A DNA stretch of 64,000 nucleotides, from positions 62,001 through 126,000 of the forward strand of contig JALCRY010000001.1 in NCBI GenBank assembly GCA_022652985.1. Direction: 5' to 3'. The number at the start of each line of letters is the position of its first letter. The first letter of the stretch is position 1. This document shows, piece after piece, positions 1-64,000 of this stretch. The DNA comes from Eubacteriaceae bacterium (GTDB lineage: Bacteria; Bacillota; Clostridia; Peptostreptococcales; Anaerovoracaceae). The position numbers and the translations under genes were made by a program. The notes under the pieces were generated by a model. That model ran no database searches. It was not told the origin of the DNA and saw only the letters and a list, made by a program, of their open reading frames with translations.

Positions 1-498
1 AGCGTCCTGCTTTCTGAGCATTATATCTTTGTCCCATTCAGACCACGAAACGTGATGGAAATGTTCCTTGACAGCCATGAACAGCGAATAATCATCGAGC
101 CAGCCGGCATTCGACGCTGTGAAGTTCTTAAAGTCAAGTGTGGGCGAGAAGCCGCGGTATGCTATGCGCAAAAGCTCGGAGCGTCTTTCGAAGAGCCTGC
201 CGTAATCTATATATCGCGGATCTATTCCGAAATCCCTCGTTGAGAAGTCATGTCTGTCCAGCAGACCTTTTCTGACAAGTACGATGGGATCTATAAAGTA
301 GGGATTCACCGCGAAAGACGAAAGCGGCGCATATGGTGAATCACCGGCTCCGGTCGGACCCAGCGGCAGTATTTGCCAGTATTTTTGTTTAGCTTCTTCA
401 AGCCTGAAAATAAATTCGTAAGCTTCCCTGGAAAAGCAGCCTATGCCGTAGTGGGAAGGGAGCGAAAAAACAGGCATCAGGACTCCGCTTGCTCTCAT
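1..498 (-). CDS. malQ: 4-alpha-glucanotransferase (amylomaltase), N-terminal part, truncated by window edge
   Basis: Reverse-strand translation from ATG at 498: MRASGVLMPVFSLPSHYGIGCFSREAYEFIFRLEEAKQKYWQILPLGPTGAGDSPYAPLSSFAVNPYFIDP..., typical MalQ N-terminus; open to the window edge. Confidence 0.9.
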   Translation of the reverse strand, partial: MRASGVLMPVFSLPSHYGIGCFSREAYEFIFRLEEAKQKYWQILPLGPTGAGDSPYAPLSSFAVNPYFIDPIVLVRKGLLDRHDFSTRDFGIDPRYIDYGRLFERRSELLRIAYRGFSPTLDFKNFTASNAGWLDDYSLFMAVKEHFHHVSWSEWDKDIMLRKQDA

Positions 499-580
499 GA
501 GATCCTCCGTTGTTTTTTTTAGATGCGAGTACATTTTAACACAATTCCGATGTGATGTTAGACTTTATTTCAAAATGAAC

Positions 581-586
581 TATAAT
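581..586 (+). promoter_or_regulatory. Putative -10 (TATAAT) upstream of the GH13 gene
   Basis: TAGACT-N16-TATAAT shortly before the 622 start. Confidence 0.45.
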
Positions 587-621
587 ATAGAAAAGATACA
601 TTTGGCAAAGGGGGTATTGAC

Positions 622-1920
622 ATGTGGGCATTCAATAAAGTTTTTTATCAGATCTACACTTTGAAATTCTGCGGGGCACCTGCGGAAAATGACGGAGTGG
701 TGCAGCCGAGGATACGCAAAATAAGGGAATGGATACCGTATTTCAACGATATTGGCGTTGATGCAGTTTATCTTTGTCCTGTTTTCTGCAGCGATACGCA
801 CGGTTACGATACGAAGGATTACGGCCATCTCGATGAGAGACTGGGCACTGACAATGATCTGAAAACACTTGTCGCAGAAATGCACAAAAACGGAATTAAA
901 GTAATACTGGACGGAGTTTTCAATCATGTAGGAAGAAATTTTGCGGCATTTGCAGACGTGCGTGAAAACAGAGAAAATTCAAGATACCGCGACTGGTTTT
1001 ATCTCGATTTCGGCAGAGATTCCCAATACGGCGACGGTTTTTACTATGAGGGCTGGGAAGGCCACTTTGAACTTGTAAAGCTCAACGATGAAAATCCTGA
1101 GGTAATAAAATATCTGGAAGATCAGGCCGTTTCCTGGATCGATAAATACGATATAGACGGTCTCAGACTGGATGTTGCGTATTCGCTTCCGGATGTATTT
1201 CTGGCCGGACTGCGCGATGTCTGCCGCGGCAGAAAAGAAGATTTTTTCATCATTGGCGAAACCATTGATGATAATTACGAGCGTCTGCTGAACAACATGG
1301 ACAGCGTAACGAATTATCAGTCCTACAAGGGACTGTGGTCAAGCTTCAATTCCGGAAATCTGTTCGAGATAGCGGATACTTTCAGACGGCAGTTCAATGA
1401 GATGCTGCCGGGGAGCCATCTTTTCAATTTCCTGGACAATCATGATGTTTCCAGGATCGCTTCCAAACTGAATGATCCTCTGCTTCTCGGCCCGATATAC
1501 GGTCTTCTGTTTGCTATGCCGGGCATACCGTGTGTATATTACGGAAGCGAATGGCGGGCAAAGGGAAGCATAGATGAAGGGCAGCCGGATGATGTCGTCA
1601 GGCCGTACTTCGGTGTGCCTATGCCGGATGAAATGACGATCTGGATCAAATGGCTGATCAAGCTGCACAAAGAAAACAAGGCTTTTATTTACGGAGGATA
1701 CAGGCAGCTGTATCTTACGAATGAGCAGCTGGTTTTTGAAAGAGCGTTTGAAGATGACCGGATCGTGGTCGGCCTGAATATCAGCGATACTGAAGTACAT
1801 GTTGATTTCGACGCCGGCGCAGAACAGGGCATGGACATCCTTTCGGGTCATCGTCACAACTTCGGCGGAGGGACAGATCTGGCGCCGAGAAGCATATATT
1901 ACTGGTACATAGAAGGCTAA
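622..1920 (+). CDS. GH13 alpha-amylase family glycosidase
   Basis: GH13 motifs DGVFNHVG, GLRLDVAY, GETIDD, FLDNHDVSR. Confidence 0.9.
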   Translation: MWAFNKVFYQIYTLKFCGAPAENDGVVQPRIRKIREWIPYFNDIGVDAVYLCPVFCSDTHGYDTKDYGHLDERLGTDNDLKTLVAEMHKNGIKVILDGVFNHVGRNFAAFADVRENRENSRYRDWFYLDFGRDSQYGDGFYYEGWEGHFELVKLNDENPEVIKYLEDQAVSWIDKYDIDGLRLDVAYSLPDVFLAGLRDVCRGRKEDFFIIGETIDDNYERLLNNMDSVTNYQSYKGLWSSFNSGNLFEIADTFRRQFNEMLPGSHLFNFLDNHDVSRIASKLNDPLLLGPIYGLLFAMPGIPCVYYGSEWRAKGSIDEGQPDDVVRPYFGVPMPDEMTIWIKWLIKLHKENKAFIYGGYRQLYLTNEQLVFERAFEDDRIVVGLNISDTEVHVDFDAGAEQGMDILSGHRHNFGGGTDLAPRSIYYWYIEG

Positions 1921-1931
1921 GGAGGAAAATT

Positions 1932-3164
1932 ATGGATCTCAGAGTTGAATTGAAAAACACAGGTATCGGCGAAGCTGTCGCTTCAAGAAGAAATGAAGCA
2001 CATGAAGCGCTCGACAAGCTGTGGACAGGCGAACTGGATTTCACGGGATGGGTCAGAGATCCTCTGGAATTCGATGAAGCAAAAGTTGCGGAATTGGCTG
2101 CCGCAGCCGCGGAAATACGGGAAAAATGTGATTACTTTATCGTGCTCGGAGTGGGCGGAAGCTTTATGGGTGCGAAGGCTGTGATCGATATGCTGAAACC
2201 GGAAAACCCTTCTACCGAAGTGTTATTCGCCGGCTATAATTTCAGCGGCAGATATTTAAGAGAACTGATCAAAAAAATCGCCGGACATGATGTCTGCATA
2301 TGCGTGATCTCCAAGTCGGGCACAACAACTGAGACTCTGTCGGCGTACGGGATATTCAAGAAGATAATGCTGGAAAAATACGGGAAGGAAGAGACAGCCC
2401 GGAGAACTTATGTAGTTACTGAGAACCGTTCCAACTTCCTGTTCGACGAAGCAACAGAAGAGGGCTGCACGATTTTCGACCTGGCGGTCGATATCGGCGG
2501 GCGCTATTCCGTTCTTACACCGGTGGGTCTGCTGCCTATAGCGGTGGCCGGAATAGATATCGAAGGCATAATGAAGGGTGCGAGAGGCATCTGCTCCAAA
2601 GAAGCTTTTGCGGGAGACGCGCTCGACTATGCTGTCACCAGGCAGTATATGTATGAACACGGAAAAAAGATCGAAGTATTTGAGTTCTTCGATCCTTACT
2701 GCGCGTATTTCGGTGAATGGCTGAAGCAGCTTTTCGGCGAGAGCGAAGGAAAAGACGGCAAGGGACTGTTTCCGGCATCGCTGATGTTTTCAAGAGATCT
2801 TCATTCGATGGGTCAGTTCCTCCAGCAGGGGACTCCGGCATTTTTCGAAACATTTATCACCATTAAAAAAGACAGCGCTGATATAGATATCCCTGATATC
2901 GCCATGAAACCTTTTGCCGGAAAAACTATCGGACAGATAAATAAATGCGCAGAAAAGGGAGTGCTCGCTGCACATGTCAAGGCCGGTATACCTGCGGTTT
3001 CGATGTACGTGCAGGACCTGACGCCGGAAGCAGTGGGAGAACTTCTGTACTTCTTTGAAACACAGTGCGCTGTTTCAGCTCTGCTTTCGGGAGTGGACCC
3101 GTTCAATCAGCCGGGAGTCGAGGCATACAAAAAAGAAATGAGAGGGTATATAAACGAACTGTGA
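1932..3164 (+). CDS. pgi: Glucose-6-phosphate isomerase
   Basis: GVGGSFMGAKAVIDML, SKSGTTTET, GGRYSVLTPVGLLP motifs. Confidence 0.95.
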   Translation: MDLRVELKNTGIGEAVASRRNEAHEALDKLWTGELDFTGWVRDPLEFDEAKVAELAAAAAEIREKCDYFIVLGVGGSFMGAKAVIDMLKPENPSTEVLFAGYNFSGRYLRELIKKIAGHDVCICVISKSGTTTETLSAYGIFKKIMLEKYGKEETARRTYVVTENRSNFLFDEATEEGCTIFDLAVDIGGRYSVLTPVGLLPIAVAGIDIEGIMKGARGICSKEAFAGDALDYAVTRQYMYEHGKKIEVFEFFDPYCAYFGEWLKQLFGESEGKDGKGLFPASLMFSRDLHSMGQFLQQGTPAFFETFITIKKDSADIDIPDIAMKPFAGKTIGQINKCAEKGVLAAHVKAGIPAVSMYVQDLTPEAVGELLYFFETQCAVSALLSGVDPFNQPGVEAYKKEMRGYINEL

Positions 3165-3169
3165 TCCTG

Positions 3170-3189
3170 CTCCCGCGATGTTGCGGGAG
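3170..3189 (+). terminator. GC-rich hairpin downstream of pgi, weak terminator candidate
   Basis: CTCCCGC-gatgtt-GCGGGAG; no clear U-tract. Confidence 0.35.
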
Positions 3190-3215
3190 TTCGGTAATTG
3201 CTATATAATAAAAAT

Positions 3216-3881
3216 ATGGTGAAATTTGAAAACGACTGGGACGATGTTCTCAGCGGAGAATTCGACAAACAATACTATAAAGATCTCAGGGAATTCCTCA
3301 AGCAGGAATATTTCAGGTCGGGACATAATATTTTCCCGCCGATGGATGAGATCTTCAACGCACAGAAGCTGACCTCCTACGGGGCCGTGAAAGCCGTGAT
3401 CCTCGGTCAGGATCCTTATCACGAGCAGGGGCAGGCGCAGGGTCTGTGCTTTTCCGTACGCAAAGGAGTCCAGAAGCCTCCTTCGCTTGTGAATATTTTC
3501 AAAGAACTTCAGGCGGATACAGGCATAGAGCCGCCAACTCACGGGTCACTTGTGGACTGGGCGAAGAACGGCGTATTGCTGCTCAATACCGTGCTGACGG
3601 TGCGTGAGCATCAGGCTAATTCGCACAGGGGACACGGCTGGGAAAAATATACCGACAGGGTCATTGAACTTTTGAATCAAAGAGACGATCCGATGGTATT
3701 CATACTCTGGGGCAACAATGCCAAGGCCAAACAGAGTCTGATAACAAATTCAAAGCATCTGGTGCTGACAGGGGCTCATCCGAGTCCGCTGTCGGCATAC
3801 AACGGCTTTTTCGGCGGCAGATATTTTTCAAGGACCAATGATTTCCTCGCAGAGGGGATCGACTGGAGGATCAGCGAATAA
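3216..3881 (+). CDS. ung: Uracil-DNA glycosylase
   Basis: GQDPYHEQGQAQGLCFSV and GAHPSPLSAYNGFFGG motifs; internal Met (MVKFENDWDD) chosen over the 3198 ORF start. Confidence 0.95.
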   Translation: MVKFENDWDDVLSGEFDKQYYKDLREFLKQEYFRSGHNIFPPMDEIFNAQKLTSYGAVKAVILGQDPYHEQGQAQGLCFSVRKGVQKPPSLVNIFKELQADTGIEPPTHGSLVDWAKNGVLLLNTVLTVREHQANSHRGHGWEKYTDRVIELLNQRDDPMVFILWGNNAKAKQSLITNSKHLVLTGAHPSPLSAYNGFFGGRYFSRTNDFLAEGIDWRISE

Positions 3882-3896
3882 CAGGGAGGACAGATA

Positions 3897-4463
3897 ATGT
3901 CAGGCAGTTTTATTTTTTGTACGGTTGCGGCGGTAATAGTGATCGTAATAGTTGTGTTTTATATCGGGACATTCAATGGTTTCGTCAAACTGAAGAATTC
4001 GATCGACGAAGCTTATTCCACGATGGATGCCTACCTTGAGAAGAGACATGATCTGATACCGAATCTCGTCGAAACGGTTAAGGGATATGCAGCTCATGAA
4101 TCAGGCACACTACAGAAGGTCACGGAAGCAAGGCAGACGGCGATAGACTCATCCTCGCAGCAGGATAAGGCGGCCGCGGAAAACCAGCTGACGAATACGC
4201 TGAAGAGTCTCTTTGCGGTGTCGGAGAATTATCCTGACCTCAAGGCTAATACGAACTTTCTTGATCTGCAGAAACAGCTGCAGAAGGTCGAAGAGGATAT
4301 CCTTAATTCCCGCAAATATTACAATGGATATGTGAAGCGCTACAATACGATGCTCGAGCAGTTCCCGAGCAGCATCGTCGCGCATATAAGCAAACTTACA
4401 CGCAAAGAAATGTTCACGGCGGAAAATGCTGCGGACAGGGAAAATGTAAAGGTGGAGTTTTAA
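3897..4463 (+). CDS. lemA: LemA family protein
   Basis: N-terminal TM then YNGFVKLKNSIDEAYSTMDAYLEKRHDLIPNLVETVKGYAAHE. Confidence 0.9.
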   Translation: MSGSFIFCTVAAVIVIVIVVFYIGTFNGFVKLKNSIDEAYSTMDAYLEKRHDLIPNLVETVKGYAAHESGTLQKVTEARQTAIDSSSQQDKAAAENQLTNTLKSLFAVSENYPDLKANTNFLDLQKQLQKVEEDILNSRKYYNGYVKRYNTMLEQFPSSIVAHISKLTRKEMFTAENAADRENVKVEF

Positions 4464-6419
4464 ATGAAGATTGTCGGTCAAAACAGGATCAGGAAATTCA
4501 TACTGTGTTTTGCGATGGCGGCTGCCGTCGCATGTGCGATGGTGCCGCAGATGCCTGCATTTGCGGCGGATAAGGCTTCTTATACTACGAAATCATATAA
4601 TGTCGACATCAGACTGAAGACGGACAACACAGCGGAAATAAAAGAAACGATCACTATAAATGCGTCGGATTATATACACGGCATTTACAGATACATTCCG
4701 TTGCACCAGAGAGTTACTTACAGAGACGGAAGCGGCAAGGCTCTGCGGACCGATACATATCCTCTGAAGATATCTGATGTCAGCGTGGATAAATATTCTT
4801 TCGACACATATAAAAAGGGCGGCAATGCAGTTATACAGATCGGCGACGCCGATCAGTATGTGAGCGGAAAAAAGACTTATAATATCTATTATCATGTCAA
4901 GATGTACAAGGACCGCATCAAGTCTTACGACAGCTTTTATTACAATGTGCTGCCTTACGACTGGGATACTTCGATAGCATCTTCAACGATAACTGTCCAT
5001 ATGCCTAAATCAGTTAAAGCCGGCAATGTAAATGTCATTGCGGGCGAGGAAGGCAGCACCGATGATTCATCGAAGGTCAGCTGGGATCTGGACGGTAATA
5101 CAATAACAGTAAAGACAAAGTCATCGCTCCCGCAGGGCGAGGGCATCACAGTGGGAGTCATGCTGCCGGAGGGCTATTTCTCCGATGCGTCTTCGACCTC
5201 ATGGATGCATTATGCGCAGTACGGTGTCGGGATCATTCTGATACTGCTGCTCATTTATCTGCTGCTGAAATTCGGACGCGATCCGAAGAGAATACAGACG
5301 GTGGAGTTTGAGGCTCCTGACGGGATCACTCCGGCGGAGGTCGGCTATATCATTGACGGCATTGCCGATAAAGAAGATATCGTTTCGCTGATTTTCTACT
5401 GGGCGAATAAAGGATATATCAAAATCGATAAACTCGACGAGTCGAAGGACAGCGATTTCAGACTTACAAAACTCTGTGAACTTCCGGAGGATGCCAAAAC
5501 TTATGAGATGACATTCTTCAGAGCGCTCTTCCCGGGCACGCTTACAGTCGTACTGCTGTCCGGACTGGACGAAGGCGTCGCGCCTGCTATGGAGGCTGCG
5601 AGAGATCAGCTGAAGGGCGAGTATGAAAAGAGAAAGAACCGCATCTTTACCAGATCCGGAAGCGTTTCCAGGATAGCCTGTGTATTCATCGCGATGATCG
5701 GAGTCATGTTCCCGGGACTGATGATGTGGATGATGTACGGTTCGATATTCTATTTCCTGATTTTCGCCGCGGCGGCACTGCTGCTGATACCGTCATATAT
5801 CATCAGCTTTATCACCTGCGACAGAAAGGATGTGGGACAGAGAGAAAAACTGTTCCCGAATATCATCGCGGTCGTGATGCTGCTGGCAGTAATGGCGGTT
5901 TGTTTCTTCGGCATGCGCAGGCTGGAGTCGGATATCATCGCGGGGATCATTACTGCGGTCCTGGCTGCTGCCGGATTTGTGACGACACGCTATATGAGAA
6001 GAAGAACGAAACATGGCGCGGATATATTCGCGAGAGTCCTCGGTTTCAAACAGTTCATACAGACTGCCGAGATAGATAAGCTCAATATGATGGTCGAAGA
6101 TGATCCGGATTATTTCTATAATGTCCTCCCGTATGCTTATGTTATGGGACTTTCCAAGAAATGGGCGCAGAAATTTGAAAAGATCGACGTCAGGAAGCCT
6201 TCATGGTACGGCGGATACGGCAGCAATGGAGACATGTTCGATACGATGATGTTCTTTATGATAATGAATAATTTCTCGAGGAATTTTTCCAGCAGCGCAG
6301 CGGCAGCGGCGGCGCCTGATATTTCTTCCGACTTCGGAGGCGGAGGCGGCGGTTCGTTTGGCGGCGGCGGTTTCTCCGGCGGCGGAGGCTTCGGAGGCGG
6401 AGGCGGAGGCGCCTGGTAA
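4464..6419 (+). CDS. DUF2207-type membrane protein with Gly-rich C-terminus
   Basis: Signal peptide, YNVDIRLKTDNTAEIKETITI..GIYRYIPL, TM segments, C-terminal GGGGGGSFGGGGFSGGGGFGGGGGGAW; abuts lemA. Confidence 0.85.
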   Translation: MKIVGQNRIRKFILCFAMAAAVACAMVPQMPAFAADKASYTTKSYNVDIRLKTDNTAEIKETITINASDYIHGIYRYIPLHQRVTYRDGSGKALRTDTYPLKISDVSVDKYSFDTYKKGGNAVIQIGDADQYVSGKKTYNIYYHVKMYKDRIKSYDSFYYNVLPYDWDTSIASSTITVHMPKSVKAGNVNVIAGEEGSTDDSSKVSWDLDGNTITVKTKSSLPQGEGITVGVMLPEGYFSDASSTSWMHYAQYGVGIILILLLIYLLLKFGRDPKRIQTVEFEAPDGITPAEVGYIIDGIADKEDIVSLIFYWANKGYIKIDKLDESKDSDFRLTKLCELPEDAKTYEMTFFRALFPGTLTVVLLSGLDEGVAPAMEAARDQLKGEYEKRKNRIFTRSGSVSRIACVFIAMIGVMFPGLMMWMMYGSIFYFLIFAAAALLLIPSYIISFITCDRKDVGQREKLFPNIIAVVMLLAVMAVCFFGMRRLESDIIAGIITAVLAAAGFVTTRYMRRRTKHGADIFARVLGFKQFIQTAEIDKLNMMVEDDPDYFYNVLPYAYVMGLSKKWAQKFEKIDVRKPSWYGGYGSNGDMFDTMMFFMIMNNFSRNFSSSAAAAAAPDISSDFGGGGGGSFGGGGFSGGGGFGGGGGGAW

Positions 6420-6444
6420 AGAAAACAGAAAAAGTTATTGCTGG

Positions 6445-6464
6445 CCGGCCCGGAAACGGGCCGG
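6445..6464 (+). terminator. GC-rich hairpin CCGGCCCG-GAAA-CGGGCCGG
   Basis: 8-bp perfect stem with GAAA tetraloop between two genes; no long U-tract. Confidence 0.45.
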
Positions 6465-6488
6465 TCGTTCAGACACAGGAGATGTTAA

Positions 6489-7637
6489 ATGGATGAGATA
6501 CTATCGCTGATAGAGTCGATTTTTTCCGAGGGAAGCCTGATCAAAATGGTCCTCGGCAATCCGCGCAAGAAAAGTCTTCCCTATAAAAAAGCCGTTTTGA
6601 GGCCGGTAATGATAAAGGATGTGCCGATGTTTCAGGCAGAGTATCATTACGAGAAGAAAGTGTTCACAGAAAACTATGACCGCGAGGCCGCGATATCGCT
6701 CATCTGTGAGCTGATAACAGAGGATTTCAAGAATATCGATATTTTCACCGAGAACAATGATTTTCAGATACTCGCTTCAAAGCCGGACAATCCGCGGATC
6801 GTGAAGCGCGCTGCCACGAAGGACGCTTCCTGCAGGAGGGAAGAGCACGACAGACAGAAGAACCGCATAATACCCGAGGGAAAGCCGTGCGCATTTCTGA
6901 CCAGACTCGGCGTGATGGATGCAGAGGGAAATGTATACAAGAAATATTACAGCAAATACAGACAAATAAACCGTTATCTGGAGATATTATCTGATGTTGA
7001 GGATCATCTGCCGAAGGATCTGATCAGAGTGATAGACTTCGGCTGCGGCAAGGCTTATCTCACCTTCGCGATCTATTATTACCTGCATGAGATCAAAGGC
7101 CGGAAGGTCGATATCATCGGACTGGATCTGAAGGATGATGTGATCGATTTCTGTAATTCAGTCGCTGCGGATCTCGGATATGACAGACTGAATTTTATGA
7201 AAGGCGACATAGCTGATTTTACCGCGGACGGAGCCGACATGGTAGTGACGCTGCATGCCTGCGATACCGCTACGGATTATTCGCTGATAAACGCCGTCAG
7301 ATGGAATGCGCAGGTGATCCTTTCAGTGCCGTGCTGCCAGCATGAGCTTTTCCGGCAGATAGAAGACGAAGTGGAGGATCCGATACTGAAGCACGGGATC
7401 ATCAAAGATAAGTTTACAGAACTTCTGACGGACGGCCTCCGGGGTCTGAAGCTGGAAGAAGCCGGATATAAGGTGCAGATGACGGAGTTCACGACACTGG
7501 AACATACATCGAAAAACATTATGATCAAAGCTGTGAAAACGGGACTGAGAGGAGATAAGCGCTCGAGAAAAGCGGTGCGCGAATACGAGGCTCTGGTGCA
7601 GAGATATAAAGTTTCTCCGACAATCGACAGGCTTTGA
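6489..7637 (+). CDS. Class I SAM-dependent methyltransferase
   Basis: VIDFGCGKAYLTFAIYYYL SAM motif; VVTLHACDTATDYSL, VPCCQHEL motifs. Confidence 0.8.
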   Translation: MDEILSLIESIFSEGSLIKMVLGNPRKKSLPYKKAVLRPVMIKDVPMFQAEYHYEKKVFTENYDREAAISLICELITEDFKNIDIFTENNDFQILASKPDNPRIVKRAATKDASCRREEHDRQKNRIIPEGKPCAFLTRLGVMDAEGNVYKKYYSKYRQINRYLEILSDVEDHLPKDLIRVIDFGCGKAYLTFAIYYYLHEIKGRKVDIIGLDLKDDVIDFCNSVAADLGYDRLNFMKGDIADFTADGADMVVTLHACDTATDYSLINAVRWNAQVILSVPCCQHELFRQIEDEVEDPILKHGIIKDKFTELLTDGLRGLKLEEAGYKVQMTEFTTLEHTSKNIMIKAVKTGLRGDKRSRKAVREYEALVQRYKVSPTIDRL

Positions 7638-7690
7638 TATTTGTAGTATAATAGAAAAGTTAATTATAAGAAGGGAACAAAAAACACGGA

Positions 7691-9568
7691 ATGGAAGAAA
7701 GAGAAAAAATTATAAACATTGCCGTCATCGCGCATGTCGATGCAGGCAAATCCACACTGGTAGATGCTTTTCTGAACCAGAGCGGAGTATTCAGAGACAA
7801 TGAGAAGGTCGTGGACTGCGTCATGGACAGCGATGCTATCGAAAGAGAAAGAGGCATCACGATATATTCGAAGAATTGTTCGGTTATGCATAACGACGTA
7901 AAGATAAATATAGTCGACACGCCGGGACATGCCGACTTTTCTTCAGAAGTTGAACGTATCATGAAAACAGTAGATACGGTCATTCTTCTGGTTGACAGCA
8001 GCGAAGGTCCTATGCCTCAGACGCGTTTCGTACTGAAAAAATCGCTGGAGCAGGGACTCAATCCTATTCTGCTGATCAATAAGCTCGACAAGAAAGACGC
8101 CCGCGTAGAAGAAGTAGTCGATGAAGTATATGAACTGTTCATGGATCTCAACGCCAACAATGACCAGCTCGATTTCCCGATACTTTACGGTATTGCGAGA
8201 CAGGGAGTCGTAGTATATGACCCTAAGGATCTCGAGGGTTTCGAAGTCGAGAAAGACGGCAGAAAAATCGACAAGAATTTCAAGGGCGATGACAAATACA
8301 ACATCAAGCCGCTGTTCGATACGATCGCCAAGCACTGCAAGCCTTATCCGGATCTCAGAGATGAACCTCTGCAGCTCCAGATATCGTCGCTCGCTTACGA
8401 TGACTATATCGGACGTCTCGGCATAGGCAGGATCACCAAGGGCTCTCTCAAAGAAGCTCAGGTCGTCGCTGTCGCCAGAGAAGACGGCAGTCTCGTGGAA
8501 AAGAAGATCAACCAGGTGTTCGTATACAGAGGTCTCAGCAGAGTGCCTGTGCAGCAGGCACAGTGTGGAGATATCGTAGTCGTTTCTGGGATATCGGACA
8601 TTATGATCGGCGAGACTCTTACAGACAAGAACGATCCGCAGGCCATGGAAATGATCCATATAGAAGAACCTACGCTTTCAATGAACTTTATGGTAAACGA
8701 TTCGCCGTTCGCCGGTAAAGTAGGCAAGTTCGTCACTTCACGTCATATCAGAGAAAGACTGAACAAGGAACTGGAAGTAAACGTTGGACTTAAAGTTGAA
8801 GAGACTGACACCACGGACTGTTTCAAGGTATCCGGCAGAGGAGAACTGCATCTTTCGATCCTCATCGAAAACATGAGACGTGAAGGATATGAGCTGGGAG
8901 TTTCCAAGCCGCAGGTCATCCTGAAGAAAGACGAGCGCGGAAAGAAGCTCGAGCCTATTGAAGAAGTAGTGATATCGGCGCCTGACGAATATTCGGGCAG
9001 TATCATTTCCAAGCTAAATCTGCGTAAGGGCATGATGCAGAACATGTCCAGCGAGAACGGATATACTCATCTGGAGTTTATGGTCCCTACCAGAGGACTG
9101 CTGGGATACAGGACAGAATTCATCAACGACACCAGAGGCGAAGGAACGATGGTCAGGAGATTCGACCATTTCGATGACTACAAGGGCGAGATCCCGCAGA
9201 GAGTCAACGGTGTAGCCATTGCTCAGGAAGCCGGTGTTTCGACGCCTTATGCACTTTCGAATATTTCGGAGCGCGTGAAACTCTTCATTGAGCCGGGCAC
9301 TGAAGTATACGAAGGCATGATAATAGGAGAGAACGCAAGGGGCGATGACATGGTCGTCAATCCGTGCAAGCAGAAACAGAAAACGAACCAGCGTGCCGCA
9401 GGAAACGACGATGCTGTCAAGCTTCCTCCTGCAGTTGAATTTTCACTGGAAGAAGCGCTGGAATATATCGATGACGATGAACTCGTGGAAGTAGTTCCCG
9501 ACGATATCAGAATGAGAAAGATGATCCTCGGAGAAATGGACAGGAGAAAATACAAGAACCGTCATTAG
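7691..9568 (+). CDS. typA: Ribosome-associated translational GTPase TypA/BipA
   Basis: AHVDAGKSTLVDAFL, DTPGHADFSSEVER, NKLDKKDA; full-length 600+ aa. Confidence 0.97.
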   Translation: MEEREKIINIAVIAHVDAGKSTLVDAFLNQSGVFRDNEKVVDCVMDSDAIERERGITIYSKNCSVMHNDVKINIVDTPGHADFSSEVERIMKTVDTVILLVDSSEGPMPQTRFVLKKSLEQGLNPILLINKLDKKDARVEEVVDEVYELFMDLNANNDQLDFPILYGIARQGVVVYDPKDLEGFEVEKDGRKIDKNFKGDDKYNIKPLFDTIAKHCKPYPDLRDEPLQLQISSLAYDDYIGRLGIGRITKGSLKEAQVVAVAREDGSLVEKKINQVFVYRGLSRVPVQQAQCGDIVVVSGISDIMIGETLTDKNDPQAMEMIHIEEPTLSMNFMVNDSPFAGKVGKFVTSRHIRERLNKELEVNVGLKVEETDTTDCFKVSGRGELHLSILIENMRREGYELGVSKPQVILKKDERGKKLEPIEEVVISAPDEYSGSIISKLNLRKGMMQNMSSENGYTHLEFMVPTRGLLGYRTEFINDTRGEGTMVRRFDHFDDYKGEIPQRVNGVAIAQEAGVSTPYALSNISERVKLFIEPGTEVYEGMIIGENARGDDMVVNPCKQKQKTNQRAAGNDDAVKLPPAVEFSLEEALEYIDDDELVEVVPDDIRMRKMILGEMDRRKYKNRH

Positions 9569-9586
9569 TGAGGAATGAGATTTCAT

Positions 9587-9850
9587 ATGGAAGATAAGCA
9601 TTATAAGTTTTTCCAGAACAAAGAATGTGAGTATTATCCCTGCCACCCGGGAGCAGGAGAAGAGGAGTTCAACTGCCTCTTCTGCTATTGCCCGCTGTAT
9701 GCGCTCGGCGACAAGTGCGGCGGGGATTTTGTTTATCTGGAAAACGGGGTCAAGGATTGCAGCGGGTGCATCATACCGCATTCCGACGGCGGATACGATC
9801 ATGTGATGAGCATGTGGGAAAAAGTCAGCGAAATGGCAAAAAAGAGGTAG
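9587..9850 (+). CDS. Cysteine-rich small-domain protein (putative metal binding)
   Basis: MEDKHYKFFQNKECEYYPCHPG..FNCLFCYCPLYALGDKCGG..GVKDCSGCIIPHSDGGYDHV. Confidence 0.8.
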   Translation: MEDKHYKFFQNKECEYYPCHPGAGEEEFNCLFCYCPLYALGDKCGGDFVYLENGVKDCSGCIIPHSDGGYDHVMSMWEKVSEMAKKR

Positions 9851-9853
9851 AAA

Positions 9854-12800
9854 ATGGCGTTCACACACCTTCATCTGCATACACAATACAGTCTTCTCGA
9901 CGGCGACGCAGTCATCGGGAAAGTTGTTGCGCGCGCAAAAGAGCTTGGTATGGATTCGCTGGCGATCACTGATCACGGCGCCATGTACGGTGTGATCGAT
10001 TTTTACCGAGAATGCCGGAAACAGGGCATCAAACCTGTTATAGGCTGTGAGGTATATACTGCGGCCAGATCGCATCTCGAAAAGGATGCGGACCGTGACA
10101 GGCAGATGCATCATCTCCTGCTGCTGGCTGAAAACAATGAAGGCTACAGAAACCTGATCAAAATAGTTTCCATCGGCTTTACTGAGGGATTTTATTACAA
10201 ACCGCGTATAGACAAAGATGTTCTGAGACGTTACAGCAAAGGCATCATCGCAACTTCGGCATGTCTGGCAGGGGATGTACAGCAGCATCTTCTTCTGAGA
10301 GATTACGAAGGAGCGAAGAACGAAGCACTCGAATATCTGGAAATATTCGGCGAAGGCAATTTTTTCCTGGAGCTGCAGGATCAGGGCCTCGACGAAGAGG
10401 CGCGGATATTCCCGGATATGATGAAGCTGCACGAAGAGACGGGCATTCCGTTTATTGCCACGAATGATGTCCATTACGTGAAACGCGAAGATGCGAAGGT
10501 ACATGATGTCCTGCTCTGCATACAGACAGCTTCGACGATCGATGAGGAAAACCGCATGCGTTTCCCGAATGATCAGTTCTATCTGAAGAGCGAGGACGAG
10601 ATGCGTTCTCTTTTCGCCGGCGTGCCGGAAGCAATAGAAAATACGCATAAGATAGCTGAAAGATGCAACGTCGAATTTGAATTCGGCAAGCTCCACCTGC
10701 CGGAATTTGTTCCGCCGGAAGGCATGGACAATAAAACATATCTCAGGAGTCTTTGTGAAAGCGGCTTCGCAGACAGATATCCGGAGGCGGATCAGACGCT
10801 GCGCGACAGGCTCGAATATGAGCTTTCAACGATAGAAAATATGGGCTATGTGGAGTATTTCCTTATAGTCTGGGATTTTATCAACTACGCGAAATCGAAC
10901 GGCATCATGGTAGGACCGGGCAGAGGTTCGGCGGCGGGCAGCATCGTGTCTTACTGCCTCAGAATAACCGATATCGATCCGATCAAATATAATCTTATTT
11001 TCGAGAGATTTCTGAATCCCGAGAGAGTGAGCATGCCGGATATCGATGTCGATTTCTGCTATGAGAGAAGACATGAAGTCATCGAGTATGTGCAGAGAAA
11101 GTACGGAGCCGATCACGTGGCTCAGATCGTGACTTTCGGTACGATGAAAGCGAAGCTCGCCGTCCGCGATGTCGGGAGAGTCATGAATGTCAGCTACGGT
11201 GAAACCGATGCGATCGCCAAGGCGATACCTAACCAGCTGGGCATGACGATAGATAAGGCGCTGCAGATGAATCCCGAGCTGAAGCTGAAGTATCAGCAGG
11301 ATGCCGGAGCCAGAAAACTCATAGATGTATCCAGGGCGCTGGAAGGTATGCCGAGGCATGCCTCGACACATGCGGCGGGCGTCGTCATTACGAGAGATCC
11401 CGTGGATGAATATGTTCCGCTGACACTGACGGAAAAAGGCCCGGCTACTCAGTTCTCGATGACTACTATCGAAGAGCTGGGACTGCTGAAAATGGATTTT
11501 CTGGGGCTGCGCAATCTGACGATCATACGCGACGCGCTGGAAATGATCAAAGCGAATCACGGGGTTTCGATAGATTTTTCGAAGATGGAATACGACGACA
11601 GCGAGGTCTATGAAATGATTTCGCAGGGGAATACCGACGGAGTGTTCCAGCTGGAAAGCGACGGAATGAAATCGTTCATGAAGAATCTCCGGCCGGACTG
11701 CTTTGAAGATATCATAGCAGGCATCGCGCTCTACAGACCGGGCCCGATGGCTTCGATACCGACGTATATAGACAACAAAAAACACCCGGGACATATCTCG
11801 TATATAGACCCGAGTCTCGAACCGATCCTGTCCGTAACGTACGGCTGCATGGTGTATCAGGAGCAGGTAATGCAGATCGTCAGAGATCTGGCCGGCTACA
11901 GTTTCGGAAGGTCGGATCTTGTCCGCCGGGCCATGAGCAAAAAGAAGATGGAAGTAATGCTTCAGGAAAAAGAAGTGTTCATCCACGGGCAGCTGGGCGA
12001 AAACGATGAAGTGATAATACCGGGTGCGGTCAGGAACGGTGTCCCGGAGGCCGCCGCGGAAGAGATCTACAACCAGATGGTCAGCTTTGCCTCATACGCT
12101 TTCAACAAATCGCATGCGGCCGCTTATGCTGTAATAGGTTATGAGACCGGTTTCCTGAAGGTGCATTATCCCGCGGAATTCATGGCAGCGCTGATGTCGA
12201 ACGTCATGGGGGACTCGTCGCAGATCTCCGGATATATCAGGAACTGCACCGATATGGGCATAGAGGTGCTGCCGCCTGATGTGAATACCTGCGGAAGAAA
12301 GTTTACTGTCGTGGACGGCAAAATAAGATTCGGTCTTCAGGCGATAAAAAATGTCGGTGAAGGCGTGATAGACGCGATCATCGAGGCGCGCGAAACCAAA
12401 GGCATACCGCACGATCTGTTCGAATTCATTGACGGACTGGACGTGCATAAGATAAATAAATCCGCTGTGGAAAGCCTGATAAAGTCAGGTGCTACGGCTT
12501 CTCTCGAAGGCAATCGGGCACAGCAGCTGAGCATATATGCGCAGCTGATAGAATCGGCTCAGAATGATTCGCGGAAGAATATTGCCGGGCAGCTGTCGCT
12601 GTTCCAGACTAACGCTGAAGCGATGGATACAGATGCGGCGCGGGCCAAACTGCCGCGGACAGCGGAATTCGACAAAAAGATACTCTCCGCGATGGAGAAA
12701 GAAATGCTGGGCGTGTATATTACCGACCACCCGCTGAAAGAATACGAGCAGACGCTGAAAAAGATCGTGACGGTCACATCGGCACAGCTCGCGGCAGCGG

Positions 12801-13351
12801 CGGACAAAGATGACGAAACGGCAGAAGCAGAAAGTCCGGGCAGACGGCTGTATGACGGACAGAACGTTACTGCGGCGGGCATCATCACGGGTAAGCGCAC
12901 GCTTATTACCAAATCAAATAAAATGATGGCATTCGTGCAGATGGAAGACCTTTACGGCGAAGCGGAGGTCATAGTGTTCCCGAACATTTATGAGCAGTGC
13001 AGTATGCTGATAAAGGAGGATGCGGTCATCGTCGTCGAGGGCAGGCTCAATTTCAAGGAAGACGAGTCGCCTAAGATCATAGCGCAGACGGTACGGCCTA
13101 TTGAACAGATGGAGGAAAGCGGCGCGTCAAAACCGATAAAATTCCGGATACCGGGCGATGCTGATCCTGATGCTGTACTGAATGAGCTGACGGGTATTAT
13201 GAAGAGACACAGAGGGAGCACGCCGGTGCTGATATACGTGCCGGGCAGGAAAGTCATGCGTGCTTCGGAGTCGATGCGGGTCGACGGCGGCGCGGAACTT
13301 ATCGCGGCCGCGCAGGAACTGCTCGGATATGAAAATGTCAAGACAGAATAA
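9854..13351 (+). CDS. dnaE: DNA polymerase III alpha subunit DnaE
   Basis: PHP start FTHLHLHTQYSLLDG; GPGRGSAAGSIVSYCL, PDIDVDFCYERR; ~1165 aa. Confidence 0.97.
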   Translation: MAFTHLHLHTQYSLLDGDAVIGKVVARAKELGMDSLAITDHGAMYGVIDFYRECRKQGIKPVIGCEVYTAARSHLEKDADRDRQMHHLLLLAENNEGYRNLIKIVSIGFTEGFYYKPRIDKDVLRRYSKGIIATSACLAGDVQQHLLLRDYEGAKNEALEYLEIFGEGNFFLELQDQGLDEEARIFPDMMKLHEETGIPFIATNDVHYVKREDAKVHDVLLCIQTASTIDEENRMRFPNDQFYLKSEDEMRSLFAGVPEAIENTHKIAERCNVEFEFGKLHLPEFVPPEGMDNKTYLRSLCESGFADRYPEADQTLRDRLEYELSTIENMGYVEYFLIVWDFINYAKSNGIMVGPGRGSAAGSIVSYCLRITDIDPIKYNLIFERFLNPERVSMPDIDVDFCYERRHEVIEYVQRKYGADHVAQIVTFGTMKAKLAVRDVGRVMNVSYGETDAIAKAIPNQLGMTIDKALQMNPELKLKYQQDAGARKLIDVSRALEGMPRHASTHAAGVVITRDPVDEYVPLTLTEKGPATQFSMTTIEELGLLKMDFLGLRNLTIIRDALEMIKANHGVSIDFSKMEYDDSEVYEMISQGNTDGVFQLESDGMKSFMKNLRPDCFEDIIAGIALYRPGPMASIPTYIDNKKHPGHISYIDPSLEPILSVTYGCMVYQEQVMQIVRDLAGYSFGRSDLVRRAMSKKKMEVMLQEKEVFIHGQLGENDEVIIPGAVRNGVPEAAAEEIYNQMVSFASYAFNKSHAAAYAVIGYETGFLKVHYPAEFMAALMSNVMGDSSQISGYIRNCTDMGIEVLPPDVNTCGRKFTVVDGKIRFGLQAIKNVGEGVIDAIIEARETKGIPHDLFEFIDGLDVHKINKSAVESLIKSGATASLEGNRAQQLSIYAQLIESAQNDSRKNIAGQLSLFQTNAEAMDTDAARAKLPRTAEFDKKILSAMEKEMLGVYITDHPLKEYEQTLKKIVTVTSAQLAAAADKDDETAEAESPGRRLYDGQNVTAAGIITGKRTLITKSNKMMAFVQMEDLYGEAEVIVFPNIYEQCSMLIKEDAVIVVEGRLNFKEDESPKIIAQTVRPIEQMEESGASKPIKFRIPGDADPDAVLNELTGIMKRHRGSTPVLIYVPGRKVMRASESMRVDGGAELIAAAQELLGYENVKTE

Positions 13352-13369
13352 GGGAAAAGGAGACAGAAT

Positions 13370-14332
13370 ATGAAAAGAATAGGATTACTTACCAGCGGAG
13401 GAGACGCTCCGGGAATGAACGCGGCGATACGCGCAGTCGTCAGGACCGCTTATACTAAAGGAATAGAAACAGTCGGGATACTCAGAGGCTACGAGGGACT
13501 GATAGAAGACGATATGATCACGCTGACGAGAGAATCTGTCGGAGATATCATTCAGAACGGCGGCACGATCCTCAAGACGGCCAGGAGCGAACGCTTTAAG
13601 TCGTATTTCGGACAGGACAAGGCGATCGAGAATCTCAACAAACATAATATAGATGCACTTGTCGTATGCGGCGGAGACGGCAGCTTCCGCGGCGCCTGCG
13701 ATCTCTCGAAGAAAGGCGTGCTCGTGATGGGAGTACCATGTACGATCGACAATGACCAGGGCTACACCGACTACACGATCGGCTTTGATACGGCTGTGAA
13801 TACAGTTCTCGACGCTGTGAGCAAGATCAGAGATACGGCTTCCTCGCACGACAGAACGACAATCGTCGAGGTCATGGGCAGAGAATGCGGAGATATAGCA
13901 CTTTACGCGGGCCTTACAGGAGGTGCGGATTATATCCTGATACCTGAGGTCCCTGTAGATACCGGCGCTGTGATCGAAAAGGTCAAAGAAGGCGTAAAAA
14001 GGAACAAGAATCACTGCATCATCATCAAAGCCGAGGGAGTCGATATTTCCACGGCTGATCTCTGCGATGTCGTGGCGGACGGTACGGGCCAGGAAGTCCG
14101 TTCAGTCGTGCTTGCATATCTGCAGAGAGGCGGTTCGCCTTCTGCCAAGGACAGGATGCTGGCCAGTCTTACAGGCAGCAGAGCGGTCGAACTGATAGAT
14201 CAGGACAGCTCGAGCAGAGCGATCGGTATCACAGGCAACGAGATTGCCGATATCAGCATTGAAGAAGCAGTTTCCATAAAGAGGCAGGTGAATCTTGAGC
14301 TCCTGAGCCTTATAGACAATCTATCGAAATGA
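13370..14332 (+). CDS. pfkA: ATP-dependent 6-phosphofructokinase
   Basis: IGLLTSGGDAPGMNAAIRAVVR, GGDGSFRGA, PCTIDND. Confidence 0.97.
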   Translation: MKRIGLLTSGGDAPGMNAAIRAVVRTAYTKGIETVGILRGYEGLIEDDMITLTRESVGDIIQNGGTILKTARSERFKSYFGQDKAIENLNKHNIDALVVCGGDGSFRGACDLSKKGVLVMGVPCTIDNDQGYTDYTIGFDTAVNTVLDAVSKIRDTASSHDRTTIVEVMGRECGDIALYAGLTGGADYILIPEVPVDTGAVIEKVKEGVKRNKNHCIIIKAEGVDISTADLCDVVADGTGQEVRSVVLAYLQRGGSPSAKDRMLASLTGSRAVELIDQDSSSRAIGITGNEIADISIEEAVSIKRQVNLELLSLIDNLSK

Positions 14333-15603
14333 CACAGAAATCTCTGAAGGAAAGAATTGAAAAAATCATTACCGATTTTCTGGGGCTGGCGGGCGGCATG
14401 ATCAAGTGGCTGATGATTTCCGTGATCGTCGGCGGCATAGGCGGCGGCATGGGAACGATCTTCGTATATTCCGTCAATACGGCGGATGCTTTTTTCGCGG
14501 CTAACAGATGGATGATATACGTACTGCCTGCAGGCGGGCTCCTGATAGCGTTAATGTATAATCTCGCCGGCATCAAAACGGTAAAAGGCGTGAGCAGGAT
14601 GATGGATCAGGTGAGAAGGGACGACGATCTTTCGCCTGTTTACATACCGATCATTTTCGGCAGTACGATACTGACTCATATCGGAGGAGGTTCCGCAGGC
14701 AGAGAAGGGGCGGCGCTCCAGATCGGCGGTTCAATAGGAGAAGGCATCGGCCATCTGTTTCAGATGGATGAAAGCGATATGTCTATAATGGTGCTGAGCG
14801 GATCTGCGGCCATGTTCTCGGCTCTTTTCTGCGCACCGCTGACCGCGACGATCTTTGCGATGGAAGTAATAAGCGTGGGTGTCATGTATTACGGCGCCTT
14901 GCTGCCGTGTCTGGCGTCATCGCTGGTCGCGTATGCGATAGCCAGGATAGCGGGACTGAACGGAGAACCGTGGGGTTTCCTCAACATGCCGGATCTGGAT
15001 ATCATTATTATCCTCAAGGTCGCAGTGCTCGGACTGATATGCGCCGTGGCGTCTGTCATGATAGTGATGGCTTTTGATCATACGGGCAGGTTTTTCCGGA
15101 CGCATCTGCAGAACAGATATTTGAGGCTTCTGGCCGGCGGAGCGATAATGATCGTCCTGACACTGCTGTTTCCTTCGGGAGACTTCAACGGTTCCGGCAT
15201 GAATGTCATAACGCAGGCGCTGCACGGCAGCGCAGACTGGTATGATTTCCTGATCAAGCTGGTGTTTACAGCACTCTGTCTGGGGACAGGCTACAAGGGC
15301 GGCGAGATAGTGCCGACGTTCTATATCGGTGCAGCCCTGGGATGTACTGTCGGAGGACTTCTGGGGTTAGACCCGGGATTCGCCGCGTCGATAGGAATAG
15401 TGGCAACTTTCTGCGGAGCAGTCAACTGCCCGATAGCGTCGATAATATTGGGTATTGAATTTTTCGGCGGAGGGGGTATTATATATTACGCCACCGCATG
15501 CGCGGTAAGCTTTTTAATGAGCGGTTATTACAGCCTGTACGGAAGCCAGAAAATAATGTACAGCAAAACGACGGCTAAGTTTATCAATAAACGGGCCAAA
15601 TGA
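14329..15603 (+). CDS. ClC-type voltage-gated chloride channel/antiporter
   Basis: GGGSAGREGAALQIGGSIGEGIG and GYKGGEIVPTFYIGAALG; ATGA overlap with pfkA. Confidence 0.93.
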   Translation: MTQKSLKERIEKIITDFLGLAGGMIKWLMISVIVGGIGGGMGTIFVYSVNTADAFFAANRWMIYVLPAGGLLIALMYNLAGIKTVKGVSRMMDQVRRDDDLSPVYIPIIFGSTILTHIGGGSAGREGAALQIGGSIGEGIGHLFQMDESDMSIMVLSGSAAMFSALFCAPLTATIFAMEVISVGVMYYGALLPCLASSLVAYAIARIAGLNGEPWGFLNMPDLDIIIILKVAVLGLICAVASVMIVMAFDHTGRFFRTHLQNRYLRLLAGGAIMIVLTLLFPSGDFNGSGMNVITQALHGSADWYDFLIKLVFTALCLGTGYKGGEIVPTFYIGAALGCTVGGLLGLDPGFAASIGIVATFCGAVNCPIASIILGIEFFGGGGIIYYATACAVSFLMSGYYSLYGSQKIMYSKTTAKFINKRAK

Positions 15604-15617
15604 GATGAGGGAATGAA

Positions 15618-16352
15618 ATGTTTATCAATATTAACGGCATCAATATGTTCTACAGGAAAGCCGGCAGCGGCAGGCCTGTCATAATGATGCACGGCAACGG
15701 ACAAAGCAGCGCCGTTTTTGACGAGGCTGTGGAAGTTCTGAAGGACGTCTGTACTGTTTACACGCCTGATTCAAGAGGCCACGGGCAGACGAGTTATCTT
15801 AATGATCAGGAAGAAGCCGCGGATGAGGAAAGAAGAGCGCGTGAGGCCCTGGCGCCTGAGGGCGCCATCAGCAGAGGCGAACTTTCTTATGATGTAATGG
15901 CGGATGACATGATCGCTTTCATCGATGCGCTCGGCATCGAGAAGCCTGTTATATACGGATTCAGCGACGGCGGCATTATAGCTCTTATCATGACGATAAA
16001 AAGACCTGATATCCCGTGCCGGCTCATGGTCAGCGGCGTGAACGTCGAACCGGAAGGCATTGATGACAAGTATTTCCGCAGCATAAAAGTTACACATTTC
16101 CTGACAAGATCGAAGAAGAAGAAACTCATGCTGGACCAGCCGCATATTTCAGCGGCGGAACTGGGAACGATCAAAGTGCCGACGGTACTTCTTGCAGGCG
16201 AACATGACCTGATAAAGCCGGAACATCTTCAGTATATCACGGATTGCATACCGACCTGCAGACTCAAGATACTCAAGGGAGAGGACCATACCAGCTATGT
16301 TATGCACAGTACAAAAATAGCTGATATGCTTAGAGAATTTATGTCATTATGA
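15618..16352 (+). CDS. Alpha/beta hydrolase
   Basis: MHGNGQSSAVFDE, GFSDGGIIAL nucleophile elbow, GEDHTSYV. Confidence 0.88.
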   Translation: MFININGINMFYRKAGSGRPVIMMHGNGQSSAVFDEAVEVLKDVCTVYTPDSRGHGQTSYLNDQEEAADEERRAREALAPEGAISRGELSYDVMADDMIAFIDALGIEKPVIYGFSDGGIIALIMTIKRPDIPCRLMVSGVNVEPEGIDDKYFRSIKVTHFLTRSKKKKLMLDQPHISAAELGTIKVPTVLLAGEHDLIKPEHLQYITDCIPTCRLKILKGEDHTSYVMHSTKIADMLREFMSL

Positions 16353-16353
16353 T

Positions 16354-17580
16354 ATGGAAGACAGAGTAATATTACATTGCGATATGAACGGTTTTTTCGC
16401 CTCGGTGGAGCTTCTGGAAAGACCCGATCTGAAAAACGTGCCCATGGCGGTCTGCGGAAATCCGGAGAACCGCCACGGTATTATTTTGGCTAAAAATGAG
16501 CCTGCGAAAAAGCTGGGAGTAGTGACGGCTGAAACCATCTGGCAGGCCAGACAGAAGTGTCCCGACCTGGTGTGCGTCCCGCCGCATATGAGGAAATACA
16601 AACATTACAGCAGACTGATCAACGAGATCTACGGGCAGTATACTGATATGGTCGAACCGTTTTCGATCGACGAATCATGGCTGGATGTGACGGGGAGCAG
16701 AAGACTTTTCGGCACGGGCGAGGAAATAGGGAATGAAATCAGGTCGAGGGTCAGAAATGAACTCGGCCTTACACTGTCCGTCGGCGTTTCGTTCAATAAG
16801 ATATTTGCGAAGATGGGCAGCGAATATAAAAAACCTGATGCGACTACTGTTATTTCCCGGGAAAATTACCGGGATATCCTCTGGCCTCTGCCGGCGGGAG
16901 AGTTTTTCTTTGTCGGCAAAGCGACAGCTGCGAAGCTGAAAGCGAACGGCATCAAAACGATAGGCGATATCGCGCAGTCCGACATTACTCTTCTGACAGC
17001 TCTTCTCGGAAAAATGGGAGGGGACCTTTTTCGTTACGCGAACGGCCTCGACGACAGTCCCGTGGCCCATGATTATGAGCGCCGGAAAATCAAATCAGTG
17101 GGGAACGGGATAACTTTCAGAAGAAATCTCGAAACGGAAGACGATATACGAGTGGCAGTGATCGGACTTGCCGACAGGATATCGGCGCGTCTCAGAAAGC
17201 TGGAAATGAAGGCCGGCGGCATCAAAGTAGATATCAAGGATCCGTCGTTCAAAACGATTTCCCGGCAGATCCAGCTCGAATATTCCACAGATCTTCCCGA
17301 CGAGATCGCGGAGGCTGCTCTGGATATAATACATGCTTCCTGGAGGAAACGCGATCCTATCAGACTGCTGACGATAACCGGCATCAATCTGAGCGACGGG
17401 GAAGATCCGGAGCAGATATCTCTGTTCGGAACGAATGAAAAGGACCGCGAGAAATCGGTCAAAGTCGCCAGGACGATCGACGATATCAGAGATAAATACG
17501 GTTCTTCCGCCATTTCTTTCGGGCGTACGATCAATAATGATCTCGGGGTCGATGAAGATCCTCATGATACAAAAGAGTAA
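16354..17580 (+). CDS. dinB: DNA polymerase IV (Y family)
   Basis: HCDMNGFFASVELLERP, FSIDESWLDVTG, LSVGVSFNKIFAKMGSEYKKP. Confidence 0.93.
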   Translation: MEDRVILHCDMNGFFASVELLERPDLKNVPMAVCGNPENRHGIILAKNEPAKKLGVVTAETIWQARQKCPDLVCVPPHMRKYKHYSRLINEIYGQYTDMVEPFSIDESWLDVTGSRRLFGTGEEIGNEIRSRVRNELGLTLSVGVSFNKIFAKMGSEYKKPDATTVISRENYRDILWPLPAGEFFFVGKATAAKLKANGIKTIGDIAQSDITLLTALLGKMGGDLFRYANGLDDSPVAHDYERRKIKSVGNGITFRRNLETEDDIRVAVIGLADRISARLRKLEMKAGGIKVDIKDPSFKTISRQIQLEYSTDLPDEIAEAALDIIHASWRKRDPIRLLTITGINLSDGEDPEQISLFGTNEKDREKSVKVARTIDDIRDKYGSSAISFGRTINNDLGVDEDPHDTKE

Positions 17581-17661
17581 AACAAAACAGCGGCCCGGAA
17601 GATCCGAAACGCTGTCAGTGAATTGAGAACGATACAATTATGTATCTATGGTTGTCTTTAT

Positions 17662-18081
17662 TTATTTTGCGCTGAACACGCCTTTGCTGACTGTATACTT
17701 GCCTGCTGTGCCCTTGACTTTGACTCCGCTTACAGTGAACTGATAATTACGGTTTTTCGTCAGCCTGTCAACTTTGATGATGATCTTGGCACTGGTTTTC
17801 CTCAGTATTCCGTTCGAATAATTCTTTGTGCTGTGATAAGGCACGACTTTCGCGCTTACCGACTGAGATTTCCACGATACCGCATCTACAAAATATACTG
17901 TAACGGTTTTTTTACTTGCACTGTAGGCGACATGATCTATCAGGATCTCCGCCGACTGAGTTGTCATGTCTGCCGCTGAAGCCGCAGCCAGGGCGGATTC
18001 AGGCAGCATGCACGCCGCGCTTACACCGAATGCCATGATAATGCACAGTAAAATTGCCGTTGCTTTGCGTTTTATTCCCAT
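17662..18081 (-). CDS. Small secreted protein, unknown function
   Basis: 139 aa with signal peptide (MGIKRKATAILLCIIMAFGVSAACML..ALA); strong AAAGGAGGTG ribosome-binding site on the minus strand. Confidence 0.7.
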   Translation of the reverse strand: MGIKRKATAILLCIIMAFGVSAACMLPESALAAASAADMTTQSAEILIDHVAYSASKKTVTVYFVDAVSWKSQSVSAKVVPYHSTKNYSNGILRKTSAKIIIKVDRLTKNRNYQFTVSGVKVKGTAGKYTVSKGVFSAK

Positions 18082-18171
18082 TTTTTAACAGCACCTCCTT
18101 TACTGTGTATGCATTTCCTTGATTTACATGCTAATAATACAATATATAGATTAAAGCTACATTAAAGAAGA

Positions 18172-19551
18172 TCACATTTCTTCAGGAAGAGAGAGGATAA
18201 ACTCTGTGCCTTCCCCGAGCTCGCTCTGTACAGTAATAGTCCCGCCGTGAGCCTCGGTCATCCACTTGACCATTGAGAGCCCCAGTCCCGTGCTGTCATC
18301 TGCGGAATTCCTGGACTGGTCGACGCGGAAGAAACGCTCCCAGATCTTGTCTAAATTCTCTTTGGCGATCCCGATGCCGTCGTCTCTGACCGAGCAGATT
18401 ATGCTTTTTTCGCCGTTCTGGGCTTCACCTTCGCTGACGTTTACCCAGACGTGGCCGTTTGTCCTGCCGTATTTGATCGCATTGGAGATGAGATTGATGA
18501 ATATGCGCATGAGCATGGACTGATCGCCGACCGTTACCAGACCCGGACGCGCGCTGCATATTACAGTAATGCCTTTGGCGTCTGCTTCTTCCTGCTGCTG
18601 CTCCGAGACTATGGAAGCGAGCTCGCCGATGTCCACGGTGTCCAGATTGAGCCTGGCCGTTCCCTTGGTTGCTCTCGCTATGGCAAGAAGCTCAGAAATC
18701 AGCTGAGAAATACGCTCGGCCTGTTCCAGGACTATATACAGCGCTTCCCGCGTTTCTTCCATGGTTTCGGCATTCTCAAGCGCGAATTCGCACTGCGAGA
18801 TGATCACCGAAGTAGGAGTGCGCAGTTCATGCGACGCATCGTTGGTAAATCTTCGCTCGTTTTCGAACGAAGCCTCGAGTCTGTCGAACATGTTGTCGAA
18901 TACCCTGGCCAGTCTGTAGATTTCATCTTTGCCTTCGCCGAGGTTTATCCTCTGGGAAAGGTCGGTCCCGTCATTTATTTTGTTCGCCGATTCCGCGATC
19001 TGCCGGACAGGCTTGAACGCGCGCTTGGTGATAAAATATCCGCCGAACGCGGCAATAAGGATTATTATCGGCAGCACTATAGCAGCCAGGTAAATGAGCG
19101 TGCTGAATGTCGACTGTTCGTTGACATCGTTCACGATGCCGCGTACCCAGAAGTTGCCGTAATTGTCAAGATAGTATGTCGTATCGTAGATGAACCAGTT
19201 TTTGCCGCCGCTTTTTAGCGTCTGCGATTCGTTGGCGTTGAATTTGACTTTGCTGTTGTCGAAGCCCTGGGGAGTTTTTCCGCGGATCAGCTTCTTGTCA
19301 AGGCTGTAAACGGAGAGGTACATCCCGTCTTTGTAATAATCGAATCCGTCGCTGAAAGTAAGGGCACCGTTTTTATACAGTACATCGTTGCAGTTCTGAT
19401 CCACGAAATCTATCAGTTTGTCCTTCGACGAAGCCTTGACCATATTCTGTCCGACGTAAAAAATGAAACAGAAAGCTACCACGGCCAGCACCGCCATCAG
19501 AACAGTGAACCATATGGTGACTCTCAGTTTGATCGATAAATGTTTCATCAT
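18172..19551 (-). CDS. Two-component sensor histidine kinase
   Basis: 2 TM, HAMP, FTNDASHELRTPTSVI, N box LISNAIKYG, DDGIGIAKENLDKIWERFFRVD, TGLGLSMVKWM. Confidence 0.95.
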   Translation of the reverse strand: MMKHLSIKLRVTIWFTVLMAVLAVVAFCFIFYVGQNMVKASSKDKLIDFVDQNCNDVLYKNGALTFSDGFDYYKDGMYLSVYSLDKKLIRGKTPQGFDNSKVKFNANESQTLKSGGKNWFIYDTTYYLDNYGNFWVRGIVNDVNEQSTFSTLIYLAAIVLPIIILIAAFGGYFITKRAFKPVRQIAESANKINDGTDLSQRINLGEGKDEIYRLARVFDNMFDRLEASFENERRFTNDASHELRTPTSVIISQCEFALENAETMEETREALYIVLEQAERISQLISELLAIARATKGTARLNLDTVDIGELASIVSEQQQEEADAKGITVICSARPGLVTVGDQSMLMRIFINLISNAIKYGRTNGHVWVNVSEGEAQNGEKSIICSVRDDGIGIAKENLDKIWERFFRVDQSRNSADDSTGLGLSMVKWMTEAHGGTITVQSELGEGTEFILSLPEEM

Positions 19552-20219
19552 TCCTCCCTGAGCACATAGCCGGCACCGCGGACCGTATGGATGAGTTTGC
19601 TGCCGAAAGGCTCGTCGATCTTCACTCTGAGGTAACGGATATATACATCGACCATGTTCGAACCGCCTTCATAGTCATAGTTCCAGATATGGCGGCTGAT
19701 CTTGTCTCGCGAAAGGACCTTTTCCTTGTTGCGTATCATGTATTCCAGAATGGAGAATTCCTTGGCCGAAAGAGATATTTCAGTTTTGCCGCGCATTACT
19801 GTCCTGGCCGTGCAGTCTACTGTCAGGTCGGCAAGCTCATAAATATCATTCGTACTGTTGGAGGCTCGTCTGATGAGCGCCTTGATCCTCGCGATCAGCT
19901 CATCGAAAACAAAAGGCTTGACGAGATAGTCGTCGGCTCCCGCGTCCAGTCCGCGGACCCTGTCCTCGACGCCGTCCATCGCGGTCAGGAAAATGACCGG
20001 AGTGTCGTCGCCGTTGCTGCGGATTATTTTCAGAATATCATACCCGCTGAATCCGGGCAGCATGATGTCCAGTACGATGGCATCGTATTCGGCCATGTCG
20101 ATGTATGAAAGCGCGTCGCTCCCGTTCAGGCAGGAATCGACGGTGTAATGTTCGAGTTCGAGTTTTTTAACTATCAGTTTATTCAGATTGGGTTCGTCTT
20201 CAACTACCAGGATGCGCAT
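19548..20219 (-). CDS. OmpR-family response regulator
   Basis: MRILVVEDEPNLNKLI, VLDIMLPGFSGYDIL, DDYLVKPF, winged-helix C-terminus; overlaps the kinase start. Confidence 0.95.
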   Translation of the reverse strand: MRILVVEDEPNLNKLIVKKLELEHYTVDSCLNGSDALSYIDMAEYDAIVLDIMLPGFSGYDILKIIRSNGDDTPVIFLTAMDGVEDRVRGLDAGADDYLVKPFVFDELIARIKALIRRASNSTNDIYELADLTVDCTARTVMRGKTEISLSAKEFSILEYMIRNKEKVLSRDKISRHIWNYDYEGGSNMVDVYIRYLRVKIDEPFGSKLIHTVRGAGYVLREE

Positions 20220-20339
20220 ACATTCCTCCTTGATTTCTCATAGTATCATCTCTGAATGATTATATCATACCTTGTAATCAGGTGGAAATAATATGGTGAG
20301 CGGGTTATAATATTGTGAAGAATGAAAGGAGAAACTGCT

Positions 20340-21545
20340 ATGTATGATATCTGTATAATCGGTGCCGGTGCAGCCGGACTTACGGCGGCAGTGACATGCG
20401 CGCGCAGGGATCCTTCCTTGAAGATCTGCATACTCGAGAAGAACGACAGGCCCGCGAAAAAGATATACGCGACCGGAAGCGGCAGATGCAACATCACAAA
20501 TCACCGCTGCGCGGGGCTGCCGGAAACGGCGGAGTTCTTCAGCAGTATCGGTGTAGTAATGATCGAAGAAGACGGCGGCAGGTACTATCCGATGTCAGGG
20601 AAAGCCGAGGACGTGGCGTATGCACTTATTACTGCGGCGCGGAATGCGGGCGTTGTGATAAAGTGCGGTCATGCGGCGGACAATATCGCCGGAACTGACG
20701 GCGGCTTTGCGGTCTCAGGAACAGCGTCGGGCGGCTCCGGCGGAAGTTTTGAGATAAAGGCGAAAAAAGTGCTTATCGCTTCAGGCGGAAAAGCGGCTCC
20801 GGAATTCGGCACGACGGGAGACGGATATATCATGGCCAGAAAGCTGGGTCATACAGTTGCGAGGCTGGTGCCCGTTCTTACGGGGATCACGACGCCTGAT
20901 GCCGTTCCGGAACTTAAGGGTGTGCGGGCATACGGGAGATGTACTCTTCTGAAATTCGGCAGGCCCGTCTGCGAGGAAGTCGGAGAAGTCCAGTTTACGG
21001 ACGGTGCTCTTTCGGGGATATGTATCATGAACCTCAGCAGATATCTGAAGACGCAGGGCGGCGGCAGGGAAGAAATAAAAAAGGAACTTGCCGGTTACAG
21101 CATCTGCATAGATTTCATGTCGTCCATGCGCCGCGATGCGATGGTCTCTCTTTTCAGCGAACGCAAAAAGATCCCGGGCATGACGGTCGATGACATGCTG
21201 GTGTCGATCGTGCCGCGCGCTCTCGGGAGAGATATCCTGCGGCGGACATTCGCGGAAACGAAAGGATCTGCAGCGGAGATGACGTTTGAAGATATCGAAA
21301 AACTGACGGACGCGGTCAAGAGCTGGACAGCGCGCGTCATAGGCGCCAAAGGCTGGAAAGACGCTCAGTGCACGTCGGGCGGCGTCAGCATAGATGAGAT
21401 AGATACGGAAACAATGATGTCGAAGTTAGTCAGCGGATTGTATTTCGCGGGCGAAGTGACAGACTTCGACGGACCGTGCGGCGGATTCAATCTGCAGAAC
21501 GCATGGGAGACAGGCATCACAGCAGGAAAGGCGATGGCAGAGTGA
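20340..21545 (+). CDS. HI0933-like NAD(P)/FAD-dependent oxidoreductase
   Basis: MYDICIIGAGAAGLTAAVTCARR; FAGEVTDFDGPCGGFNLQNAWETG. The first ORF Met (20322) lies on the ribosome-binding site, so the start is set to 20340. Confidence 0.9.
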   Translation: MYDICIIGAGAAGLTAAVTCARRDPSLKICILEKNDRPAKKIYATGSGRCNITNHRCAGLPETAEFFSSIGVVMIEEDGGRYYPMSGKAEDVAYALITAARNAGVVIKCGHAADNIAGTDGGFAVSGTASGGSGGSFEIKAKKVLIASGGKAAPEFGTTGDGYIMARKLGHTVARLVPVLTGITTPDAVPELKGVRAYGRCTLLKFGRPVCEEVGEVQFTDGALSGICIMNLSRYLKTQGGGREEIKKELAGYSICIDFMSSMRRDAMVSLFSERKKIPGMTVDDMLVSIVPRALGRDILRRTFAETKGSAAEMTFEDIEKLTDAVKSWTARVIGAKGWKDAQCTSGGVSIDEIDTETMMSKLVSGLYFAGEVTDFDGPCGGFNLQNAWETGITAGKAMAE

Positions 21546-23062
21546 AAAAATACAGAATACATCAGATCAAACTTAAGATAGATGAACCGGTTTCCGATAT
21601 CCCGGAGATCATAAAAGCGAAATGCGGAAAAAATACCGATATCATTTCCTGGAATGCAGTCAGACGTTCTGTCGACGCGAGAGACAAGGGCGATATCAGG
21701 ATAGTGTATTCCGTAGATTTTGAGACTCCGTCGGATTCGCTTGATCTGGCGGAAGCACCGGATCTGACTTACAGATATCCTGTCGAACCGGGGACCGGTG
21801 AACGCCTGCTGCAGAAACGGCCGGTGATAGCGGGATTCGGACCGTGCGGCATGTTCTGTGCGCTGATATTGTCGCAGATGGGAATGGCGCCCATAGTGAT
21901 AGAAAGAGGAAGACCCGTAGACGAGAGGACAGCCGATATCGCGAAATTCTGGCAGAGCGGCGAACTCGATCCGGAATCAAATGTGCAGTTCGGCGAAGGC
22001 GGCGCCGGGACTTTTTCGGACGGCAAGCTTACTACGGGTATAAAAGATCCGCGCGTGCGCAAGGTGATCGAGGAATTCGCGGCGGCAGGAGCTCCTGTCG
22101 ATATTCTGATAGACGCGAAACCGCACATCGGCACAGATATCCTGAAGAATGTCGTACGCACGATCAGGATGAAGATAATCGAAAACGGCGGCGAGGTCAG
22201 ATTCAGCGAAAGACTGGAAAATATAGAGTCTGCCGGAAATGTGCTGAAAGGGATCACGCTCAGCGGAGGAGAAACTATCGAGACTGATGATCTCGTTCTG
22301 GCTCTCGGTCACAGCGCGAGAGATACGTTCAGCATGCTCAGCGGCAAGGGACTGGAAATGATGCAGAAGCCTTTTTCGATCGGAGTCAGGATCGAACATG
22401 AACAGGAACTGATAAACAGGGCCCAGTACGGTGATCCGAAGCTGGCGGCGAAACTCGGGCCGGCAGACTATAAACTGAATTATCATGCCCGCAGCGGCAG
22501 GGGAGTATATACATTCTGCATGTGCCCGGGCGGCAATGTCATAATTGCCTCCAGCGAAGAAGGCGGTGTGGTGACGAACGGGATGAGCGGAAGTCTCCGC
22601 GACGGGAAATATGCCAACAGCGGTCTTCTCGTCGATGTGCGTCCCGATGATTTTGCATCTTCGGACCCACTGGCGGGAGTGGAATTTCAGAGAAAGTACG
22701 AACGCCTGGCATTCAGGCTCGGCGGCGGAGATTATACTCCGCCGGAGATCATCTGGAAAGAATTTCACGGTTCGCCTGTTGAACAGTCGCTGCCGGGATT
22801 TGCAGCCGATTCCCTGACAGAGGCCATGCCGTTCCTCGGCAGAAAGCTCAGAGGATTCGACTCGCCTTATTCCAGGCTGATCGGCGTCGAGACAAGAAGC
22901 AGCTCGCCTGTGCGGCTGCTGCGTGACGAAAATATGATGACGAAAATAAAAGGCGTCTACGCCTGCGGAGAAGGCGCCGGATATGCCGGCGGCATCGTCT
23001 CAGCCGCCGCCGATGGCATAAAGGCCGCGGAAAAAATAGCGCTCAGGTATTCCGAGATATAA
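21542..23062 (+). CDS. FAD-dependent protein (COG2509-like)
   Basis: GTG start overlapping the upstream stop (GTGA); VIAGFGPCGMFCALILSQMG, FGEGGAGTFSDGKLTTGIKD, VYACGEGAGYAGGIVSAAADG. Confidence 0.9.
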   Translation: MKKYRIHQIKLKIDEPVSDIPEIIKAKCGKNTDIISWNAVRRSVDARDKGDIRIVYSVDFETPSDSLDLAEAPDLTYRYPVEPGTGERLLQKRPVIAGFGPCGMFCALILSQMGMAPIVIERGRPVDERTADIAKFWQSGELDPESNVQFGEGGAGTFSDGKLTTGIKDPRVRKVIEEFAAAGAPVDILIDAKPHIGTDILKNVVRTIRMKIIENGGEVRFSERLENIESAGNVLKGITLSGGETIETDDLVLALGHSARDTFSMLSGKGLEMMQKPFSIGVRIEHEQELINRAQYGDPKLAAKLGPADYKLNYHARSGRGVYTFCMCPGGNVIIASSEEGGVVTNGMSGSLRDGKYANSGLLVDVRPDDFASSDPLAGVEFQRKYERLAFRLGGGDYTPPEIIWKEFHGSPVEQSLPGFAADSLTEAMPFLGRKLRGFDSPYSRLIGVETRSSSPVRLLRDENMMTKIKGVYACGEGAGYAGGIVSAAADGIKAAEKIALRYSEI

Positions 23063-23070
23063 GCGGCAGA

Positions 23071-24597
23071 TTATTTTTCCAGCAGACTCCTTCCGGTCAT
23101 TTCTTCAGGCTGCGGTATCCCCATCATGTCAAGGAGCGTAGGTGAGAGGTCGGCCAGTCTGCCGCCGCTGCGGAGACCGCAGGCGCTGGCGGATATATTG
23201 ACCAGCGGCACCGGATTCGTCGAGTGTTTCGTGACCGGTTTGCCGTCCTTGTCTTTCATTACGTCCGCATTGCCGTGGTCGGCTGTCAGCAGTATCTGTC
23301 CGCCCGCGGCGAGGACTGCCTCGGTGATCTCGTAAACGCATTCATCAAGAGCCTCGATGGCTTTGACCGCGGCTTCCATGATCCCGGTATGGCCGACCAT
23401 ATCGGCATTGGCGAAATTGAGTATTATCAGATCGTACTTGTCGGCTCTGATCTGTTCGATAACTTTATCCTTGACAATATAGGCGCTCATTTCAGGCTGC
23501 AGGTCGTAAGTCGCCACCTTCGGAGACGGGACCAGTATGCGGTCTTCACCTTTGTTCGGAGCTTCCACGCCGCCGTTGAAGAAGAACGTGACGTGAGCGT
23601 ATTTTTCTGTTTCGGCGATCCTCAGCTGCTTCAGCCCGAGGGAAGAAACATATTCTCCGAGAGTGTTGCGGATCGTTTCCGGCGGGTAGGCCACATGTAC
23701 GTCAGGCATAGTCGCGTCATACTGCGTCATTGTCACGTAATAGAGATCGTCAACTGTCTTCGCGCGTTTAAAACCGCTGAAGTCCGCGTCGACGAAAGCT
23801 CTTGTTATTTCTCTGGCACGGTCAGGCCTGAAGTTGAACATGATGATCGAATCACCGTCCATTACTGCGGCCTCATCACCGACAACTGTCGGTACGACGA
23901 ACTCGTCGTTTTCATCGCGCGCGTACGCTTCCGCCAGGGCTGCGGAGGCAGTAATGCTTTTATATCCTTCGCCAAGCGTCATCGCGTCGTAGGCTTTCTG
24001 CACTCTGTCCCATCTGTTGTCGCGGTCCATCGCATAGTAGCGTCCGGAAAGGAGAGTTATCCTGCCGACACCGGTTTCTTTCATATGCTGTTCGAGTTCA
24101 TCGATGTATTTCTGCGCCGATCTCGGCGGAACATCCCGGCCGTCGAGGAAACAGTTGACGTTGACTTTAGTGATTCCTTTCTGCTTCGCCATGTCGATCA
24201 GAGCTTTCAAGTGATCTATGTGGCTGTGCACGCCGCCGTCGGAGAGCAGTCCGTTCAGATGCAGGGTGGAGCCGTTGGCGAGGACATGCTCCATCGCCGC
24301 GCACAGTGTCTCATTCTCGAAGAATGTCTTTTCGCGTATGGCTTTCGTGATCCTTGTGAGTTCCTGATAAACTATCCTGCCGGCGCCGATGTTGAGATGG
24401 CCGACTTCGGAATTGCCCATCTGGCCGTCAGGCAGACCTACATCTTCGCCGCTGGCCATTATAGCCGTGTGCGGATACTGCGAAAATATTTCGTCCAGAT
24501 GAGGCTTTTTCGCCTGAGCTATTGCATTGCCTGATATATCTTTATTGATGCCGAATCCGTCGAGTATCATCAGCATTGTCGGTTTCTTTCTTTCCAT
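23071..24597 (-). CDS. gpmI: 2,3-bisphosphoglycerate-independent phosphoglycerate mutase
   Basis: LMILDGFGI, GLPDGQMGNSEVGHLNIGAGRIVYQ, ADHGNADVM. Confidence 0.97.
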   Translation of the reverse strand: MERKKPTMLMILDGFGINKDISGNAIAQAKKPHLDEIFSQYPHTAIMASGEDVGLPDGQMGNSEVGHLNIGAGRIVYQELTRITKAIREKTFFENETLCAAMEHVLANGSTLHLNGLLSDGGVHSHIDHLKALIDMAKQKGITKVNVNCFLDGRDVPPRSAQKYIDELEQHMKETGVGRITLLSGRYYAMDRDNRWDRVQKAYDAMTLGEGYKSITASAALAEAYARDENDEFVVPTVVGDEAAVMDGDSIIMFNFRPDRAREITRAFVDADFSGFKRAKTVDDLYYVTMTQYDATMPDVHVAYPPETIRNTLGEYVSSLGLKQLRIAETEKYAHVTFFFNGGVEAPNKGEDRILVPSPKVATYDLQPEMSAYIVKDKVIEQIRADKYDLIILNFANADMVGHTGIMEAAVKAIEALDECVYEITEAVLAAGGQILLTADHGNADVMKDKDGKPVTKHSTNPVPLVNISASACGLRSGGRLADLSPTLLDMMGIPQPEEMTGRSLLEK

Positions 24598-24700
24598 AAT
24601 CTGTTTATAATCCTTTCTTAATCATACTGTGTATGTCCGATAACAGTATAACACATCGTTATCTCCTCATGATATAATAAAACAAAATACGGAGGAAGCT

Positions 24701-27700
24701 ATGACGGAAATCATCAGAGAAGAAAAAGACATGAAATATACAGACGAACAGTGGAACGCCATCGCGGCGAGAAACAGGAATATCCTGGTTTCAGCGGCGG
24801 CTGGATCAGGCAAGACTGCAGTGCTGGTAAGGCGCATAACTAAAATGCTCATCGACGGCACCGCATCGGTCGACAGGATGCTTATCGTGACATTTACAAA
24901 GGCCGCGGCCGCCGAAATGAAAGAGAAGATAGTTGATTCGATCAACGATGAAATATCGCGCGGCGGCGAAAATGAGGCCGCGCTGCGCAGGCAGCTCGAT
25001 ATCATGTATAAGGCGCATATCAGTACTTTTGATTCATTTGCGCTGGAAATCGTGAAGAGATATTTTCATATTATCGGCTGTGATGCGAATCTGACAATAT
25101 GCGATGACAACGACGGCGCTGTCATGAGATCCGATGCGCTGGATGAAGTATTCGAAGAGCTTTTCGAAAATGAGCAGGAGGATTTTGAGCAGTTTCTGAT
25201 GAAGTACGGCTCCTTCAAGAATGACGATCAGCTGAAGAAGGATATCCTCAAGCTGTATGAAAAAATAAGGACGATACCGGATTACATGGACTGGTTCGGC
25301 CGCAGCGCAGAAAAGCTGAAAATGTCGGAAGAAGAATTCTGGAATTCCGATATGGCTCTGCTCATGGAGGCCGATATAAAGAGCAAACTTCATGATGCCT
25401 TTGATATGTACACCAGTGTCGTAAACCTGGCCGGCGCTGCCGGTGTAAATTTCCAGATGCCTGTCCTCAGACAGGATCCGCAAAATGTGCTTTCTCTGCT
25501 CGAAATGACCGACCCCAGACAGCTCAGGACGGCCTTATGCGCCTTCTCACAGCAGAAACTGCGTACGGCAGGTAAGAATGTGGACATCGCAGAAAAATGC
25601 GCGTACGAGGAAATCAAAGAGCAGATCCAGGACCGCAGAAAAACGGCAAAGGGTCTGATAGATGAAATAAAGAACAAGTATTTTTCGGACGATATGAACA
25701 TGATCATCAACTGCATGAACGACACGTACGGCGAGGCAATGTTCCTGAAACATATCCTCGAATGTCTGGAGGAAAAATACAGCGCGGCCAAACTGGAAAA
25801 GAACAATGCGGATTACGCGGATATCGAACATTTCGCGATCAGGATACTCGAGGACAGCGATGCCGCCGCCGAATATAAAGGGCTGATCGACTATATCTTC
25901 ATAGACGAATATCAGGACAGCAATCTGCTGCAGGAAAAGATCATCGATTCGATCCGCCGGGAAAACAATGTTTTCATGGTTGGAGATATCAAGCAGAGTA
26001 TATACCGATTCAGACTCGCCGATCCGTCGATATTCATCGATAAGTATAACAGATATGAACCTTACGACGCGGAAGGCGAAAATGTCGATTCGAAGATAGA
26101 TCTCAACAAAAATTTTCGCAGCAAGGGCGGCGTAGTCAGAGCCGTCAACGATGTTTTTACGGAAATAATGGACGGATATGATGAAAACGCCGAGCTGCAC
26201 CAGGGAGTGGACTACGAGGGAGAACTCGAATATAAAGCGGAGCTCTGCGTCGTCGACTGCGCGGAAGAGGAGGCTGCCGAGCTGGATTCAGATATTCTGA
26301 ATATGAAAAAGGAGGAACTGGAAGCGCTGGCGGCTGTCGATATCATCAGAAAAAATGTCGGGACGACAGAGATATGGGATGTGAAGCATAAGTGTGCAAG
26401 GCCGCTTAAACTGAGCGATATCGTGATCCTCATGCGAAGCGCCGTGAATTATGCGGATATATTTTATCAGACTCTGAGAGATAACGGCATCGAATGCTAT
26501 CTGGACAACAACGGCGGATATTTCGATCGTATCGAGGTGATGACTTTCACGGATCTCCTGCGCATAATCGACAATATCAGACAGGACGTGCCGCTTCTCG
26601 GCGTGCTGCGTTCTCCGATATGCGGATTCAGCATAGATGAGCTGATCACGATCAGGACTGCGGTGCCGGAAGTACCGTATTACGAGGCTTTCATTTCATA
26701 TGCGGAGTCGGGAGAAGACGAAAAACTGAAAGAAAAGACAGCCGGCGTTCTGGCAGCACTGGCTGCATGGAAGGAAGAGGCCTGCTATCTCCCGGTCGAC
26801 GAGTTCGTCTGGAAACTCATGAACGAGACCGATTATTACACCTATGTCGGCACTATGCCGGGAGGCCGCATCAGGCAGACTATGCTGCGTGTCTTCGCCG
26901 AGAAAGCCGATACTTTCAGCGCGAAAGGCGACAACACGATTTACGGACTGATCAGGTATATTGACAACCTGAAAGTCCGGTCGATAGATCTGGAACAGCC
27001 GAACGTGATCTCTGAAAACGATGATGTCGTGCGCATCATGACTATACACAAGAGCAAGGGACTGGAATTTCCGATGGTCATACTGGCTGGGCTCGGAAAA
27101 AATTTCCAGCACGGCGATAAAGCTAAATGGTCATTCCATAACAGGATCGGGATCGGCATGAGATATTACGACACCGACAGGCACTGGTACAAGGATACCA
27201 TCAGCAAAAGCCTCATCGATACACTGAATAAGAGCGAAGAAACTGATGAGGAGCGCAGACTGCTTTACGTTGCTTTCACGCGTGCGGAAGATAAACTGGT
27301 GCTTCTCGGTACTTCGAAGGACTGGGAAAAAGACAGGCAAGGCTATGAGTCGGGAATCATCAAAGGCAGTAATGCTCTTGATCTCATTTATCCTGCTGTC
27401 CTGCATTCGGCGGATGATTTCAAGGTGTCGGTTTTCCGCAAAAGCGATCTTGACAAGATAACGCCGGAGCAGGAGGCCGAAAGAGAAAATATCAGCGGTA
27501 TGCTGCGGGGAAGAGCGATGGAACAGTATCTGGCGGACCGTGATGAAACTCTGCAGAAAGATATTGAGGGGAGACTGTCGTATGTATATCCATACAGTAC
27601 GGATATGGGCAGAAAATCCAAATACTCCGTCAGCGAACTGAACCGGACGGAAAAGGTTCCGGAGATCACTCTCAAGGTACCTGCATTTACAGTTGATAAA

Positions 27701-28216
27701 CCGGGATTCACGGCAGCGGAAAAGGGAACAATAATGCACTCCGTCATGGAGCATATCGACTTCAGAACAGTATCTGTCCAGGCGGGTGAGGGCATCGAGT
27801 GTGCAGATGAATACATTGCGGACTTTGTCAGGACCATGACAGAAAAAGAAATGCTGACGCCGGAAGAAGCCGCGACTGTCGTGCCTGCTAAGATATCGGC
27901 GTTCTTTGCCACAGATGTCGGAAAACGCGCAGCGGAAGCTGCTGTCTGCTATAAAGAAAGACCGTTCACGGCGGAACATATTACGGAGCCGGGTTCTTCG
28001 CCGGTGCTGGTACAGGGCGTTATTGACTGCTATTTTGAAGAGAACGGAGAACTGGTGCTGATAGATTATAAGACAAATATGTATATCGAGGGCATCAGAG
28101 AAACTTACCGGGAGCAGATAGAACTTTACAAGGAGGCTCTGCAGATGCTGGAAGGCAAGAGGGTCAAAGAGGCATATCTTTATCTGTTCTCAAAAGGATG
28201 CTTTGTGGAAATGTAA
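24701..28216 (+). CDS. addA: ATP-dependent helicase/nuclease subunit A
   Basis: VSAAAGSGKTAVLVRRI (Walker A), FIDEYQDSN, MTIHKSKGLEFP, C-terminal nuclease motif LVLIDYKTN. Confidence 0.95.
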   Translation: MTEIIREEKDMKYTDEQWNAIAARNRNILVSAAAGSGKTAVLVRRITKMLIDGTASVDRMLIVTFTKAAAAEMKEKIVDSINDEISRGGENEAALRRQLDIMYKAHISTFDSFALEIVKRYFHIIGCDANLTICDDNDGAVMRSDALDEVFEELFENEQEDFEQFLMKYGSFKNDDQLKKDILKLYEKIRTIPDYMDWFGRSAEKLKMSEEEFWNSDMALLMEADIKSKLHDAFDMYTSVVNLAGAAGVNFQMPVLRQDPQNVLSLLEMTDPRQLRTALCAFSQQKLRTAGKNVDIAEKCAYEEIKEQIQDRRKTAKGLIDEIKNKYFSDDMNMIINCMNDTYGEAMFLKHILECLEEKYSAAKLEKNNADYADIEHFAIRILEDSDAAAEYKGLIDYIFIDEYQDSNLLQEKIIDSIRRENNVFMVGDIKQSIYRFRLADPSIFIDKYNRYEPYDAEGENVDSKIDLNKNFRSKGGVVRAVNDVFTEIMDGYDENAELHQGVDYEGELEYKAELCVVDCAEEEAAELDSDILNMKKEELEALAAVDIIRKNVGTTEIWDVKHKCARPLKLSDIVILMRSAVNYADIFYQTLRDNGIECYLDNNGGYFDRIEVMTFTDLLRIIDNIRQDVPLLGVLRSPICGFSIDELITIRTAVPEVPYYEAFISYAESGEDEKLKEKTAGVLAALAAWKEEACYLPVDEFVWKLMNETDYYTYVGTMPGGRIRQTMLRVFAEKADTFSAKGDNTIYGLIRYIDNLKVRSIDLEQPNVISENDDVVRIMTIHKSKGLEFPMVILAGLGKNFQHGDKAKWSFHNRIGIGMRYYDTDRHWYKDTISKSLIDTLNKSEETDEERRLLYVAFTRAEDKLVLLGTSKDWEKDRQGYESGIIKGSNALDLIYPAVLHSADDFKVSVFRKSDLDKITPEQEAERENISGMLRGRAMEQYLADRDETLQKDIEGRLSYVYPYSTDMGRKSKYSVSELNRTEKVPEITLKVPAFTVDKPGFTAAEKGTIMHSVMEHIDFRTVSVQAGEGIECADEYIADFVRTMTEKEMLTPEEAATVVPAKISAFFATDVGKRAAEAAVCYKERPFTAEHITEPGSSPVLVQGVIDCYFEENGELVLIDYKTNMYIEGIRETYREQIELYKEALQMLEGKRVKEAYLYLFSKGCFVEM

Positions 28217-28242
28217 TCTCCGGCCTTAAAGGCAGGAGCATA

Positions 28243-28276
28243 AAAAAAGGAGTCCGCCTGAGCGAACTCCTTTTTG
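28243..28276. terminator. Bidirectional terminator between convergent addA and gdhA
   Basis: AAAAAAGGAGT-ccgcctgagcga-ACTCCTTTTTG hairpin. Confidence 0.85.
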
Positions 28277-28309
28277 AATTCTATGTGATTTCTGTATCAA
28301 ACTTATAGT

Positions 28310-29653
28310 TTATACAATGCCCTGAGCCATCATAGCATCAGCGATCTTCAGGAATCCGGCAATGTTTGCGCCCTTAACGAGGTCGTATGTGCCATAGTAT
28401 TCCTTCGATGCAGCTTCGCATGCGTCATGGATACCGATCATGATATCGTACAGCTGTGCATAAACATCTTCAGGCTTGAATACTGTCTTTCCAGCGTTCT
28501 GTCCCATTTCGATGCATGAGCAAGCTACGCCGCCGGCATTTGCAGCCTTTGAAGGTCCAACGATGATGCCGTTGTCCTGCAGGTAAGCGATAGCTTCGTT
28601 CGATGAAGACATGTTCGATCCTTCGCAGACGAATTTGCATCCGTTAGCAACGATCTGCTTAGCGTCATCGATGAGGATTTCGTTCTGTGTTGCGCATGGG
28701 ATGTAGAGGTCAGCCTTAACTTCCCAAGGCTTTTTGCCTGCAACGAACTTTGATCCAGGGAACTTGTCTGCATAAGGTGCGCAGATGTTCTTGCCTGATG
28801 ATCTGAGCTCGAGCATGAAGTCGATCTTCTCGCCTGTAATTCCAGCTTCATCATAGATGTAGCCGTCCGGTCCGGAAATAGTAACAACTTTTCCGCCGAG
28901 TTCTGTAGCTTTCTTCACTGTTCCCCAGGCAACGTTTCCGAAACCGGAGATAGCAACTGTCTTGCCCTTGATCGATGTGCCGTTAGCTTCGAGCATTCTG
29001 TTAGCGAAGAATACGATTCCGTATCCTGTAGCTTCTGTTCTGCCGTTCAGGCCGCCCCAGCTGAGGCCCTTGCCTGTAAGAACGCCTTCGAATCTGTTAG
29101 CGATCTTCTTATACTGTCCGAAGAGATATCCGATTTCTCTTCCGCCAACACCGAGGTCTCCAGCAGGAACGTCTGTTGAAGGTCCGATATGTCTGTAAAG
29201 CTCTGTCATGAATGCCTGGCAGAATCTCATGACTTCTGCATCCGATTTGCCGTTAGGATCGAAGTCTGCGCCGCCCTTGCCGCCGCCGATAGGGAGGCCT
29301 GTAAGAGCATTCTTGAAGCACTGCTCGAATCCCAGGAACTTAATGATTCCAGGATATACGTTCGGTGCAAATCTGAGTCCGCCTTTGTAAGGTCCGATTG
29401 CTGAGTTGAACTGATATCTGTAGCCCTTGTTGACCTGGACTTTGCCGTTGTCATCAACCCATACTACTCTGAAAGTAACTCCTCTTTCAGGCTCGGTCAG
29501 CCTTTCAAGGAGAGCAACCTTTTCATACTCAGGGTGTTTCTCGATAACAGGTGCAAGTGATCCAAGAACTTCTTCTACAGTCTGATGAAATTCAACTTCA
29601 CCAGGGTTCTTTTTCTCACAAAGTGCGATACAGTCTTGTACATAGTTTGACAT
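28310..29653 (-). CDS. gdhA: NADP-specific glutamate dehydrogenase
   Basis: YKGGLRFAPNVYPGIIKFLGFEQCFKNALTGLPIGGGKGGADFDPNGKSDAEVMRFCQ. Confidence 0.97.
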   Translation of the reverse strand: MSNYVQDCIALCEKKNPGEVEFHQTVEEVLGSLAPVIEKHPEYEKVALLERLTEPERGVTFRVVWVDDNGKVQVNKGYRYQFNSAIGPYKGGLRFAPNVYPGIIKFLGFEQCFKNALTGLPIGGGKGGADFDPNGKSDAEVMRFCQAFMTELYRHIGPSTDVPAGDLGVGGREIGYLFGQYKKIANRFEGVLTGKGLSWGGLNGRTEATGYGIVFFANRMLEANGTSIKGKTVAISGFGNVAWGTVKKATELGGKVVTISGPDGYIYDEAGITGEKIDFMLELRSSGKNICAPYADKFPGSKFVAGKKPWEVKADLYIPCATQNEILIDDAKQIVANGCKFVCEGSNMSSSNEAIAYLQDNGIIVGPSKAANAGGVACSCIEMGQNAGKTVFKPEDVYAQLYDIMIGIHDACEAASKEYYGTYDLVKGANIAGFLKIADAMMAQGIV

Positions 29654-29885
29654 TTTGGTGTTCCTCTTTTCTTTAAATATATTTTGGTTATAAAGAATTA
29701 TGTAGTCTCGCTGTTAAAAATATATCAAAAAGTAAGACAAGAGTCAATATTTTTGACTCAATATTAATATGTTTAAATATTCAGAATACGGTACATTTTT
29801 TGACATTATCAAAGTCGTAAAAAAGCTGTGTAAGTGGTATAATATTAATTCATAAAATACAGGGAAGTAATGGAGGTACCGGATC

Positions 29886-32800
29886 ATGACATTACAATCA
29901 GCAAAGCATTTATCGTCGGTCATGCGCGACGCTCTCACGGAAAGACAGTTCCTGAAAAGGACCGATATGGAAAAATCGGAAGTAGAAGGTTATCTGCAGG
30001 ATATCGAAGGGATATGCAATGTCATAATATCCGCAGGAACGATAAACTGCACGACTGTCTGCAGCGCATTCATGCCTGTGCTGAACAGGGTATGCCGTGA
30101 GCCTGAAGAAGGATGGCTGAAATATTTATTCGAATATACTCTCGACGAGCTTTATCCGGAGCGTGATGACAGAGAGCCGGCAGATGCGGAATACAGAAAA
30201 GGACGTCTGCTTCTTTATGAAGCTATCCATACCGCGCTTAAGTATGAGAGCGCATCCAGAGTGTTTTCCCCGGTGCTTGATTTTGAAGAACTGGATGATT
30301 CCCTGATATACGGTAAAACAGCATATCACGAGTACAGGATGCTTCTCGATGATGTCCGTACAAAATATATTTATGAGTTCATGAGGATCGGAGCGGAGAT
30401 CACGCCGTTCAATACGTTGGGGCATGTCGCCGGTGTACATTTCACGGCCCTGCATGTGGCGAAGCAGCTGGCGCAGACAGACGTCCCGATCGACCTGGCG
30501 CTGGTTTCGGCCGCTGCCGCTTCGCACGACATCGGCAAATACGGCTGCAAGGATTCGGAAAGCGGCAGAATACCGCATCTCCATTATTACTACACCAACG
30601 ACTGTCTGACCAGAAACGGACTGCCGCTCATAGCTCATATCGCCAGCAATCATTCTACATGGGATCTCGAACTCGAAAATCTTTCCGTCGAGAACCTTAT
30701 ACTGATCTATGCCGATTTCAGAGTCAAAAGCAGACGCGAAAACGGCGTTGAGATCGTGGAATTCCATTCGCTGAAAGATTCATTCGATATCATCCTCAAC
30801 AAACTGGAAAATGTCGATGAGGCCAAAAAGAACCGGTACATCAAGGTCTATAACAAGCTGAAGGACTTCGAGGATTACATGGAGAGCCTCGGTGTAAACA
30901 CTGACTTCTCAAGAGATGTGCTCAGGGAAGTCACGAAGACGGATGTGGCATTGTGCACATCGGCCGAATCTGTCGAGCGGCTGAAGTATCTCGCGATAGA
31001 GCACAATATCGAAGTCATGAGCAGGTTCAACAGCGAGTCGGCATTCGGCGATCTGATCGAGGATGCGCGCACAGAGAAAAACTGGAAGAACACGAGGGCT
31101 TATCTGAACATACTGGAAGAATATTATTCCTACATGACACAGAGCCAGAAAGAGATGACGATCTATTTCCTCTTCGAACTCCTGTCCAACCGCGAGGGCG
31201 ATATCAGAAGACAGGCGGCCACGCTTGCCGGCAGGATCATTGCCAGATTCGACGACGAATACAGGAAAGATCTTCCGGACGGCGTCAAGAAGTACCAGAA
31301 TGAGGAGAATCTCGTCACGAGCAAAAAGATGTGGCGCGAATATCTGCTCAAAGTCATATATTCCGATCTGCAGACGACAGAGCAGCAGAGAAGGTGGATA
31401 GGCTATACGCTGAAAATAACTATTTCCAGTCTGTTCGAAGCGGCGAAAGACAGATATAAAACGGAATATCTGTCGATACTGCTCAAGGCGATGGAAGGCA
31501 GCTGGAAGGACGAGCTGGACGCCTTTATCGTGACCGACACACTTCTGTATCTGCCGCTGGACATCTGCGGAGAGCATGAGCTGGAGACAGTGGTGCAGTA
31601 TGTCAGTCATTCCTATAAAAACAACAGCCTGGAAACCAAGATAGCGGGTCTCAGATTCATCGAACATCTTCTGGCAGTGAAGAAAATCGAAGAACTTAAC
31701 AATAAAACGTTATCGTTAATCAAAAAAATCGCCTCGACTTCTACGGAGAAGACGAACAGTGAAAGAGTCTGCGTGACTTATCTGAGGTCGAAGATAGAAG
31801 ATCACCTCGGCAGTGAAAAACATACTGCCGGCAGGCAGGTGCGCAGGATATTCAGGAATAAGGATCTGGCATCGGATATATTCAGAGAGAATCTCAAGAT
31901 CGATACCGAATGGATAATGAAGTGCGTGAACATAGAGCTGCTGCTCGATTCGCTCGATTCGCAGAAAGTCGACGAGATATTCCATGTCGCAACACATCTT
32001 TCCAATCTGCTGAAGGTCAGCGAGCGTGTAACAGTCAGGCATTCCGCCGGCGAAGGACTGCTCAAGCTCACGCCTCTGCTTCCGCTCGATCAGAGAAACG
32101 AACTGGCAGTAGAGCTGACTAAGGGACTGGAGATAGGCGAATATCAGTTTTCAAAATATATACCGGAGTATCTCGGCAGGCTTTCGATGTGGCTGCATCC
32201 GAACGAACTCGACGAGGTGCTGCATGATCTCGGAGTAATGATCCAGAGCACGAACGACCGGGTGGCCTCGGTCACGCTCGATACACTCGGAGTAATGCTC
32301 ATACATTACGACGATTATCTCAAACGTTTCGGAGAGGACGAAGCCGTCTATTCCAGGAGGAAGGACCGCATCATCGGACTGCTGCTCAAAGGAATGGCGA
32401 ATTACCATGCCGCAGTCAGTCAGGAAGCGTTCATGGTCATAGGGCATTATATTTTCGCGTCGCAGGAAATGACGATGGATTCGCGTTTCGATATATTCAG
32501 GCGCTTCTTCAAGAAAATGCTCACACTGATAGATACTTCGAACAAAGATCCGCTGACGTTCTTCAATAACGCCGCGTCGCTGAACCATATATACAGATTC
32601 ATTTCCGGATATATCTTCAGCTGCGGAGAAATAAAGATCAGGGACAACAGCAAGGTCGCTTTCTTCCCTGGTACGTTCGACCCGTTCTCGCTGAGCCACA
32701 AGGGGATCGTGACAACGATCAGGGATCTCGGATACGATGTCTATCTGGCACTCGATGAATTTTCCTGGTCCAAAAAGACGCAGCCTCGCATGATAAGAAG

Positions 32801-34781
32801 AAATATCATTGCGATGTCGGTCGCCGACGAGGCCAACGTTTATATTTTCCCGGACGAAGAGCCTATAAATATCGCCAATGAAAAGGATATCGCGCGCCTC
32901 AAGAGGATCATACCGGGCAGCAAGCCGTATATCGTCGTCGGCAGCGATGTTATTGCCAACGCCTCTTCCTACAAGATGGAGCCGACCAGCAATTCGATCC
33001 ACAGCCTGAACCATATCGTGTTCAAACGCGAAAGCAATGAGATGGGCAATAACGACAAGCAGCGCGATTACCAGAACGGCCTGAAACGGATCAGAGGCGA
33101 AGTGGTGGAACTGACACTGCCTACGCATCTTGAGGATATAAGCTCGACGAGGATCAGAGAAAACATAGATGCGAACAGGGATATTTCCGTGCTCATTGAT
33201 TCGGTCGCGCAGAATTACATCTATGATTACGGCCTCTATCTCCGCGAGCCTCAGTATAAATTCCTGGTACCGACGCAGAGCCTCAAATTCTCAGTCCTCA
33301 GGAAAATGAAGAGCGATATGCTCCAGGATTTCAAGGCGAAGGTCGTACTGGACAGATACGATGCCCGGAAACTGGCGGGATATCTCGACCGTCCGGACGT
33401 TCTCACGGCTACCGTGCGCGATGTGGAAGATGAAAACCGGATAGTTGCTTTTATCTCCGGTCATCCCGTCGACCTCGGCAGTTTATATGAAGAGTTCGGG
33501 AGTCAGGAACTGGCAAATCAGATAAGAGAAAATGCGCGGGGAAAGATATTCGTAATGGGTGCATTCTTCAGCGATCCTGCGGCCAGGATGGGCGATCCGC
33601 TGCAGGTCATCCTGACAGAGGCTGTCGCCGATGCGCTGCGCCACGACTATTCATATATGATCTATCATCCGGTGCTCGATCAGCACATGAAGAGCGACAT
33701 CAGAGATGTTCTGGAACGTCAGGGATTCCGCGAGATAGAGATCGACGGCCGCGGGATGGATGTTTATGCGGTCGATATGAAAAACCCGGTGTTCATTTTC
33801 AATAACATGGACACGGTGCTGAAAGATCCGTTCGACAAGGATCCGCTGGTGCTGAAGGTGATAGATGAAGCGCATAAGAAGCTGCAGCGTTCACTGACCT
33901 GCATGTATCCGGACAGCCTTGTGCTGTCGATCAATTCGGGCGTTATGCATCACAAACTGATCAAGATGATAACCGAAGAAAACGGAGTGCCGTTCGTCCA
34001 GCGCAAGAAAAGGAAACTCGGGCCTTACATGTGCGTGCCGTTCGGCAAGATACTGAAGGGCATAATCGTGCCGAATACAGTAACAAAGACGCTGCACACG
34101 CAGAAGAACTTCACGCCTGATCTCGTCCACTTCACGATAGAGGAGTATCCTTATTACGCGTCGATCGAAAACCAGGTCAAAACGCTGAAATCGTTCAACA
34201 GACCGGTCATCCTGGTCGATGACCTGCTCCACAAGGGATACAGGATGAGAAGCCTCAATCCGGTCCTCAATGAAAACGGAGTGGAAGTCAGGACGCTGAT
34301 GGTCGGACTGCTTTCCGGCCGGGGCAAGGACCTGATGACAGTGCAGGGCAGGAAAGTCGACAGCGTTTACTTCACGCCGAACCTCAAATCGTGGTTCGTG
34401 GAATCATCGCAGTATCCGTTCATCGGCGGCGACGGAGTGAAGCGCACAGACGGCATCAACAGAAGCGCATTCAACTCGATAAATCTCATACTGCCGTATG
34501 TTTCACCTTCATTCCTGAAAAACGTGGACAATTCGGCGCTGTACGATTTCTCGATGGTGACGCTGGAAAACACCCGCGACATACTGAAGGCTCTCGAGGA
34601 GGAATATCAGATTTTCTTCCACAGGAAACTGACGCTGCAGAGACTTTCCGAAGCTGTCATCTCACCGATGATACCGGATGTCGGGACAAGTATGGAATAC
34701 GATATGAACAAGGCCACGAGCGAATATCTCGTGGATGATATAGAAGAACTCGGACGACTGAAAGGACTGGTAACAAAATAA
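29886..34781 (+). CDS. Large multidomain protein: HD + alpha-helical repeat region + NadD/cytidylyltransferase-like + possible GNAT + phosphoribosyltransferase-like
   Basis: HD: HVAGVHFTALHVAKQL..AASHDIGKYG..HIASNHSTWDLE (nt ~30420-30740); nucleotidyltransferase: KVAFFPGTFDPFSLSHKG .. GSKPYIVVGSDVIA .. EDISSTRIRENI (~32650-33170); DVLERQGFREIEIDGRGMDVYAV GNAT-like; PRPP-type motif RPVILVDDLLHKGYR (~34200-34245). Confidence 0.85.
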   Translation: MTLQSAKHLSSVMRDALTERQFLKRTDMEKSEVEGYLQDIEGICNVIISAGTINCTTVCSAFMPVLNRVCREPEEGWLKYLFEYTLDELYPERDDREPADAEYRKGRLLLYEAIHTALKYESASRVFSPVLDFEELDDSLIYGKTAYHEYRMLLDDVRTKYIYEFMRIGAEITPFNTLGHVAGVHFTALHVAKQLAQTDVPIDLALVSAAAASHDIGKYGCKDSESGRIPHLHYYYTNDCLTRNGLPLIAHIASNHSTWDLELENLSVENLILIYADFRVKSRRENGVEIVEFHSLKDSFDIILNKLENVDEAKKNRYIKVYNKLKDFEDYMESLGVNTDFSRDVLREVTKTDVALCTSAESVERLKYLAIEHNIEVMSRFNSESAFGDLIEDARTEKNWKNTRAYLNILEEYYSYMTQSQKEMTIYFLFELLSNREGDIRRQAATLAGRIIARFDDEYRKDLPDGVKKYQNEENLVTSKKMWREYLLKVIYSDLQTTEQQRRWIGYTLKITISSLFEAAKDRYKTEYLSILLKAMEGSWKDELDAFIVTDTLLYLPLDICGEHELETVVQYVSHSYKNNSLETKIAGLRFIEHLLAVKKIEELNNKTLSLIKKIASTSTEKTNSERVCVTYLRSKIEDHLGSEKHTAGRQVRRIFRNKDLASDIFRENLKIDTEWIMKCVNIELLLDSLDSQKVDEIFHVATHLSNLLKVSERVTVRHSAGEGLLKLTPLLPLDQRNELAVELTKGLEIGEYQFSKYIPEYLGRLSMWLHPNELDEVLHDLGVMIQSTNDRVASVTLDTLGVMLIHYDDYLKRFGEDEAVYSRRKDRIIGLLLKGMANYHAAVSQEAFMVIGHYIFASQEMTMDSRFDIFRRFFKKMLTLIDTSNKDPLTFFNNAASLNHIYRFISGYIFSCGEIKIRDNSKVAFFPGTFDPFSLSHKGIVTTIRDLGYDVYLALDEFSWSKKTQPRMIRRNIIAMSVADEANVYIFPDEEPINIANEKDIARLKRIIPGSKPYIVVGSDVIANASSYKMEPTSNSIHSLNHIVFKRESNEMGNNDKQRDYQNGLKRIRGEVVELTLPTHLEDISSTRIRENIDANRDISVLIDSVAQNYIYDYGLYLREPQYKFLVPTQSLKFSVLRKMKSDMLQDFKAKVVLDRYDARKLAGYLDRPDVLTATVRDVEDENRIVAFISGHPVDLGSLYEEFGSQELANQIRENARGKIFVMGAFFSDPAARMGDPLQVILTEAVADALRHDYSYMIYHPVLDQHMKSDIRDVLERQGFREIEIDGRGMDVYAVDMKNPVFIFNNMDTVLKDPFDKDPLVLKVIDEAHKKLQRSLTCMYPDSLVLSINSGVMHHKLIKMITEENGVPFVQRKKRKLGPYMCVPFGKILKGIIVPNTVTKTLHTQKNFTPDLVHFTIEEYPYYASIENQVKTLKSFNRPVILVDDLLHKGYRMRSLNPVLNENGVEVRTLMVGLLSGRGKDLMTVQGRKVDSVYFTPNLKSWFVESSQYPFIGGDGVKRTDGINRSAFNSINLILPYVSPSFLKNVDNSALYDFSMVTLENTRDILKALEEEYQIFFHRKLTLQRLSEAVISPMIPDVGTSMEYDMNKATSEYLVDDIEELGRLKGLVTK

Positions 34782-35770
34782 TGAGAAAGATAAGCGAATT
34801 ACTGCCGGATTCGGCGGATGTGACTTTTGGCGACAACAGTTTTATCATCAGGCACAGTCATGTGCCGGCGAAGACCGGACTGAAAGTCAATGTGCTGGGG
34901 ATGGGCGATGTCGGCGGGACACTGCTGCTCGGCCTGAAGATCCTCGGCGCGGGCACGATAGATTCGATCGGGATATGCGATCTGAACGAAAATGCGCTGA
35001 AGCGCTACGAGGCGGAGATGAATCAGATCTCGCTGCCTGACGATTACAGCGCGTTTCCGAAAGTATATATAACTCCTCCGGAAAAACTTTTCGAGGCGGA
35101 TGCAGTAATATTCTGTGCGACCAGGGGAGTGCCGGAGGTGCTGAAGGACGCTGCGCCGGGTGATGTCAGGATGGCCCAGTTCGAAGGCAACAGGCCTATC
35201 GTCGGCATGTACGCGGAACAGGGAGCGCGCGAGGGGTTCAAAGGCCTCTTCATGGTCGTTTCCGATCCGGTGGATCCGCTCTGCCGGGAAGCCTCGCTGC
35301 GCGGGCTCGATCCGTACGGCATTCAGGGATACGGGCTGGGCGTCATGAACGCCAGGGCCGCATATCATGCCGCCCTCGACGAGCGCTTTTCCGCCTACTT
35401 CAAAGAGGGCAGAGTCTACGGACCGCACGGTGAAGACCTTGTCGTCGCCGATTCCGTTGAACATTACTGCCAGGAAATATCGCTGGAGCTCACGAAACTT
35501 ACGACAGAGAGCAACCTGGAAATGAGGAAGCTCGGGTTCAAGCCGTATATCGCGCCGGCCATGTCTTCGGGAGCGATCTCGATCATGGAAACGCTGAAAG
35601 GCGGATGGCATTACGGGTCCGTATTTTTCGGCGAAAAGGACAGCGGAGCTTTTCTGGGTCTGAGGAACAGGATGACCGCCGGCGGAACGGAAGTCGAAGA
35701 TCTGCCTCTGGACGATACGCTTTTCGAGAGGATAAATTACGCCTACGAAAATCTAAAAGGGGTGCTTTAG
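34781..35770 (+). CDS. Lactate/malate dehydrogenase-like NAD(P)-binding protein
   Basis: Rossmann LKVNVLGMGDVGGTLLLGLKILGAGTIDSIGICDLNE; FMVVSDPVDPLC; GPHGEDLVV resembling the LDH GEHG active-site motif; start codon overlaps the upstream stop (TAATG). Confidence 0.75.
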   Translation: MRKISELLPDSADVTFGDNSFIIRHSHVPAKTGLKVNVLGMGDVGGTLLLGLKILGAGTIDSIGICDLNENALKRYEAEMNQISLPDDYSAFPKVYITPPEKLFEADAVIFCATRGVPEVLKDAAPGDVRMAQFEGNRPIVGMYAEQGAREGFKGLFMVVSDPVDPLCREASLRGLDPYGIQGYGLGVMNARAAYHAALDERFSAYFKEGRVYGPHGEDLVVADSVEHYCQEISLELTKLTTESNLEMRKLGFKPYIAPAMSSGAISIMETLKGGWHYGSVFFGEKDSGAFLGLRNRMTAGGTEVEDLPLDDTLFERINYAYENLKGVL

Positions 35771-36835
35771 ATGAATGACCTTATTGTTGTCAGGCCGGCA
35801 GACGATGAGACGCAGGAGCGCGGCAGGCTGAGCGACGTTATGAAGACAGCGCTGAAAAACAGGTATTACGATCTGATTACGACTGCGGAAGAACTCGCGG
35901 CGGGCGATATCCGGGGCCGGAAGCTGATATTTGCAGTCGCGCTGGGGAAAAGCGGGATCAATACCGAGTATTACAGGATGCTGAGATATATAAGACTGCA
36001 CGACGGCTGCCTGGACGGCTGCGTGGCCGGGGCTGTGATCGACGGGTCGGGGCCGCTTTATACTAAAGCTGTTTCCCGGCAGCTAGTGCTCAGCGCCAAC
36101 ATGTCGGGGTGCGCTTTTCCAGGAAAGCCTCTGGTGGAGGCGACGGGCGATCTTTCCAATTTTGAGATCATAGCGAAGAATCTTCAGACCGACAAGATCG
36201 GCGCTTACGTCGAGAGCGCTTCCTCGCTTGTTTCGCGAGTGGTCAATTTCCGTAAATCGATCAGGACGCGGCCGAAGCTGCTCGTGATACATGCCGGGAA
36301 TGCCACGACTTCCAACACGCTGGAACTGTGGAATATGGTCATGCGCTCACTCGATGCGGACTGCAGGGAGATATCTCTCCGCGACGGCGAGGTCTATGAC
36401 TGCCGCGGGTGTTCTTATGAGACCTGCCTGCATCTCGGTGAGGAAGGCCGATGCTTTTACGGCGGGGTCGTGACGCGCGAAGTGTATCCTGCTCTTCTCG
36501 AAAGCGACGGACTGGTAATGGTCTGTCCGAATTACAACGATGCGATAAGTGCAAACCTTTCGGCGTTCATCAACAGGCTGACCGCACTTTTCCGCGTCAA
36601 TGATTTCTCCGATAAACGCATATTCGGCGTGATCGTCTCCGGCTACAGCGGGAGCGATATTGTCGCACAGCAGCTTATAAGCAGTCTGAACATGAACAAG
36701 ACATTTATGCTGCCGCCGCGTTTCGCGCTCATGAAGACGGCAAATGCGCCGCTCAGTATCGGCAGCGTACCGGGGATCCGCGAGGATGTTTATGAATATG
36801 CCAACAGGATCATGTCGGAGTTCAGGCTTGCATAA
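35771..36835 (+). CDS. NADPH-dependent FMN reductase/flavodoxin-fold protein with Cys cluster
   Basis: KLLVIHAGNATTSNTLELWNMVMRSL..YDCRGCSYETCLHLGEEGRCFYGG..LLESDGLVMVCPNYNDAISANLSAFINRLTALF; starts directly after the preceding stop. Confidence 0.75.
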   Translation: MNDLIVVRPADDETQERGRLSDVMKTALKNRYYDLITTAEELAAGDIRGRKLIFAVALGKSGINTEYYRMLRYIRLHDGCLDGCVAGAVIDGSGPLYTKAVSRQLVLSANMSGCAFPGKPLVEATGDLSNFEIIAKNLQTDKIGAYVESASSLVSRVVNFRKSIRTRPKLLVIHAGNATTSNTLELWNMVMRSLDADCREISLRDGEVYDCRGCSYETCLHLGEEGRCFYGGVVTREVYPALLESDGLVMVCPNYNDAISANLSAFINRLTALFRVNDFSDKRIFGVIVSGYSGSDIVAQQLISSLNMNKTFMLPPRFALMKTANAPLSIGSVPGIREDVYEYANRIMSEFRLA

Positions 36836-36890
36836 CTGCGGTGTGTTAAGCTATAATAATATATTGCATTAAAGGGAGGAGGAAACGCCG

Positions 36891-38279
36891 ATGGACGACG
36901 AAAAAACATTTGACGAGATCATTGAAGAAGTAATACAGCTCCTTGATGACAAAAAATATAAGCAGACGCGTGATGTACTCCTGGAATATAATCCTGCGGA
37001 TATCGCGGACATACTGACCGAGGTGCTGGATGAAGCCAGCCTTGATGAAGCTATCATCGCCTTCAGGATGCTGCCGAAGGATATTTCCGTAGACGTATTT
37101 TCATTCCTTTCGATAGACGACCAGGTCGCTATCATAAACGGCATCACAGACAGAGAGATCAACTATATCGTCAGCGAACTCGACTTCGACGATAAGATAG
37201 ACGTACTCGACGAACTGCCTGCCAACGTAGTCGATAAAATTCTTGAAAAAACACCAAAGAACGAACGTTCACAGATCAATACATTCCTGAATTACCCGGA
37301 CAACTGTGCGGGTACTCTTATGACGCCTGAATATATCAGTCTGCAGATCGGCTGGACCGTGGACGATGCGCTGAAGCACATCAAAAAGGCCGGTATGGAT
37401 ACGGAAACGATATATACATGTTATGTCAAGGAATCGGGCCGGAAACTGTTCGGGATAGTTTCACTGCGTTCACTCGTTGTAAACGACGGTGATACGCCTG
37501 TCAGCGCGCTGGTCGTGACTGATTTCGTATCCGTCAATGTCTACGACGACCAGGAAGAAGTATACGACAAGTTCCGCAAATACGGTCTGCTCGCGATCCC
37601 TGTTGTCGACAAAGAAGACCGTCTGGTAGGAATAATAACCATGGACGATATTCTCGATGTCGGAGAAGAAGAAACGACTGAGGATATCGAAAGGATGAGC
37701 GGAATCATCGACAGCGGCACATCAGAATACCTCGACACATCGGTCTGGAAACAGGTGAAGAACAGACTGCCGTGGCTGCTCGGACTCATGTGCTCATACA
37801 TAATCACAGGCGGCATCATCGCGGGTTTTGAAAACGCGCTGTCGGCCTGTATATCGCTGGTAACATATATGCCTATGCTGATGGGTACCGGGGGAAACTC
37901 GGGTTCGCAGTCAGCGACGCTGATCATCAGAGGACTGGCGGTGGGCGATGTCGCGCTCAAGGACTGGGCGCGGGTCCTGTGGAAAGAAATACGCGTAAGC
38001 TTTATCATCGGTATATGCCTGTCGGCATTCAATTTTGTCAGGATATACTGTGTCGAAGGGCACATGTCGCCCGAAGCGATGCCTATAGCAATAACCGTCT
38101 GCGTGGCGATGATCCTGATAGTCATCGGCGCGAAATGTATCGGCAGCATGCTGCCGCTGCTGGCGAAGAGGATCGGCATAGACCCGGCGCTCATGGCGAG
38201 CCCGATGATTTCTTCATTGACAGACCTCGTTTCCGTACTTACGTATTTCATGCTGGCCGTGGCAATACTGAAAGTGTGA
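36891..38279 (+). CDS. mgtE: Magnesium transporter MgtE
   Basis: ADIADILTEVL, paired CBS region, GTGGNSGSQSATLIIRGLAVGDV. Confidence 0.95.
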   Translation: MDDEKTFDEIIEEVIQLLDDKKYKQTRDVLLEYNPADIADILTEVLDEASLDEAIIAFRMLPKDISVDVFSFLSIDDQVAIINGITDREINYIVSELDFDDKIDVLDELPANVVDKILEKTPKNERSQINTFLNYPDNCAGTLMTPEYISLQIGWTVDDALKHIKKAGMDTETIYTCYVKESGRKLFGIVSLRSLVVNDGDTPVSALVVTDFVSVNVYDDQEEVYDKFRKYGLLAIPVVDKEDRLVGIITMDDILDVGEEETTEDIERMSGIIDSGTSEYLDTSVWKQVKNRLPWLLGLMCSYIITGGIIAGFENALSACISLVTYMPMLMGTGGNSGSQSATLIIRGLAVGDVALKDWARVLWKEIRVSFIIGICLSAFNFVRIYCVEGHMSPEAMPIAITVCVAMILIVIGAKCIGSMLPLLAKRIGIDPALMASPMISSLTDLVSVLTYFMLAVAILKV

Positions 38280-38283
38280 CGAT

Positions 38284-39126
38284 ATGACAGAGATGATGGA
38301 TGCAGCTGCCGCGAAAAGCATGTTGAAAACAAGAGCGCGCGATTCCGCCAAATGGGATTACGGAAGTGTTCTGCTCATGACCGGTTCGCTCGGCATGGCC
38401 GGCGCAGCCGTTCTCTGCGGGCGAGGCGCGCTGAGAGCAGGCGCCGGACTTACGCGCTACGCCGTTCCGCCCGAGCTCATTCCGATACTGCAGACTGCAG
38501 TGCCGGATATAATGTGCAGAGAGAGGGCGTCGGTATCGCCGCATGACGGCTATGACTGCGCGGCCATCGGTCCCGGACTCGGAGACCACCGGGAAGACGC
38601 GAAGATAATATACAGGTTCCTTCATGAATACGACGGAAAAATCGTACTTGATGCCGACGGTATAAATGATATAGTAAGGTACGGAATGCAGGAGGATCTC
38701 CGATCGTCCTGCGCCGATATCATAGTAACGCCCCACATGGGTGAAGCAGCTAGACTGCTCGGGATAAAACGCGCGGAAGACCGTGAAAAATGCGCGGTCG
38801 AAATAGCGGAGATGTACGGCGTGACCGCCGTCGTCAAGGGACCGGGCACTATTACCGCGTCGCCTGACGGACGTGTGCGCATGAACACCACGGGGAATCC
38901 CGGATTGGCCGTAGGAGGCACGGGAGACGTACTCACGGGCATTACTGCCGCTTTGTTTGCACAGGGATACAGCGCTTTCGACGCCGCGTCTCTGGCCGTA
39001 TTCATACACGGCATGGCCGGCGACAGGTGCGCCGCCAGACTTGGTGAAGCAGGCATGTGCGCTTCAGACCTTCCGGTCGAAGCAGCGCTTGCTTTAAAAT
39101 ATATAATTGAATCAGAAAAGGAGTAA
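38284..39126 (+). CDS. nnrD: NAD(P)H-hydrate dehydratase (ribokinase-like domain only)
   Basis: GSVLLMTGSLGMAGAAVLCGRGALRAGAGLTRY, IVTPHMGEAARLL, VVKGPGTIT, NTTGNPGLAVGGTGDVLTGI; no N-terminal epimerase domain. Confidence 0.9.
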   Translation: MTEMMDAAAAKSMLKTRARDSAKWDYGSVLLMTGSLGMAGAAVLCGRGALRAGAGLTRYAVPPELIPILQTAVPDIMCRERASVSPHDGYDCAAIGPGLGDHREDAKIIYRFLHEYDGKIVLDADGINDIVRYGMQEDLRSSCADIIVTPHMGEAARLLGIKRAEDREKCAVEIAEMYGVTAVVKGPGTITASPDGRVRMNTTGNPGLAVGGTGDVLTGITAALFAQGYSAFDAASLAVFIHGMAGDRCAARLGEAGMCASDLPVEAALALKYIIESEKE

Positions 39127-39128
39127 AA

Positions 39129-39947
39129 ATGGAAATCAACGAACTTGAAAAAGCTGCGGCCGCTGTACGGGTCACAATAATCAAGTCTATCCACGCAGCC
39201 GGATCCGGACATCCGGGCGGGTCTCTTTCAGCCGCTGATATCATAACGGCGCTGTACTTTGAGATCATGAATATCGATCCGCAGGATCCGCAAATGAAGG
39301 ACAGGGATAAATTCGTCCTTTCCAAGGGACATGCGAACCCTGCACAGTATGCTGCGCTCGCGGAAAGAGGTTATTTCCCGAAAGAGGATGTTATGACTCT
39401 CAGGAAACTCGGGAGCAAATTCCAGGGACATCCGAATATGCATTATGTACCGGGCATCGAAATGTCCACAGGATCTCTCGGTCAGGGATTTTCGACAACT
39501 GTCGGCATGGCGCTGGCCTATAAAATGGATAAGAGCACGGGCAGAGTATATACAATGCTCGGCGACGGCGAGCTGCAGGAAGGCATCGTCTGGGAAGCGG
39601 CCATGGCTGCCGCGCATTACGGCCTTGACAACCTGACGGCTTTCGTGGACTGGAACGGACTCCAGATCGACGGCAGAAACGACGATGTTATGAAAGTCGC
39701 GCCGATCGCGGAAAAATTCGCCGCCTTCGGCTGGCATGTCATTTCGATCGACGGACACGATATGAAACAGATCCTGGCGGCTGCCGATGAAGCCAAAAAC
39801 ACCAAGGGACAGCCGACAGTAATAATCGCCAAAACAATCAAAGGCAAGGGCGTATCGTTCATGGAGGATCAGGCCGGATGGCACGGCAAGGCACCGAATG
39901 ACGAAGAATGCGCACAGGCAATAAAGGAACTCGGAGGTGAGCAGTAA
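39129..39947 (+). CDS. Transketolase, N-terminal (TPP-binding) subunit
   Basis: GSGHPGGSLSAADIITALYF, GDGELQEGIVWEAAMAAAHYGLDNL. Confidence 0.95.
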   Translation: MEINELEKAAAAVRVTIIKSIHAAGSGHPGGSLSAADIITALYFEIMNIDPQDPQMKDRDKFVLSKGHANPAQYAALAERGYFPKEDVMTLRKLGSKFQGHPNMHYVPGIEMSTGSLGQGFSTTVGMALAYKMDKSTGRVYTMLGDGELQEGIVWEAAMAAAHYGLDNLTAFVDWNGLQIDGRNDDVMKVAPIAEKFAAFGWHVISIDGHDMKQILAAADEAKNTKGQPTVIIAKTIKGKGVSFMEDQAGWHGKAPNDEECAQAIKELGGEQ

Positions 39948-40882
39948 TGGCGGACAAGCAGGCAACGAGAGAGGCGTACGGTCAGGTACTCCTCGAACTC
40001 GGTGAAAAATACGACAACCTGGTCGTCATGGATGCCGACCTTTCGGGATCTACTAAAACAGGAGTATTCAAGAAAGCGTTCCCGGACAGATTTTTCAACA
40101 TGGGAATAGCAGAGCAGGATCTTATGGGTGCCGCTGCAGGGCTCGCTTCCTCAGGCAAAATAGTATGTGCCAGCACATTCGCTATGTTCGCCGCCGGCAG
40201 AGCTTTTGAAGTTATCAGGAATTCCATCGGATATACTCATCTCAATGTGAAGATCTGCGCGACGCACGCAGGCATCACAGTCGGTCCGGACGGCGCCAGC
40301 CATCAGACATTCGAAGATCTGGCCCTGATGAGGACTATCCCGGGCATGACCGTCCTGAATCCTTCAGACGGAAACTCCGCGAAAGAGCTGATCAGACAGG
40401 CGGTCGCTTTCGACGGCCCGTGCTACATCAGACTCGGCAGAGCTTCAGTGCCGCAGTTCTACGGCGAAGCTCCTGATATCAAAATAGGCAAAGGAAATCT
40501 CCTGCGTGAGGGAAAAGACGTGACGATCGTCGCGACCGGCATTCTCGTCAGCTCCGCGATGGAGGCGGCTGAATCGCTGAAGGCTGAGGGCATCGACGCC
40601 AGAGTTATAGATATCCATACGCTTAAGCCGATAGACGAAGACATTCTTGTCAGGGCGGCCGAAGAGACAGGCGCAGTTGTAACAGCTGAGGAACATTCGG
40701 TCATCGGAGGCCTCGGCAGCGCAGTCGCCGAAGTACTCTCGGCGAAGGCGCCGGTAAAGATGGGCTTCGTAGGACAGCTCGACACGTTCGGAGAATCCGG
40801 CGAGCCGAACGAACTTCTCGCAAAGTACCACATGACCGCGGCGGATATTACTGCCAAAGTAAAAGAAGTACTCGGGAAATAG
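39947..40882 (+). CDS. Transketolase, C-terminal (pyrimidine-binding) subunit
   Basis: TREAYGQVLLELGEKYDNLVVMDADLSGSTKT, GIAEQDLMGAAAGLA. Confidence 0.95.
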   Translation: MADKQATREAYGQVLLELGEKYDNLVVMDADLSGSTKTGVFKKAFPDRFFNMGIAEQDLMGAAAGLASSGKIVCASTFAMFAAGRAFEVIRNSIGYTHLNVKICATHAGITVGPDGASHQTFEDLALMRTIPGMTVLNPSDGNSAKELIRQAVAFDGPCYIRLGRASVPQFYGEAPDIKIGKGNLLREGKDVTIVATGILVSSAMEAAESLKAEGIDARVIDIHTLKPIDEDILVRAAEETGAVVTAEEHSVIGGLGSAVAEVLSAKAPVKMGFVGQLDTFGESGEPNELLAKYHMTAADITAKVKEVLGK

Positions 40883-40962
40883 CACAGAGCCGCAGCTGAT
40901 ATTGCTGCTGAAATAAAAAGTGCCCGGTGGATAGCACAGGGCAATACAGAGAAAAGATGAAT

Positions 40963-41012
40963 ATAAGGGGCTGCCGCATACCGGGGGAAAGACCGGGCGC
41001 GCAGCCTCTTAT
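40963..41012. repeat. Long intergenic inverted repeat
   Basis: ATAAGGGGCTGC .. GCAGCCTCTTAT, 12-bp arms (one G-T mismatch), inner CCGG..CCGG. Confidence 0.7.
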
Positions 41013-41026
41013 AGTCTGCTGATGTA

Positions 41027-41135
41027 TGCATCGGGAACTTTGAATCAACATTTATCGTCTGCATCGGGATATTTGAATCAACCTTTACCGTATGCATCGG
41101 GAACTTTGAATCAACATTTATCGCCTGCATCGGGA
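41027..41135. repeat. Tandem 33-bp repeat, three full copies plus partial
   Basis: TGCATCGGGAACTTTGAATCAACATTTATCGTC at 41027, 41060, 41093; partial TGCATCGGG at 41126. Confidence 0.95.
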
Positions 41136-41216
41136 TCGGCGGACTTTTGTATTGAGAACTACGGACCATTTTTGCATTGATGTCTATGAATGAATCTATT
41201 CAGACTGCGGAAAAAA

Positions 41217-41419
41217 CAGGAATTTGAAATACGGTACCAATCGCGGAGTAAAAAATATTTTGGTACCTTAAGCAATGGGCTGCAGCGATTGAGCATCCGT
41301 TCAGTGCGACTTTTTCGCTGAGAAAGGCAGCTGTTAGTCATGACTAACTCATGCAGCCCATTGGATAGGGTACCAATCCGAAGGAAAATCCTTTATTGGT
41401 ACCTTATTTGAGTTTCCTG
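41217..41419 (+). repeat. MITE-like structured element, copy A (four GGTACC boxes)
   Basis: GGTACC at 41233, 41262, 41369, 41398; inner arms CAATGGGCTGCA (41273-41284) / TGCAGCCCATTG (41352-41363); outer imperfect arms CAGGAATTTGAAATAC / TTATTTGAGTTTCCTG. Confidence 0.85.
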
Positions 41420-41495
41420 CTTGTGAGCGGGAAATTTTAAGGCCTCTGTGCCGCGAATGCAGCCGGAGCGTCAGGGAAATGTACAGAAACAGTCA

Positions 41496-41524
41496 TTGAC
41501 AAATATTACCATTTGCGGTACAAT
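41496..41524 (+). promoter_or_regulatory. Putative distal recA promoter
   Basis: TTGACA-N17-TACAAT. Confidence 0.6.
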
Positions 41525-41566
41525 TAAATGGAAATATCTGTAAACTATTTCGCGTTAAAAAACATG

Positions 41567-41616
41567 TTGACCGACAGCATGTTTTAAGTTATTATATACA
41601 TAAAGAACAAATGTTC
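41567..41616 (+). promoter_or_regulatory. recA-proximal promoter with LexA/DinR-type SOS box
   Basis: TTGACC-N17-TATTAT followed by GAAC-AAAT-GTTC (41605-41616). Confidence 0.75.
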
Positions 41617-41635
41617 ACATATTACGGAGGTTGAA

Positions 41636-42709
41636 ATGGCAGTTAGCAAAGACGATAAAGAAAAAGCCCTGCAGGAAGCTTTGAATCATATAAACAAACA
41701 GTACGGACAGGGTGCGATCATGAAGCTCGGCGACGATGCTCTCATGAACAATGTACAGGCGATATCCACAGGCTCGATCAGTCTTGATATTGCTACAGGC
41801 ATAGGCGGTATTCCGAGAGGCAGGATCATAGAGGTATACGGACCTGAATCTTCGGGGAAAACCACTCTGACGCTGCACATGATCGCCGAGGCGCAGAAAA
41901 CCGGCGGGAAGGCTGCCTTTATAGATGCGGAGCACGCGCTGGATGCCGAATATGCGAAGAACCTCGGAGTCAATATAGACGAACTCCTCGTATCGCAGCC
42001 GGATACCGGCGAGCAGGCGCTTGAGATCTGCGAGATGCTGGTTCGAAGCGGAGCACTGGACATCGTGGTCATCGACTCGGTGGCGGCGCTCGTGCCTAAA
42101 AGTGAAATAGCAGGCGAAATGGGAGATTCACATGTAGGACTTCTGGCCAGGCTGATGTCGCAGGCCATGAGAAAACTGGCCGGAGCGATCAACAAGTCGA
42201 ATACAGCAGTTGTCTTCATCAACCAGCTGCGTGAAAAAGTCGGCGTCATGTACGGAAACCCGGAAGTGACGACAGGCGGAAGGGCTCTCAAGTTCTATTC
42301 ATCGATGCGTATAGACGTCAGAAGAATAGAGACGCTGAAGCAGGGCGATCAGATGATAGGCAACAGAACGAGAGCCAAGATAGTCAAGAACAAAGTGGCG
42401 CCTCCGTTCAAAACAGCAGAATTCGACATCATGTACGGAGAAGGCATTTCGAAGGAAGGCGATGTCCTCGACTGCTCGGCTGCCATGAACTACATCGAAA
42501 AAGCAGGTTCGTGGTACAGCTACGACGGAGAACGCATCGGGCAGGGAAGAGAAAACGCGAAACAGTTCCTGCGCGATCATCCGGAAATACTCGATACTCT
42601 CGAAGGCAAACTGCTTGATCAGCTCAAGAAGAAAGACGATGAGGAAGAAGCAGAAATCAAAGTCGACGAGGACGGCGTAGTGATCGAAGACGAAAAAGAA
42701 AAAAAATAA
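41636..42709 (+). CDS. recA: Recombinase RecA
   Basis: [53 protein letters not shown]. Confidence 0.98.
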
Positions 42710-42857
42710 ACAGATAATACCAGGCCGCCGGCTCGTTTTTACAGCCGGTGACTTGTTTTATGCGCCGCATACACGGATACTGACGGCATACTGCAGAAGG
42801 CTGCAGCTGCCTGCCCGTGAGCCGTCGGCTCATAGTGATTTATATGCGAAAATCGTG

Positions 42858-42886
42858 TTGACTTAAGGCTCGGGCTGTGATAATAT
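42858..42886 (+). promoter_or_regulatory. Promoter of the rplU operon
   Basis: TTGACT-N17-TAATAT. Confidence 0.65.
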
Positions 42887-42894
42887 ATTTATCC

Positions 42895-42977
42895 GTAAGC
42901 CGCACAGAATAGGCTTTTGTAAAGTTCAGTATGAACTGCCTATAATGGCGAGACTGGCACGAGGAGGAAAAAATAGA
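42895..42977 (+). ncRNA. Possible L21-leader-type 5'UTR
   Basis: Structured leader between promoter and rplU, including AGTTCA-gta-TGAACT hairpin; assigned mainly by position. Confidence 0.35.
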
Positions 42978-43523
42978 ATGTATGCAGTTATTGAAACCGG
43001 CGGAAAGCAGTATAAGGTAGCCGAAGGTGATGTTATCACAGTAGAAAGGCTCGAAGCTGAGGCCGGAGAAAAAGTTGTCTTCGACAAAGTATTGTTCATG
43101 GGAGAGGGTGCTGACGCACAGGTCGGAACACCGTATCTCGATGCAACACAGGTTTTCGGAGAGGTCGTGGAAAACGGCAAAGGCAAGAAAGTAATCATCT
43201 ACAAGTATAAGTCAAAGAAAGATTACAGAAAGAAACAGGGACACAGACAGCCATATTCGATGGTAGAGATCACGGGTATCGGCGAGGATAAGCCTAAGCA
43301 GGCGAAACCTGTTGAAGCAGAAGAAGCAGCTCCTAAGGCGGAAGCTAAGGCAGACGAAGCGGCAGAGGATGTCGAAAAAGCTGCAGATGAGCAGAAAGCA
43401 CCGGCTCTCAAATCCATGAAAAAGGATGAGCTGATCGCATTTGCTGAGGAGAACAACATAGAAATCGATCCTAAAGCGACGAAAGCAGTTATTACAGAAG
43501 CAATCGAAGCAGGACTCAAGTAA
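42978..43523 (+). CDS. rplU: 50S ribosomal protein L21 with C-terminal SAP/Rho-N-like extension
   Basis: [47 protein letters not shown] then Ala/Glu linker and [34 protein letters not shown]. Confidence 0.95.
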
Positions 43524-43543
43524 CCGTAGAAGGAGGTGCAGAC

Positions 43544-43804
43544 ATGTCAAGTAAAAAAGGAGTAGGAAGCTCAAAGAACGGCCGCGACAGCGAGGCCAAG
43601 AGACTCGGAGTCAAGACCGGAGACGGACAGTATGTCAGCGCAGGAAGCATCATTGTAAGACAGAGGGGAACTAAGATCCACCCGGGAAACAATGTAGGCA
43701 AAGGCGGAGACGACACTTTATTCGCGAAGATAGACGGAGCAGTCAAATTCGAGAACAAAGGCAAGACCAAGAAACAGGTCAGCGTTTATAAGAAAGAAGC
43801 TTAA
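43544..43804 (+). CDS. rpmA: 50S ribosomal protein L27
   Basis: [52 protein letters not shown]. Confidence 0.97.
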
Positions 43805-43816
43805 GAAACCTACCAG

Positions 43817-43847
43817 GCCCCTATGTTCAATAGGGGCTTATTTTTTT
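43817..43847 (+). terminator. Rho-independent terminator downstream of rpmA
   Basis: GCCCCTAT-gttca-ATAGGGGC then T-rich tract. Confidence 0.85.
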
Positions 43848-43865
43848 CTGAAGCAGGAGAACAAA

Positions 43866-45158
43866 ATGTTTGTAGACAGAGCAAGGATATATATCAAATC
43901 CGGCAAGGGCGGCGACGGAGCAGTAACATTCCGGCGCGAGCCGTTTGTGCCTGAAGGCGGACCGGACGGCGGCGACGGCGGAAAGGGCGGCGACGTCATT
44001 TTTCAGGTGGACAGAAATCTCCGGACCCTGATGGATTTCAAGTATAAAAAGAAATATAAAGCCGAAGACGGGCAGAGCGGGATGAAGAAAAAGTGCTACG
44101 GCCGCAAGGGCGAAGACCTCATCATCAAAGTTCCGGCAGGCACGATGGTCATAGATGAGGAGACCGGCCTGCTGATGAAAGACCTGACCGAAGACGGCGA
44201 CTCTTTCGTTGCCGCCAAAGGCGGGAAGGGCGGAAAGGGAAATTTTCATTTCAAGAACTCGGTCCGTCAGGCTCCGAATTTTGCGGAAGCAGGCGGAGAA
44301 GCGGTGGAGCGGGCAGTAATACTCGAGCTCAAGCTCATAGCTGATGTAGGGCTCGTAGGATTTCCGAATGTCGGCAAGTCGACACTGCTTTCGGTGTGCA
44401 CATCAGCCAAGCCGAAGATAGCGAATTACCACTTCACGACCATTGCGCCGAACCTCGGCGTTGTCAGCGTTCATGACACCAGTTTTGTCATGGCGGATAT
44501 CGCCGGTATAATAGAGGGCGCCAGCCAGGGCGCAGGTATGGGTTTCCAGTTCCTCAAGCATATCGAGAGGACGAAAGTCATCATACATATAGTTGACGTT
44601 TCCGGCAGCGAGGGGCGTGATCCGAAGGACGATTTTGACAAGATAAATGAAGAGCTCGCGAAATACAGCGAGAGACTCATCAGAAAACCGCAGATCGTAG
44701 CCGCGAATAAGATCGACATGATCGATGAGAACGGACCGGAATATCAGGAATTCAAAGAATACGTCGAAGGCAAGGGATATAAAGTATTCCCGATGTCGGC
44801 GCCGATAAACCTGGGCGTGAAAGAAGTAATAGACGAAGCGGCATTACTGCTTGAGAGGACCGAAGAGGAGCCGGTGAACGAAGAGCCGGAACTGTTCGAC
44901 TTCGACCGCGGGGAGGAAGATCCGGATTACAGAAAGATCTTTGCCGCAGTGGATGAAAACGGCGATTATGTACTCAGCGGCAAACAGCTGAAAAAGATAT
45001 TCAATTCGACGAACTTCAATGATATGGGTTCCCTGAGATACCTTTATAAATATATCGAGAGTCGCGGGGCTATAAAACAGCTGCTCGATATGGGCATGAA
45101 GGAGGGCGACACTGTACGCATCGAAGATTTCGAGTTTGAGTACATTGACGAATTCTAA
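43866..45158 (+). CDS. obgE: GTPase ObgE/CgtA
   Basis: FVDRARIYIKSGKGGDGAVTFRREPFVPEGGPDGGDGGKGG; VGFPNVGKSTLLSV; C-terminal OCT domain. Confidence 0.97.
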   Translation: MFVDRARIYIKSGKGGDGAVTFRREPFVPEGGPDGGDGGKGGDVIFQVDRNLRTLMDFKYKKKYKAEDGQSGMKKKCYGRKGEDLIIKVPAGTMVIDEETGLLMKDLTEDGDSFVAAKGGKGGKGNFHFKNSVRQAPNFAEAGGEAVERAVILELKLIADVGLVGFPNVGKSTLLSVCTSAKPKIANYHFTTIAPNLGVVSVHDTSFVMADIAGIIEGASQGAGMGFQFLKHIERTKVIIHIVDVSGSEGRDPKDDFDKINEELAKYSERLIRKPQIVAANKIDMIDENGPEYQEFKEYVEGKGYKVFPMSAPINLGVKEVIDEAALLLERTEEEPVNEEPELFDFDRGEEDPDYRKIFAAVDENGDYVLSGKQLKKIFNSTNFNDMGSLRYLYKYIESRGAIKQLLDMGMKEGDTVRIEDFEFEYIDEF

Positions 45159-45173
45159 ACGAGAGGACTGAAA

Positions 45174-45731
45174 ATGACAGCTAAGGACAGACCTAAAGTG
45201 ATGACGAGGCAGGAATGCCTGGAGATGCTGCAGAATTACGGCACTCCGAAACATGTGATCGCACACTGCATCGGGGTCGCGGAAGTTGCGGTGAGAGTCG
45301 GCAAGGCTCTCAATCTGCACGGATACGACCTTGATATTGCGCTGACAGAAAATGCGGCGCTGCTGCATGATATGGCGAGGACAGAAGATAATCACTGGAC
45401 TGTGGCAGCGGATTTTCTCAGAGACCTGGGATATGATGCGCAGGCTGATATTATTGAGCAGCACATGTTTTATGATCCTTTCTCGCCGGTGGATAAAATA
45501 ACGGAGACCGACCTCGTATGCCTCGGCGACCGGCTGGTAAAAGAAGGCGACTATGTGGGGCTTGACGAGCGCATGGAATACATTATGAACAAAGCGCGCG
45601 GCCGCGGGGATGAAGCGGCTGTCGGCAGGATCCGCGTCAAAAAAGAAGAACTGAGAAAATTCATATCCGATATCGAAGATGTTATCGGATGCACTATAGA
45701 TGACCTGATGGGAGTAGATACAGGAGAATGA
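45174..45731 (+). CDS. HD-domain phosphohydrolase
   Basis: VIAHCIGVAEVAVRVGKAL..NAALLHDMARTEDNH..IIEQHMF. Confidence 0.8.
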   Translation: MTAKDRPKVMTRQECLEMLQNYGTPKHVIAHCIGVAEVAVRVGKALNLHGYDLDIALTENAALLHDMARTEDNHWTVAADFLRDLGYDAQADIIEQHMFYDPFSPVDKITETDLVCLGDRLVKEGDYVGLDERMEYIMNKARGRGDEAAVGRIRVKKEELRKFISDIEDVIGCTIDDLMGVDTGE

Positions 45732-47572
45732 ACCTCGACAGATTACTGAAAAAAGTTGAAAAACCTGCCAGATATATAGGCGGCGAAGTGAACTCTGTAC
45801 TGAAAGATCCGAAAGATGTTTCGCTCAGGTTCGCTTTTGCGTTCCCGGACATTTATGAGATCGGGATGTCTTATATGGGCATGCAGATACTGTATAATAT
45901 ATTGAACAGTCACGATGACATATTCTGCGAAAGGGTATTTGCGCCGGCGAACGATATGGAAGAAGCCATGCGCGAAGAAGGATTTCCGCTGTTTTCGCTG
46001 GAGACAAAGACGCCGCTGGCGGACTTCGACATCGTCGGATTCACATTGCAGTATGAAATGTCATTTACTACTATTCTGAATATGCTCGATCTTGCGGGGA
46101 TACCTGCAAAGCGCGCGGACCGTCTTAAATCGGGCAAAAAATGGCCGCTGATCGTGGCGGGCGGACCATGTGCGTTTGCACCGGAGCCGCTGGCGGATTT
46201 CTTCGACCTGTTTATGATCGGCGACGGCGAGAAGCTGCTGCCGGCAGTATGCCGCCTGAGAGAAGAAAATCCGACGGACCGCGATGAATATCTGAAACTG
46301 GCATGCAAGCTTCCCGGTGTGTATGTGCCGGAGTTCTACAGACCGTCGTACAAAGAAGACGGTACAGTGAAGGGCTTTAAGAAGCTTTACAGCGGCGCAC
46401 CGGACAGAGTGGTGAGATGCTTCGAAAAAGATATCGAATCACTGCCGTTCCCGGAGAAACCGATAGTGCCTTTTATCGAGACCGTTCACGACAGAGCAGT
46501 CGTCGAGACATTCAGAGGATGCACGAGAGGATGCAGATTCTGTCAGGCCGGTATGATATACAGACCTGTGCGCGAACGCAGTCCGGAAACGATCCTGAGA
46601 TACGCGAGAAAACAGCTGGAATCGACGGGGCATGAAGAGCTTTCGCTGCTTTCACTTTCGACGAGCGACTACTCGCAGTTTGAGCCCCTGGTGACTGAAC
46701 TGCAGGAATACTGTGCGGAAAAAGACATTTCCCTGTCTCTGCCGAGCCTGAGGCTCGATTCTTTCTCTTTCAAGGTGCTGAACGAGATACAGAAGACCAG
46801 GAAGTCAGGGCTCACTTTTGCGCCCGAGGCGGGCACACAGAGGCTCAGAGACCGCATCAACAAAAATATTACTGAAGACGATATTTTTCATTCTGTCGAG
46901 CAGGCGATCCGCCTCGGATGGAAGAAAATCAAATTGTATTTCATGATAGGACTCCCGGGCGAAACCGAGGAGGATCTTGACGGGATTGCAGATATCGCCC
47001 GCAGGATAGTAGACATTAATTACATGATCAACGGCAGGGCAGGCGGAAGGTTCAGCGTCAATGTCAGCGTTTCGAATTTCGTGCCGAAGCCGCATACGCC
47101 GTTCGAATGGGAGCCCCAGGACACATACGAGGATTTCATCGAAAAGCATAATTACCTGCGCGACAGACTGAAGAAGCTCAAGAATGTGAGCTTTTCCTAT
47201 CACGACAGTCCGGTCAGCGTTATTGAAGCAGTAATAGCCAGAGGCGACCGCAGGGTCGGTGCTCTGATTTATGACGCGTGGCAGAACGGATGCAAGTTCG
47301 ACGGCTGGAGCGAATATTTCGATATGGAAAAATGGGAAAAGGCGTTCGCCTCATCCGGAGTGGATAAAGCTTTTTATGCCGAAAGACGCAGAAACTACAA
47401 CGAAATATTACCGTGGGACATCATCGATACAGGAGTATCCAAGGTATTCCTGATGGCGGAGGATCAGCTGGCCGTTACGACGGGCGACTGCCGCGACGCC
47501 TGCAACGACTGCGGGATCATCAGATATACGGACTGCCCGATGATGAGCTGCAATGCCGGGAAGGAGAAATAG
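45728..47572 (+). CDS. B12-binding-type radical SAM protein (TIGR03960-like)
   Basis: ETFRGCTRGCRFCQAGMIYRPVRERSPE radical-SAM CxxxCxxC; YMGMQILYNILN N-terminus. Confidence 0.9.
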   Translation: MNLDRLLKKVEKPARYIGGEVNSVLKDPKDVSLRFAFAFPDIYEIGMSYMGMQILYNILNSHDDIFCERVFAPANDMEEAMREEGFPLFSLETKTPLADFDIVGFTLQYEMSFTTILNMLDLAGIPAKRADRLKSGKKWPLIVAGGPCAFAPEPLADFFDLFMIGDGEKLLPAVCRLREENPTDRDEYLKLACKLPGVYVPEFYRPSYKEDGTVKGFKKLYSGAPDRVVRCFEKDIESLPFPEKPIVPFIETVHDRAVVETFRGCTRGCRFCQAGMIYRPVRERSPETILRYARKQLESTGHEELSLLSLSTSDYSQFEPLVTELQEYCAEKDISLSLPSLRLDSFSFKVLNEIQKTRKSGLTFAPEAGTQRLRDRINKNITEDDIFHSVEQAIRLGWKKIKLYFMIGLPGETEEDLDGIADIARRIVDINYMINGRAGGRFSVNVSVSNFVPKPHTPFEWEPQDTYEDFIEKHNYLRDRLKKLKNVSFSYHDSPVSVIEAVIARGDRRVGALIYDAWQNGCKFDGWSEYFDMEKWEKAFASSGVDKAFYAERRRNYNEILPWDIIDTGVSKVFLMAEDQLAVTTGDCRDACNDCGIIRYTDCPMMSCNAGKEK

Positions 47573-47574
47573 AT

Positions 47575-48228
47575 ATGCCGAGATATGTAATTACTTTCTC
47601 CAAGAAAGGCTATATAAAGTATACTTCGCATCTTGATATGATCAGACTGTTCAAGAGAGCGTTCAACAGGAGCGGGATATTCCTCGAATACTCAGAAGGC
47701 TTCAATCCTCATCCGAAGATGAGCTTTGCCCAGCCGCTGTCTCTCGGATATACTGCCTCGGGCGAACTTCTGGAGTTTGATACTAAAGAAGCCTTTGCTG
47801 CTGGGGAAATCAAAAAGAAGATGAACAGCAATATGCCGGGTGACATCAGAGTACTAGACTGCGTGCAGATCGAGAAGGAGAAGAGGTCGCTGGCCGCCAA
47901 ATGCTGCGCGGCAGAATACAGAATCACGATACCATGCAGCGGCAGTCTGCCCGACAATACCGAAAAAGCTTTCATGGCGCAGGAAAATATCCTCGTGCTG
48001 AAAAAATCGGGCAAACGCAAGGCGGAAAAGCAGATCGACATCAGAAAAATGATCAGATCGCTGAATATCAAGGAACGAAACAATAATATTATTCTGTCAA
48101 CCATACTGGACGCGGGCAGTAATTCCAACCTTTCACCGGAGCTTCTTATTAAAGCTTTCGTTGATTTTGCGGGAATAGAAGCTGAACGCGAGGATATCGA
48201 AGTTCACAGAGTACAGATCTTTATGTAA
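47575..48228 (+). CDS. TIGR03936-like radical-SAM-associated protein (DUF2344)
   Basis: MPRYVITFSKKGYIKYTSHLDMIRLFKRAFNRSGIFLEYSEGFNPHPKMSFAQPLSLG; adjacent to its usual partner. Confidence 0.88.
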   Translation: MPRYVITFSKKGYIKYTSHLDMIRLFKRAFNRSGIFLEYSEGFNPHPKMSFAQPLSLGYTASGELLEFDTKEAFAAGEIKKKMNSNMPGDIRVLDCVQIEKEKRSLAAKCCAAEYRITIPCSGSLPDNTEKAFMAQENILVLKKSGKRKAEKQIDIRKMIRSLNIKERNNNIILSTILDAGSNSNLSPELLIKAFVDFAGIEAEREDIEVHRVQIFM

Positions 48229-48246
48229 ATAATTAACAGTTAAATA

Positions 48247-48293
48247 TTGACAATTAACCTGCTGGAATGTAAAATAATGGTAATTCATTCCAG
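48247..48293 (+). promoter_or_regulatory. comEA promoter with inverted repeat flanking the -10
   Basis: TTGACA-N17-TAAAAT; CTGGAATG (48262-48269) / CATTCCAG (48286-48293). Confidence 0.6.
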
Positions 48294-48305
48294 GAGGTTA
48301 TTTTT

Positions 48306-48953
48306 ATGAAAAAATATTTCAATAAAGAGTATTTACTGGCCAATAAAGATAAGATCCTGAAAGCCGCTGTGATAGCAGCAGTTATTATTACGGCTCTTGT
48401 TGTGTTTGGCATGAATAACGGTGATGGAGAGGAGCTTGTTCCGGCCGGGACATCTGCTGCGGTTTCCGGGAGCGATGAAGCCGACAGCGAGGAGGACAGT
48501 TCTATTGCTGTTGTGGATGTGTCGGGATGTGTAGTCAGTCCGATGGTTGTCGAATTAAAGAAAGGCAGCCGTATAAACGATGCGATCGAGGCGGCAGGGG
48601 GCCTCACGAAAGACGCTGATATTTCTGCTATAAACAGGGCGGCAAAGGTGAAGGACGGAGATAAGATCTTCGTTCCCGAAAAGGGTTCCGGAGCATCTGC
48701 TTCCGTCAGCAACGTTTCTGACGACAAGAGCAGCGGAAGCGGAGGAGGCGGGATCGCCAACGGCAGGGTCAATATAAATACCGCCGATTCAGCCGAGCTC
48801 CAGACTCTTACCGGAGTGGGACCTGCCATAGCAGGAAGGATCATCGCCTACCGCGAACAGAACGGGAATTTCAGCAAGCCCGAGGATATAAAGAATGTCA
48901 GCGGCATAGGCGATAAAACCTACGAAAAAATGAAAGATGATATTTCGACATGA
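48306..48953 (+). CDS. comEA: ComEA-like DNA-binding protein (SLBB + helix-hairpin-helix)
   Basis: N-terminal TM; VDVSGCVVSPMVVELKKGSRINDAIEAAGG; GRVNINTADSAELQTLTGVGPAIAGRIIAYREQNGNF. Confidence 0.92.
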   Translation: MKKYFNKEYLLANKDKILKAAVIAAVIITALVVFGMNNGDGEELVPAGTSAAVSGSDEADSEEDSSIAVVDVSGCVVSPMVVELKKGSRINDAIEAAGGLTKDADISAINRAAKVKDGDKIFVPEKGSGASASVSNVSDDKSSGSGGGGIANGRVNINTADSAELQTLTGVGPAIAGRIIAYREQNGNFSKPEDIKNVSGIGDKTYEKMKDDIST

Positions 48954-50782
48954 CGGAAGAGAGGATAGAATTGAATAATAAAATTAGACAGATAGCGGCA
49001 GCGGCCATTGCGGCGATATTTTCATTTTCTTCAGCGCTGGTATTTCCCGCGGGAGTATGCGCGCTGACTGATATGGCAGATGCCGCGCCTGTGGCCGGAA
49101 ACAGTTCATTCGGGGAAAACAAGGGAGTATACAGTTCATGGAAGTCACCGGGTCCATATGTCATACCGAGGGAATATGCGGGTAATCTTGCTGAAACAGC
49201 ATCTACGCAGTATGTGCCTTCGATGCAGACGACGGACGAGTACGGGATCGGCAGAAAAGCCACCGTGTTCAGGAATTCTGATCTGGGATTTTCACAGGGT
49301 ATTACGATCACAAATCTTAAATATTTTGATGCTGCCTCAGGAGATTTCCAACTGGTGGACGAAAAGATAACGCTGGAAAACTCACACAGAGCCGCCGGCA
49401 ATACCAGGACAGACAAGCTTTGTCTTTATGCAATAGAGCATACGCCGGATCCTGTCATACATATGTGGGGAGCGGAATCGGTCAAAGTGACAGTTTCTTA
49501 TATGAAGGCGGGGACAAGCACGCCTGCGGCGCTGAATACTGGCCTGACATTAAAGGGTATTGCGCCGAAAACAGGTGTCATGCTGACTTCGCTTTTCAAA
49601 AATACGGCAGTCAGGAATCAGATAGTATCCGCTTCATCGAGGCTGGAATATTTCCGCAACAGCAATGCCGAAAATGTTTTTTACAATCCGGACGAAGCGG
49701 CGCCGGCAGATGATGCCGATACTTCAGTTCAGTATCTGTATAATTCGGCAAGTATATATATGATACTTTTTGACAACAGCGAAAGAAAGATCGATGACAG
49801 CACGGCAATCTGGAGCGGAGCGGCTGTATTTGCAGGCAGTCCGGCAGCAATGGCCAAATCTGAACCTCAGCGGCCGACATTCAGAGTGTCCGATGCGGAC
49901 GAAATGGATGTTGACGCGAACACATACGCAGCAGACGACACGTCGCTGATCTACCGAACGGGCGAATTTGTGAACGGCGGATTTGAGCAGGGTGTCCGCT
50001 GCGGAGATTTCCGACTGAATCAGGCGCTTCCGTCCTGTCTGGAAGTAAAACAGATAAAGGTGCTGCGCGACGGCTCAGATGTGACAGTGCACTTCGATAT
50101 ACAGAACAAAGACAACAACATTTCCGCTGCGGCTAAAAAAGAATATATTACGGGCGGAGATTTCTGCAGCAGAAACGGATCGCGGTATGTGCTGACCGTT
50201 ACTGCGGACCTTTCGCGTGAAGCGGCAGGATCGGCTTTCAACACAGCGAATACATCTATAGTCTTCGAAGCTTCGGGTTCGGTCACAATAGACGGCAGGG
50301 TATATCCGGCCGGCAGCGTCAGGACTTCCGCGCTTATGCCGAGAGCCGCCGCGGGGAAACCGGACAGCGGAAATACAGGCACCGGCACGAATACCGGATC
50401 GGGAAGCAGCTCCGGGACAAATACAGGATCGGGCACTGCTTCGGATGCAGGCGGCAAAGTTGTTCCGGTACCGGGAGTCACGGTAACAGATCAGTCAACG
50501 GATAACGGGAACAGTGACGTTTCCGGAAACGGCAGCGGGAAGGATTCAGGCAAAGCAGCCGGAGGATCGCGCGGTGACGGACAGGCCAAGAGATTAGATG
50601 CGACAGTCAGGGAACTAAAGCATCGCATAGCTGCCAAAACCGGCGCAGCGGGCGGGAGTTCACCGAAGACAGGAGACGAAATGACAGACGTTCAGACGGC
50701 GCTCCTGCTGGCGGTTATTTCTCTGACGTCGATGGGAATACTGGCCGGCGGCGTGAAAGCATCGCGCAGGTCGGACAAATAA
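48950..50782 (+). CDS. Sortase-anchored surface protein with SPKTG motif
   Basis: Signal-like N-terminus; Gly/Ser/Thr-rich linker; C-terminal SPKTGDE + hydrophobic stretch + RRSDK; a downstream alternative start is possible. Confidence 0.75.
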   Translation: MTEERIELNNKIRQIAAAAIAAIFSFSSALVFPAGVCALTDMADAAPVAGNSSFGENKGVYSSWKSPGPYVIPREYAGNLAETASTQYVPSMQTTDEYGIGRKATVFRNSDLGFSQGITITNLKYFDAASGDFQLVDEKITLENSHRAAGNTRTDKLCLYAIEHTPDPVIHMWGAESVKVTVSYMKAGTSTPAALNTGLTLKGIAPKTGVMLTSLFKNTAVRNQIVSASSRLEYFRNSNAENVFYNPDEAAPADDADTSVQYLYNSASIYMILFDNSERKIDDSTAIWSGAAVFAGSPAAMAKSEPQRPTFRVSDADEMDVDANTYAADDTSLIYRTGEFVNGGFEQGVRCGDFRLNQALPSCLEVKQIKVLRDGSDVTVHFDIQNKDNNISAAAKKEYITGGDFCSRNGSRYVLTVTADLSREAAGSAFNTANTSIVFEASGSVTIDGRVYPAGSVRTSALMPRAAAGKPDSGNTGTGTNTGSGSSSGTNTGSGTASDAGGKVVPVPGVTVTDQSTDNGNSDVSGNGSGKDSGKAAGGSRGDGQAKRLDATVRELKHRIAAKTGAAGGSSPKTGDEMTDVQTALLLAVISLTSMGILAGGVKASRRSDK

Positions 50783-50809
50783 CAAAACAACTGAAAATGT
50801 TTTTACTAT

Positions 50810-50837
50810 GCCGGCAGCTGCAGACTGCCGGCTTTTT
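50810..50837 (+). terminator. Rho-independent terminator
   Basis: GCCGGCAG-ctgcaga-CTGCCGGC-TTTTT. Confidence 0.9.
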
Positions 50838-50877
50838 CCTGTTAAAAAAAGCCGTGAAAAGTTGAACTCACAAAAAA

Positions 50878-51048
50878 GGTACCAATTTGAATAGTTTTTC
50901 TTAAACGGTACCCTGAGCAATGGGTTTGTCACGGTTAGGAATGCCTAACCGTCATGGATTTCTGAGTTTTTGCGGTATGAGCATTTGCACAATCGCTGCA
51001 GCCCATTGGATACGGTACCAGCTAAGGATATTTCTCTGAAATGGTACC
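50878..51048 (-). repeat. MITE-like structured element, copy B (inverted relative to copy A)
   Basis: GGTACC at 50878, 50907, 51014, 51043; arms CAATGGG / CAGCCCATTG; hairpin ACGGTTAGG-AATG-CCTAACCGT (50931-50952). Confidence 0.85.
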
Positions 51049-51086
51049 ATATTTGGGAATCGGCTATATTTACTGACGCCGCAGTA

Positions 51087-51195
51087 CTGCAGCCGCAGAG
51101 AATCAGGCAACTGCGACGGGACCCTGCAGCCGCAGAGAATCCGGCAACTGCGACGGGATCCTGCAGCCGCAGAGAATCTGCCAGCTGCGCTGGGG
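51087..51195. repeat. Tandem 37-bp repeat, about three copies
   Basis: CTGCAGCCGCAGAGAATCMGGCAACTGCGACGGGAYC at 51087, 51124; diverged copy at 51161. Confidence 0.95.
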
Positions 51196-51300
51196 CCATG
51201 CGGCCGATAAATTTGCGGATTTAAGTGAAGAAGACTGTTAATGTTCGTGATCTTTAGGTATAATATAACGGAATGTTTAAGAAAGGAGAGTTCATGATTT

Positions 51301-51501
51301 ATGATTTCCGATGAAAAGATAGCAAGGATCAACGAGCTTGCTGCCAAACATAAGGCCGAGGGTCTGACTGAATCAGAGAGCGCTGAAAGGGATGTCCTGA
51401 GGAAGGAATTTCTCGCTTCGATCAGAGAAAATGTGAAGGCGCAGCTGGACAATATCAGGTTCGTTGATGAGGTTCCGGAAGATACCGCAGAAAAAAATTG
51501 A
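51301..51501 (+). CDS. DUF896 family protein
   Basis: [49 protein letters not shown]. Confidence 0.9.
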
Positions 51502-51580
51502 ATTCCTTGTTTGAATTGTTTGTAACGTAGGTATAATAACGTGGTAAAAATGCAATGGATTACTGTTTAAGGAGATATCA

Positions 51581-52750
51581 ATGAGACAGGTATATTTGGA
51601 CTATTCGGCTACGACGCCGGTAAAAAAAGAAGTATTGGATGAAATGCTTCCATATTTTTCAGAGAAGTTCGGCAATCCTTCAAGCTTATATGATTTAGGC
51701 CAGGAGGCGGCTGCCGGTGTTGCTCAGGCAAGAGGAAGAGTTGCGCATCTCATCAATGCCAACACAAATGAAGTGTTCTTCACATCTTGCGGTTCTGAAG
51801 CGGACAACTGGGCATTCTTCGGAGTGACGGACGCACAGAGCGCAAAGGGCAAACATGTCATTACGACAGCGATCGAGCATCATGCGATCCTGCATTCGGG
51901 CGAATATCTTTCCAAGAGAGGGATCGAAGTTACTTATCTTCCTGTAGATCATGAAGGCAGAGTACATCCTGAGGATCTGGAAAAAGCTATCAGGCCGGAC
52001 ACTGTTCTTGTTTCAGTAATGCTCGTCAACAACGAGGTAGGAACGGTACAGCCGATCAAGGAGCTGGCGGCGATCGCGCACAAGCACGGCATCACGTTCC
52101 ATTCGGATGCTGTTCAGGGACTGGGCAATGTTCCTATCGATGTCAAGGATCTCGGCGTAGACCTGATGTCATTCTCATCGCATAAGATCTACGGTCCTAA
52201 GGGCGTAGGCGCGATGTACATGAAGAAGGGCACCAAGATCTCCAATTACCTGCATGGCGGAGCTCAGGAGAGCGCAAGACGTGCCGGCACAGAGAACACA
52301 GCCGGTATCGTAGGATTCGGAAAAGCCGCGGAGCTGGCGGAACAGAATCTTGAATCGCATATAAAGAATGTATCTTCGCTCAGGGATTACTTCATTGAAC
52401 AGGTCAAGAAAAATATTCCTGATGTTATCGTCAACGGTACGATGGACGGAAGACATCCGGGAAATGCAAATATCACATTTAAATATATAGAAGGCGAATC
52501 TATCCTGATTCTTTTGAATGAAAAGGGTATATATATTTCAACAGGATCTGCCTGCTCCTCGAAGTCGCTGGCACCTTCACACGTGCTGACAGCTCTGGGG
52601 ATCCCGGTAGAAATGATACACGGCAGCATCAGATTCACAGTCGGTGATTTCACGACTAAGGAAGACCTCGATTACACAGTCGAGTGTCTGACAGACATCG
52701 TCAAGCACTTGCGCGAGATCTCTTCTGTCAACGCAGAGAAAGGTTGGTAA
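51581..52750 (+). CDS. nifS: Cysteine desulfurase
   Basis: VYLDYSATTPVKKEVLDEM, HSDAVQGLGNVPIDV, FSSHKIYGPKGVGAMY, STGSACSS. Confidence 0.95.
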   Translation: MRQVYLDYSATTPVKKEVLDEMLPYFSEKFGNPSSLYDLGQEAAAGVAQARGRVAHLINANTNEVFFTSCGSEADNWAFFGVTDAQSAKGKHVITTAIEHHAILHSGEYLSKRGIEVTYLPVDHEGRVHPEDLEKAIRPDTVLVSVMLVNNEVGTVQPIKELAAIAHKHGITFHSDAVQGLGNVPIDVKDLGVDLMSFSSHKIYGPKGVGAMYMKKGTKISNYLHGGAQESARRAGTENTAGIVGFGKAAELAEQNLESHIKNVSSLRDYFIEQVKKNIPDVIVNGTMDGRHPGNANITFKYIEGESILILLNEKGIYISTGSACSSKSLAPSHVLTALGIPVEMIHGSIRFTVGDFTTKEDLDYTVECLTDIVKHLREISSVNAEKGW

Positions 52751-52755
52751 ACGAC

Positions 52756-53211
52756 ATGGCAATGTATAATGATAAAGTAATGGATTATTTCCTCCACCCG
52801 CACAATGTGGGCGAAATCGAAAACGCTGACGGCACGGGAGTTTACGGAAGTCCGGTCTGCGGAGATATGATGCAGATCACGATCTCGGTGGACAAGGATA
52901 CAGATGTGATCACGGATGCCAAATTCAAGACATTCGGCTGCGGCAGCGCTATTGCCAGCTCGAGCATGGCAACTGACATGATCATCGGCAAGACTGTCGA
53001 GGAAGCTCTGAACGTTTCCAATAAACAGATCATCGAAGAGCTCGGCGGACTGCCGGCGATAAAGATCCATTGTTCCGTACTCGCAGACCACGCTATCAAG
53101 TCGGCTATTTACGATTATGCCAAGAAGAATAACAAGACATATGCGGGACTGGAAGGTTTCGATCCTGACGCGGATGATGAAGAACAGGAAGATACTCCTG
53201 AGCATATTTAA
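52756..53211 (+). CDS. nifU: Fe-S cluster scaffold protein NifU/IscU
   Basis: YNDKVMDYFLHPHNVGEIENADGTG, CGDMMQI, FKTFGCGSAIASSSMATDMI, KIHCSVLADHAIKSAI. Confidence 0.95.
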   Translation: MAMYNDKVMDYFLHPHNVGEIENADGTGVYGSPVCGDMMQITISVDKDTDVITDAKFKTFGCGSAIASSSMATDMIIGKTVEEALNVSNKQIIEELGGLPAIKIHCSVLADHAIKSAIYDYAKKNNKTYAGLEGFDPDADDEEQEDTPEHI

Positions 53212-53259
53212 GCAGAACACAGTATAAACACAGTTTTCTGTAAAATTATTTGACCATAA

Positions 53260-53285
53260 AGAGGCAGAGCGTTTGCTCTGCCTCT
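53260..53285 (+). terminator. Strong hairpin between nifU and alaS
   Basis: AGAGGCAGAGC-gttt-GCTCTGCCTCT, 11-bp perfect stem. Confidence 0.7.
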
Positions 53286-53335
53286 TCAATAGTGGTATAA
53301 TTTTATGGTTAATTGCATATTAGGAGGAAAACCAG

Positions 53336-55951
53336 ATGGAAAAAATAGGTCTAAATAAAATAAGGGAAATGTTTCTCAGTTTCTTTGAGAGCAAAGAACA
53401 CTACAGATTGAAAAGTTTCCCTCTCATACCGCAGCATGACAAGAGTCTTCTCATAATCAACTCGGGAATGGCTCCGATGAAACCGTGGTTTGCAGGCACG
53501 GAGACTCCGCCTTCCAGGAGAGTCACAACTTGTCAGAAGTGCGTCAGGACAGATGATATCGAAAATGTCGGTATTACAGACAGACACGGTACATTCTTTG
53601 AAATGATGGGCAATTTTTCATTTGGGCAGTACTTTAAAACAGAGGCGATCGCCTGGGCATACGAATTCTGTTCGGAATGGCTCAAGCTTCCGATGGAGCG
53701 CGTATGGGCGACCGTATATGAAGATGATGACGAAGCACTCGAGTTATGGGTCAAGACAGGGATACCTGAGAACAGGATCGTCAAACTCGGAAAAGACGAC
53801 AACTTCTGGGAGATAGGCACGGGTCCGTGCGGACCTTGCTCCGAACTGTATTTCGACAGAGGCGAGGAATTCGGCTGCGGGAGCCCGGACTGCAAACCGG
53901 GATGCGACTGCGACAGATACATCGAATTCTGGAATCTGGTATTTACGCAGTTCGATGCCCAGGAAGACGGGACATACTTACCGCTTGAACATCCTAACAT
54001 AGATACGGGCATGGGCCTCGAGAGAATGGCCTGCGTCATGCAGGAGACAAACTCCATATTCGACGTGGACACTATCAAGGCTGTTATCGAAACAGTCGAG
54101 AGAATCACGGGCGTAAAGTATATGGACGGCAAGAATCCTTCCGACACCTCGATCAGGATCATTACCGACCACATGCGGGCGGCTACATTCATGATCAGCG
54201 ATAATATCATGCCGTCCAACGAAGGCAGAGGATATGTCCTGAGGAGACTTATCAGAAGAGCTGCGAGACACGGCAGGAAGCTCGGCATGAGCGAACCGTT
54301 CCTTTCGCAGATAATCAATACGATCATCGACACTTCAGCGGGAGCTTATCCTGAGCTGGAAGAAAAGAGAATATTTATCAGGAAGATCGTTCAGAGCGAA
54401 GAAAAGAAGTTCGACGAGACGCTGGAACAGGGCATGGAACTCATTGCGGGATTCATGAACGACATGAAAGCTGCAGGCAGAGATACTCTTGACGGAGAGA
54501 AAGCTTTCAAGCTCCACGATACTTTCGGATTCCCTATAGACATTACCAAAGAGATCCTGACTGAGAACGGGTTCAAACTCGACGAAGAAGGATTCGATGT
54601 ACGCATGGAACAGCAGAAGAACCTCGGCAAGACTGTGGCCGCCGAATCTGATTTCGGCTGGGAAGACAATTCCATCGATTATCTCTTTGAAGGAAAAACG
54701 GAATTCACCGGCTACGACAAGGTCGAAGATGAAGGCACGATCAAGGGCATTTTCTGGAACAAGAAGATCCTCAGCTCTCTGAAAGAAGGAGAGACCGGCA
54801 GGCTGATCCTGGACAGGACGCCTTTCTATGCTCAGAGCGGCGGACAGGAATCCGATACGGGACTCATTTATTGCGATGATTTTGCCGCCAGGGTTACTGA
54901 GGTCAGAAAATTCAACGATATATATGCTCACGAAGTCGTTATTGAAAGAGGAGAGGCCAAACCTGACATGAAGGTCAGATGCCTGGTCGACGAGCAGAGA
55001 AGACACGGTTCATCGAGGAACCACAGCGCTACGCACTTACTGCATAAGGCGCTGAGGGAGGTCCTGGGCGAGCATGTTCAGCAGGCCGGTTCGAAAGTGG
55101 ACGACAAGGAACTCAGATTCGACTTTACTCATTTTGAGGCCATGACTCCGAAGCAGATAAAGGATGTAGAAAACATCGTCAACGAAAAGATAAATATGTT
55201 CCTGCCGGTATCGACAGAGATACTTTCCATCAGAGAGGCCGTGAAAACAGGAGCTATCGGACTGTTCGAGGAGAAGTACGGCGATGAAGTAAGAGTAGTC
55301 AGCATGGGCGAGTTCTCAAAGGAACTGTGCGGCGGAGTACACGTTGCGAATACAGGACAGATCGGCGCTTTCAAGATCATCAGCGAGAGCGGAAGCGCAT
55401 CGGGGATCAGAAGGATCGTCGCGCTCACCGGAGCGGGTCTCCTGGCCAGACTGAACGAGTATGAAGAAATAATCGGCTCGGTCGCCGAGGCAGTCAAGGC
55501 CAAACCTTCGAACCTGATCGAAAAGGTCGACAGCATTGAAAAAGAGAACGCTGAACTCAAGGCTCAGCTCGATTCGTTCAAGACAAAGTCGCTCAATACG
55601 GTTTCGGCCAAGATGATAGAAGACTCGAAGGAGATAAACGGCATAAGACTCGTTACGAGACTGTTCAAGGATTACGGCATAGACGATCTTCGTACATTGT
55701 CGGATGAAATCAAGAGTAAGCATAACAATGTCGCTATGGTGCTGGCAGCGCAGAACGGTGAAAAGATAACGTTCCTGGTGTCGCTTACGGATGACGTCGT
55801 CAAGAGCGGACATCATGCCGGCAAGATGATAAAAGAGATCGCAGCTGCGGCAGGCGGCGGCGGCGGCGGCAAGGCAGACATGGCCCAGGCAGGCGCCAAA
55901 GACCCGTCGAAAGTCAAAGAAGCGTTTGCTGTTGCCGAAAAATTATTGTAA
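53336..55951 (+). CDS. alaS: Alanine--tRNA ligase
   Basis: MEKIGLNKIREMFLSFFESKEHYRLKSFPLIP; HSATHLLHKALREVLGEHV; KELCGGVHVANTGQIG. Confidence 0.98.
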   Translation: MEKIGLNKIREMFLSFFESKEHYRLKSFPLIPQHDKSLLIINSGMAPMKPWFAGTETPPSRRVTTCQKCVRTDDIENVGITDRHGTFFEMMGNFSFGQYFKTEAIAWAYEFCSEWLKLPMERVWATVYEDDDEALELWVKTGIPENRIVKLGKDDNFWEIGTGPCGPCSELYFDRGEEFGCGSPDCKPGCDCDRYIEFWNLVFTQFDAQEDGTYLPLEHPNIDTGMGLERMACVMQETNSIFDVDTIKAVIETVERITGVKYMDGKNPSDTSIRIITDHMRAATFMISDNIMPSNEGRGYVLRRLIRRAARHGRKLGMSEPFLSQIINTIIDTSAGAYPELEEKRIFIRKIVQSEEKKFDETLEQGMELIAGFMNDMKAAGRDTLDGEKAFKLHDTFGFPIDITKEILTENGFKLDEEGFDVRMEQQKNLGKTVAAESDFGWEDNSIDYLFEGKTEFTGYDKVEDEGTIKGIFWNKKILSSLKEGETGRLILDRTPFYAQSGGQESDTGLIYCDDFAARVTEVRKFNDIYAHEVVIERGEAKPDMKVRCLVDEQRRHGSSRNHSATHLLHKALREVLGEHVQQAGSKVDDKELRFDFTHFEAMTPKQIKDVENIVNEKINMFLPVSTEILSIREAVKTGAIGLFEEKYGDEVRVVSMGEFSKELCGGVHVANTGQIGAFKIISESGSASGIRRIVALTGAGLLARLNEYEEIIGSVAEAVKAKPSNLIEKVDSIEKENAELKAQLDSFKTKSLNTVSAKMIEDSKEINGIRLVTRLFKDYGIDDLRTLSDEIKSKHNNVAMVLAAQNGEKITFLVSLTDDVVKSGHHAGKMIKEIAAAAGGGGGGKADMAQAGAKDPSKVKEAFAVAEKLL

Positions 55952-56000
55952 AACTGTTGATTTTCCCTTATAATCAAGATAATGAAGGAGGGTGTATCAT

Positions 56001-56252
56001 ATGGACGATAGAAGCACATTGATGTTTGACGGAACGGAGAAAACCGGCCAGAGAACACCTAAGGAAATTCTGGAAGAAGTATATAATGCGCTTGATGAAA
56101 AAGGATACAATGCCATTGATCAGATAGTTGGATATATTCTTTCCGGTGATCCGTCATATATCACGAGTCATAATAACGCAAGGAACGTGATCCGCCAGAT
56201 CGACAGAGATGACCTGGCAGAAGTTCTGGTCAGAAGCTACTTGGATAAGTAA
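56001..56252 (+). CDS. IreB family regulatory phosphoprotein
   Basis: [58 protein letters not shown]. Confidence 0.93.
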
Positions 56253-56304
56253 ACAATCGGGGGGACCGCAGTCAACGGTCCCTTTCTTTTTTTGAGGGAG
56301 AGAA

Positions 56305-56745
56305 ATGAGAAAAATAGCACTTGATGTAGGCGACAGAACGATAGGAGTCGCAGTGAGCGATGAGCTGATGCTGACCGCGCAGGGAGTCACGACGATCGAA
56401 AGAGTGGGCATACGCAAAGACGCAGATAAAGTAATGTCTCTGATACGCGAGTATTCCTGCGATACGGTAGTAATGGGCCTGCCTCTTGCTCTGAACGGCA
56501 GTGACAGTCCGCAGACCGAAAAGGTGCGCGAGTTCAGGACGATGCTCGAAAACAAGATGAAGAGCACGGGCATGGGAGATATCCCCATCGAATATCAGGA
56601 TGAAAGATTCACGACAGTACAGGCGGAACGCGTTCTTATCGATGCGGATGTAAGCAGGAAAAAACGCAAGGCAGTTATCGACAAACAGGCCGCAGTTCTT
56701 ATTCTGCAGGCATATCTTGACAGGAGCGCCGTCTATGACAGGTAA
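56305..56745 (+). CDS. ruvX: Putative pre-16S rRNA nuclease / Holliday junction resolvase-like (YqgF)
   Basis: MRKIALDVGDRTIGVAVSDELMLTAQGV; VMGLPLALNGSDSPQTEKV; YQDERFTTVQAE. Confidence 0.95.
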   Translation: MRKIALDVGDRTIGVAVSDELMLTAQGVTTIERVGIRKDADKVMSLIREYSCDTVVMGLPLALNGSDSPQTEKVREFRTMLENKMKSTGMGDIPIEYQDERFTTVQAERVLIDADVSRKKRKAVIDKQAAVLILQAYLDRSAVYDR

Positions 56746-57193
56746 GGAAAAGAAAATATATGTGATGATCGCGCTGGCAGTGCTGCTGGTATTCGCGATT
56801 GCCTTCCTCAAGGGAACTTCCGAGGAAACATATAACAAAAGAGTCTCGGATACTTCGCACAATGAGATAGTCGGGACATGGGTCCTCAGCGATTTCCAGT
56901 CTGCGGATCCTGACCATAATCTTAAGACATATATGAAGAATCAGAACATAACGAAGCCGTACAAGCTTAAATGCCTGAAGGGCGGCTCGGCGGAACTGGT
57001 AATGTATGATAAAAAAGAGGGCAAGGTCGATTATTCCGGAATATGGCAGTGGTCAAAGAAGAAGAACTATTTCTTCGTTAAGACAGGCCCGCTGACTTTC
57101 AAAATGAATATCGATAAAGACGGGAATCTGTTCAACAGCGTGAACGGAAAAACGAGCGATGATGAGATGGCCGTCTGGGAAAGTGCGAAATGA
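56735..57193 (+). CDS. Membrane-anchored hypothetical protein
   Basis: N-terminal TM (IYVMIALAVLLVFAIAFL), then soluble lipocalin-like region ending near MAVWESAK. Confidence 0.6.
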   Translation: MTGKEKKIYVMIALAVLLVFAIAFLKGTSEETYNKRVSDTSHNEIVGTWVLSDFQSADPDHNLKTYMKNQNITKPYKLKCLKGGSAELVMYDKKEGKVDYSGIWQWSKKKNYFFVKTGPLTFKMNIDKDGNLFNSVNGKTSDDEMAVWESAK

Positions 57194-57747
57194 GAACATT
57201 CATAGCGATACGCTTCGATGAAGCGGTCAAAGAAAAAATAACAGAGGTGCAGGATAAGCTGAAGGCGGCGGCCGAGAAGGGGCGTTTCACCGACAGGGAC
57301 AATCTGCATCTCACTCTTATATTTCTGGGTGAAGTCTCGCCGAACGATATCATGGATATAAATGAAGCGATGAAAAACGCCGCCGCTGATTTTGAGGGAA
57401 GCGGGTTCACACTTAAGGTGTCGGGACCGGGACGTTTCAAAAAGAAGGGCGGAGACATCTGCTGGCTCGGCTTTGAGAAGAGCAGTCCGCTGATGGAGAT
57501 CTATACGCTGCTGAGCGATGAGCTTTATGAAATGGGCTTCGATATCGAGGACAGACCGTATACTCCGCATCTTACTCTCGGGAGACAGATCCGCGCCGAC
57601 TGGCAAGATTTCACATCCGGTATCAATGATATAAAATTCCCTGTACAGACAGTCAAATCTATCAGTCTTATGGAAAGTTCAAGAGTAAACGGGAAATTAG
57701 TCTATTCTGAGCTGACTAAAGTTTTTCTGCAAAAATTGAGTGAATAA
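57190..57747 (+). CDS. thpR: RNA 2',3'-cyclic phosphodiesterase
   Basis: Two HxTx motifs: LHLTLIFLGEV and PHLTLGR; MRTFIAIRFDEAVKEKI start. Confidence 0.93.
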   Translation: MRTFIAIRFDEAVKEKITEVQDKLKAAAEKGRFTDRDNLHLTLIFLGEVSPNDIMDINEAMKNAAADFEGSGFTLKVSGPGRFKKKGGDICWLGFEKSSPLMEIYTLLSDELYEMGFDIEDRPYTPHLTLGRQIRADWQDFTSGINDIKFPVQTVKSISLMESSRVNGKLVYSELTKVFLQKLSE

Positions 57748-57845
57748 ACTATTATTATGCTTATTTCAACAGCTATAGTACAAATAACTGAGCACAAATT
57801 TAAAAACTGTTTACAGATAACAAAAAATAAGGAATAACTTAATAA

Positions 57846-57874
57846 TTGACTACATAATTCACAACTGATAGAAT
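57846..57874 (+). promoter_or_regulatory. Promoter for riboswitch-adhesin transcript
   Basis: TTGACT-N17-TAGAAT immediately upstream of the aptamer. Confidence 0.65.
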
Positions 57875-57879
57875 AGATA

Positions 57880-57984
57880 TGTAAAAAGCACAACCCAAGT
57901 GATTGGGTGTCGCAAAGCTAAAAGGGTCTAGAGCTATGGGGAATTTTTAATATTTTTTTGTGGTTTTTAGACAGCCAGCTGCCT
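57880..57984 (+). ncRNA. Putative cyclic-di-GMP-I (GEMM) riboswitch aptamer
   Basis: AAAAAGCACAACCCAA-GTGA-TTGGGTGTCGCAAAGCTAAAAGGGTCTA .. TAGACAGCCAGCTGCC; GNRA-capped P1b, CGCAAAGC core, GGGTCTA/TAGAC pairing, AGCCAGCTGCC 3' end. Confidence 0.75.
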
Positions 57985-58005
57985 TTATTATAAGGCAGTT
58001 TTTTT
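57979..58005 (+). terminator. Expression-platform terminator
   Basis: CTGCCTT-tattat-AAGGCAG-TTTTTTTG; 5' arm overlaps the aptamer 3' end. Confidence 0.85.
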
Positions 58006-58075
58006 GTTTGTTTATTTATTTATTGATTCATTTTATGCCGGGGGCATCGGAGCTCAGGCGAAGTGAGGAGGGGTT

Positions 58076-61000
58076 ATGAAAGGTTTAAGCAAGAAGATCT
58101 TGACATTTGTTCTGACTCTTGCAATAATCGGACTTTATACCTTAGGCGGTATAGGGCCTGTTTTTGCTGACACATCCAACATCGGCGTTAGTAAAACGGC
58201 GAGCTGGTATGACAAAGATCAGGGCATTGCCAAAGTTCAGCTGACAGTCAATGCTAAATCGACGCAGATCGTCAAACAGAAGACGACCAGGATCGTACTG
58301 GTTCTGGACAGCTCAGGAAGTATGGGCAATGCCCTTACAGAAGGCGGAAAATCTAAAATTGAAATGTTAAAAGATTCCGCCAACAGTTTCGTGGATAATG
58401 TCCTGAATATTCCTAATGCTGATGTGAAGGTCGCCGTCGTTTCTTATGATTATTATGCAACGACAGATAGTCAGTTCAGCGACGACAAAACAAATTTACA
58501 TTCGGCAATTAATGGTATCAAGGCTGATGGCGGTACTAATACTCAAGACGGAATTAAAACCGCGGAAGGTCTGATGTCAAATGTAACTGCGGACAATAAA
58601 TTTATCGTTGTCCTGAGCGACGGTGAACCGACGTATAGTTACAAAGGCACAGCCGCAGTTGCCGCTACCACAGCTTACAACTATGACAGCACGACCTGGC
58701 CATACAGACTAACATCTTTTGATTATTCTACTAGAATCGGTTCTGGCGGTAGCTATGAATTAGGTGATGATAGCTATAGCCCAACTAACGGTACAACATA
58801 TAAGAAAGTATTGTATGATGGAAACAATGCAGTTGGTAATTATTATTTGTATAATAATAAATATTATCATATTGGATTTGATCGTGGCAACTATTATGCG
58901 TACTCATATGAAGATAACAATAGCTTTTGGATAGAATTAGATAATACTTCATATGTTTATGAGAGACAGGATGAGATTACTAACAACGGTTATGGCACTG
59001 TCAGTGAAGCATATAATGCCAAGGCTGCAGGCAATACTTTGTATTCGATTGGCTTTGATACCGGCACAACAGCAAATAAAGTTATGAATTCTATTGCCAG
59101 TGCAGGTAATTATTATACTGCCGGCAGTGATCTTTCCAGCGTATTCAGTCAGATCGCTCAAAGTATCCAAAATATTGCTGCCGGATCGGGCGCAGTCGTT
59201 ACGGATCCGATGGGAAGCAGCACGGCTGTAGGCAAGGAGTTCAAATTCAAGGCGATCACGAATGACGCCAAAAAATATCCGATCACTGTAACTGCACCGG
59301 ACGGAATGACAAAGTATTCGGCCGACTATGATGCGGATAGTGATACTTTCACCTGGAATCTCGGTGACGGGAACCTGAAGGAAGGGACATACACTCTTAC
59401 ATATTATGTGAAACTGAACCTTTCGGAACTCAAGGGTGCGACGGGGAAAAACCTCGAGTCCGTTCTCACGAACAACGGAGCGACGCTTGCCTATACGGAC
59501 GGCAGCGGGACCAAGCAGACTGTAGATTTTACAGACCCTAGCCTCAATGTTACACATTATACTATAGAGTATTACTATAAGGATTCTCCGACAGGAACTT
59601 ATACAAAAGATGATTCTTTAACTGATACGGCAGTTGCTATTGAAGGCTGTACCAATATTGTTGCAGATAAGGCAATGGAAAATCACGGCAACAAAGACGG
59701 TTATGATTTGCAGACTAAAGAAACAAAGTACGGTACTGGAACAAATGAAAATTCAACGGCACTTAAAGTATTAGGATACAGTAATAGATCACAGAATGTA
59801 ATAAAATTATATTATGAGAAATACCTGGCAACGGGTTCTGTGACTTTCGCAGCGAAGAAAATCTTCAACAGGACTCTCAGCGGCGGCGAATTTACATTCA
59901 ATGCGCAGAAATGCGATGCGGACGGAAATGTGGCTGAAGGCGCGCAGACTTTGACGGGAAGCAATATTCTCGGCGGTGCTGTAGCTATCACAGGTACAAC
60001 TTATACGCAGGCTGATATCGGCAAAACAGAATATTACCTTCTCACAGAGGATTCCAGCAATCCTAGAGCGGGTGTTACATATTCGCAGCAGAAATATCTC
60101 GCCAAGGTACAGATAGCCGACGGAACAGCTCATGACGGTAATCTGAATGTTACAGTTACATATTATAAGCAGAACAGCGCAGGCGCATTTACAGATACTG
60201 TAGATCTTCCTACGTTCACCAATGAATATAAAACGACGGCTGCCACCTTTAACCTGACTGCCCATAAGACGCTGGCAAATAAAACAATGACAGCAGGTGA
60301 ATTCTCATTCACAGCGACAGAGGTTGCTGATGCGGATGGTACAGCTCTTGAAAGTAATAATGTATATACCAAAACTGCTTCCAATGATGCAGACGGGAAT
60401 ATCAATTTCGGCAGCATCGCTTATGACGCTGAAGGCACACATTACTACAAGATAACAGAAACACAGGGAACTGCCAGCGGCATCACATATGATGATACTT
60501 CACATATCGTCAAAGTTACGGTTACTGACAACAACAGCGGTGCGCTCGTTGCTGAGGGAACTGCGGCTCCGACATTCCACAACACATATGCAGCTTCCGG
60601 ACAGCTTGCGATGACCGGAACTAAAAACATGACCGGCAGAGCGGTGACAAGCGAAGATACGTTCAATTATACTGTCAAAGAAGGAACTGCAAACGTCGCG
60701 ACAGGAACAAGTACGGGCAGCGCTATCACATTTACGCCGATCGAATATCATATCGGTGACATAGGCGAACATACATACACGATCACTGAAAATGCTTTTG
60801 ACGCTCATGGTGTGAAGAGCTCAGCTGAGAAGGTGACATATAAAGTCAATGTTGCTGATAATGGAGACGGTACACTGACGGTTACGCCGCAGGCAGATCA
60901 GAATATCTCGTTCACAAATACTTATACGCCGACAGCGACAAAGGTCGACCTGAAGGCGACAAAGTCATACAACAAGACACTGCAGGCAGGAGATTTCTCG

Positions 61001-63832
61001 TTCACGGCGACAGAGGTTGCCGATGCACAGGGAAAAGCGCTTTCAGGCAGTAATGTTTATACGAAGACAGTTACGAATGATGCGGACGGCAGCGTCGATT
61101 TCGGCGATATTTCGTACACGACAGGCGGCACGCATTATTACAAGATAACAGAAAATGCCGGCACAAAGAGCGGCGTATCGTATGACAAAACCTCACACAT
61201 TGTAAAGGTAACAGTTAATGATGACGGACAGGGCGTACTGACTGCCAGTGCAGACAGCGTTCCTGAATTCACCAATACTTATAAGGCGGCTTCGACCACC
61301 TTTGATCTGACTGCTCACAAGGCGCTGGAAAATAAAACAATGACAGCAGGCGAGTTCTCATTCACAGCGACGGAAGTTGCTGATGCGGACGGCACAGCGA
61401 TGACAGAAAACAGTGTCTATACGAAGACTGTTACAAATGACGCAAAAGGAAATGTCGATTTCGGCAGCATAACTTATGATACTGAAGGAACACATTTCTA
61501 TAAGATAACGGAAGTCAAGGGGAATGAAGGCGGCATAACTTATGATGGTACCTCGCATATCGTCAAAGTTACGGTTACCGACAACAACAGCGGTGCGCTC
61601 GTTGCCGAGGGAACTACGGCTCCGACATTCCACAACTCATATGCAGCTTCCGGACAGCTTACTATGACCGGAACTAAAAACATGACCGGCAGAGCGGTGA
61701 CAAGCGAAGATACGTTCAATTATACTGTCAAAGAAGGAGATAAAACCGTCGCGACAGGAACAAGTAAGGGCAGCGATATCACATTTACGCCGATCAAATA
61801 TAATCTTACGGATACGGGAACGCACACATATACGATCACTGAAAATGCTTTTGACGCTAACGGTGTGAAGAGTTCAGCTGAAACGGTGACATATAAAGTA
61901 GATGTTGCTGATAAGGGAGACGGTACGCTGACGGTTACGCCGAAGGCAGATCAGACTATTTCCTTCACGAATACATATTCTGCTTCAGGAAGTCTGATTC
62001 TCAGCGGAACGAAGTCAATGACGGGCAGAGACATCACGAACCAGGATAATTTCGCATATACTATTACTGAAGGCGGAAAAGTCGTTGCAGGCGGAACAAG
62101 TAAGGGCAGCGATATCTCCTTCACCAAGATCAATTACACGCTGGCTAACGTCGGCACGCATAATTATACGATCAGTGAGGATGCATTTAAGGCCAACGGT
62201 GTTGAGAGCACAGCTCAGACAATAGCATACAAAGTTGTTGTTTCCGATAATGGAGACGGCACATTGAATGTAAGCACGGCCGGTGATCCTGAGATCGCCT
62301 TCACAAATACTTATACACCGACAGCGACAAAGGTCGATCTGAAAGCGAAAAAGTCATACAACAAGAAACTGCATTCAGGAGACTTCTCGTTCACAGCGAC
62401 TGAAGTTGCCGACGCGCAGGGAACGGCTCTGCAGGGCAGTAATGTTTATACGAAGACAGTTACGAATGATGCAGACGGCAACGTCGATTTCGGCGACATT
62501 TCGTACACAACGGGCGGAAATCATTTCTACAAGATCACTGAAGCTGCCGGCACAAAGGGCGGCGTATCATACGACAGCCATTCGTATATAGTAAAGGTAA
62601 CAGTTAATGATAACGGAGAAGGTACTCTGACGGCGGCTGCGGACAGCGTGCCTGAATTCACGAACACTTACAGCACATCATCGGTAGATGTAAATCTCCT
62701 TGCCAGTAAATCGTACAATAAAACTTTGAAAGGCGGAGAATTCACATTTACGGCCAGGGAAATATTCCCGGTAGATAGTGTGACTACAAAGGCAGTTAAG
62801 GACGATACTTTCAGCAAGACCGCTGAAAATGACGCAAACGGAACAGTCGACTTCGGAAAGATAACCTACACTGAGCCGGGAACGCATACTTACCTGATCA
62901 CGGAGACTAAGGGCAACAGTACTGCCATCGCCTATGATGACACTCAGCAGCTTGTTACTGTGACGGTTACTGACAATGAAGACGGAACACTGTCGGCTAA
63001 GGCGGATAAGATTCCTGTATTCACAAATGTATATTCGGCAAAGGGCAGCCTGCAGCTGAGCGGCGTCAAGAAGATGTCCGGCAGATCACTGACAGACAGC
63101 GATAAATTCAGCTTCACTGTCAAAGAAGGTACCAAGGTCGTTTCCACAGGAACGAGCACGGGAAGCACGATAACATTTAACCCTATAACTTACACATATA
63201 GTGATATAGGTGAGCATACTTATACAATAACAGAGGACAAGTACGATCAGAACAATGTTACAAGTTCGACAAAATCAATCACTTACAAGGTCGATGTTGA
63301 AGATAATGACAACGGCGGACTGACGGCAGTGGCTGACAGAGCGAATGAAGCGATAGAGTTCACGAATACATACACAGAACCGTATGTACCGCCGGCTCCT
63401 CCGACACAGGTCACATATCTTGTAAATTACTATGAGAAGGGAACGACAAAAGTACTGGCTCCTCAGGAGTCCAGGACCGGGATCGTAGGCAGCACTGTAA
63501 ATTACAGCACACTGCAGGCCAATGAGCTTATCAAGCCGATCATAGACTACAAGTATGACAGTATTGCTCCTGAAAGCATTGTTCTTGCCAACGGAAGCAC
63601 AGTACAGTACATAGATGTATATTACACATCAACCAAGAATCCGCCTAGCGACAATAATAATAAAAAGAACGACGGCGGAGACAACAATGTCACACCAGAC
63701 AACAATCCTACGACAGACAGATCTGCCGATACCGGCGATAATTGGAATGCAGGAATGTGGATGCTGCTGGCGCTTCTCGGAGCTGCGGGACTGACAGTAC
63801 CTGCTGTTTCCAGAAGGAAAAAAGACAGATAG
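58076..63832 (+). CDS. Giant VWA-containing surface adhesin/pilin-like protein with ~10 pilin isopeptide linker (Spy0128/FctA-like) repeats
   Basis: Signal peptide; VWA MIDAS RIVLVLDSSGSMG; repeated KxL..GEFSFTATE..YKITE..IVKVTV..FTNTY modules; MucBP-like segment; C-terminal SADTGDN + TM + RRKKDR. Confidence 0.93.
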   Translation: MKGLSKKILTFVLTLAIIGLYTLGGIGPVFADTSNIGVSKTASWYDKDQGIAKVQLTVNAKSTQIVKQKTTRIVLVLDSSGSMGNALTEGGKSKIEMLKDSANSFVDNVLNIPNADVKVAVVSYDYYATTDSQFSDDKTNLHSAINGIKADGGTNTQDGIKTAEGLMSNVTADNKFIVVLSDGEPTYSYKGTAAVAATTAYNYDSTTWPYRLTSFDYSTRIGSGGSYELGDDSYSPTNGTTYKKVLYDGNNAVGNYYLYNNKYYHIGFDRGNYYAYSYEDNNSFWIELDNTSYVYERQDEITNNGYGTVSEAYNAKAAGNTLYSIGFDTGTTANKVMNSIASAGNYYTAGSDLSSVFSQIAQSIQNIAAGSGAVVTDPMGSSTAVGKEFKFKAITNDAKKYPITVTAPDGMTKYSADYDADSDTFTWNLGDGNLKEGTYTLTYYVKLNLSELKGATGKNLESVLTNNGATLAYTDGSGTKQTVDFTDPSLNVTHYTIEYYYKDSPTGTYTKDDSLTDTAVAIEGCTNIVADKAMENHGNKDGYDLQTKETKYGTGTNENSTALKVLGYSNRSQNVIKLYYEKYLATGSVTFAAKKIFNRTLSGGEFTFNAQKCDADGNVAEGAQTLTGSNILGGAVAITGTTYTQADIGKTEYYLLTEDSSNPRAGVTYSQQKYLAKVQIADGTAHDGNLNVTVTYYKQNSAGAFTDTVDLPTFTNEYKTTAATFNLTAHKTLANKTMTAGEFSFTATEVADADGTALESNNVYTKTASNDADGNINFGSIAYDAEGTHYYKITETQGTASGITYDDTSHIVKVTVTDNNSGALVAEGTAAPTFHNTYAASGQLAMTGTKNMTGRAVTSEDTFNYTVKEGTANVATGTSTGSAITFTPIEYHIGDIGEHTYTITENAFDAHGVKSSAEKVTYKVNVADNGDGTLTVTPQADQNISFTNTYTPTATKVDLKATKSYNKTLQAGDFSFTATEVADAQGKALSGSNVYTKTVTNDADGSVDFGDISYTTGGTHYYKITENAGTKSGVSYDKTSHIVKVTVNDDGQGVLTASADSVPEFTNTYKAASTTFDLTAHKALENKTMTAGEFSFTATEVADADGTAMTENSVYTKTVTNDAKGNVDFGSITYDTEGTHFYKITEVKGNEGGITYDGTSHIVKVTVTDNNSGALVAEGTTAPTFHNSYAASGQLTMTGTKNMTGRAVTSEDTFNYTVKEGDKTVATGTSKGSDITFTPIKYNLTDTGTHTYTITENAFDANGVKSSAETVTYKVDVADKGDGTLTVTPKADQTISFTNTYSASGSLILSGTKSMTGRDITNQDNFAYTITEGGKVVAGGTSKGSDISFTKINYTLANVGTHNYTISEDAFKANGVESTAQTIAYKVVVSDNGDGTLNVSTAGDPEIAFTNTYTPTATKVDLKAKKSYNKKLHSGDFSFTATEVADAQGTALQGSNVYTKTVTNDADGNVDFGDISYTTGGNHFYKITEAAGTKGGVSYDSHSYIVKVTVNDNGEGTLTAAADSVPEFTNTYSTSSVDVNLLASKSYNKTLKGGEFTFTAREIFPVDSVTTKAVKDDTFSKTAENDANGTVDFGKITYTEPGTHTYLITETKGNSTAIAYDDTQQLVTVTVTDNEDGTLSAKADKIPVFTNVYSAKGSLQLSGVKKMSGRSLTDSDKFSFTVKEGTKVVSTGTSTGSTITFNPITYTYSDIGEHTYTITEDKYDQNNVTSSTKSITYKVDVEDNDNGGLTAVADRANEAIEFTNTYTEPYVPPAPPTQVTYLVNYYEKGTTKVLAPQESRTGIVGSTVNYSTLQANELIKPIIDYKYDSIAPESIVLANGSTVQYIDVYYTSTKNPPSDNNNKKNDGGDNNVTPDNNPTTDRSADTGDNWNAGMWMLLALLGAAGLTVPAVSRRKKDR
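60244..61978 (+). repeat. Large intragenic repeats (1053-bp period)
   Basis: CACCTTTRAYCTGACTGC at 60244 and 61297; ACAGCTT..ATGACCGGAACTAAAAACATGACCGGCAGAGCGGTGACAAGCGAAGATACG at 60601 and 61654. Confidence 0.85.
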
Positions 63833-63876
63833 CATAGAGATATGCTTTCTTAGACCCTATAAACCCTAATACCCGG

Positions 63877-63905
63877 AAAAAGCCCCCGCACAGGGGGCTT
63901 TTTCA
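63877..63905 (+). terminator. Rho-independent terminator after adhesin gene
   Basis: AAAAAGCCCCC-gcac-AGGGGGCTTTTT. Confidence 0.93.
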
Positions 63906-64000
63906 TGTCTGCGGATATGCCGGAAATAAAAGCGGAATATAAGAAACAATAATAAACTAGACTCAAATTATATATTGACAGATAATTCTGAATTTGATAT

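Follow-up and report, generated by a model that had tools for sequence, protein, structure and literature searches.

Background

Dispersed repeats of bacterial genomes are usually explained as mobile hairpins, the copies of which are near-identical or decaying. REP sequences and REPINs are moved by RAYT transposases; REPINs are intergenic and have inverted paired conserved units around a variable middle of constrained length, their spacers show compensatory changes, and several sequence types can occur within one genome (PMC3116915). Bacterial MITEs are short, non-coding and multi-copy and have inverted ends (PMC10969869), and in BrickBuilt of P. gingivalis a minisatellite of one sequence lies within the element (PMC4596501). 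Among protein-binding sites, matS of E. coli, bound by MatP in the Ter macrodomain, is a single palindromic 13-bp site, with 23 dispersed copies confined to an 800-kb domain (PMC3330122), and the centromere-like parS sites of ParB are palindromic, highly conserved and multi-copy (PMC4368675).

We analysed a 64,000-nt stretch of DNA (the window) and the 2.33-Mb draft genome from which it comes (82% complete, 70 contigs). The genome contains two families of elements that resemble each of these systems in part. In contrast to the usual mobile hairpins, old and diverged copies keep four exact boxes with the distances between them fixed, and they do so in two parallel types, the cores of which differ by 11 bp. 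Family 1 has the intergenic location, the inverted units and the length-constrained middle of REPINs, and the genome likewise holds several sequence types; unlike REPINs, there are only ~20 diverged copies, none of them young, with four boxes, internal dyads and phasing at the level of the duplex, and neither covariation nor a RAYT gene was found. The elements are also short, non-coding and multi-copy with inverted ends, as MITEs are, but they show no target-site duplication or autonomous partner, and they have a fixed internal length and boxes that are invariant in diverged copies. Minisatellites accompany them as in BrickBuilt, but the arrays lie outside the elements and are unrelated in sequence. 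With matS they share the number of dispersed copies and the palindromic layout; however, they are ~200 bp long, are composed of four boxes plus dyads and are absent from a congener. ParB/parS systems are widespread, with parS copies grouped close to the origin of replication, whereas the elements described here, similarly palindromic, conserved and multi-copy, are lineage-restricted and compound. If confirmed, they would provide an example, open to testing, of a nucleoprotein site that is large, phased and dispersed on a chromosome, and a way to find the protein or proteins that read it.

A four-box element in the window and across the genome

The first copy in the window, copy A, occupies positions 41211–41425 (+ strand) with its conserved outer flanks, which extend ~22 bp beyond each outer box; self-BLAST delimits the repeat to 41220–41417. 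Its boxed part (41233–41403) has GGTACC at 41233, 41262, 41369 and 41398, that is, with the 29/107/29 spacing given in the initial annotation. On the + strand, the left box pair, GGTACC-N23-GGTACC (41233–41267), is followed by the 5-nt spacer TTAAG (41268–41272), a G-arm by its last base, and by a near-invariant left core, CAATGGGCTGCAGCGATTGAGC (41273–41294), the family-2 counterpart of which is YACTGGGCTGCAGCGRTTGAGC. Two internal dyads come next, TTGAGC-N4-GTTCA (41289–41303) and GTTAG-N6-CTAAC (41333–41348), the latter present in 17 of the 18 copies with a variable N6. The right arm, CCCATTG then GATAG (41357–41368; on the complementary strand, GATAG reads CTATC, the C-arm), leads to the right box pair, GGTACC-N23-GGTACC (41369–41403). 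The outer flanks are inverted, as reported earlier, and copy A also has the reported CAATGGGCTGCA/TGCAGCCCATTG arms and GTTAGTCATGACTAAC; the dyad TTGAGC-N4-G(C/T)TCA at 41289–41303 had been overlooked. Copy B (50856–51070, − strand; boxed part 50878–51048) has its boxes at 50878, 50907, 51014 and 51043, hence again at 29/107/29, and its core is oriented opposite to that of copy A.

Family 1 has at least 18 copies, all intergenic and non-coding: BLAST, searches with exact patterns and a model trained on the copies all arrive at 18 in the assembled genome; the initial annotation had made its reading depend on further copies and on their spacing. Seventeen copies have four intact boxes, and the eighteenth, on contig C18, has GGTACT in place of one box, so that 71 of 72 boxes are intact, with a single changed base per 432 box bases. 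The spacing is 29/107/29 in 16 copies and 29/106/29 in those of C13 and C18. In the GTTAG-offset-64 subfamily, one nucleotide lost in the middle of the core is accompanied by one gained in the right arm, and the distance of 107 is retained. All 35 GGTACC-N23-GGTACC sites of the genome lie within one of the 18 elements, for a chance expectation that we estimate at ~0.1. When two mismatches in 16 positions were tolerated, the assembled genome yielded exactly 36 box pairs, two per element, and no solo or eroded pair. The window itself has 15 GGTACC sites for 4.05 expected, a count reached in none of 100 shuffles. Together, these excesses exclude chance as the origin of the pattern.

Among the 16 length-matched copies, mean identity is 62% over 171 bp and only 44–50% in the N23 spacers, and it is near random beyond 20 nt outside the elements. 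Thus, the 35-nt units proposed initially stand as box pairs but not as conserved hairpins. A profile of the 36 ends shows conservation falling to background ~22 bp outside the outer GGTACC; reading outward, the conserved flank is TTATTTnGAAwTCAC followed by a T-run ~20 bp from the outer box. The core comprises the near-invariant left part CAATGGGCTGCAGCGATTGA, the dyad TTGARC-N4-GCTCA and the dyad GTTAG-N6-CTAAC. In each copy, one arm ends in C (T in a single case) and the other in G beside CAATGGG, which makes 18 arms of each kind and gives the frame a direction. Both combinations of frame and core orientation occur, from which we infer that the core was probably once inverted between its inverted arms.

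The GTTAG-N6-CTAAC dyad with its variable N6 led us to consider an attC or attP site of a tyrosine recombinase. In attC, RYYYAAC comes first and GTTRRRY last; the half-site order is the opposite here and just 5 bp per half-site are conserved, and this candidate was rejected.

Family 2, built on another box

The sequence model of family 1 and a search with the core pattern revealed another family in this genome, with part of the core in common with family 1. Its layout, TGGTGC-N23-GCACCA twice at 29/96/29 and ungapped, has an inner distance 11 bp shorter than that of family 1, which is about one helical turn. There are at least 13 full copies; of the 13 that were read, eight have four perfect boxes, and genome-wide, copies with four perfect boxes number 12. 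The 52 boxes of the 13 copies include 44 TGGTGC and six TGGTGT, and 50 of them conform to TGGTGY. We dropped the idea that family 2 is decaying, as most box changes are this one C-to-T variant. A search for any repeated 6-mer pair at spacings of 20–40 in ~366 kb from this genome brought up only the two families and one minisatellite, in agreement with self-BLAST. GTATAC pairs at spacing 29, which looked like a third type of box, turned out to be that 85-bp minisatellite.

At L127 17594 (contig C48), a truncated chimaera joins a family-1-like CAATGGG left core to a TGGTGC box of family 2 on one side; its boxes are indistinct on the other side, and it is cut by an insertion sequence. The ends of this insertion sequence, which we take to be IS256-like, are TTAAGTCCATATACTGGTGTAAATTG / GTCAAGTCCATAATGTGGTGTAAATTGC, and it is found at L162 (C22), L164 (C2), L170 (C48), L169 (C53) and L165 (C38). 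Three of its ten assembled junctions lie inside a family-2 box or no more than ~4 bp from one, a fourth is ~50 bp from such a box and one is ~150 bp from a family-1 copy.

Distribution in other genomes

The family-1 pattern was found in none of 148 relatives, one congener among them, and half-element and core patterns gave only chance-like single matches in relatives. The family-2 pattern was absent from all 396 other genomes of the order that were searched. Searches of 85,462 species genomes and IMG/VR with the four-box pattern returned only tandem or low-complexity repeats, and plasmid and phage collections had no match to the element. A family-2 match of viral origin was a tandem repeat, and a weak match in the relative G036 (E 8.7e-4) had no box pair; both were set aside. 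No element was detected in the 154 kb of the congener that we examined. There, tkt and recA are adjacent and separated by ~150 bp devoid of the element, compared with 753 bp in our genome. A single genome, 82% complete, is thus the sole carrier of both families among those searched. Contigs of the congener, G001, end in common sequences of 51–57 bp (L145, L152 and L157 at their 5' ends; L153 at its 3' end and L156 at its 5' end), which are probably mobile elements that interrupted its assembly.

Age and constraint

We used the four-fold sites of recA to estimate the age of the copies. Between this species and its congener these sites are 34% identical, for 25% expected at random, and the N23 spacers of family-1 copies are 44–50% identical for 30–32% at random. 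Similarity above random is thus 21–27% for the spacers versus 12% for recA, which indicates that the copies are old yet uneroded. They look nearly as old as the split between the species and the congener, provided that the spacers evolve more or less neutrally. The closest pairs are only 81% identical in family 1 and 87% in family 2; hence, there are no young copies. One change per 432 box bases in copies of such age implies strong selection, exerted on each copy or through repeated mobilisation.

Putative protein-binding sites as the favoured reading

The combination of a fixed length with variable spacers, an 11-bp difference between families and a lack of covariation suggests that double-stranded DNA is recognised. 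The conserved feature, as judged from the alignments, is duplex sequence and spacing rather than hairpins. We thus tentatively regard the elements, with a confidence that comes close to even, as a lineage-specific dispersed family of directional, putative protein-binding DNA sites under purifying selection. A protein-binding array was among the options of the initial annotation, and it is the one that the invariant boxes at fixed spacing, the drifting spacers, the 11-bp core difference and the missing covariation appear to support best. Next come MITE- or REPIN-like elements, then transcriptional operators and lastly structured RNAs.

In the proposed mechanism, a sequence-specific protein would bind each GGTACC pair, in which an A/T-rich spacer separates two boxes at a spacing of 29 bp, and one or more other proteins would bind the core dyads TTGAGC-N4-GCTCA and GTTAG-N6-CTAAC. 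Both ends might then be held together in one compact, looped nucleoprotein complex, which would explain the fixed inner distance of 107 bp and the difference of about one helical turn between families. Such complexes, present at ~20 sites on the chromosome for each family, would have a role at the level of the chromosome, in its architecture, segregation or recombination, instead of serving adjacent genes as promoters. Absence from all relatives searched, including the congener, is odd for a system at the core of chromosome organisation. The set of elements is probably previously undescribed. It is possible, though we hold this with appreciably less confidence, that it represents a new class of compound directional nucleoprotein sites: a single bacterium would have both a GGTACC type at 29/107/29 and a TGGTGY type at 29/96/29, each with its own putative protein, under purifying selection and with a chromosome-level function.

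Possible mobile elements

The elements might instead be non-autonomous mobile elements, MITE-like or REPIN-like in their population behaviour, a reading that we consider less likely but the main rival. The box pairs would then be binding sites of a transposase or recombinase acting in trans, two box types implying two such enzymes; synapsis of the ends across 170 bp of DNA would fix the spacing, and selection for mobility would preserve the boxes. Dispersal in many intergenic copies, random orientation and absence from relatives, as at the short tkt-recA gap of the congener, suit a mobile origin. So do the long inverted ends, as inverted outer flanks plus box pairs bound an element of ~200–215 bp, the partial sharing of the core between families and the precedent of conserved ends with a length-constrained spacer in REPINs (PMC3116915). 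However, the compensatory spacer changes of REPINs (PMC3116915) are missing, and no hairpin is kept by such changes in family 1. The initial annotation proposed a search for target-site duplications: no consistent direct repeat surrounds the 18 copies, although duplications may have eroded with time. All 36 box pairs belong to short full elements, and no autonomous element with matching ends (up to two mismatches in 16) or orphan end is present in the assembled part of the genome, 18% being unassembled. Young copies, an autonomous partner and duplications are all missing, and decayed copies practically so, which speaks against a simple MITE.

The remark that no transposase lies nearby holds for the neighbouring genes tested. 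A PF01797 search of the genome for RAYT genes yielded two open reading frames, of 163 and 171 residues; from their sequences we take both Y1 transposases to be IS200-type TnpA proteins, and no element of the families is found within 1.5 kb of them. The lack of covariation and of a RAYT gene argues against a REPIN. A mobile origin of the copies would be compatible with the protein-binding reading.

Gene context and possible transcriptional operators

The neighbours of family-1 copies are ordinary genes, among them those for transketolase, RecA, DnaE, NAD synthase, kinases and transporters, and the settings are tandem, convergent (about four cases) or divergent. That the elements are arrays of operators, through which a transcription regulator controls adjacent genes by DNA looping, seems improbable. 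The dyads do have the size and geometry of operators and the location is intergenic, but about four elements lie between convergent genes, the neighbours have no function in common, and core and frame orientations vary freely relative to genes. Neither gene strand nor GC skew predicts the orientation of the frame; since that orientation is random in both respects, a polar replication-fork barrier was also rejected as an explanation for the directional frame. Three pairs of family-1 copies are 7–10 kb apart, and none of the 18 is on contigs C3–C9, the contigs being unordered.

Possible structured RNAs

The least probable reading, a structured RNA or single-stranded DNA hairpin element, has in its favour an RNAalifold consensus fold of −24.9 kcal/mol with stems formed by the boxes and several arm-pair changes that retain G-U pairs, but it is contradicted by a covariation term of −0.32 with two-sided change in only one of 32 pairs, by variable positions of the spacers and of the dyads that pair no more often than in shuffles, by a transcriptional orientation that is not fixed, with about four copies in convergent settings, and by the absence of covarying pairs or of an Rfam match to the element at gathering score.

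Minisatellites and other features of the window

A 33-bp minisatellite of 3.3 copies (41027–41135, identified by TRF) shares the gap of copy A, 98 bp away from it, and a 37-bp one of 2.8 copies (51087–51189, TRF) is found 39 bp from copy B; in both cases, this is an association only. Minisatellite arrays are present in 10 of 16 family-1 gaps, compared with three of 28 gaps devoid of the element and one of four family-2 gaps, and the association is weaker than our first impression. The repeat units near family-1 elements (loci L059–L072) are unrelated to one another and range from 17 to 103 bp. One 85-bp minisatellite family is found at two unlinked places, L067 10154–10543 and L128 3795–4268, and the L128 array holds the paired GTATAC boxes at spacing 29.

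Rfam matches above gathering score in the window are a c-di-GMP-I riboswitch (57877–57986) and a ribosomal protein L21 leader (42887–42965). Upstream of copy B, positions 48950–50782 code for a 610-residue protein, possibly located at the cell surface, that is unmatched in Pfam and has a low-complexity tail, the end of which is near SPKTGDE.
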